Source: Erysipelotrichaceae bacterium (GTDB lineage Bacteria; Bacillota_I; Bacilli_A; Erysipelotrichales; Erysipelotrichaceae). From it: a DNA stretch of 32,309 bases. A model generated the notes under the pieces. It saw only the letters and a list, made by a program, of their open reading frames with translations, had not been told where the DNA came from and made no database searches. Positions 1 through 32,309 of this stretch are shown in pieces; within the stretch, counting starts at the first letter, position 1, and each line of letters starts with the position of its first letter. The translations under genes were made by a program, and so were the position numbers. The stretch spans positions 1 to 32,309 of the forward strand of contig JAAYWN010000038.1 of the NCBI GenBank assembly GCA_012516665.1, in the 5' to 3' direction.

Positions 1-1166
1 AACGGCTGTCTGTAAACGAGATTCTTTGGAATGCCCAATTCCAGTCCTGCCTGTCTGACCTCATCCTTGAATAATGTGCGCAGAGGTTCTACGATCTCTT
101 TAAAATCTACATGATCCGGGAGACCGCCGACATTATGATGCGATTTGATCACCGCACCTTTGCCAATACCGGATTCAACAACATCCGGATAGATCGTTCC
201 CTGTGCCAGATAATCTACATGGCCGATCTTCTTCGCTTCTTTCTCGAAAACATTGATGAATTCAGCACCGATGATCTTTCTCTTCTGCTCCGGATCGCTG
301 ACGCCCTTCAGTTTTTCATAAAAATAGTCCTGCGCATTGACACGAATAAAGTTCAGATCATATGGACCGTTCGGTCCAAAGACAGCTTCAACTTCATCGC
401 CCTCATTCTTTCTCAGCAGACCGTGGTCCACAAATACGCACGTCAGTTGCTTACCGATGGCTTTTGACAGAAGAACGGCACAGACAGAGGAATCCACGCC
501 CCCTGACAGAGCGCACAGCACTTTGCCATGGCCGATCTTTTCTTTCAATTCCTTAATGGATGTCTCAACAAAAGAATCCATCTTCCATGTGCCTTCGCAA
601 TGGCAGACATCATAGATAAATGTATGGAACAGTTTATTTCCTTCTTCCGTATGAACTACTTCCGGATGGAACTGAACGGCATAGATCTTCTTTTCTGGAT
701 CTTCCATGGCCGCAATCGGGCATACTTCTGTATGTGCCGTTACCGTGAATCCTTCAGGTGCTTTAGCAATATAATCTGTATGCGACATCCAGCATGTAGA
801 CTGTTTTTTCCAATCATGCAGCAGGAATGACTTTTCAGCGGTCACATCTGCGTGGCCATATTCACTTGTCGGAGCAGTCTTCACTTCGCCATGCAATAGA
901 TATGCGATCAGCTGAGCACCATAGCAGATGCCTAAAACTGGAATCCCTAAAGAAAACAATCTTGCATCGTAGGAAAGTGCATCATCCCCATAGACACTGT
1001 CAGGTCCGCCCGTCAGTATAATTCCCTTTGGATTGATCTCCTGAAGCTTTTCAATACTTGTTGTATACGGAAGGATCTCACAGTATACATGATTCTCTCT
1101 GACTCTTCTTGCAATAAGCTGTTTATACTGTCCGCCAAAATCAAGAACAATAATCGTTTCTGCCAT
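1..1166 (-). CDS. guaA: GMP synthase (glutamine-hydrolysing), 3' end cut by window edge
   Basis: Converts XMP to GMP with ATP and glutamine in the cytoplasm. About 388 of the roughly 510 residues usual for the family are present; the reading frame is still open at base 1. The N-terminal class I glutamine amidotransferase domain shows GICYGAQL with the nucleophilic Cys and a later VQFHPEV with the catalytic His. The ATP-pyrophosphatase domain follows, with the P-loop LSGGVDSS. The last residues, [12 protein letters not shown], match the start of the family's C-terminal region. The ATG at 1164-1166 is preceded by a strong GAGGAGG site. pyrG lies just upstream on the same strand, but a terminator-like hairpin separates them, so guaA may have its own promoter; a TAGAAT at about 1221-1226 is a weak -10 candidate. 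Confidence 0.96.
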
Positions 1167-1180
1167 GCTGTCCTCCTCTT

Positions 1181-1214
1181 TGAAAAAGAAACGGTCAGGT
1201 GCTGTCCTGTCCGT
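1181..1214 (-). terminator. Rho-independent terminator between pyrG and guaA
   Basis: On the minus strand a stem ACGGACAGG / CCTGACCGT (one A-A mismatch, 6-nt loop) is followed by TTTCTTTTTC. It follows pyrG by about 25 bases and ends some 15 bases before the guaA start codon. It probably ends pyrG transcripts, but since it also precedes guaA it could limit read-through into that gene. Confidence 0.65.
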
Positions 1215-1237
1215 ACTTATTCTACATGATAAATGCC

Positions 1238-2836
1238 TTATGCGCCGATCTTTTTCAGGGCTGCTTCAACAAATCCTCTGAACAGCGGATGAGCCTTGTT
1301 CGGTCTGCTCTTGAATTCTGGATGGAACTGTACACCGACAAAGAAATCACAGCTGTTATTTTCTACTGCTTCCACTAAAGAATGATCTGGTGAAATACCG
1401 GATAAGATCATGCCATGCTTTTCAAATTCTTCTTTATACTCATTATTGAACTCATATCTATGGCGATGTCTCTCAGAGATCTTGGCAACACCATAGCACT
1501 TTTCCAGCAGCGTGCCAACTTTGATCTCGCATGGATATGCACCTAAGCGCATAGTCCCGCCTTTATCGATCTCATCGCTCTGACCATGAATGAAGTCTAT
1601 GACTTTATGCGTGCTGCTAGGATTGAATTCATTGGAATTTGCATCGGCATATCCTAAGACATTTCTGGCAAACTCAATAGTAGCTATCTGCATGCCCAAG
1701 CATAGTCCTAAATAAGGAAGATTATTCTCCCTGGCATACTTTGCACTGGCAATCATTCCTTCAATGCCTCTGTCGCCGAAGCCGCCTGGAACAATGATTC
1801 CTTGGACATCACGGAAGATCGCCGGTGCTGTTTCATCGCTGACATCTTCGGATTCCACCCATTTGATATGCACATGTGCGCCATTCTCGTATCCGCCATG
1901 CTTTAAAGATTCTACGACAGAAAGATATGCATCATGCAGCGCAACATATTTGCCGACAAGTGCTACGGTAACATCTCTGTTGGCGCCATGGATCCTCTCC
2001 AGCATCTCATTCCACTCATGCAGGTCGATGGTGCCGGCATCCACATGGAGCTCGCGGCAGACGATCTCAGACAGGTGCTGTTTTTCCAGCATCAGCGGTG
2101 CTTCATAAAGATCAGGAACGGTGATGTTTTCAATCACGCAGTCAGGCTTGACGTTGCAGAAAAGAGACATCTTTTCTTTGACCGATGCAGGCAGTTTGCC
2201 GTCACACCGCGCAATGATAATATTCGGTCTGACACCTAAGTTCTGCAGTTCCTTGACGCTGTGCTGCGTCGGCTTTGATTTATATTCATTTGATCCGGAG
2301 ATATAAGGTACTAATGTGACATGCAGGAAACAGACATCATTTGGCTTTTCAATACTGATCTGACGGATTGCTTCAATAAACGGTTCTGATTCAATATCAC
2401 CGACCGTGCCGCCGATCTCTGTGATGACAATATCTGCCTTTGCCTTTTCACCAACAGAGTAGATAAAGCGTTTGATCTCATTGGTAATATGAGGAATGAT
2501 CTGTACGGTCTCCCCAAGGTATTCTCCTCTTCTTTCTTTCTGAAGAACATTCCAATATACTTTCCCAGTTGTCAGATTAGAATACTTATTCAGATTTTCA
2601 TCAATGAATCTTTCATAATGTCCCAGATCAAGATCCGTCTCTGCACCGTCATCTGTCACAAAGACCTCGCCATGCTGGTATGGTGACATTGTTCCTGGAT
2701 CTACATTGATATAAGGATCCAATTTCTGTGAGATCACTTTGAATCCTCTCTGCTTCAGTAGTCTTCCTAAAGAAGCTGCTGTGATGCCTTTGCCAAGTCC
2801 TGATACAACACCGCCTGTCACAAAAATGTACTTCAT
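1238..2836 (-). CDS. pyrG: CTP synthase
   Basis: Makes CTP from UTP, ATP and glutamine; it is the last step of pyrimidine nucleotide synthesis. At 532 residues it has the usual family length. The synthetase domain begins with [16 protein letters not shown], the signature P-loop, and contains [21 protein letters not shown]. The C-terminal glutaminase domain has [16 protein letters not shown] with the nucleophilic Cys, and [12 protein letters not shown] with the catalytic His. The ATG is preceded by GAAGGAG at a good distance. The gene has its own promoter and a long hairpin in its leader (annotated separately). Identification is secure from sequence motifs. Confidence 0.98.
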
Positions 2837-2861
2837 ACGCTATCTCCTTCTCTCCATAAAA

Positions 2862-2920
2862 ACAATAAAAAGGGCATTAAAATCAATGGCTTTGAGTGCC
2901 GTTTTTTTTAAAGCCCTTTT
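2862..2920 (-). terminator. Terminator-like hairpin in the pyrG leader, candidate attenuator
   Basis: The minus strand reads AAAAGGGCUUUAAAA near the predicted transcript start and UUUUAAUGCCCUUUUU near the pyrG Shine-Dalgarno sequence. The two arms pair over about 15 positions with one mismatch and enclose a small GGC/GCC stem. A U-rich run follows. The hairpin starts only about 4-5 nt after the predicted +1, so any pyrG transcript from that promoter must read through it. Bacillus pyrG leaders are known to use a CTP-sensitive terminator with a 5' GGGC; here the GGGC is a few bases inside the transcript, so the same mechanism is only a possibility. It could also simply end metI transcripts. 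Confidence 0.6.
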
Positions 2921-2930
2921 GGACGAAAAA

Positions 2931-2959
2931 ATAATACAACTGTATCCCGAAACTTGCAA
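2931..2959 (-). promoter_or_regulatory. Probable sigma-A promoter of pyrG
   Basis: On the minus strand TTGCAA (2954-2959) and TATTAT (2931-2936) are separated by exactly 17 bases. The predicted start is a G at about 2924. It lies downstream of metI and upstream of the leader hairpin. Confidence 0.7.
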
Positions 2960-3032
2960 GAAGAATTTAGCTTTTTTTTGTGAAATACAAAATGTATTTG
3001 CTTCGTTTTCGGCAAGACAAAGAAATAGAAGC

Positions 3033-3668
3033 TTATGCCTTCTTCTTATACAGAGCATTGCCAATGCCCTGTACCAGCTGTACAAGAATGATCAGGATGA
3101 TCGATGTGACGATCAGATACTGCATATCATAGCTCTGATATCCTTTGCGGATAGCAACATCGCCAAGACCGCCGCCGCCGATCGTACCAGCCATTGCGGA
3201 AGCACCGACCATGTTGATGATCAGCAGCGTGACCCCGTTCAATAAACGAGGAATGCTCTCTTTAATATAGACACGCCAAATGATCTGCATGTCTGTTGCG
3301 CCAAAGCTCTTGGCTGCTTCAATGACTCCGGCATCTGTTTCCCGCAGTGCATTTTCAAAGACTCTCGCAATAAAAGGAATAGCATACAGCGTCAATGGTA
3401 CCAGAGCTGCAGTTGTACCGATCGATTTGCCAGCCAGAGCACGTGTTACTGGAATGACCAGCACCATCAGAATAATAAATGGGAAAGAACGGAATACATT
3501 GACAATAACATCTAGGACACCATAGACGGCACGGTTCGGCTTCAAGCCATCCGGTGCTGTCAGCGTCAGGATAATTGCCGGGATCATGCCTAATATTACT
3601 GCAATCAATGTCGAGAAGAAGACCATGTACAATGTCTCCCCAGTTGCTTTCAGAATGACATCCCACAT
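3033..3668 (-). CDS. metI: Methionine ABC transporter permease
   Basis: Membrane channel of the MetNIQ importer for methionine. It has 211 residues, close to the usual 215-220, and about five hydrophobic segments beginning at residue 12 (LYMVFFSTLIAVILGMIPAI). The EAA loop, which contacts the ATPase, reads EAAKSFGATDMQIIWRVYIK. A glycine-rich stretch (GTIGGGGLGD) precedes the last membrane segment, as is typical of MetI. The ATG lies one base after the metN stop, and its GGAGGTG ribosome site is inside the end of metN, so the two are probably translationally coupled. It is the last gene of the T-box-controlled operon. Confidence 0.95.
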   Translation of the reverse strand: MWDVILKATGETLYMVFFSTLIAVILGMIPAIILTLTAPDGLKPNRAVYGVLDVIVNVFRSFPFIILMVLVIPVTRALAGKSIGTTAALVPLTLYAIPFIARVFENALRETDAGVIEAAKSFGATDMQIIWRVYIKESIPRLLNGVTLLIINMVGASAMAGTIGGGGLGDVAIRKGYQSYDMQYLIVTSIILIILVQLVQGIGNALYKKKA

Positions 3669-3669
3669 A

Positions 3670-4629
3670 TTACAGCACCTCCCACTTTACATTTTTCTGG
3701 TCAAGATATTCCAGCACCTTGAATTTTTCTTTGTTTTCTATATTGATAACTAAACTGCCGAATACATTTGTTCTGAAATCCTCCAGCTTTGCCCAGCAGA
3801 TGGAGAAATCAATGCCCAGCTCCCGTGCCATTTCTGTAATGACCGGTTCATTGGAATCATCCGTAAAGAACAGCTGAATATTGACACCATGGGAAGGCAG
3901 TGTTGTTCCCTCTTCACCCAAGAATTTTTTGATATCATCGCTCGGATGAACAAAGAGCTCCTCCGGCTTTCCTTCGGCCAATACAACTCCATGCTTCAGA
4001 AAGGCAACTCTCTCACAGAGCTGTTTTACAACTTCCATCTGATGCGTTACAACAACGATCGTAATGCCAAGTTCATCATGGACTTTCTGCAGAAGCTGCA
4101 GGATCTCCTTTGTAATACGCGGATCCAAGGCACTGGTCGCCTCATCGCACAGCAGGACCTTTGGATCATTGATCAAAGCTCTGGCGATGGCAACTCTCTG
4201 CATCTGTCCGCCGGACAGTTCGCTTGGCTTAGCATGGATCTTATCACTGAGTCCGACCAGCTTGATCAGATTGCTGATCTTTTTCTTTGCTTCCGGTGTC
4301 TTTGGATCAATCCCCCAGAATTTCATCGGCAGTGCTACATTTTCATATACATCCAATCGTGACAGAAGATTAAAGTTCTGAAAGATCATTCCCATGTCCC
4401 TGCGCAGTTCACGGAGCTCTTTCTTATTGGATGTCACCGGCTTTTCATCTACGATAATGCTTCCCGAATCATAGGACTCAAGACCATTGATGCATCTCAG
4501 CAGTGTAGATTTGCCAGCACCTGACTGTCCGATGATCCCATAGATCTCACCATCATTGATATGAATGTTGATATCTTTCAGAACTTCAAGATCTCCGAAG
4601 CTCTTTCTTACATTTACCAGATCGATCAT
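3670..4629 (-). CDS. metN: Methionine ABC transporter ATP-binding protein
   Basis: Powers the MetNIQ importer. The nucleotide-binding domain has Walker A GQSGAGKST, signature LSGGQMQRVAIARAL, Walker B VLLCDEATSALD and the switch His in VVVTHQ. Residues from about 265 to 319 form a small extra domain with the pattern of the NIL domain. In other MetN proteins this domain binds methionine and inhibits the transporter when the cell is full. The length of 319 is somewhat shorter than the 340 usual in enterics. Its start codon has the ribosome site AAGGAGGGAAAGT. A strong hairpin separates it from metQ upstream. Confidence 0.96.
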   Translation of the reverse strand: MIDLVNVRKSFGDLEVLKDINIHINDGEIYGIIGQSGAGKSTLLRCINGLESYDSGSIIVDEKPVTSNKKELRELRRDMGMIFQNFNLLSRLDVYENVALPMKFWGIDPKTPEAKKKISNLIKLVGLSDKIHAKPSELSGGQMQRVAIARALINDPKVLLCDEATSALDPRITKEILQLLQKVHDELGITIVVVTHQMEVVKQLCERVAFLKHGVVLAEGKPEELFVHPSDDIKKFLGEEGTTLPSHGVNIQLFFTDDSNEPVITEMARELGIDFSICWAKLEDFRTNVFGSLVINIENKEKFKVLEYLDQKNVKWEVL

Positions 4630-4658
4630 ACTTTCCCTCCTTGTCCGAAAGAAGACAG

Positions 4659-4687
4659 AAATGTTCAGGAAATATCCCTGAACATTT
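4659..4687 (-). other. Intercistronic hairpin between metQ and metN
   Basis: An 11-bp perfect stem, AAATGTTCAGG / CCTGAACATTT, with a 7-nt loop lies in the metQ-metN gap. On the minus strand it is followed by CTGTCTTC rather than a U-run, so it is a poor terminator in the operon's direction. A role in stabilising metQ mRNA, or in lowering metN-metI expression relative to the binding protein, is plausible but inferred. Confidence 0.6.
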
Positions 4688-4710
4688 TTCCATTATACTC
4701 GCTATTTGCT

Positions 4711-5595
4711 TCAGTTGATTGCTTTTCCGTTCTCATCAATAAAGGATGTAATGACAGATCCCTTATAAGTATCTTCAATATACTTAGCAACCTTCTCTGA
4801 AGTGATTGCCTTGATCAGAGCCTTGCTCTTTTCTGTAGATTCATTGCCCTGCTTTACGCAGACAAAGTTCGTGCGCTTGATCTTAGCAGCATCATCGAAA
4901 TCCTCAATGACAAGTGCTGGTTTTGTGGAAGGAAGACCTGCTTCCAATGCATAGTTGCCATTGATGACTGCAGCACCGAAATCTTCCAAAGAACGTGCGA
5001 CCTGCGCTGCTTCTACAGGTGTAATGACATAGTTATGAGGGTTCAGAGAAGAATTGTTGTTGAAGGTTGTTTCGGTAACATAATCCTTTGTGCCTGGATC
5101 ATTTAAGATACCTTTCTGAACAAGCAGTCTCAATGCACGGTCAAGGTTATCAGCATCATTCGGGACACCGATTGCTGCACCGTCCTGCAGATCGCTGATG
5201 CTTGTCAGCTTGGCAGAGTAGATGCCCATCGGCTCAATATGGACACCGGCAATAGCAGCTAAATGCAGACCATTGCTTGTGTTCTGATCATTCATGTAGC
5301 CTAATGTCTGGAAGTAGTTGGCATCCAAAGAACCTTCTTCCAATGCTGTATTCGGTGTTACGTAATCTGTAAACTCTGTAACTTCCAAAGTCCATCCATC
5401 ATCTGCTAAGACGCCCTTGACAACTTCATTCAGGATCTGCGCATGCGGTACAGAAGTAGCACCGACTTTGATGACCTTGTCAGAAGATGATGCAGATGCC
5501 GAAGAACCGGCAGTTGAAGCAGCGGCAGATGATGAACATCCTGCCAATGCCAGAATCAGTGAAGCGGCTGCAATTTTCTTGATTGTGTTTTTCAT
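4711..5595 (-). CDS. metQ: Methionine-binding lipoprotein of the MetNIQ importer
   Basis: Extracellular substrate-binding protein of the NlpA/MetQ family, anchored to the membrane by lipid on Cys. The signal peptide ends in the lipobox LAGC (Cys 20). A Ser/Ala-rich linker follows to about residue 40. The mature domain starts KVIKVGATSVPHAQILNEVV, the usual MetQ opening. It contains EFTDYVTPNTALEEGSLDANYFQ, typical of the family (usually written as two shorter blocks, DYVTPN and LDANYFQ). Length is 294. It is the first gene after the T-box leader and is followed by metN and metI. The T-box with a Met specifier supports methionine, rather than another amino acid, as the ligand. Confidence 0.94.
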   Translation of the reverse strand: MKNTIKKIAAASLILALAGCSSSAAASTAGSSASASSSDKVIKVGATSVPHAQILNEVVKGVLADDGWTLEVTEFTDYVTPNTALEEGSLDANYFQTLGYMNDQNTSNGLHLAAIAGVHIEPMGIYSAKLTSISDLQDGAAIGVPNDADNLDRALRLLVQKGILNDPGTKDYVTETTFNNNSSLNPHNYVITPVEAAQVARSLEDFGAAVINGNYALEAGLPSTKPALVIEDFDDAAKIKRTNFVCVKQGNESTEKSKALIKAITSEKVAKYIEDTYKGSVITSFIDENGKAIN

Positions 5596-5644
5596 TTTCT
5601 TTTCCTCCCTGAGTTTCCTTGAAAAGGTGCCTGCTGGGAATCAA

Positions 5645-5915
5645 ACAAAAACGTCCCCCAGCTATTTCTAGCTGTAAGGACGTAGTTCTACGTGTTACCA
5701 CCTTACTTTAAAACGATCTCACGACCATTTCCTCTTCAAGTACGCTGATCCAATCAGAAATACTCTATGTCTGTAACGGGACAGCCCGTCGCGGCCTACT
5801 TATCGGACGCGCAGCTCCAAGATCATGTTCACCTGCTTTTTGTATATCCTCTTTCAGCTTATGAGGACTCTCTGCAATACTGACAGCTGGCTACTCTTCT
5901 CTTCATCGCTTGTAT
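5645..5915 (-). promoter_or_regulatory. T-box riboswitch (methionine) with terminator/antiterminator
   Basis: On the minus strand the leader carries a Stem I with an AGAGA motif and a distal GCTGAAAGAGG loop. The specifier-loop context is GGTGAACATGATC; the likely specifier AUG (methionine) is at 5824-5826. The T-box AAGGTGGTAACACG is at 5691-5705. The antiterminator pairs GTAAGG with CCTTAC around an inner CGTAG/CTACG stem. The competing terminator at 5651-5683 pairs ACGTCC with GGACGT, includes CAGCTA/TAGCTG, and is followed by TTTTTG. Uncharged tRNA-Met is expected to favour the antiterminator and switch on metQNI. The structural assignment rests on reading these motifs; no covariance search was run. 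Confidence 0.92.
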
Positions 5916-5921
5916 GCCTAT

Positions 5922-5949
5922 ACTTTACTCTCTAGAATCTTGATGTCAA
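5922..5949 (-). promoter_or_regulatory. Probable promoter of the metQNI T-box leader
   Basis: On the minus strand a consensus TTGACA (5944-5949) is followed after 16 bases by TAAAGT (5922-5927). The predicted start at about 5915 is just before Stem I of the T-box. Confidence 0.6.
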
Positions 5950-6002
5950 TCATTTTTTCATAAAAATAAATATTTTTTTCTGAATATTTTCTGTAAATTA
6001 TT

Positions 6003-7223
6003 TCAGGACTTCGCCTGCTGAATGAGCTCCAGCATATTTTTTTCCGGAACATATCCTGGAATATACCCTAACATACTGCCATCTGGCTTATAGAAGAAGC
6101 TTGTCGGGTAACCTGATATCTTATACTGATTAGTCACCTTCAGATCAGTATCATAAACGATCTTCATCGTATAGCCCTTCTGCTTCATATAGTTTTCAAT
6201 ATATGCAGCATCTCCTTCACCATTGACACCAGGTGCAGCCACCAATAGGATCTGCACATCTGGGTCGCTTTCATGTAAGCTCTGCAGGCCTGGCATTTCC
6301 TGATTGCAGTATTGGCACCAGGTCCCAAAGAAATTCAGGATCACCGTCTTTCCCTGATAGCTGCTCAGCTTTACGGCCTTGCCTTCACTGTCCTTCAGGG
6401 TAAAGTCATATGTCTGAATATCTTTTACAGAGGATGAGGCATCTGCTGAAGTTGACGGTTGGGCAGAAGACGAGGTATCTGCTGAAGCAGATGGTCCTGC
6501 TGTCTCTGCAGCGGCAGAAGATCCAGCCGATGAGATCGATGCATTGTACGTCTGCACTGCCTGTCCCAAGGACCAGATGCCCATGCCCAGGACCACAAGG
6601 CCGGCAATAATGCCGGTATACTTCACAGCCTTTTTATACTTCTGCAGAAGATTCAGTACTTCGCCAGTAAAGAAGCCCAGAAGCAGGAAGATCACAATGA
6701 ATCCTAACGCATAGGATGCTATATAGATCCAGCCCATATATGCGGAGTCTGCTGATGCCGCCTTGACAATTGCCTGTGCCAGCAAAGGTCCAACGCACGG
6801 CGACCATGCAAAAGAGAAAAAGAAGCCCATCAATGCTGCTTTCAAAAAGCTCATGCCGCCAGATACATTCATTGCATGCAGATGCGTTCCGTTCAGGAAC
6901 GGCAGTGATATCACATGCAGCGATACTAATGCGAAGAAGACGAGAAGAATGCCGCTGATCAGCTGAAAGATCAATGTGTTTTCAACAAAGAAAGTATGCA
7001 GCGCCGTACTTCCTAAGGCTGCAATCACAAAGACCATGCAGATACCAAGCACGAAGCCCATCGTCAGATAGAGCGTTCTGCCGCGTCGATATGTCACAGT
7101 GCCATCTTCTGCTGTCACCTTTGCGTCCTGTGTCAGATAGCCGATATACAGCGGCACCAACGGAAGTACGCATGGTGAGAAGAAAGAAAGAAGGCCTTCA
7201 AGAAATAAGCTTAATATGTTCAT
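6003..7223 (-). CDS. CcdA-type membrane thiol reductase fused to a thioredoxin-like domain
   Basis: Likely carries reducing power from cytoplasmic thioredoxin across the membrane to a fused extracellular thiol-disulfide domain. Residues 1-225 form a CcdA/DsbD-beta domain with about six membrane segments and the two conserved SPCV motifs (Cys 18 and Cys 143). Residues 230-267 are a Ser/Ala-rich linker. Residues 270-406 form a TlpA/ResA-like fold with the active site WCQYC (303-306) and the cis-Pro loop GYPTS. The chosen ATG gives a normal CcdA N-terminus (MNILSLFLEGLLSFFSPC); an in-frame TTG 17 codons upstream is possible but adds atypical sequence. No cytochrome c genes are nearby, so its client is unknown. 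Confidence 0.9.
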   Translation of the reverse strand: MNILSLFLEGLLSFFSPCVLPLVPLYIGYLTQDAKVTAEDGTVTYRRGRTLYLTMGFVLGICMVFVIAALGSTALHTFFVENTLIFQLISGILLVFFALVSLHVISLPFLNGTHLHAMNVSGGMSFLKAALMGFFFSFAWSPCVGPLLAQAIVKAASADSAYMGWIYIASYALGFIVIFLLLGFFTGEVLNLLQKYKKAVKYTGIIAGLVVLGMGIWSLGQAVQTYNASISSAGSSAAAETAGPSASADTSSSAQPSTSADASSSVKDIQTYDFTLKDSEGKAVKLSSYQGKTVILNFFGTWCQYCNQEMPGLQSLHESDPDVQILLVAAPGVNGEGDAAYIENYMKQKGYTMKIVYDTDLKVTNQYKISGYPTSFFYKPDGSMLGYIPGYVPEKNMLELIQQAKS

Positions 7224-7303
7224 ATATGCATCATACAGGAATCCTTTTATGTGTAAAGCAGTATGCCCATGCAAAGAAAAAGCGATGATTTCTCACCGCG
7301 TGT

Positions 7304-8149
7304 TCATCCAAGCAATCCAACTGCGCCAAAGATCAGAACAATAATGCCCAATATAATTCTATAGTATCCAAAGACTTTGAAATCATGCTTGCGTATATAG
7401 TTCATCAGATATCTGATGGCCACGATCGATACTGCAAAGGCTGTGATCATGCCGACCAGCAGTACAATAATGCCTGCTGCTGTAAATGCCATCTTTGCCT
7501 TGATGATCTTCAATAAACTTGCACCGAACATAACAGGGATCGACATATAGAAAGAGAATTCTGCTGCCGCCGAACGGCTGAAGCCTAGCATTGTCCCGCC
7601 GAAGATCGTAGCACCGGAGCGCGAGGTTCCCGGAATCAATGCAAGCACTTGGAACATGCCCATTTCAAAGGCATTCTTAGCATTGATCTGATGAACTGCT
7701 TCAATCGCATAATTGCGCTGACGGCTCTCCATCCAGATAAACAGAATGCCGTAGATGATCAAAGTGCATGCAATGACAAAAGGAGTGCTCATCTTCGCAT
7801 CGATCCAGTCATTCAGTACAAGTCCGATAACAGCAGCCGGGACCGTCGCAATCAGGATCATGATCCAAGTACGATAGATCTGTCTCTTCTTCTGCGGCTT
7901 TAAAGCTTTGGAGAATGGATTCAACTTTTTCCAATACAGCAGAAGAACCGCAAGGATCGAGCCGAACTGAATAACGACTTTATACATATTCCAGAATTCC
8001 GTATTGGATGCAGCATCCGAGAACAGCTGGATCGGCATGAACTGTTCCATCAGGATCAGATGCCCCGTTGATGAGATCGGAAGCCATTCGGTAATTCCCT
8101 GTACAATGCCAAAGAGCACTGATTTTAATATATTCAATAATAGATCCAT
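7304..8149 (-). CDS. uppP: Undecaprenyl-diphosphatase
   Basis: Integral membrane phosphatase of the BacA/UppP family that recycles undecaprenyl pyrophosphate for cell-wall synthesis and can confer bacitracin tolerance. It has 281 residues. The two signature regions are visible: GITEWLPISSTGHLIL near residue 20 and PGTSRSGATIFGG near residue 175. The rest is strongly hydrophobic with about eight membrane segments. The ATG follows AAGGGA at a rather long spacing. A TATAAT with an upstream TGG (8180-8185) gives it its own extended -10 promoter, after the malQ terminator. Confidence 0.96.
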   Translation of the reverse strand: MDLLLNILKSVLFGIVQGITEWLPISSTGHLILMEQFMPIQLFSDAASNTEFWNMYKVVIQFGSILAVLLLYWKKLNPFSKALKPQKKRQIYRTWIMILIATVPAAVIGLVLNDWIDAKMSTPFVIACTLIIYGILFIWMESRQRNYAIEAVHQINAKNAFEMGMFQVLALIPGTSRSGATIFGGTMLGFSRSAAAEFSFYMSIPVMFGASLLKIIKAKMAFTAAGIIVLLVGMITAFAVSIVAIRYLMNYIRKHDFKVFGYYRIILGIIVLIFGAVGLLG

Positions 8150-8179
8150 ATTTATTTAGTCCCTTCAATGAACTGAAAT

Positions 8180-8185
8180 ATTATA
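8180..8185 (-). promoter_or_regulatory. Extended -10 element of the uppP promoter
   Basis: Minus strand TGGTATAAT, with the predicted start near 8173, 24 bases before the uppP start codon. The -35 region (CTTTTT) is poor, which fits an extended -10 promoter. Confidence 0.5.
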
Positions 8186-8202
8186 CCATGGTTTTCTGAT
8201 AC

Positions 8203-8230
8203 AAAAAGCTCTGATCAATATCAGAGCTTT
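8203..8230 (-). terminator. Terminator of malQ
   Basis: An 11-bp stem AAAGCTCTGAT / ATCAGAGCTTT with a 4-nt loop is followed by TTTTTG on the minus strand. The malQ stop codon lies inside the 5' arm. It closes the maltodextrin operon. Confidence 0.85.
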
Positions 8231-9678
8231 CTTGCTGTACGGCGGGAATATTCCAGTGCCTGCCGAATAGATGGTACTTCTTCGGCAAACTTTGAGAAGT
8301 CATTCATGCACCATGTCCAGTTAGGTGCACCGACGGTCCCAGGCAGATTCAGTCTTGCTTCATTTCCTAAATGGAGCCAATCGCCCATCGGAATAATGAC
8401 CATGTCTGCTTTTGAAGCCAAAGAATAATCAATAATATCTCTGACAAAGCTGTGCTTATGATAACCGTTCTTCCAAAGATATTTGCGCATTGCTCTCTGC
8501 TCTTTGCGCGGTTTATCACAATACCAGCCATAGATCGGAGCATTGTCATGCGTGCCCGTATATACAAGCAGATGTGTGCGATCTTCTTCCATTCCTTTTG
8601 GATCAAAAGAGAACTGGATCACGCGCATACCGCGAAATGCATAATGATCGCGCAGTTCCAATACCTGAGCACGAAGATCGCCGAGATCTTCTGCCACGAT
8701 CTGCAGGCCCGGTTCTTTCTTGAACAATTCATCGAACAGTTCATATCCAGGTGCTTCCACCCACTCTCCATCCAATGCCGTTGGACAGGATGCCTTGATC
8801 TTCCAGTATGTATCAAAAGCACGGAAGTGATCGACCCTTACCTGGTCAAACAGACGTTCTGTATACGACAGCCGCTCGATCCAGAATGAGAAAGAATCTT
8901 TTTTCATGTAATCCCAATCATAGATTGGATTGCCCCAGCGCTGACCTGTGACCGAAAAATAATCAGGCGGCACCCCCGCAATAAATGTTGGACGTCCCTT
9001 TTCATCTAAGAGAAAATTCTGACGCGATGCCCATACATCCGCACTGTCAATGCCGACATAGAACGGCAGATCCCCCATGATCTCAATCCCTCGGTCATTG
9101 GCATACTGCTTCAGATCCTTCCACTGCAGGAACAATTCATACTGTACAAAGACCTGATACAGAATCTCATCTTGATATGGCTTGAGATCGACATTCTGCT
9201 TCACCGGCTGATCGCGATACAGCGGTTTCCATTCATTCCAGCATTTCATATCATTCAGCTGTTTGAATGTCATATAGATTGCAAAGTTCCGTATCCATTC
9301 CTGATAGGCAAAGATGCTGAAATTCTGATCCGGTACAAAGTTCTGATAGGCTTCCCTCAGGAAGGTCTCTTTATACTGCCGCACTTCTTCATAATCTATG
9401 CTTCTGCTGTGCCGATGATAAGACGGCACTTTCTTTTTTAACAATCCCTGCTCTTCTAAAAGGTCCAAAGATAGGTACAGCGGATCCATTGCATAGCTGG
9501 AATACGGCTGGTATGGTGAATTGCCATATCCCAGCGGGTTCAGCGGCAGAATCTGCCATATGGAAAATCCTGCCTTTGCGGCAAGATCAATAAAGTGATA
9601 TGTCTCATGTCCAAATGTGCCGATCCCATGTCTCCCCGGAAGCGACGCAACAGGCATTAGTATTCCTGCTTTTCTCAT
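8221..9678 (-). CDS. malQ: 4-alpha-glucanotransferase (amylomaltase)
   Basis: GH77 enzyme that transfers glucan segments between maltodextrins, giving longer chains for the phosphorylase plus glucose. It has 485 residues, the normal bacterial size. The N-terminus RKAGILMPVASLPGRHGIG is characteristic. Catalytic motifs are present: VRVDHFRAFDTYW with the nucleophile Asp, IVAEDLGDL with the acid Glu, and YTGTHDN with the third carboxylate. The ribosome site is a short AAGGT. It is the last gene of the mal operon, 66 bases after the GH13 gene. That gap contains the palindrome ATACTAA-T-TTAGTAT at 9696-9710, whose role is unknown. Confidence 0.96.
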   Translation of the reverse strand: MRKAGILMPVASLPGRHGIGTFGHETYHFIDLAAKAGFSIWQILPLNPLGYGNSPYQPYSSYAMDPLYLSLDLLEEQGLLKKKVPSYHRHSRSIDYEEVRQYKETFLREAYQNFVPDQNFSIFAYQEWIRNFAIYMTFKQLNDMKCWNEWKPLYRDQPVKQNVDLKPYQDEILYQVFVQYELFLQWKDLKQYANDRGIEIMGDLPFYVGIDSADVWASRQNFLLDEKGRPTFIAGVPPDYFSVTGQRWGNPIYDWDYMKKDSFSFWIERLSYTERLFDQVRVDHFRAFDTYWKIKASCPTALDGEWVEAPGYELFDELFKKEPGLQIVAEDLGDLRAQVLELRDHYAFRGMRVIQFSFDPKGMEEDRTHLLVYTGTHDNAPIYGWYCDKPRKEQRAMRKYLWKNGYHKHSFVRDIIDYSLASKADMVIIPMGDWLHLGNEARLNLPGTVGAPNWTWCMNDFSKFAEEVPSIRQALEYSRRTARKL

Positions 9679-9744
9679 ACCTTATTCACTTTCAAATACT
9701 AATTTAGTATAACTTGCATATGTATCTTTTACCATTGCAGCAGA

Positions 9745-11283
9745 TCATTTCAATACTGCAAACGATCCGCCGCCAAGTGCCAGTTCATCCTTCTGTACTT
9801 CAGCATCATGGATCGTATATATGATCTTTTTTCCATTCAGTACAGAATTCTTTACCTTTGTTCCACAGTCAGAAGTATTGACAGCACAGATCATACTGCC
9901 TCTTTTGTAGACAAATTTCTGATGATCCGCATCAATCACATCAAATAAAGCGTCTGCCTGCAGATCCTCATTCGCATGGCGAAGTGCAATTACCTGTTTT
10001 GTCACATTCAGCAAAGAAGATGGATCATGCAGCTGGTCCGCCATTGTCGGTGCATCTGCACTGCTGTCCTGTGCTGTGTACAGCCGCTCTGTTTCAGCAC
10101 TGGAGAATCCGTAATTCTTCTGATGATCCCACTGCATCGGTGTCCGGGATCCCGTACGATGGTATCCCCCTTCCACACTTGCTAAGTCAAGATACTTCAT
10201 ACCGATCTCATCACCATAATATAAGAATGGCACGCCCGGCATGGTGAATAAAAATGCATAAGCAAGTTTCAGTTCTTCTGCAGACAGTGTTCTTGAGGCC
10301 CTAGGGGTATCATGGTTGCATGTAAACATTGATATATAACCGCGGTCTTTGATTGCATTATACTTAGGCAGATAGTCCATCAGAAAACGATTGATATCGC
10401 CATGTCCCTGACAGCGGAAAAAGCTGTTATCTGCATCATTGCATTCATAGTCCCGCAGCAGTGTGTTGTATCCGTTGTGATGATGATCCAGATAGAAGTC
10501 CATATGGAAACCAGCAAGATTCACTGCACTGTTCGGATTTGACCATTCTGATACGATGGCTGCATGCGGATACTCGCTGTCCAGCATCTGCCGAATATTC
10601 TGCCACACATTAGCTGTTGCATGCTTCTGCTCATCGTCATTCTTCACCAGACTGTCAGCCATATCGCAGCGGAAACCATCGCAGCCATGGTCCAGCCAAA
10701 AGCGCATGATGTCCTTCATTGCTTCTCTGGTAGAAACAGCCTCTGGCGAATCAGCAGCACTCTGCCAAGGCGCCGTGCGAATGCCCCAGCCATAATTCAA
10801 TGCCGGCTGAGAGATAAAGAAATTCAGCATATAGACCCCGCTGCGCGGTGCATTGCCAGATACATATGGATGATCTGCAATGCCTTCAAAAGCATTCGAT
10901 GTCCATACATACCGCTTGGCGTATTCATTCTGATCATCTTTTCGGGACTCCCGGAACCATGCATGCTCATCCGAAGTATGCCCAGGCACCAAGTCCATCA
11001 GCACGTGCATATTGCGCGCATGTGCTTCCGCAAAGAAATGATAAAGATCTTCATTGGTCCCATATCGCTTAGCAACTTTGCAGTAATCTCTGACATCATA
11101 CCCAGCATCTCTGAAAGGAGAATCATACACCGGATTCAGCCAGATTGCATTGCAGCCAAGATCATGAATATAATCGAGCTTTCCCGTCATACCGGAAATA
11201 TCGCCGATGCCATCGCCATTGCTGTCGCAGAACGACTGCGGATAGATCTCATAGAAAACTGCATCTTTCAGCCATTTCACCAT
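9745..11283 (-). CDS. GH13 alpha-glucosidase/alpha-amylase family enzyme
   Basis: Cytoplasmic glycoside hydrolase of the alpha-amylase superfamily, with no signal peptide. Its place in the operon suggests it trims imported maltodextrins or isomaltodextrins. It has 512 residues. The start KDAVFYEIYPQSFCDSNGDG is typical of the oligo-1,6-glucosidase side of GH13. The conserved regions are DLVPGHTS (about 97-104), GFRCDMADSL with nucleophile Asp 207, IVSEWSNP with acid Glu 246, and FTCNHDTPRAS with the third Asp 325. The ribosome site is GAGGATA, nine bases from the ATG. The exact specificity (alpha-1,4 or alpha-1,6) cannot be read from the sequence. Four bases separate it from the HAD gene upstream. 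Confidence 0.88.
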   Translation of the reverse strand: MVKWLKDAVFYEIYPQSFCDSNGDGIGDISGMTGKLDYIHDLGCNAIWLNPVYDSPFRDAGYDVRDYCKVAKRYGTNEDLYHFFAEAHARNMHVLMDLVPGHTSDEHAWFRESRKDDQNEYAKRYVWTSNAFEGIADHPYVSGNAPRSGVYMLNFFISQPALNYGWGIRTAPWQSAADSPEAVSTREAMKDIMRFWLDHGCDGFRCDMADSLVKNDDEQKHATANVWQNIRQMLDSEYPHAAIVSEWSNPNSAVNLAGFHMDFYLDHHHNGYNTLLRDYECNDADNSFFRCQGHGDINRFLMDYLPKYNAIKDRGYISMFTCNHDTPRASRTLSAEELKLAYAFLFTMPGVPFLYYGDEIGMKYLDLASVEGGYHRTGSRTPMQWDHQKNYGFSSAETERLYTAQDSSADAPTMADQLHDPSSLLNVTKQVIALRHANEDLQADALFDVIDADHQKFVYKRGSMICAVNTSDCGTKVKNSVLNGKKIIYTIHDAEVQKDELALGGGSFAVLK

Positions 11284-11287
11284 ACTG

Positions 11288-12061
11288 TTATATCCTCAGG
11301 ATCTTTCTAATATCACCATCTGCTATGACATCAGGCATCCATGCAGAATGTCCATGCACAGCAGCACTGATCATCTCATTTCTTTCTGTTTCATCATGCT
11401 TTGCAGTATCAAGAAAAATCGAATGCATCTGATTGCTTACAGCAGAAGCAATATCGCTTTGACAGTCATTTCCGATCATGACACTCTCATCTTTCTTCAG
11501 TCTTTCTTGATTCAGCAATTCTGCCAAGAATTCCGACTCCGGCTTTTTCATACGATAATCCGATGAAATATAAACACCATCCGCATATGACAGAATACCG
11601 CTCTGTTCCATTTCAGGCATCGTAAATATTCTCTGTGCATTTGAGAGTATAAAGACATGGCATCCTAGACGCTTCAGACGCTTCAGCACTTGGATCGTGT
11701 AAGGATATGTTTTCAGCTCCGTGCGCGAAAGTATACGAAATGTATTTGCCGTACCATATACCCATTCATTCATATCCAGGATCGTATGCTGGACCTGATG
11801 GTATTTCGGTGCATGCTTCAGCAGAAAGATAAAGATCTTGGCTAGATCAATTTCTGCATAAGATATATTCATTTCGCTCTGCAGTGCATCTTCAGCATCT
11901 CGGCACTGTTCATAAAACGCTTTTTTCAGCTGTTCCGGATCATAATCCGCACCATACACAGAATACAGCTGAGACATCTGTTTCCACAAAGCAGGTCTTT
12001 CTTCATCCGTATGAATATCCACCAAAGTACCGTAGAAATCAAAGATATAGTTCTGATACAT
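11288..12061 (-). CDS. HAD-superfamily hydrolase in the maltodextrin operon
   Basis: Cytoplasmic HAD-like protein of 257 residues. Motif I reads FDFYGTLVDI, with nucleophile Asp 8 but Tyr at the +2 position where phosphatases usually have a second Asp. This Tyr form is familiar from haloacid-dehalogenase-type and some other HAD subfamilies. Motif II is FILSNA. Motif III and IV residues appear in KKPESEF and MIGNDCQSDI. It is not a beta-phosphoglucomutase, which would carry DLDGV and often sits in maltose operons. Its operon position between malG and the GH13 gene suggests a role linked to sugar use; the substrate is unknown. Confidence 0.85.
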   Translation of the reverse strand: MYQNYIFDFYGTLVDIHTDEERPALWKQMSQLYSVYGADYDPEQLKKAFYEQCRDAEDALQSEMNISYAEIDLAKIFIFLLKHAPKYHQVQHTILDMNEWVYGTANTFRILSRTELKTYPYTIQVLKRLKRLGCHVFILSNAQRIFTMPEMEQSGILSYADGVYISSDYRMKKPESEFLAELLNQERLKKDESVMIGNDCQSDIASAVSNQMHSIFLDTAKHDETERNEMISAAVHGHSAWMPDVIADGDIRKILRI

Positions 12062-12081
12062 ATTTCCTCATTTTCTTATAG

Positions 12082-12124
12082 AAATGCAAGGGCAGATGCA
12101 ATTACAGCATCTGCCGCAGCATTT
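12082..12124 (-). other. Long hairpin between malG and the HAD gene
   Basis: Minus strand GGCAGATGC / GCATCTGCC pairs perfectly with a 7-nt loop. It is extended across an internal 3-nt loop by AAATGC / GCATTT. No U-run follows, so it is more likely an mRNA-stabilising or processing element than a terminator. Confidence 0.55.
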
Positions 12125-12127
12125 ATA

Positions 12128-13015
12128 TTATCCTTTAACAGCGCCAGCCATTCCTTCAACATAGTATCTCTGCATGAAAATGAACAGGATCGCAATCGGG
12201 ATTGAAACAACAACAGCACCTGCCGCAAAACACGTATACCATTCATGAATGTATTCTTTCTGCAGCATATTCCATAGACCGATTGCTACTGTGAACTGGC
12301 TCGCATCTGCCCTGCAGATCACCTTTGCAAAGATAAAGTCGATCCATGGTGCCATGAAGGAAGTCAGTATTGTGTAAATGACAATCGGTTTTGACAATGG
12401 CATTGTCACTTTTGTGAACACCTGCCAAAGTGTCGACCCATCGATGATCGCTGCTTCATCTATAGAATGCGGGATCGTATCAAAGAAACCTTTTGCGATC
12501 TGAAAGTTCATTCCTGCTGAAGCTGAATACACAATGATCAAGGCAACTCTGATCCATGACCCTTCCGTCAGGCCCATTGATTTCAGAAGATAATACTGAG
12601 CGACCATTGACATGAAGGCTGGGAAAAGGCCTAAGATCATCGCTATATTCATATACGGCTTGCGGAATTTGAAACGCATCCGCGAAAGCGAATAGGAAAC
12701 AGACAGTACAAAGAATGTCTGGATCACGCAGACAAAGATAGCAATGATAAATGTATTCATGAACATCTGCGGAAAATTCAGAACATTGCGATCTGTAAAC
12801 AGCTTGATATAGTTATTGAACGTATAAGACTGCGGAAAGAATGTGTTTACATAAGACCCCGGTTCAGCTCGCAGACTGGTCAGAACGATCCAGACAATCG
12901 GCATGACCCAGATAAATGCCAATACCGCCAAGGCAACATGCACAAAGAAGTTGCCGATTCTCTTTTTCAAAGGGCGTTTATTCAATTTTGCTTTTTCATT
13001 CTGCATGACTGTCAT
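12128..13015 (-). CDS. malG: Maltodextrin ABC transporter permease, MalG type
   Basis: Second membrane subunit of a CUT1-family sugar importer. It has 295 residues and about six membrane segments. The EAA loop that docks the ATPase is DEAAIIDGSTLWQVFTKVTM, and the C-terminus ends YVEGMAGAVKG, as in MalG/MdxG proteins. Its start overlaps the malF stop codon by one base (ATGA-type coupling). The operon context (malE, malF, malQ, GH13) supports maltodextrin as substrate. Confidence 0.93.
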   Translation of the reverse strand: MTVMQNEKAKLNKRPLKKRIGNFFVHVALAVLAFIWVMPIVWIVLTSLRAEPGSYVNTFFPQSYTFNNYIKLFTDRNVLNFPQMFMNTFIIAIFVCVIQTFFVLSVSYSLSRMRFKFRKPYMNIAMILGLFPAFMSMVAQYYLLKSMGLTEGSWIRVALIIVYSASAGMNFQIAKGFFDTIPHSIDEAAIIDGSTLWQVFTKVTMPLSKPIVIYTILTSFMAPWIDFIFAKVICRADASQFTVAIGLWNMLQKEYIHEWYTCFAAGAVVVSIPIAILFIFMQRYYVEGMAGAVKG

Positions 13016-14367
13016 CAGTTGAATGCCCCCTCATCTTTGTACGATTTTGAATTGCGATATGTTACCAGTGTAATAACGGACAGAACAATGAAGGTCATAA
13101 TGCCGATCACTGCGCCGAGGTTGTAATACTGCTGATCGATCGTCAGCTTATACAGCCAGGTAACAAGCAGATCTGTCTGTCCGGCTGTATCGCCGACATT
13201 TGTCGGTCCGCCGCCGGAAAGAAGATAAATAATATTGAAGTTATTGATATTGCCGCAGAACTGAGCAATCAGATACGGGGTGGTAACAAACAGCATATAC
13301 GGAAGCGTGATCTTAAAGAAGATGCGGATTGGACCTGCGCCATCCATCTTCGCTGCTTCGTAAAGATCAGATGGAATATTCTGCAGGATACCTGTTACCT
13401 GAAGCATTGTATACGGAATACCAACCCATAGATTAATGATGATGACCGTGATCCTTGCCCATGTGGCATTGGTGAAGAAAGGAAGCGGTTCACTGATCAT
13501 GCCCGCATTCATCAGGAGCACATTGACAGCTCCCTCTGGCTGCAGCATGGTTCTCATGATCATAAGTGAGATGAACTGCGGCACCGCAATTGACAATACA
13601 AAGCAGAAACGCCAGAACGCCTTGCCATGCGTGTGCTTGCGGTTGATGACCATGGCTAAGATCATGCCTAATATGTAGTTCAGGAAAGTCGCAAAGAATG
13701 CCCAGACCAACGTCCATGCCAATACATGCCAGAACTGCTGACCGATATTGCCATTTAAGTTCAGGACCCTGAATATCTGTGTCATTCCATTCCAATCAAA
13801 CAGTGTCAGATGCGAATCCTCTTTTGAATAATTGGTAAAGGCCATGCAGATCATAAAGACCAAAGGTACAACATTGAAGATCAGAATGCCCAAGCATGGC
13901 AGGGACATCAGCGTGATATGAAGGTTGCCATCCAGCAGTGATTTCATATCTTCTTTAAATGTCGGAACATGCTGACCATCTTCCAGTTTCTTCTGACAGC
14001 TGTAGGACTGCTTCATCTGCAGGATCCAAAGAACCACGATGGCAGCGATAACAAAGATCGTTACGACCCCATAAAGAAGGATCAAAAGTGAATTATCACC
14101 TGCTGCATACTCATAGACTCCTTTTGCTTCATTCCATATCTCTACCTGTTCATTGTCGCCCAGTGACGGCAGCTGCATCAGGCGAGCGATACCTGTATTG
14201 GCCATAAAGAAGATAAAGCAAATTTCAAGAATAAATACTGCTATCCCCTTTACCTTCTGCTTGTGTCCAAACATACCGGCGCCAAAGAAGATCATAGACA
14301 GCTTCGTCCAAAGATCTCCCTTTTTTATTGCTTCACCGATTGAATTTTCATTATTGCTTTTTTTCAT
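13015..14367 (-). CDS. malF: Maltodextrin ABC transporter permease, MalF type
   Basis: First membrane subunit of the importer, about 450 residues. Two extra N-terminal membrane segments (about residues 40-65 and 100-125) precede the six-segment core, as in MdxF/MalF proteins. The EAA loop is EAAKMDGAGPIRIFFKITLP. I chose the ATG at 14365-14367 because AGGAG lies seven bases upstream; an upstream in-frame ATG would add eight residues without a ribosome site. A 13-bp hairpin separates it from malE. Confidence 0.93.
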   Translation of the reverse strand: MKKSNNENSIGEAIKKGDLWTKLSMIFFGAGMFGHKQKVKGIAVFILEICFIFFMANTGIARLMQLPSLGDNEQVEIWNEAKGVYEYAAGDNSLLILLYGVVTIFVIAAIVVLWILQMKQSYSCQKKLEDGQHVPTFKEDMKSLLDGNLHITLMSLPCLGILIFNVVPLVFMICMAFTNYSKEDSHLTLFDWNGMTQIFRVLNLNGNIGQQFWHVLAWTLVWAFFATFLNYILGMILAMVINRKHTHGKAFWRFCFVLSIAVPQFISLMIMRTMLQPEGAVNVLLMNAGMISEPLPFFTNATWARITVIIINLWVGIPYTMLQVTGILQNIPSDLYEAAKMDGAGPIRIFFKITLPYMLFVTTPYLIAQFCGNINNFNIIYLLSGGGPTNVGDTAGQTDLLVTWLYKLTIDQQYYNLGAVIGIMTFIVLSVITLVTYRNSKSYKDEGAFN

Positions 14368-14389
14368 TGCTCTGCTCCTAAGCGCATAC

Positions 14390-14419
14390 AAGATGCGGCT
14401 GGATCTCCAGCCACATCTT
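14390..14419 (-). other. Intercistronic hairpin between malE and malF
   Basis: A 13-bp stem AAGATGTGGCTGG / CCAGCCGCATCTT (one G-U pair) with a 4-nt loop lies directly after malE. There is no U-run after it on the minus strand (GTATGCG). By analogy with known malE-malF spacers it could protect malE mRNA and keep permease levels low; this is inference. Confidence 0.65.
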
Positions 14420-14437
14420 TATGCCGATGCTCAATGA

Positions 14438-15694
14438 TTACTTTACTGCTGCAGTATTGACCTGAGTCTCCAATGCTGTTGTCTGTTCAGCACTGTTTGC
14501 CTTCGTGATCTCGCCATTCAGGATTGCATCGCCGAAGTTCTGAGCTGGTGTGAACCAGTTGTTCATGCCCTTCCATGAAGGCTGCAGAATGGATGTATTG
14601 TTCATTGTCTCTGACTGTGCAGAAGCCAATATATCTTTCGAAACATCTAAAGTTGTATCCGTAGGAATGATATTGCGAAGATCATAATGATCCTGCTGTG
14701 CTTTTGCACTTCCCAGATATGCTGCTAAAGCAACAGCTACTTCTGGATTCTTGCAGTTTGGATTTGCTGCAATTGCCTTTGAACCTGCAAATGACTTCAG
14801 CTGTTTATCAGAACCGCCGATCTTTGCAGTAGGAAGAGCCGCAACACCGACATTTTCTTTGCCCAGCGCATCACATACATTCTTATAATCCCAAGAACCA
14901 GAGAAGATTGCCGAGATAGAACCATCTTTCAGTCCAGCAAGTCCCTTGCCGTCTGCGTCATTGATCAGTTTTCCGGAAGCAACCGCATCGATCAGATAAT
15001 CTGTTGCTTCAGAAGCTTTGTCACCAAGCTTGATACCGGCCTTTTCATCCTGACCGTCTTCACCGAAGAAAGTAGCACCATTGGCAACATAGAAGCTTGC
15101 ATTATACCAGCCATTGTTCAGCGGCATAGCGACTGTGCCCTTGCTCATCATTGTATCTAAGCTCTTGGCATCGCTGTCAGAGATTACTTTCTTATTGTAG
15201 TATACAAACCAGGTATTGCCTGTGAATGGAACACCATATACACCGCCGTCATATGTAACTGTATTGACAACAGCCTCAGAATTGTTGCTCTTGATCTGAT
15301 CCAATGTTGTTCCGCCCAGCTTTGCAATTGCCTTAGCATCGACTAAGGAACCGATCTGGTCATTGGCGAACATATATACATCAGCAGCAGCTGCAACATC
15401 TGTTGTAACTGTCTTCAATGCATCGCCCTCAGAGCATGTGCCATATTTGAAAGTCAAAGTCCAATTTGGATGTTCAGCAGCGAAGGCTTCGGTCTCTTTC
15501 TTGAGCCAATTGCCATTCTCTTCTGCCTGGTCTTCCTGTGGGCCCCAAACAGTTATTGTTGCAGTAAGTTTTTCGTCTTCTGGTGTAGATGTAGCGGCTG
15601 CTGATGATGAAGCTGCTGAACTGGAGCATCCAGCCAGCATTGATGCAGCTAGAATTGCGGTCAGGCTGCCTTTCAAAATCTTCTTTGTGTTCAT
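14438..15694 (-). CDS. malE: Maltodextrin-binding lipoprotein, MalE type
   Basis: Extracellular binding protein of the maltodextrin importer, held by a lipid on Cys 23 (lipobox LAGC). A Ser/Ala linker follows and then the mature domain starting near residue 44 (TATITVWGPQEDQ), the usual opening of group 1 sugar-binding proteins. It has 418 residues. The ATG at 15692-15694 has AGGGAGG upstream; an earlier in-frame ATG nine codons upstream lacks one. It is the first gene of the operon, downstream of a strong promoter with a cre-like site and an operator. The mature part contains PFTGNTWFVYYNKK, as in MalE-like proteins. Confidence 0.93.
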   Translation of the reverse strand: MNTKKILKGSLTAILAASMLAGCSSSAASSSAAATSTPEDEKLTATITVWGPQEDQAEENGNWLKKETEAFAAEHPNWTLTFKYGTCSEGDALKTVTTDVAAAADVYMFANDQIGSLVDAKAIAKLGGTTLDQIKSNNSEAVVNTVTYDGGVYGVPFTGNTWFVYYNKKVISDSDAKSLDTMMSKGTVAMPLNNGWYNASFYVANGATFFGEDGQDEKAGIKLGDKASEATDYLIDAVASGKLINDADGKGLAGLKDGSISAIFSGSWDYKNVCDALGKENVGVAALPTAKIGGSDKQLKSFAGSKAIAANPNCKNPEVAVALAAYLGSAKAQQDHYDLRNIIPTDTTLDVSKDILASAQSETMNNTSILQPSWKGMNNWFTPAQNFGDAILNGEITKANSAEQTTALETQVNTAAVK

Positions 15695-15740
15695 AATACC
15701 CTCCCTGATGTTAATCATCAATGAACAACTTACGTATTTG

Positions 15741-15766
15741 TGTAAACGTTACCGGTAACGTTCACA
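15741..15766. promoter_or_regulatory. Operator palindrome of the mal operon (LacI/MalR type)
   Basis: The 18-bp core AACGTTACCGGTAACGTT is a perfect palindrome. The symmetry extends to 26 bp with one mismatched pair, the outer ends being TGT and ACA. It is centred about 19 bases after the predicted transcription start of malE. The LacI-family regulator gene nearby is the obvious candidate to bind it. The half-site TGTAAACGTT recurs at 17338-17347 upstream of the phosphorylase gene. Confidence 0.8.
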
Positions 15767-15778
15767 GCCAACACTGAA

Positions 15779-15807
15779 AGTATAATGTAAGCGCTTTTTT
15801 ATTGCAA
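15779..15807 (-). promoter_or_regulatory. Promoter of the mal operon
   Basis: Minus strand TTGCAA (15802-15807), a 17-base spacer, then TATACT (15779-15784). Predicted start is near 15772, about 78 bases before the malE start codon. Confidence 0.8.
15786..15799. promoter_or_regulatory. cre-like site in the mal promoter spacer
   Basis: TGTAAGCGCTTTTT fits the CcpA consensus TGWAARCGYTWNCW at all but one position. It lies between the -35 and -10 boxes, so binding would block the polymerase. It is the expected element for glucose repression. Confidence 0.65.
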
Positions 15808-15875
15808 GCACTTTTTTGATTTTTTTCTTTCTATTTTTTTAAAATGCTTTATATTCTAATTGTGAGGTGACTGTT

Positions 15876-16034
15876 ATGGACTTGATACTTTGTCTTCTGC
15901 TATTCATAGCTGGAATGTTCTTTTTTGCCTTATTATCAAAGAAATGGGGCTATCGCGTCGGTGTTGGCATGGCACGGAAACATATGAAAGATCTAGGTCT
16001 GACAGATGACGATCAAAAGAAAGAAAGAAAATAG
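15876..16034 (+). CDS. Small single-pass membrane protein, 52 residues, function unknown
   Basis: The predicted product begins MDLILCLLLFIAGMFFFALL, a clear membrane segment, followed by a basic stretch (SKKWGYR, ARKHMK) and a charged tail ending DDDQKKERK. A GAGGTG ribosome site lies seven bases before the ATG, and a terminator follows directly at the stop codon. These signals support a real gene although it is very short. It sits alone on the plus strand between malE and the regulator gene. I do not recognise a family. The positive-inside pattern predicts an outside N-terminus and a cytoplasmic tail. Confidence 0.65.
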   Translation: MDLILCLLLFIAGMFFFALLSKKWGYRVGVGMARKHMKDLGLTDDDQKKERK

Positions 16035-16059
16035 AACTGCAGATCCAGTTCTATTTTTT
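16032..16059. terminator. Bidirectional terminator between the small membrane protein and the LacI regulator
   Basis: An 8-bp stem TAGAACTG / CAGTTCTA with loop CAGATC is followed by TTTTTTC on the plus strand. On the minus strand the flank is TTTTC. The stop codons of both convergent genes are the outer bases of the two arms. Confidence 0.8.
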
Positions 16060-17067
16060 CTTGATTGATTCACCTGTCAGTACCCGAAATGGGATCATTT
16101 CATGATTGGCTGTTCTGTTCTGATAATTGATCCGCATCAGCAGATCTTCTACGCTCTTGCGTGCCAGACCGGATGTATCCTGCTGGATCGTGGCTAAGCG
16201 AGGAACACTGTAGCGCGTATATTCGATACCATCATAACCGATAATAGAAATATCGTCAGGAACATTCATATTCAGATCTTTCACTGCTCTCATTGCACCG
16301 ATCGCAATAATATCGGAAATGCAGTACAAAGCCGTGATCTTTTTATTTCTTTTCAGAAGGGACAGGGTTGACTCATATCCCGAAGCGATGGAGAATCTTC
16401 CAGGTTCATACTGCTTATTGATATCAAACGGTATATTGAATTTTTTCAGCTGGTTGATCGCCCCATGCAGACGGCGATAGCCTATCTGGCCTCGCTGCAG
16501 TGAAGCAGATCCTCCGATGATGCCGATATTCTTATGGCCCATCCGTACTAAGTATTCAACCGCCGCTGCCGAAGCCGCAATATCGTCTGTTGCATAGGAT
16601 GACAGGTTTTCAAAAGGCAGTCCAGAAGCCGGCACTGTGACCAGCACAGATGGAACATCGATCTGATCAAATGACTTTTTAAAGTAGTTGATATTTCCGC
16701 CAAGAAAAATGATCCCTCTTGGTTTTCTCTCTGCACACTGATGTACAGCAGTTTCTACTTCATTGGCAGCCTCATCTAAAAAAGTAACACTGGTCGCTTC
16801 ACCGCTTTCATTCAGGATCTTCTGCACTTCTTCCAAGATCACTTCAAGAAAGATATTCATCTGTCCTTTTACTAAAATGATGACGGATGTCTTGATCTGC
16901 TGTTTTAAAAGCTTTGCGTTGGAATTCGGCTGAAAGTTCTCCTGGGCAATGATCTTCTCGATTTTCTTTCTTGCTTCAGGAGATACATCAGAATGCTGAT
17001 TGATTACTCTTGATACCGTTCCGATACTATATCCAGACAGTCTAGCAATATCTTTTATAGTTGTCAT
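16051..17067 (-). CDS. malR: LacI-family transcriptional regulator, probable maltodextrin regulator
   Basis: It has 338 residues. The N-terminal helix-turn-helix reads TTIKDIARLSGYSIGTVSRVIN with the usual hinge RKKIEKIIAQENFQPN (each stretch seen as shorter blocks such as DIARLSGYS and GTVSRVIN). The C-terminal periplasmic-binding-like domain covers about residues 60-335, with NIGIIGGSASLQRGQIGYRR and ISIIGYDGIEYTRY, the LacI-type effector fold. It lies between the mal operon and the phosphorylase gene, so control of both is the simplest reading, probably with a maltodextrin or maltose as inducer. The promoter carries its own palindrome, suggesting autoregulation. The symbol malR is from context. 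Confidence 0.88.
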   Translation of the reverse strand: MTTIKDIARLSGYSIGTVSRVINQHSDVSPEARKKIEKIIAQENFQPNSNAKLLKQQIKTSVIILVKGQMNIFLEVILEEVQKILNESGEATSVTFLDEAANEVETAVHQCAERKPRGIIFLGGNINYFKKSFDQIDVPSVLVTVPASGLPFENLSSYATDDIAASAAAVEYLVRMGHKNIGIIGGSASLQRGQIGYRRLHGAINQLKKFNIPFDINKQYEPGRFSIASGYESTLSLLKRNKKITALYCISDIIAIGAMRAVKDLNMNVPDDISIIGYDGIEYTRYSVPRLATIQQDTSGLARKSVEDLLMRINYQNRTANHEMIPFRVLTGESIKKK

Positions 17068-17082
17068 ATGTACCTGCCATTT

Positions 17083-17097
17083 CGTTATCTGATAACG
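17083..17097. promoter_or_regulatory. Palindrome at the start of malR transcription, possible autoregulatory operator
   Basis: CGTTATC-T-GATAACG is a perfect 7-bp inverted repeat around one base. It covers about +6 to +20 of the predicted malR transcript. It is related to, but not the same as, the AACGTT-type sites of the other mal promoters. Confidence 0.45.
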
Positions 17098-17108
17098 ATT
17101 ACAGTCTC

Positions 17109-17137
17109 ATTTTAATGAATCAAAAATAGAATGTCAA
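17109..17137 (-). promoter_or_regulatory. Promoter of the LacI-type regulator gene
   Basis: Minus strand TTGACA (17132-17137), 17 bases, TAAAAT (17109-17114). Predicted start near 17102, 35 bases before the start codon. Between here and the glgP control region (17138-17330) I see no gene or clear signal. Confidence 0.75.
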
Positions 17138-17333
17138 TGATCCTGTAAAGTCCATTTCATCCTTTATTCATCGCACTTAACGATGTTTTGCCAAAAACTG
17201 TCTCAGATCCTGTGCAATAGTGAATGCAGATATATGCCATTCTTGCTATCCGTGCCTATTTATCAGGAAAAATCTTTCATTTCTCGTTAAATAAAAGGAG
17301 ATTTCAGAATCTAGCGCTTTTGTATTCATCTTC

Positions 17334-17347
17334 TGGAAACGTTTACA
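17334..17347. promoter_or_regulatory. cre-like / MalR-like operator upstream of glgP
   Basis: TGGAAACGTTTACA fits the cre consensus TGNAANCGNWNNCW fully and contains, on the other strand, the decamer TGTAAACGTT shared with the mal operator. It ends nine bases before the -35 box of glgP. Either CcpA or the LacI-type regulator could bind. Confidence 0.6.
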
Positions 17348-17370
17348 AATTATCTTTGAAAAGATAATTT
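17347..17370. repeat. Perfect 11-bp inverted repeat over the glgP -35 box
   Basis: AAATTATCTTT-GA-AAAGATAATTT. The -35 hexamer TTGAAA lies at its centre. It is upstream of the predicted transcription start, so it would act as DNA, perhaps as a second operator, rather than as an RNA hairpin. Confidence 0.6.
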
Positions 17371-17383
17371 TCTATGCTAATAT
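17356..17383 (+). promoter_or_regulatory. Promoter of glgP
   Basis: TTGAAA (17356-17361), 16-base spacer, TAATAT (17378-17383). Predicted start near 17390, leaving a leader of about 23 bases with AAGGAG before the ATG. Confidence 0.6.
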
Positions 17384-17412
17384 AGCAAATGTAAGTACGA
17401 AGGAGAGAAAAG

Positions 17413-19671
17413 ATGACTCTAGAATCTGAAATTGAAGCGTATTTAAATAAACCCATCAGTGATGCTACCGATCTGCAGCTTTATGACGCACTGCTCAGTC
17501 TCGTTCAGAACAAAGCTGAAAAGCTTCCGGAAGTATCCGGAAAAAAGAAACTGTACTATATCAGCGCAGAATTTCTGATTGGCAAACAGCTCGGAAAGAA
17601 CCTGATAAATCTTGGCATTTATGACGAAGTAAAGCAGGTCTTAGCAAAAAATGGAAAAGATCTGTCGCATGTTGAAGACAAAGAAAAAGAACCTTCTCTT
17701 GGCAACGGCGGTCTTGGCAGATTGGCAGCCTGCTTTCTGGATTCCATTGCCACGCTGGATATGAAGGGTGACGGTGTCGGTCTGAACTATCACTATGGAC
17801 TGTTCAAGCAGGAATTCAAAGATCATAAGCAGTTTGAGATCCCGGATGAATGGCTGGATGGCAGGAACATGCTGAAAAAGACAGATGTTTGCTTTCCGGT
17901 TGAATTGGCTGGAAAAATGTATACATCCCGCATGTATGACATGGATGTGATTGGCTTCAAAGGAAACGGGAACACGCTGCATCTCTTTGATCTTGACACA
18001 GTTGATGAATCGATCGTAAGAGATGGTATTGATTTTGATAAGAAAGATATCTCTAAGAATCTGACCCTGTTCCTGTATCCGGATGATTCCGATGATGCTG
18101 GCAGAAAGCTCCGTGTCTATCAGCAGTATTTCATGGTATCCAATGCAGCACAGCTGATCCTGAAAGAACAGAAAGCGCTGAATCATGATCTGAAAGATCT
18201 GGATAAATATGCAGCAATTCAGATCAATGATACCCATCCTTCCATGGTCATTCCGGAACTGATCCGTTTATTGATGCAGGAAGGCATCACAATGAAAAAA
18301 GCAGCCGATATTGTCAGCAATGTCTGTGCCTATACTAACCACACGATCCTAGCGGAAGCTTTGGAAAAGTGGCCGATGGATTATCTGCAGGAAGTTGTCC
18401 CGCAGTTGATGCCGATCATTGAAGGCTTGGACTATGCAGTTTCCGCTGCTTTCCATGACAATGAAGAACTGAATATTATTGATGACCAAGGCCGCGTACA
18501 TATGGCAAAGATGGATATGCATTTCGGTCATTCCATCAATGGTGTTGCTGCTCTGCATACGGAGATCCTGAAGCATAAAGAACTGAAGCCTTTCTATGAC
18601 GTCTATCCGAACAAATTCAATAACAAGACCAACGGTATCACTTTCCGCCGCTGGATCATGCATGCAGACCCTGAGCTTGCCAATCTGATTGATGAAACGA
18701 TTGGTGAAGAATGGCGGACAGATGAAAATGCCTTGGAAAAGCTCATGGATCATATTGAGGATGAGCAGTTCCTGCAGCGCATGGATGAGATCAAGCACGA
18801 AAATAAAGTCCGCTTTGCTTCCTTCATCAAACAGAAGCAGAATATCGATGTCGATCCCGATTCTATCTATGATGTTCAGGTCAAGCGTTTCCATGAATAT
18901 AAGCGCCAGCAGATGAACGCACTTTGGGTCATTTGGAAATATATGCAGATCAAAAAAGGCCGCAAGCCACAGCGCCCGATCACTGTCATCTTCGGAGGAA
19001 AGGCTGCGCCAGCATATTACCAGGCAAAAGCAGTCATTCATCTGATCCTCTGTTTAGCTGAGCTGATCAACAATGATCCAGAAGTATCTCCATATCTGAA
19101 AGTCGTAATGATCAAGAACTACAATATTGCCAAAGCAGAAATGACCATTCCGGCATGTGATATTTCCGAACAGATCTCTTTGGCTTCTAAAGAAGCTTCC
19201 GGCACCAGCAATATGAAGTTCATGCTGAATGGAGCAGTCACCCTAGGTACCAATGACGGTGCGAACGTTGAGATCCGCGACCTTGTCGGCAATGACAGCA
19301 TTTACACTTTCGGACGTTCTTCCAATGAAGTCATCAAGCTCTATGAAACTGCCGGCTATCATGCCAAAGAGTATTATGAAAAGTATCCGGAGATCAAAGA
19401 AATGGTCGACTTTATCACAGGCAAAGAGCTTCTGAAGATAGGCGATGCAAAAATGCTGAAGGACCTGCAGGATAACCTGATCAATAAAGACTGGTTCATG
19501 ACCCTGCTCGATCTTGAAGCTTATATAGAAGAGAAAGAAAAAATGCTTGGCGATTATGAGAATCGTGCAGGATGGAAGCGCATGGCCCTGGTCAACACAG
19601 CAAAGAGCGGGTTCTTCTCCTCTGACCGTACGATCCGCGAATACAATCGTGATATCTGGCATCTAAAGTAA
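17413..19671 (+). CDS. glgP: Glycogen/maltodextrin phosphorylase
   Basis: GT35 enzyme that releases glucose-1-phosphate from alpha-1,4-glucans with phosphate, using pyridoxal phosphate. It has 752 residues, near the short bacterial maltodextrin-phosphorylase form and shorter than the roughly 840 of animal enzymes. The PLP motif EASGTSNMKFMLNGA places the cofactor Lys at residue 602. Other conserved blocks are GNGGLGRLAACFLDS, DTHPSMVIPELIR, VKRFHEYKRQ and TLGTNDGANVEI. It is divergent from the regulator gene and has its own promoter with a cre/MalR-like site. With MalQ it completes the cytoplasmic maltodextrin route. The name malP would be equally fair. Confidence 0.96.
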   Translation: MTLESEIEAYLNKPISDATDLQLYDALLSLVQNKAEKLPEVSGKKKLYYISAEFLIGKQLGKNLINLGIYDEVKQVLAKNGKDLSHVEDKEKEPSLGNGGLGRLAACFLDSIATLDMKGDGVGLNYHYGLFKQEFKDHKQFEIPDEWLDGRNMLKKTDVCFPVELAGKMYTSRMYDMDVIGFKGNGNTLHLFDLDTVDESIVRDGIDFDKKDISKNLTLFLYPDDSDDAGRKLRVYQQYFMVSNAAQLILKEQKALNHDLKDLDKYAAIQINDTHPSMVIPELIRLLMQEGITMKKAADIVSNVCAYTNHTILAEALEKWPMDYLQEVVPQLMPIIEGLDYAVSAAFHDNEELNIIDDQGRVHMAKMDMHFGHSINGVAALHTEILKHKELKPFYDVYPNKFNNKTNGITFRRWIMHADPELANLIDETIGEEWRTDENALEKLMDHIEDEQFLQRMDEIKHENKVRFASFIKQKQNIDVDPDSIYDVQVKRFHEYKRQQMNALWVIWKYMQIKKGRKPQRPITVIFGGKAAPAYYQAKAVIHLILCLAELINNDPEVSPYLKVVMIKNYNIAKAEMTIPACDISEQISLASKEASGTSNMKFMLNGAVTLGTNDGANVEIRDLVGNDSIYTFGRSSNEVIKLYETAGYHAKEYYEKYPEIKEMVDFITGKELLKIGDAKMLKDLQDNLINKDWFMTLLDLEAYIEEKEKMLGDYENRAGWKRMALVNTAKSGFFSSDRTIREYNRDIWHLK

Positions 19672-19687
19672 GAACAAAGTACAATAG

Positions 19688-19710
19688 AAGAGGCAAATGC
19701 CTCTTTTATT
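19688..19710 (+). terminator. Terminator of glgP
   Basis: AAGAGGC / GCCTCTT stem with loop AAAT, followed by TTATT. It lies between glgP and the cyclophilin gene. Confidence 0.75.
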
Positions 19711-19733
19711 CTGCCGAACAAGGAGAAAATAAA

Positions 19734-20207
19734 ATGGTAATTATTGAAATGAATGACGGCGGGATCATCAAGATCGAACTGGATGAAACAGCTGCCCCGA
19801 TCACCGCTGCAAACTTCAAAAAGCTCGTTCAGGATGGTTTCTATGACGGACTGACTTTCCACCGTATCATCCCTGGCTTTATGATCCAGGGCGGAGATCC
19901 GCTTGACAATGGCACCGGCGGTTCTAAGCATACGATCAAGGGAGAATTCCAATCCAACGGTATTAAGAATCCTATTAAGCACACCAGAGGTGTCATCTCT
20001 ATGGCACGTGCACAGGATCCTGATTCTGCTTCTTCTCAGTTCTTCATCATGCATGCCGATGCACCGCATCTGGATGGCATGTACGCAGCTTTCGGGCATG
20101 TTGCTGAAGGTATGGATGTCGTTGACCGCATCGCCAATGTCAAGACAGACTTCCGTGACAAGCCTGCACAGCCTGTTGTTATGAAGAAAGTATATATCGC
20201 CGACTGA
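19734..20207 (+). CDS. Cyclophilin-type peptidyl-prolyl cis-trans isomerase
   Basis: Cytoplasmic folding helper of 157 residues; no signal peptide. The active-site block reads LTFHRIIPGFMIQGGDP, with the catalytic Arg. Later blocks SSQFFIMHADAPHLDG and YAAFGHVAEGMDVVDRI are the usual substrate-pocket and core motifs of the family. The ATG follows AAGGAG with eight bases between. It has its own terminators on both sides, so it is probably transcribed alone or by read-through from glgP. Confidence 0.96.
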   Translation: MVIIEMNDGGIIKIELDETAAPITAANFKKLVQDGFYDGLTFHRIIPGFMIQGGDPLDNGTGGSKHTIKGEFQSNGIKNPIKHTRGVISMARAQDPDSASSQFFIMHADAPHLDGMYAAFGHVAEGMDVVDRIANVKTDFRDKPAQPVVMKKVYIAD

Positions 20208-20212
20208 TCACA

Positions 20213-20241
20213 GGTCTCAGTTCATACTGAGATCTTTTTTT
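20213..20241 (+). terminator. Terminator of the cyclophilin gene
   Basis: GGTCTCAG / CTGAGATC stem (one G-U pair), loop TTCATA, followed by seven T. Confidence 0.85.
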
Positions 20242-20244
20242 ATC

Positions 20245-20273
20245 AAAAAAGAGATATCCAAACGGATATCTCT
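20245..20273 (-). terminator. Terminator of the HU gene
   Basis: A perfect 10-bp stem AGAGATATCC / GGATATCTCT with a 4-nt loop; on the minus strand it is followed by TTTTT. It lies back to back with the cyclophilin terminator. Confidence 0.85.
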
Positions 20274-20321
20274 CTCCTTAGTTAACCTGCATATACAGGA
20301 ACCTTTATAATCAATGATGAA

Positions 20322-20609
20322 TTACTTGACCAGATCTTTGAATGTCTTAGAAGCCTTGAACTTAGGAGCCTTTGTAGCCTTGATCTTGATCTTTTCGCCA
20401 GTAGCTGGGTTCAGACCTGTTCTAGCCTTCTTCTTGACCTGTGTGAACTTGCCGAAACCATTGATGGAAGCTTCTCCACCTTTCTTGACTGCTGCAGCAA
20501 TCTCATCAAATACATAGTTGACTGCTTCATTAGCATCCTTCTTTGTCCAGCCATACTTTGCTGCAAGTTCATCTGCTAAAGTCTTCTTTGTAACTACTTT
20601 TGTTGCCAT
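20322..20609 (-). CDS. hup: HU-type nucleoid DNA-binding protein
   Basis: Small basic histone-like protein of 95 residues that bends and compacts DNA. The HU signature is seen as GFGKFTQVKKKARTGLNPATGE, in which the GFGKF and RTGLNPATGE parts are diagnostic of the DNA-clasping arm. Residues 8-40 form the helical dimer part (TLADELAAKYGWTKKDANEA). The ATG has GAGGAGG upstream. The 316 bases upstream (20610-20926) hold no other gene. I see there a GTGAAA/TTTCAC palindrome (20680-20694) and two copies of AGCCTTTTTGA exactly 24 bases apart (20841 and 20865), but no convincing HU promoter. Confidence 0.96.
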   Translation of the reverse strand: MATKVVTKKTLADELAAKYGWTKKDANEAVNYVFDEIAAAVKKGGEASINGFGKFTQVKKKARTGLNPATGEKIKIKATKAPKFKASKTFKDLVK

Positions 20610-20911
20610 GTAATTGGCCTCCTCTATCTTTGCGATATCTTCATTTTTGCACTAAAAATAGGGCTTTGCAATACATTAGGTGAAAATATTTCACTTTTCT
20701 ATCTTTCTCTGTTTTGCCCATTTCAAGCAGTTTTTACACTTTTTGATGCCTTTATCTATCTGCTTGCATCGGCAATTTTGAAAAACATTTTTAAACTAGT
20801 CTGCATAAACCTCTGATAATGCGATGAATACTGATGATTCAGCCTTTTTGATATATTTTGACCAAGCCTTTTTGAACATACATTTTCACACAGCAAAATC
20901 ACTTTTTCCCT

Positions 20912-20917
20912 TATAAT
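20912..20917 (+). promoter_or_regulatory. Consensus -10 box immediately before the D,D-carboxypeptidase gene
   Basis: TATAAT lies nine bases before the ATG, which would place the transcript start about three bases from the start codon. No clear -35 is seen 17 bases upstream. Confidence 0.4.
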
Positions 20918-20926
20918 GGAAGCATT

Positions 20927-22108
20927 ATGAAAAAGATTATTTCTGCCGTATTTGCAGCGCTCATAGTCTTCCTGACAAGCTGGGCTCAGGTCATCCCAGT
21001 AACTGCAGAGCCTGCACTGTCTTCTGACATTGTGTCTGATTATGCATATGTATTTGATACAGATACATCGCAGATACTGATGGATAAGAACGCCGAAGAA
21101 AAAATGTATCCCGCATCTATGACGAAGATCATGACCGCCATCATCGCTATTGAGAATGATGCTGATCTGGATCGCCGCATCACGATCACATCTGAGATGC
21201 TGAATGGGCTGTCTGAGATGAATGCTTCGGTCGCTGGCTTTCAGAGAAATGATGATCCTACTGTCCGCGATCTGCTGTACGGTCTGGCTCTTCCTTCCGG
21301 TGCAGATGCTGCCAACGCTTTGGCCATTGATCTCTGCGGAGATATTCCTTCTTTTGTAGCAAGGATGAATCAGAAAGCTCTTTCTTTAGGACTGAGCTCG
21401 ACCCACTTTGCAAATGTCACCGGTCTGCATGACGATGATCATTACAGCACAGTCGAAAATATCGGAAAGCTTCTGCAGTACTGTATTCAGGATCCTGTCT
21501 TTGCGGAAATATTTTCATCCGCATCCTATACAACTTCTTCACTGCCTTCGGCAGAAAATGGCATTGTACTACATTCCACTGCCTTTCAGGCAATTGCATC
21601 CAACGGATATTCTGTGGGTGGTCTCGTCGGTGCAAAAACGGGATATACAGATGAAGCAGGACATTGCATGGCATCTTGGGATACTGTCAATAATATGCAT
21701 CTCATTGCCGTTACCGCCCACGCCGATACCAGCATCTATGCTTCAACCCATATCCAGGATCTTGAGACGATCCTGAATGATCTTCAATCTTATGAAAAAA
21801 AGAACATTCTGTCAGCGAATGATGCGATGAAAGATATCACTGTGCATGCCCTTTTCCATTCTTATGCCCAGACAGTGTATGTGCCGCAGGATCTGATCTT
21901 AGATGTTCCTATGGATGCAGATATTGAGTGTGCCACTGATCTTCCGGATGAGATCGATCTTTCCAATGATGATCAGGAAATCCCCTATACTGTCCGTATT
22001 TATGTAAATAGCACCCTTTATAAAGAAGATGCCGAAACATGCATGATGCCAAAAGATACAAATCCGATCACGCGCATCCTGCGATCCATCAGAGACCTTT
22101 TTCAGTGA
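20927..22108 (+). CDS. D-alanyl-D-alanine carboxypeptidase (penicillin-binding protein, S11 family)
   Basis: Trims the last D-Ala from peptidoglycan stem peptides outside the membrane. A signal peptide covers about residues 1-27. The three penicillin-binding motifs are SMTK (nucleophile Ser 64, Lys 67), SGA at 124-126, and KTG at 237-239. The second motif is normally SxN; here the third residue is Ala, a variant I believe also occurs in other Bacillota members of the family. Residues from about 290 on form the usual beta-rich C-terminal domain, ending in RILRSIRDLFQ, a probable amphipathic membrane anchor. It has 393 residues. No good Shine-Dalgarno is present (only GGAAG). Confidence 0.93.
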   Translation: MKKIISAVFAALIVFLTSWAQVIPVTAEPALSSDIVSDYAYVFDTDTSQILMDKNAEEKMYPASMTKIMTAIIAIENDADLDRRITITSEMLNGLSEMNASVAGFQRNDDPTVRDLLYGLALPSGADAANALAIDLCGDIPSFVARMNQKALSLGLSSTHFANVTGLHDDDHYSTVENIGKLLQYCIQDPVFAEIFSSASYTTSSLPSAENGIVLHSTAFQAIASNGYSVGGLVGAKTGYTDEAGHCMASWDTVNNMHLIAVTAHADTSIYASTHIQDLETILNDLQSYEKKNILSANDAMKDITVHALFHSYAQTVYVPQDLILDVPMDADIECATDLPDEIDLSNDDQEIPYTVRIYVNSTLYKEDAETCMMPKDTNPITRILRSIRDLFQ

Positions 22109-22132
22109 CATACATACTGTATGTCATTTTTT
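22106..22132 (+). terminator. Terminator of the D,D-carboxypeptidase gene
   Basis: TGACATAC / GTATGTCA stem followed by six T. The first three bases are the stop codon of this gene, and the last three of the 3' arm form the stop of the convergent SDR gene. Confidence 0.8.
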
Positions 22133-22858
22133 ATGATAAGAGAGCCACTTCATTTTCCATGAGCTCGGCAGATAGTACAGCAGACGATTCAAAAAACCAG
22201 GGATCAGAATACAGGAGGATCTCATATGCCTGAGGGCATAGCGGACACAGTCCTGGGCAGACATATGATAGCTGCTCATTCTGCCGCCGCTTTTCTCATA
22301 GAAGTCTGTATCGATCGGTCCAGGACAGAGACAGTATACCTGAACGCCTGTACGTTTAATTTCTTCCTGCAAAGCTCTTGTATAGCTGAGCACAAATGCT
22401 TTTGATGCATAATAGGATGCAATATACGGTCCTGGCTGAAATGCACCGGTACTGGCAACATTCATAATGATACCAGCACCTCGTTCTGCCATCTGCGAAG
22501 CAAACAGCTTTGTTAAGACCGTCAGAGCAATCATATTCAGATGAAGCATCGCTTCCTCTTTATCCAGATCAATGGAAACAGCTGCGCCGGCATATCCGCA
22601 GCCGGCATTGTTGATCAGAATATCGATGTGTTCTTCCTTCAGCTGACGGAATAATTCTTCAGAAGCTCCATCCTCAGAAAGATCCATCGCATAGATGTGA
22701 ACAGATGCACTGTATTTATCCTGCAGTTCTTCTTTGGCTTTCTGCAGATGATCCATCCGGCGGGCACATAAGAACAGCTCACAGCCCTGCTTCGCATATG
22801 CTTCACTGAAAGCAAGACCGATTCCTTCACTGCCGCCTGTGATCAGTACTTTTTTCAT
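22124..22858 (-). CDS. Short-chain dehydrogenase/reductase (SDR) family oxidoreductase
   Basis: Cytoplasmic NAD(P)-dependent oxidoreductase of 244 residues. The cofactor motif TGGSEGIGLA is at residues 7-16. The family's NNAGCGYAG follows, and the active-site pair YYASK supplies Tyr and Lys, with Ser in NVASTGAF. A CARRMD stretch after the second strand, with Arg, suggests preference for NADP. The C-terminal basic tail is unremarkable. The substrate cannot be predicted; the closest general group is the DltE/YqjQ-type oxidoreductases. It is convergent with the carboxypeptidase gene and lies downstream of the flavin lipoprotein gene, separated by a terminator. Confidence 0.9.
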   Translation of the reverse strand: MKKVLITGGSEGIGLAFSEAYAKQGCELFLCARRMDHLQKAKEELQDKYSASVHIYAMDLSEDGASEELFRQLKEEHIDILINNAGCGYAGAAVSIDLDKEEAMLHLNMIALTVLTKLFASQMAERGAGIIMNVASTGAFQPGPYIASYYASKAFVLSYTRALQEEIKRTGVQVYCLCPGPIDTDFYEKSGGRMSSYHMSAQDCVRYALRHMRSSCILIPGFLNRLLYYLPSSWKMKWLSYHKK

Positions 22859-22872
22859 ACCTACAGTGTATC

Positions 22873-22897
22873 AAAAAAGACCACCGGAGGTGATCTT
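22873..22897 (-). terminator. Terminator of the flavin lipoprotein gene
   Basis: Minus strand AAGATCACC / GGTGGTCTT (one G-U pair) with a 3-nt loop, followed by TTTTTTG. It overlaps the stop codon of the gene by two bases. Confidence 0.8.
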
Positions 22898-24815
22898 AAT
22901 TTGCTGTTTCTTCAGCAGGTGTTTCCGAAGCGGCCGGTGTTTCTTCGGCTGTTTCTGTACTGGAACTTTCAGATGCACTTGGCGATGGTGTAGCCTTCAA
23001 GGCATCATATTTTGCAATGATATTCTCGGCCGCAAGATATCCGGATACTGCCGCCCAGGCAGATCCTGCGCCCTGCTTCATCGCATTGCCGAAGACATTT
23101 CCGCTGGCATTGCCGATCGCATATATATTTTCAGCCGCCGTGCCATCCGTCTTCAGGACATTCAGCGATGTGTTGCATGCGATACCGCCCAATGTCTGAT
23201 AGACATACTGTGTGATTGGAATCAGATAGACCGTCTTAGATGCATCGATCTCACTTCCAAACGTTGCTTCTGCCCGTCCGTATTTCAGATCCTTTTTCTC
23301 TTTGACAGATGTATTGAAAGAATCTACTGCCGCCGTGACTGCCGTCAGATCAAGGCCGTACTTCTCACATGCCGCCTGCAGATCATCAGATTTATAGATC
23401 GTATCCATGTTGCTTTCGGTGCTCGAATCCAGAACGATCTTCCGCTGTTCTTCGCTCATATTGACTAACAGTCCTGCTTTAAATGATCGATAAGCATCAT
23501 AATTCAGCACCATATAGGAACCAGTCTGGGTTGTTATTGCGGCAGACAGTACATTTTTCGCCGCATCTTCATTGACAAATCTCTGTCCATTCTGATTCAT
23601 AATGAAGGCGCCGGATTTTAAGCATCGCTGAATTGCATTGTATGTATCTACTGCATTGGTATCATTCAGTTTAAATCCAGTAGCAAAGGATGCTGTTCCT
23701 GCCTGTTTTAGAATCGAGAAATTGTTCTCTGCACTCTTGCCAAGGGTGATCATATCGCCCGAAGCACCCAGCGGTCCATAGTAGAGAGAAGTATTTTCAT
23801 TCAGCATCGACTGATTCGTCCCGTAGCTTCCGCTGGCCAGAACAACATAATCTGCTTTGACTTTCACTACCGTTCCGTCTACCGCTTTCGCCGTAACGCC
23901 ATTTGCTGTGCCATCCTCATCATAATCGATGCCGATCACCGCTGCATTCGGAACAATCTTTGCACCGGATACATTGACTTCTTTTGTCAAAAGTTCATAG
24001 AGCTCGGAATCTGCTGTGCTGTAATAACGTACGGCATTGCTCGCATAGCCGCCGATGCTGTACTTGTCTTCAAACGCCATGCCCAGATCTTTGATCTGCC
24101 AATCTGTAACCGTGCCGATATTATCCGTCATCAGATCCAAAAGTTCTTTGTTTCCTTCACTGTTGCCATACGTATAGATGTCGTTGGCAATTGCATCTGC
24201 ATCTTCATCAGAAACATTGTCCTTATGAAGCGCGCTGCTGCCGGAAGTGATCTGCATAGAGTTGAGCATATAATTCAAAGACCCGCCGACCTTTGGCTGT
24301 TTCTCAACAATCAATGTCTGAATTCCCTTTTGGCGCAGACGCAGAGCTGTAATAATACCGGAATATCCGCCGCCGACAACTACCGCCTGGGTAGAATAGT
24401 TCACGACCTTATCTGTATGCTTGCCGGTACAGTCCTTCTGCCACTGCTCAATATTTCCGCCGGCAGGCGTGACCGTACTCGCGACCGCTTCGCAGATTGC
24501 CTTGCTGGTAGCTGTCGCACCCGTAGAAACATCCACATTTGTAGACTGATTTTCCAAAATATAAGATGGAATATTCTTCATCGCAGAATATGCTACAACA
24601 CCAGGTTCACTGTTCTTTGTGACCTTGATATCCGTCATCTTGTTATCTTTGTATACAACAGAGACTTCAATTTCACCATTGTACCCATTTGCTGTGCCGG
24701 TATAGGTGCCATCCTTCACGAACTTAATGCTTTCCGGTGAAACACAGGCTGCACTGCTGCAGACCATTGCAGTGCACATTGCCGCTGCTGCTATCTTTTT
24801 CCATATATTTTTCAT
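22896..24815 (-). CDS. FMN-binding and FAD-dependent reductase lipoprotein (fumarate-reductase-like)
   Basis: Cell-surface flavoprotein of 639 residues. A signal peptide ends in the lipobox SAAC (Cys 24). Residues about 36-112 form an FMN-binding domain with DVSTGATATS, in which Thr 101 is the likely attachment site for covalent FMN. Residues about 143-605 are a FAD-binding domain of the fumarate/urocanate-reductase group: VVVGGGYSGIITALRL, VEKQPKVGGS, and near the end YAIGNASGNVFG. The C-terminus (about 610-639) is a Ser/Thr/Glu/Pro-rich tail. Enzymes of this plan use extracellular electrons to reduce small organic acids. The electron acceptor here is unknown. No flavin transferase (ApbE) gene lies in the window. 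Confidence 0.9.
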   Translation of the reverse strand: MKNIWKKIAAAAMCTAMVCSSAACVSPESIKFVKDGTYTGTANGYNGEIEVSVVYKDNKMTDIKVTKNSEPGVVAYSAMKNIPSYILENQSTNVDVSTGATATSKAICEAVASTVTPAGGNIEQWQKDCTGKHTDKVVNYSTQAVVVGGGYSGIITALRLRQKGIQTLIVEKQPKVGGSLNYMLNSMQITSGSSALHKDNVSDEDADAIANDIYTYGNSEGNKELLDLMTDNIGTVTDWQIKDLGMAFEDKYSIGGYASNAVRYYSTADSELYELLTKEVNVSGAKIVPNAAVIGIDYDEDGTANGVTAKAVDGTVVKVKADYVVLASGSYGTNQSMLNENTSLYYGPLGASGDMITLGKSAENNFSILKQAGTASFATGFKLNDTNAVDTYNAIQRCLKSGAFIMNQNGQRFVNEDAAKNVLSAAITTQTGSYMVLNYDAYRSFKAGLLVNMSEEQRKIVLDSSTESNMDTIYKSDDLQAACEKYGLDLTAVTAAVDSFNTSVKEKKDLKYGRAEATFGSEIDASKTVYLIPITQYVYQTLGGIACNTSLNVLKTDGTAAENIYAIGNASGNVFGNAMKQGAGSAWAAVSGYLAAENIIAKYDALKATPSPSASESSSTETAEETPAASETPAEETAN

Positions 24816-24823
24816 ACCGTATC

Positions 24824-24829
24824 AGTATA
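24824..24829 (-). promoter_or_regulatory. -10 box immediately before the flavin lipoprotein gene
   Basis: Minus strand TGGTATACT, an extended -10, ends eight bases before the ATG. The predicted transcript would start within about two bases of the start codon. No Shine-Dalgarno sequence is present. Confidence 0.4.
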
Positions 24830-25097
24830 CCATCTTACACATTTCTTAGCTTTCTCATTTTAAAAAGTTCAGATTATGTTATTCTTCCCATATTTCTTCA
24901 TTGAAAGTTCACGTGTTCACCTCATTCTTTTTACTTTAGATCAGTATCTTGTTTGTATACAGAAAGGAGAAACATCTCGTCATTCACAAAATGACATGGT
25001 TCAACTAATAAAATAAATTCTTTTCCCTCAAAGAACAGAGACCGAGTGCACGCAGTGTACTCGATTTCTTGTATAATGACTGCATTGAGGTGAACAC

Positions 25098-26081
25098 ATG
25101 ATCTATCCAGAATTCTTACACAAGCATGAGACCATCGGCATATCCGCTCCCAGTGCGGGCGCAGGAAATGATCTTGATAAATTTCAGGCATCTGTCGATG
25201 TGCTGAAAGCACAGGGATATGAGGTAGCAGAGACCAGATCTGTACGCAGTGCAGATGCTCGCAGTGCAGATGCAGAAGAACGTGGAAAAGAACTGACTTC
25301 TTTATTTCTTGATCCAAATATCAAAATGGTGATGTGTGCCAAAGGAGGGGATTTTTTAGATGAATGTCTTCCCTTTATTGATTTTCGGGCAATGAAGAAA
25401 CATCCAAAATGGCTGATGGGTGCATCTGATCCAACCAGCATTCTTTTCCCATATACCGTGAAATATGATGTTGCATCGATCTACGGTATGAATGGGGGCA
25501 GCTATGGCGAAAGACCAATGCATGATTTTGTAAAAGCAAATCTTGAACTGATCAAAGGAAAGCATATCGTGCAGAGAAGCTATCCTGCCTATATGTCCAT
25601 GCCGCCTTGGGAAGATGGTGCCTGCTATGATGTACCTTCTCATTGGCTTTCTTCAGAACATTCCGTCAATGTGACAGGAAGATGTATTGGCGGATGTATT
25701 GATTGCTTGAAAGATCTGATTGGTACAGAATACGACACAGCAAAAAAATTTGTTCGCAGATACAGCAAAGACGGATCTATCTGGTACTTCGACAACTTCT
25801 CTTTATCAGCTGAAAATCTCTATCGTACGCTCCTGCAGTTCTCCTACGCTGGATGGTTTGAGAACACCAAAGCTGTCATCATCGGCAGGACACTGTTTCC
25901 TTCCTCTGAGACCGGCATGACCTATGAGGAGACTGTGCTGAAAGCTCTGCCGCATATTCCGGTGCTGTATCAAGCGGATATCGGTCATACCTATCCTCAC
26001 ATGACCATGATCAACGGTGCGATCCTGCACCTGATCTATCACGGACATCAGGCTTCTTTATCCTTTGCTTTGAAATCATGA
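25098..26081 (+). CDS. S66-family peptidase (LD-carboxypeptidase / MccF-like)
   Basis: Serine peptidase-like protein of 327 residues without a signal peptide. Family members cut either peptidoglycan tetrapeptides (LdcA) or acylated nucleotide antibiotics such as microcin C (MccF). The N-terminus has IGISAPSAGAG. The nucleophile motif is MGASDPTS, with Ser-Asp as in the family. The C-terminal His is in ADIGHTYPHMTM. A 15-bp tandem duplication (25245-25274) encodes RSADA twice in an N-terminal surface region. The ATG follows GAGGTG. A TATAAT at 25074-25079 is the probable -10. Which substrate it uses cannot be told from sequence. An IS200 element has inserted exactly at its stop codon. Confidence 0.88.
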   Translation: MIYPEFLHKHETIGISAPSAGAGNDLDKFQASVDVLKAQGYEVAETRSVRSADARSADAEERGKELTSLFLDPNIKMVMCAKGGDFLDECLPFIDFRAMKKHPKWLMGASDPTSILFPYTVKYDVASIYGMNGGSYGERPMHDFVKANLELIKGKHIVQRSYPAYMSMPPWEDGACYDVPSHWLSSEHSVNVTGRCIGGCIDCLKDLIGTEYDTAKKFVRRYSKDGSIWYFDNFSLSAENLYRTLLQFSYAGWFENTKAVIIGRTLFPSSETGMTYEETVLKALPHIPVLYQADIGHTYPHMTMINGAILHLIYHGHQASLSFALKS

Positions 26082-26830
26082 CCACCCGTAAAACGGGTGG
26101 TTTGCTCTGAGGCTATAAGCCTCTATTGCTAGCCAGCGTCTTAAGGCGCTGGCTTTTCCATATCTCAATATATCGAAGCCTCCATTGCAGTTGTTACTTC
26201 ACCGGTCGCAAGCGACCATTTTATACTATTTTATTCTTTGTTCTTACTTGCTTATCTTCGCCAAATGGATCCTCGTACTCTTTCACGCTCAGCTTATCTT
26301 TAGCGATATCATCCTTTTCTTGTTCTCGGATATACTTCCGTACTGTTTCTTCATTTAGTCCTACTGTGCTTACATAATATCCATCAGCCCAGAAGTGTCT
26401 ATTGCCGTATTTGTATTTCAAGTTCGCGTGATACTCAAATACCATCAGTGATGATTTTCCTTTTAAGTATCCCATAAAACTTGATACCGATGTCTTCGGA
26501 GGTATTGATACCAGCATATGAACATGGTCTGGCATCATATGTCCCTCAATAATTTCAACTCCTTTATACTTGCAGAGCCTCTTGAAGTATTCAATGATAT
26601 CTTTCCGTAATTGATTATAGATCACCTTTCTCCGAAACTTCGGCGTGAATACAATGTGATATCTTGTATAATACTTTGTGTGTGCCAACGAATCATATTT
26701 ATTGGCCATTACTTGATGCACCTCATCTTTCTATGGCGACTTCGACAATTTCCATATTAAACTGATGGGGTGCTTCTTTCTACAAGAAGCACCGACTGTC
26801 CACCCGCCTAGCGGGTGGTTTTTATGTTTC
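26075..26830 (-). mobile_element. IS200/IS605-type insertion sequence with tnpA only
   Basis: A Y1 transposase gene is flanked by hairpin-rich ends. The end upstream of tnpA has CCACCCGC/GCGGGTGG (26800-26818) and a 10-bp stem GGTGCTTCTT/AAGAAGCACC (26769-26793). The end downstream has GGTCGC/GCGACC (26204-26217), AGCCAGCG/CGCTGGCT (26131-26154), GAGGCT/AGCCTC (26109-26123) and ACCACCCGT/ACGGGTGGT (26081-26101). The outermost hairpins of both ends share CCACCCG/CGGGTGG, as expected for transposase recognition. Exact cleavage sites were not resolved, so the ends are approximate. No tnpB is present. Confidence 0.85.
26221..26709 (-). CDS. tnpA: IS200/IS605-family transposase TnpA (Y1 HUH)
   Basis: Single-strand DNA transposase of 162 residues, complete. 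The HUH motif is PDHVHMLV (His 62, His 64). The catalytic Tyr 126 is in ETVRKYIREQE. Family hallmarks YHIVFTPKFRRKVI and HFWADGYYVSTVG are present. The ATG at 26707-26709 has GAGGTG nine bases upstream; a GTG four codons earlier is less likely. All key residues are intact, so it may be active. The last codons run into the hairpin end of the element. Confidence 0.95.
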   Translation of the reverse strand: MANKYDSLAHTKYYTRYHIVFTPKFRRKVIYNQLRKDIIEYFKRLCKYKGVEIIEGHMMPDHVHMLVSIPPKTSVSSFMGYLKGKSSLMVFEYHANLKYKYGNRHFWADGYYVSTVGLNEETVRKYIREQEKDDIAKDKLSVKEYEDPFGEDKQVRTKNKIV

Positions 26831-26895
26831 GCGCATTTCTTCTTTGTTGTTTCTTCAATTTTTCTCTCTTGCGCTCAACTGTCCCTAAGACGAAA

Positions 26896-26920
26896 CAAAA
26901 AAAAGACCCGAAGGTCTTTT
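26896..26920 (-). terminator. Terminator of rplS
   Basis: AAAAGACC / GGTCTTTT stem with a TTCG tetraloop, followed on the minus strand by TTTTTG. A very strong intrinsic terminator. Confidence 0.92.
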
Positions 26921-26929
26921 CCTGAATGC

Positions 26930-27277
26930 TTATCTATCTTCCTTGATACGGGCATTCTTAGCAGAACGTCCCTTGAGGTATGTCAGCTTTGCACGTCTGA
27001 CTTTGCCATGACGGATAACTTCAATCTTCTCAATGATTGGGCTGTTGACTGGGAATGTTCTCTGAACACCAATGCCGGAAGACATCTTGCGTACTGTGAA
27101 TGACTCACCGATGCCGCCGTTGTTCTTATCAACTACAACACCCTCGAAGACCTGAATACGTGTCTTCTCACCTTCACGAATACGAACATTGACCTTGACT
27201 GTATCACCAGACTTGAATGCTGGGATATCCGTACGGAGCTGATCTTTTGTGATCTGATCTACTAAACTTAAATTCAT
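26930..27277 (-). CDS. rplS: 50S ribosomal protein L19
   Basis: Ribosomal protein at the 30S-50S interface, 115 residues, the usual length. Recognised by [28 protein letters not shown] (seen as blocks FKSGDTVKV and IQVFEGVV), then [19 protein letters not shown] and [20 protein letters not shown]. It is usually last in the rpsP-rimM-trmD-rplS operon, but here it stands alone with its own promoter and leader, and the neighbours are unrelated. The ATG has AAAGGAG upstream. Confidence 0.98.
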
Positions 27278-27401
27278 TTTACTTTCTCCTTTTCATCTAT
27301 CGATCATCACCTGTTCATGAACCCTTGAAACTATCAGCGGAACAGAGATGCGCATATAGCTGCGCAAGCAGAATCATAGCATAACGCTGTATCAAAGTAA
27401 A
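27278..27401 (-). promoter_or_regulatory. Promoter and leader of rplS
   Basis: Minus strand TTTACT (27396-27401), 17 bases, TATGAT (27373-27378). The predicted leader of about 88 bases contains a small stem TGCGC/GCGCA soon after the start. L19 leader RNAs that bind the protein are known in Bacillota; whether this is one needs a covariance-model search. Confidence 0.55.
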
Positions 27402-27410
27402 TAAAAATCG

Positions 27411-28184
27411 CTAGATCCAGCCAAAATGACGGCATGCATTCCAGATCCCATCCTCTACATTTCGGTCGGTCACGTAGTCTGCTTTCTTTTTCAGTTCTTC
27501 ACAGGCATTGCCCATGGCAATACTGAACCATCTTGGATCGAACATCACAAGATCATTCGTATCATCGCCGAAGACAACAACATCTTTCGGATCTGCCTTC
27601 AGATGATCCATCATCGCAAGAATTCCCTCTTTTTTCTGATCATACTGAATAACAACATAGCTGCTGCTCATTCTGAGAAAGCCCATTTCTTGGATCCATG
27701 GATGACGCCGTTCACTTCCTTTGGGCAGATAGAGATAGATCTTCAGAATATCCGGCAATGCATGAAAATCCAATGAATGATCATAATGATAAGTCGTCAG
27801 TTCTGTCCGCAGACCTGCCTGTTCCAAAAACCTTGGACGATTGAAATAGACATCATCAGCATCATGCAGCATCAGCATCCAGCCTAAGCCATCCGCATCC
27901 GCATGCTCCAGCAGACGAACTGCTTTATCATGATCCAATGCCTTCAAAGAGACTGTTTGACCATCGATCACTAAACAACCGCCGCCATAGCAGACCAGAT
28001 CATGAATGTTGATCGGATCGGTAAATGAGAGGGCCTTATACCGTGCACGGCCTGTTGCAATGGCCGCAAAATGGCCATGATCCTTCAGCTGCTGCAATGC
28101 TTTTTCCGCGCTGGGAACGATCTTATGAGTAGACTTATCCGTCAAAGTGCCATCAATGTCAAAGAAAAAAAACTTCTTAGGCAT
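27411..28184 (-). CDS. HAD-superfamily phosphatase, Cof type
   Basis: Cytoplasmic phosphatase of 257 residues, probably acting on a sugar phosphate or phosphorylated cofactor. Motif I FFFDIDGTLTDKS has both Asp residues, motif II is AIATGRARY, and motif IV is VVFGDDTNDLVMF. The cap domain is the C2 type between them. The ATG at 28182-28184 has GGAGGG upstream, which lies inside the end of the ComB gene. The two genes overlap by eight bases and are probably translated together. Confidence 0.9.
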   Translation of the reverse strand: MPKKFFFFDIDGTLTDKSTHKIVPSAEKALQQLKDHGHFAAIATGRARYKALSFTDPINIHDLVCYGGGCLVIDGQTVSLKALDHDKAVRLLEHADADGLGWMLMLHDADDVYFNRPRFLEQAGLRTELTTYHYDHSLDFHALPDILKIYLYLPKGSERRHPWIQEMGFLRMSSSYVVIQYDQKKEGILAMMDHLKADPKDVVVFGDDTNDLVMFDPRWFSIAMGNACEELKKKADYVTDRNVEDGIWNACRHFGWI

Positions 28185-28872
28185 GCACCCTCCTTTTGCA
28201 GCAGACTGCCATATCATCTTTCTTTTCTGCTTCTATCGCAAAATCAAACTGATCCGCCGCCGTACACATGGCAAAATCTGCCTGCGGAAATGCTTCCTGC
28301 TGGGCTGGATCAAAGAACTTCTTTCCTTCACTGTAGCGCAGAGCATTCAATTGCTCTTTCAGATCACGCAGCGGCTTTTCTTCCAGCAGAGACTTTAAAT
28401 AGAGGGCACACAGTTCGTCTTCTTCTGTACAGCGATCTTCCCATCCCATTGCTACCAAAGACACATCCTTTGGATGCAGAGAACGAATATAAGATGCCGT
28501 TGCTTTTGCATTGACGAAGGAGCCTGTCAGGATCCGGTCTGCATGCACTGCATTCTTGATGCCTTGAGTACCGTTGGTCGTCGTATGGACAAAACTTCTG
28601 CCCGAAAAATCTTTTGTTCTGACCGCCGACGGACTGTTGCCATAGTCAAAGCCAGGCAGCTTTTTCCCTGCCCTTTCCCCGATCAGAATATAGGCAGGAT
28701 GCTCTTTCTTCATTGTACGCGCTTTTTCTTCACTGCCGATGGCATAGATCGTTTCTGCACCTTGAGCAAACAGATATGCTTCCAGCGTAAAAGCACGAAA
28801 GACATCAATGATGACAGCAGTTCCTTTAGCCTGCTTCGCACCGCTGCTCAATGAAAGAATTTCAATGTCCAT
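28177..28872 (-). CDS. ComB-family 2-phosphosulfolactate phosphatase-like protein
   Basis: Mg-dependent phosphatase family first known from coenzyme M synthesis in methanogens. Family motifs are visible: VIIDVFRAFT near residue 20, ERAGKKLPGFDYGNSP near 75, TTTNGTQGI near 100, and LTGSFVNA near 115. It has 231 residues with the chosen ATG at 28870-28872 (AAGGAAG upstream). An extended -10 (TGCTATAAT, box at 28901-28906) lies about 30 bases upstream. No other coenzyme M or sulfolactate gene is in the window, so the real substrate is probably different. It is coupled to a Cof-type phosphatase. Confidence 0.85.
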   Translation of the reverse strand: MDIEILSLSSGAKQAKGTAVIIDVFRAFTLEAYLFAQGAETIYAIGSEEKARTMKKEHPAYILIGERAGKKLPGFDYGNSPSAVRTKDFSGRSFVHTTTNGTQGIKNAVHADRILTGSFVNAKATASYIRSLHPKDVSLVAMGWEDRCTEEDELCALYLKSLLEEKPLRDLKEQLNALRYSEGKKFFDPAQQEAFPQADFAMCTAADQFDFAIEAEKKDDMAVCCKRRVHA

Positions 28873-28916
28873 GACCGCTTCCTTTCTGAATATGGACCTA
28901 ATTATAGCATGCACGC

Positions 28917-28945
28917 TTGCGGAAAAAAGTATTTCGAGATATATT
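28917..28945 (+). promoter_or_regulatory. Promoter of the 158-aa unknown gene
   Basis: TTGCGG (28917-28922), 17 bases, TATATT (28940-28945). The predicted start near 28952 leaves a 13-base leader with CGAGGAA. This makes the ATG at 28965 the only sensible start. Confidence 0.55.
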
Positions 28946-28964
28946 AGCAGTCGAGGAACATACC

Positions 28965-29441
28965 ATGGCAGAAAAGAAACTGTTTTACCCCTTCAATTAC
29001 TTCTACGATACCGTCTATACGATCGCTTTTTATGGTTCCAATGCACCGATGATTGTGAAAGGCAACCTTGTACTGCGGGCTTATTTTAAGGATGAGGCAA
29101 AAACAGTTCCTGATATTGAACATACTTCTGAATATCTGCGGGATGAGATCTTCTATGAAACAAACAAAGCGATCCGTGAGCAGATGGAGGATCCTTACAA
29201 CGGAAAACGTGAACTGGCAGAGTTTACTTTCCCTGAGCTGGGAAGCGAATACCGTATTGTATATAATGAAGCAGAGATTCCTTCGGAACGCTATGATGAT
29301 CTGCTGTCTGTACTTGTTTCCAGAGACCCTTATGCTAGAGGCGTAGCCATCTTATTAAAAAGAGGATCCGATGGCGGCATAGAATGGATGAGCGAACGAG
29401 AAGCCAGAGAGATCCAGACAATACTGAAGAATTCACATTAA
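28965..29441 (+). CDS. Conserved-looking cytoplasmic protein of unknown function, 158 residues
   Basis: I do not recognise a family. The protein is soluble, rich in aromatic residues at the start (LFYPFNYFYDTVYTIAFYGS) and acidic overall, with no signal peptide, membrane segment or Cys motif. A central helix-like stretch reads EHTSEYLRDEIFYETNKAI and the end is a charged helix (SEREAREIQTILKN). It has its own promoter, a GAGGAA ribosome site and a shared terminator, and its base composition matches its neighbours, so it is very likely a real gene. It is divergent from the ComB-family gene. Confidence 0.75.
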   Translation: MAEKKLFYPFNYFYDTVYTIAFYGSNAPMIVKGNLVLRAYFKDEAKTVPDIEHTSEYLRDEIFYETNKAIREQMEDPYNGKRELAEFTFPELGSEYRIVYNEAEIPSERYDDLLSVLVSRDPYARGVAILLKRGSDGGIEWMSEREAREIQTILKNSH

Positions 29442-29467
29442 AAGATTGCCGCATGGGCAATCTTTTT
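29441..29467. terminator. Bidirectional terminator between the unknown gene and the secreted repeat protein
   Basis: A 10-bp stem AAAGATTGCC / GGCAATCTTT with a 5-nt loop. Both strands have short T-runs after it. It lies right at the stop codons of the two convergent genes. Confidence 0.8.
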
Positions 29468-30413
29468 AGTTTACACCATACCAGCCAATGCCTTCTGCCT
29501 TCCAGCCCAAGGTAACAAGCCAATCATTCTCATTCTTTGAAGTCGTATAATTATGCGTTCCCGTTGAAACATTCGGATTGTATTGACGATACAGAGGAAC
29601 ACTGTGACTGTCATCCGAATACCAGCCAATGCCTTCATCGTTCCAGCCGATGGAGACAAGATTGTCTCTTTCGGAAGCATTCACTGTGTAATGATGATCG
29701 CCTGAGTTGGGATTGTACAGACGATATACCGGCGTATTGGAAGATGCGGGTGCTTTCCAGCCAATGCCTTCATAGGTCCAGCCGATATTGGCTAAATGGT
29801 CTCTTTCCGATACGGAAGCAGTGTAGAAGTGTTCGCCGCTGCACGGATTGTATAGACGGTACATATTGATATTTCCAGAAACAGCTTTTGCCTGTTCTGA
29901 TGCATTCCAATATGTCACGGTCACGCTGATACCAGACGCATCATTGCATGTATATAGAATGAAGGAGCCATCATTGACATTTTCAGCATATCTGCCATCT
30001 GAGAGATCAATGCCATTTCCTGTATTGGTCCCCTGATAGGACGAGGCCATGGTCAATACGGTCGTACCGGCATCATCACGGATGGTGCCCGTAGCTCCGG
30101 CACCCAATGTCCGGATAATACTGAAGCCCTGAGAAGCATGATCGGCGATCATGACCTTGTCGCCCCAAGGCATATATGCTGCGCTGTCTGCCGCATCAAC
30201 GATGCTCTGAGAACTTCCTTCATACAGTTTTGCCTGATAATTTCCAATCGTCAATGTGCCCTGCGAACCATCAGAAGTATGCCCAATAGCCTGTACCTGA
30301 ACAAGTTCTTCCCCTGCCTGCGGCAGAGAATGTCTTGCTGGTCCTGCATGCAGTACTGTGCCAAGCATCATTGCACATGCCCCGGCAGCAATTGCTCTCG
30401 TGAATGTTTTCAT
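29466..30413 (-). CDS. Secreted protein with sortase-like domain and three DUF5648-type repeats
   Basis: A 315-residue exported protein, with a signal peptide to about residue 23 and no lipobox or LPXTG. Residues 50-170 resemble a sortase fold: IADHASQGFSIIRTLGAG supplies His 92 and ILYTC supplies Cys 156. The Arg expected a few residues after the Cys is absent (SVTVTYW), so it may be inactive or use another residue. Residues 184-220, 229-266 and 274-312 are three repeats of the form YRLYNPNSGDHHYT...LVSIGWNDEGIGW, matching DUF5648 repeats of secreted proteins, which may bind cell-wall or carbohydrate ligands. The gene lies behind two c-di-GMP riboswitches. The ribosome site is AAGGGGAG. The sortase link is inference. 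Confidence 0.82.
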   Translation of the reverse strand: MKTFTRAIAAGACAMMLGTVLHAGPARHSLPQAGEELVQVQAIGHTSDGSQGTLTIGNYQAKLYEGSSQSIVDAADSAAYMPWGDKVMIADHASQGFSIIRTLGAGATGTIRDDAGTTVLTMASSYQGTNTGNGIDLSDGRYAENVNDGSFILYTCNDASGISVTVTYWNASEQAKAVSGNINMYRLYNPCSGEHFYTASVSERDHLANIGWTYEGIGWKAPASSNTPVYRLYNPNSGDHHYTVNASERDNLVSIGWNDEGIGWYSDDSHSVPLYRQYNPNVSTGTHNYTTSKNENDWLVTLGWKAEGIGWYGVN

Positions 30414-30469
30414 CTTTCTCCCCTTTGCCTGATGGACGAGCCAAGCAGAAAGAGAAGATCAAGATCTCA

Positions 30470-30545
30470 TATCTCTGCAGCTGGCTGCCATCTTTAGGCC
30501 CTATAGCTTTGCGTCCTTAGCTTCCGCATAAGTTTGCTCATTTAT
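30470..30545 (-). ncRNA. c-di-GMP-I (GEMM) riboswitch, gene-proximal copy
   Basis: The minus strand holds the GEMM core: GCAAAC, a stem capped by the GNRA tetraloop GGAA, then GGACGCAAAGC, GGGCCTAAAG, and GGCAGCCAGC. Downstream of it, a long imperfect hairpin GCAGAGA.../...TCTTTCTGC (about 30441-30477) includes pyrimidines able to pair with GAGAAAG of the ribosome site. It may be the expression platform of this copy; no U-run follows, so translational control is a possible reading. Confidence 0.9.
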
Positions 30546-30572
30546 TTGTCAGGAATATCTGTCTCAGAATCA

Positions 30573-30614
30573 TAAAAGAGATCAACCAGTCATGCATGCA
30601 GACGGATTGATCTC
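30573..30614 (-). terminator. Terminator between the two c-di-GMP riboswitches
   Basis: GAGATCAA / TTGATCTC stem, extended by two C-G pairs across a one-base bulge, with a loop of about 16 bases, followed by TTTTAT on the minus strand. It is probably the expression platform of the distal riboswitch. Confidence 0.65.
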
Positions 30615-30619
30615 CGATC

Positions 30620-30698
30620 ATTCACTGTCGCAGCTGGCTGTCATTTCAGACCCTATAGCTTTGCGTCCTTATCTTTCGATAAGTTTGCTGATTGCTTT
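30620..30698 (-). ncRNA. c-di-GMP-I (GEMM) riboswitch, promoter-proximal copy
   Basis: The core reads GCAAACTTATCGAAAGATAA with a GAAA tetraloop, then GGACGCAAAGC, GGGTCTGAAA and GACAGCCAGC. These match the known class I c-di-GMP aptamer, including the GGACGCAAAGC block and tetraloop. It is followed by a terminator and then by the second copy, about 150 bases downstream. Confidence 0.92.
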
Positions 30699-30714
30699 TT
30701 TTTGATACACCTAT

Positions 30715-30743
30715 AATCTATTTGCTGATCCGCCTGAAGTCAA
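30715..30743 (-). promoter_or_regulatory. Promoter of the tandem riboswitch leader
   Basis: Minus strand TTGACT (30738-30743), 17 bases, TAGATT (30715-30720). The predicted start at about 30708 gives a leader of about 295 bases holding both riboswitches. Confidence 0.65.
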
Positions 30744-30787
30744 CGAACGCAGAACATAATGTTATCATTACTCAAAATAGAATAATA

Positions 30788-32116
30788 TCAGATATCTTTT
30801 TCCGTCACTGTTCCATAGATCATTGGCTTGATCTCGCCCTTTTCAGGTGTGATCTCAATAGCTGCATGCAGCAGTTCTTCTGCATCCTTCAGATACGTAT
30901 CATCATTGACATACAGCGTGCAGAGAGTGCTGCCCTTTTTAACGGCATAGCCGCATCTGACCCGCATGACAAGTCCTACCGCCGGGTCGATCGTATCTTC
31001 TTTCTTTGCGCGGCCCGCTCCCAGCAATTGTGCTGCCGTACCGATCTTTTCTGCATTCATGCTGGATACATATCCATCGCTGTCTGCCTTTACTTCTATA
31101 TGCTGTTTGACAGCGACCAGCTTTTCCATATTCTCTACCGTAAGATAGCTGCTGTCTCCCCCCTGCAGAGCAATCATCTTCTGCAGTCTCTTTAAACCAG
31201 AACCATCAGCAATAGCCTGTTTCAGTTTCTTCTGCGCTTCTGCTTCATCTTCAGCAAGTCCCGCAAGCATCATCATATTCTCGCCCAGCAGCATGCATAC
31301 TTCATACAGCGGATCGGTCTCTGCAATCTTCCCGCTCAATAATTCAACTGCTTCTCGCACTTCCAAAGCATTGCCTACTGCCATGCCCAATGGCTGATTC
31401 ATATCGGTCACAAGTGCTCTGACTTTTCGGCCGACCAATGTTCCAATGCTGACCATCAGTTTTGCCAAAGTGAAAGCTTCTTCTTTCGTCCGCATGAACG
31501 CTCCCGTGCCTGTCTTGACATCCAGCACAATGGCATCTGCGCCGGAAGCTAATTTTTTTGACATGATACTGGAAGCAATCAGCGGGATCGAGCGTACCGT
31601 AGCCGTAACATCTCTTAAGGCATACAGCTTCTTATCTGCCGGCACCAGATTGCCTGTCTGGCCAATCACAGCTACGCCGTTTTCTTTCACGATCTCTTTA
31701 AAGCGATCCATTGACTGCTCAATAGAAGTCCCCGGGATCGATTCCAATTTATCCAAAGTACCGCCCGTATGGCCTAAGCCTCTGCCGCTCATCTTCGCCA
31801 CGGTACCGCCGCAGGCTGCGACTAAAGGAGCCACAACTAAAGTTGTTGTATCCCCGACCCCGCCTGTACTGTGCTTATCCAGTTTTACGCCCGGCAGATC
31901 AGAAAGATCCACAACATCCCCGGAATGCATCATGGCCATGGTCAGATCCGCAGTCTCCTGCGGTGTCATCCCTTTCTGCAGGATTGCCATGCACATGCTA
32001 GCCATCTGATAATCCGGAATATCTCCTTTGACATAGCCGTCAATCATTTCATGGATCTCTTCTTTGGTCAATGCATTTCCATCGGCCTTTTTCTCAATTG
32101 TGTCAACAAATCTCAT
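30788..32116 (-). CDS. pdp: Pyrimidine-nucleoside phosphorylase
   Basis: Cytoplasmic salvage enzyme that splits uridine or thymidine with phosphate. It has 442 residues, normal for the Pdp/DeoA family. The signature SGRGLGHTGGTLDKLESIPG is present at about residue 110, and the phosphate site KHSTGGVGDTTT near 81. Other motifs are AIVLDVKTGTGAFM and RKVRALVTDMNQPLG. The C-terminal domain ends IEITPEKGEIKPMIYG. The ribosome site is GAGAGG. The clear family signature does not separate Pdp from DeoA; I chose pdp since this form is usual in Bacillota. No other nucleoside-salvage gene is adjacent. Confidence 0.94.
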   Translation of the reverse strand: MRFVDTIEKKADGNALTKEEIHEMIDGYVKGDIPDYQMASMCMAILQKGMTPQETADLTMAMMHSGDVVDLSDLPGVKLDKHSTGGVGDTTTLVVAPLVAACGGTVAKMSGRGLGHTGGTLDKLESIPGTSIEQSMDRFKEIVKENGVAVIGQTGNLVPADKKLYALRDVTATVRSIPLIASSIMSKKLASGADAIVLDVKTGTGAFMRTKEEAFTLAKLMVSIGTLVGRKVRALVTDMNQPLGMAVGNALEVREAVELLSGKIAETDPLYEVCMLLGENMMMLAGLAEDEAEAQKKLKQAIADGSGLKRLQKMIALQGGDSSYLTVENMEKLVAVKQHIEVKADSDGYVSSMNAEKIGTAAQLLGAGRAKKEDTIDPAVGLVMRVRCGYAVKKGSTLCTLYVNDDTYLKDAEELLHAAIEITPEKGEIKPMIYGTVTEKDI

Positions 32117-32169
32117 ATTAAAAACCTCTCCATTTCATATATGATCTTTTGATCAGAATCACTCTATTC

Positions 32170-32198
32170 AGTATGCTTCTTTTTACCTGAATTTACAA
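32170..32198 (-). promoter_or_regulatory. Probable promoter of pdp
   Basis: Minus strand TTGTAA (32193-32198), 17 bases, CATACT (32170-32175). Predicted start near 32163. The leader holds a short palindrome TGATC-TTTT-GATCA (32143-32156) of unknown role. Confidence 0.5.
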
Positions 32199-32229
32199 GA
32201 ATTGAGGCATGAAAAAAGCACACTGTGTC

Positions 32230-32279
32230 GTTATCAAGCGATATTGTCATAGAAGTTATCAAGGGAAGTTGTCACAAAA
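32230..32279. repeat. Two imperfect 25-bp direct repeats at the right edge
   Basis: Two adjacent units of 25 bases share GTTATCAAG and TTGTCA at the same offsets. They begin at 32230 and 32255. Such serial repeats occur at the ends of some insertion sequences, but the window stops before any transposase. A plus-strand frame from an ATG at 32209 stays open to the edge and contains these repeats; it is not convincing as a gene. Confidence 0.5.
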
Positions 32280-32309
32280 GGCAATTCCTATAGAATATGA
32301 TTCTTATAC

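Follow-up and report, generated by a model that had tools for sequence, protein, structure and literature searches.

Tandem c-di-GMP-I riboswitches form the commonest class of tandem riboswitch, with 347 doublets and 12 triplets on record (PMC9481103). A characterised example is Bc3-5 of Bacillus thuringiensis, in which ON switches act through terminators that use the binding-site C, P1 and P3 (PMC4759541). Among single c-di-GMP-I (GEMM-I) switches, Cd1 of Clostridioides difficile is turned OFF by ligand, and its antiterminator engages the C that pairs with the ligand (PMC9262584). Bi-mechanism pairs have been listed for SAM switches only, and none for c-di-GMP-I, in a review in which the other tandems were not all checked for this property (PMC9481103). 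Here we describe a c-di-GMP-I tandem that resembles each of these systems in part.

The window is the whole stretch of DNA that was analysed, 32,309 nucleotides from an Erysipelotrichaceae bacterium (contig JAAYWN010000038.1), and all features of the locus lie on its minus strand. An earlier reading made from the letters alone (the sequence-only reading) had placed two c-di-GMP-I riboswitches in series at 30441-30743, with a terminator between them. An Rfam covariance scan gave exactly two RF01051 matches in the window, both above the 35-bit gathering score: a distal aptamer at 30626-30699 (62.3 bits, E 4.3e-10) and a proximal aptamer at 30473-30548 (56.2 bits, E 1.3e-8). The covariance model accepted both copies rather than one, and the proposed series of two is upheld. 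The aptamer core and GNRA tetraloops claimed for both copies were found as well: the P2 loops are GAAA in the distal and GGAA in the proximal copy, GGACGCAAAGC and the CAGCC..GCUGC arm are kept in both, and the conserved A47 (GACGC-A-AAGC) and C92 (GCUG-C after P3) are present, the distal copy having A at 47 and C at 92. The originally proposed interval covers both aptamers but cuts the proximal hairpin, which reaches 30412.

Both aptamers stand in one leader upstream of the controlled gene (29466-30413, 315 amino acids). A promoter-like site, TTGACT-17-TAGATT (30715-30743), adjoins the 5' side of the distal aptamer; it is a consensus match only, agreeing at 9 of 12 positions, and is overlapped by a second possible -10 box, TTATAG. 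At the paralogous locus (L005), TTGACT followed by a TTATA box also stands ahead of the distal aptamer. Next to it on the upstream side, a gene for pyrimidine-nucleoside phosphorylase (30788-32116) stops 45 bp short of the promoter-like site; this gene is not part of the switch. The arrangement is that of a same-ligand-class tandem: two complete aptamers, each with its own platform, behind one putative promoter known from the consensus match only.

To the window pair the host genome (222 contigs, 94.8% complete) adds a second pair, on contig C76 (2211-2285 and 2386-2460), for a total of four RF01051 matches. The C76 pair precedes a paralogous gene whose product is 60% identical to the window protein over its first 175 residues, and follows a gene that we take, from its sequence, to be murA-like. 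In a sister species (G002), the window locus is found at 94% protein identity with its aptamer pair intact. The aligned leaders of all three loci keep the promoter-like box, aptamer, terminator, aptamer and ribosome-binding-site (RBS) hairpin.

The terminator reported after the distal copy (30574-30615; stem 30615-30577, U run 30577-30574) holds up as a fold, with z-scores against dinucleotide shuffles of -3.7 in the window, -3.6 in G002 and -7.0 in the C76 paralogue. One pair of its stem is A-U in the window, G-C in G002 and U-G in C76; covariation is thin, as there are only three loci and two of them are near-identical. A simple terminator scan of the window missed this element, probably because its short U run (UUUUAUG) and bulged stem fall outside the scan rule. 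In ViennaRNA models the terminator shares no bases with the aptamer, so that an occupied aptamer would leave it free to form.

After the proximal copy, the sequence-only reading had noted a different structure that might affect the ribosome site. We found a hairpin at 30412-30465 that covers the Shine-Dalgarno sequence (AAGGGGAG, 30425-30418) and the first bases of the start codon, with z-scores of -1.8 in the window, -2.4 in G002 and -2.5 in C76, and a block of the ribosome site is probable. No U run follows this hairpin in the window, and it is therefore not a terminator. When the proximal aptamer was enforced in ViennaRNA, the probability that the Shine-Dalgarno sequence is unpaired fell from 0.60 to 0.08 in the window, from 0.42 to 0.02 in G002 and from 0.33 to 0.25 in C76, where the effect on the RBS is weak.

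The reading that we favour, with moderate confidence and largely on folding models, is that two GEMM-I riboswitches, each complete and able to work without the other, share this one leader and have the same sign (OFF), the first acting on transcription and the second on translation. With the distal aptamer bound, most likely by c-di-GMP, its 3' arm would be kept occupied and the downstream terminator would form; with the aptamer empty, the arm CAGCUGC-GAC would pair with the 5' side and loop of the terminator and permit read-through. On read-through transcripts, the 3' arm of an empty proximal aptamer would pair with UCUGCUUGGCUCGUCCAUC and free the Shine-Dalgarno sequence, in a proposed anti-sequestor at 30431-30492 (3' arm 30492-30471 with about 30456-30431). 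Binding would release UCUGCUUGGCUCGUCCAUC to fold over the Shine-Dalgarno sequence and start codon. High c-di-GMP would in this way shut off a secreted sortase-fold/DUF5648 wall protein through a two-level OFF gate, with a steeper response and silencing of mRNA already made. The response had been anticipated as either steeper or logically combined; the steeper, two-level form is the one favoured, and a logical combination is not, the two gates being most likely of the same sign.

We infer the sign and both competing pairings from the folding of bound and free forms, a comparison that the sequence-only reading had proposed. It favours OFF at both steps, since the terminator is clear of the aptamer and the enforced proximal aptamer closes the Shine-Dalgarno sequence. 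In six of six elements, there is a transcript length close to the decision point at which the P3 helix is mostly or wholly gone from the ligand-free minimum, with an energy gap of about 1-9 kcal/mol that a ligand could pay. The competing pairings do not stand out clearly from chance, however, and the hairpins are better supported than their switching partners: against shuffled leaders, p was 0.66, 0.11 and 0.19 for the distal pairings at the three loci, and 0.06, 0.08 and 0.32 for the proximal ones (0.06 in the window). Simple duplex energies for the aptamer arm paired with the leader downstream stood apart from those of shuffles only at the G002 distal element and at a single-copy locus (L070). 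The distal antiterminator registers differ in part between the two paralogues, and a candidate compensatory change from G-C to A-U in this antiterminator was dropped on that account.

A simpler arrangement would be a plain pseudo-cooperative doublet, in which the hairpin over the ribosome site has no regulatory role, or the proximal copy works in some other way, and in which the sign could be ON. We regard this as possible but doubtful. It would agree with the class to which c-di-GMP-I doublets have been assigned (PMC9481103), with the action of the characterised tandem Bc3-5 at terminators (PMC4759541) and with the triple arrays of relatives (below), which likely act at terminators too, and the z-scores of the RBS hairpin reach only -1.8 to -2.5. 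On the other hand, neither the window nor C76 has a terminator behind the proximal aptamer, and the hairpin over the Shine-Dalgarno sequence recurs at three loci despite diverged leaders. An ON sign would further lead one to expect a terminator that overlaps the aptamer, which the distal one does not. Decay of one or both aptamers, leaving the terminator as a fixed attenuator without regulation, seems to us quite improbable. The aptamers score modestly, their J1/2 is AUCA or AUGA as against AAaG in the Rfam consensus, and P1 is hardly formed; yet the aptamers of the window and G002 are 99% identical while the protein differs by 6%, similar J1/2 sequences are common among relatives, and Cd1, described without P1, still binds its ligand (PMC9262584).

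As to the ligand of the two-level gate, c-di-GMP is still the likelier assignment on sequence grounds, as first proposed, at a certainty lowered by one base that had been overlooked. Vc2 position 20, which reads one of the two ligand bases, is usually G in switches that bind c-di-GMP, although G is not strictly required, and is A in the GEMM-Ib, or 3',3'-cGAMP, switches. Both window aptamers, distal and proximal, carry A instead of G at this ligand-reading position (Vc2 G20; Rfam position 11), and with A in both copies the ligand is less certain than the label 'c-di-GMP' suggests. Both G002 aptamers also have A, the C76 pair is mixed (A distal, G proximal), and A is found in 10 of the 15 aptamers seen in the genus. 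These counts, including the A-type distal copy of C76, would suit switches with 3',3'-cGAMP (c-AMP-GMP), not c-di-GMP, as their ligand, as would the Desulfobacca aptamer, in which the same G-to-A change gave better c-AMP-GMP binding and perhaps a slight loss of c-di-GMP binding (PMC9481103). We nevertheless consider this reading unlikely. In Cd1, the G-to-A change at the ligand-reading position had no large effect (PMC9262584), and the host lacks a visible source of cGAMP. Its genome encodes eight GGDEF domains, and, with the Ser of GacA presumably mapping to the GH..GD motif, all eight keep Asp where GacA has Ser, as do 20 of 20 GGDEF domains sampled in the genus from a further five genomes (G002, G010, G022, G034 and G092), in all of which one or more A-type aptamers occur. 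GacA, a Hypr enzyme, carries Ser at this site (PMC8835794). No SMODS/CD-NTase was found in the host genome; at about 95% completeness, a cGAMP-making enzyme could be missing from the assembly. With no cGAMP synthase found, c-di-GMP is likelier and cGAMP ranks second. A further scheme, in which the tandems of the genus sense two different cyclic dinucleotides, 3',3'-cGAMP through A-type copies and c-di-GMP through G-type copies, would make C76 a two-ligand, two-level gate and the window a double A-type gate; we hold it to be very improbable.

The controlled gene had been described as encoding a secreted repeat protein. The secreted surface type stands, and the product is more than repeats: a signal-peptide-like N-terminus is followed by a sortase-fold domain (about residues 38-170) and a C-terminal DUF5648 (residues 183-313, E 2.5e-54). 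Pfam names no N-terminal domain, and PF04203 was unmatched there even at E 10. An earlier model of this domain from three sequences was unusable (pLDDT 45); a model with eight relatives from the genus as input reached a mean pLDDT of 88. This model resembles sortases of three classes, A, C and E (Foldseek E 2e-6), with a VIA Z of 13.6 over 119 residues and an rmsd of 2.5. Of the catalytic residues of sortases, His (His92) is invariant in the eight relatives and Cys (Cys156, 64 residues away in the window protein) is found in seven of the eight; the Arg, which sortases carry on their last strand, is absent after the Cys in all eight. We take the product to be a secreted wall-type protein with a sortase fold, as modelled. 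Relatives fuse the sortase-fold domain to choline-binding repeats, and the host genome also encodes one PF04203 sortase, on another contig.

The sortase-fold domain family (window 29898-30308, minus strand) was confined to one genus in a search of 316 genomes; its members (L005, L077-L080 and L083) retain His and Cys, lack the Arg and are not recognised by Pfam. One genome (G021) holds about 37 DUF5648-type stretches (37 matches, for example L042 and L048-L069) and no c-di-GMP-I switch. A scan of genome contigs for the controlled protein gave one record, in sister species G002 (JAKVKC010000002.1, MAG Solobacterium sp. UW_MP_BUL1_1), and a scan of viral contigs gave no match. A plasmid DNA search returned short matches only: three Enterococcus records covered 13% of the query, and one Cetobacterium and one Ilyobacter record covered 5%.

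In a survey of the order, the c-di-GMP-I family was present in 54 of 316 genomes, and close relatives have doublets, triplets and one case of four in a row. In the last (L128, contig G302:C163, 520-975, minus strand), four c-di-GMP-I aptamers in series precede a secreted-protein gene, with C at the ligand-reading position in copies 1 and 2 and G in copies 3 and 4; the tandem-riboswitch review records c-di-GMP-I as doublets and triplets only (PMC9481103). Triple arrays precede similar secreted-protein genes in five genomes (L129-L133 in G299, G301, G303, G300 and G304), with GTTCTTTTT after each copy and a possible terminator that overlaps the 3' arm of the aptamer. Unlike the window pair, these arrays are probably ON switches, judging by that overlap. 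At L070 (G081, 1501-1576), a single c-di-GMP-I aptamer with a terminator follows a murA-like gene; this is the same site as in C76, with one copy and an unrelated gene as cargo. Two further loci carry single A-type aptamers (L024 in G010, L025 in G022), with GCCUUU (L024) or GCC (L025) upstream and AAAGGC downstream, adjoining a terminator. Pairing of these segments as a P1 that blocks the terminator is possible, which would place an ON platform in the same genus.

Elsewhere in the window, a T-box leader (5673-5915, minus strand, 121 bits) stands before methionine-type ABC transporter genes (NlpA lipoprotein, ATPase with a NIL domain, and permease), and an IS200-like transposase lies at 26221-26721 on the minus strand.

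Set against the described systems, tandem c-di-GMP-I switches as such are known; less usual at this locus are the probable transcription-then-translation output, the A-type ligand-reading base and the unrecognised sortase-fold target. Similar to Bc3-5, complete c-di-GMP-I aptamers with their own platforms stand in series before surface-protein genes, and a steeper response is expected. Unlike Bc3-5, whose ON switches have terminators overlapping the aptamer, the window terminator is clear of the aptamer and OFF is predicted, the second platform is apparently translational, and the ligand-reading base is A. With Cd1 the window shares a weak or absent P1 and, by prediction, an antiterminator that takes the ligand-pairing C and an OFF response to ligand; Cd1, in contrast, is a single copy, acts on transcription and has G at the ligand-reading position. 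Like the Geobacter GEMM-Ib, or 3',3'-cGAMP, switches, the window aptamers have A at Vc2 position 20, but no Hypr GGDEF was seen in the host genome. Gs1761, a Geobacter GEMM-Ib switch, departs from the window aptamers in the pairs that close P2 and in parts of the core. The locus could be used to learn whether Bacillota aptamers of the A type respond to cGAMP or have kept c-di-GMP as their ligand. Through it, a sortase-fold protein family that had gone unrecognised comes under predicted cyclic-dinucleotide control.

The two-level output itself has two partial precedents. Bc1 is a c-di-GMP-I leader that acts on both transcription and translation, termed 'transcription-translation' dual regulation (PMC11218506), as is predicted for the window; Bc1 does so with one aptamer, a long platform and two terminators, whereas the window has two aptamers with one platform each. 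If the two-level reading is true, rising c-di-GMP would stop new transcripts and also the mRNA already made. The closest parallel to such a layout is the bi-mechanism SAM-II/SAM-V tandem, in which a terminator comes first and the ribosome site is covered second, for the same ligand and with the same sign (PMC9481103). That tandem joins two different aptamer classes, whereas the window joins two copies of one cyclic-dinucleotide class, and the locus would then be a bi-mechanism c-di-GMP-I tandem, a layout so far listed for SAM switches (PMC9481103).
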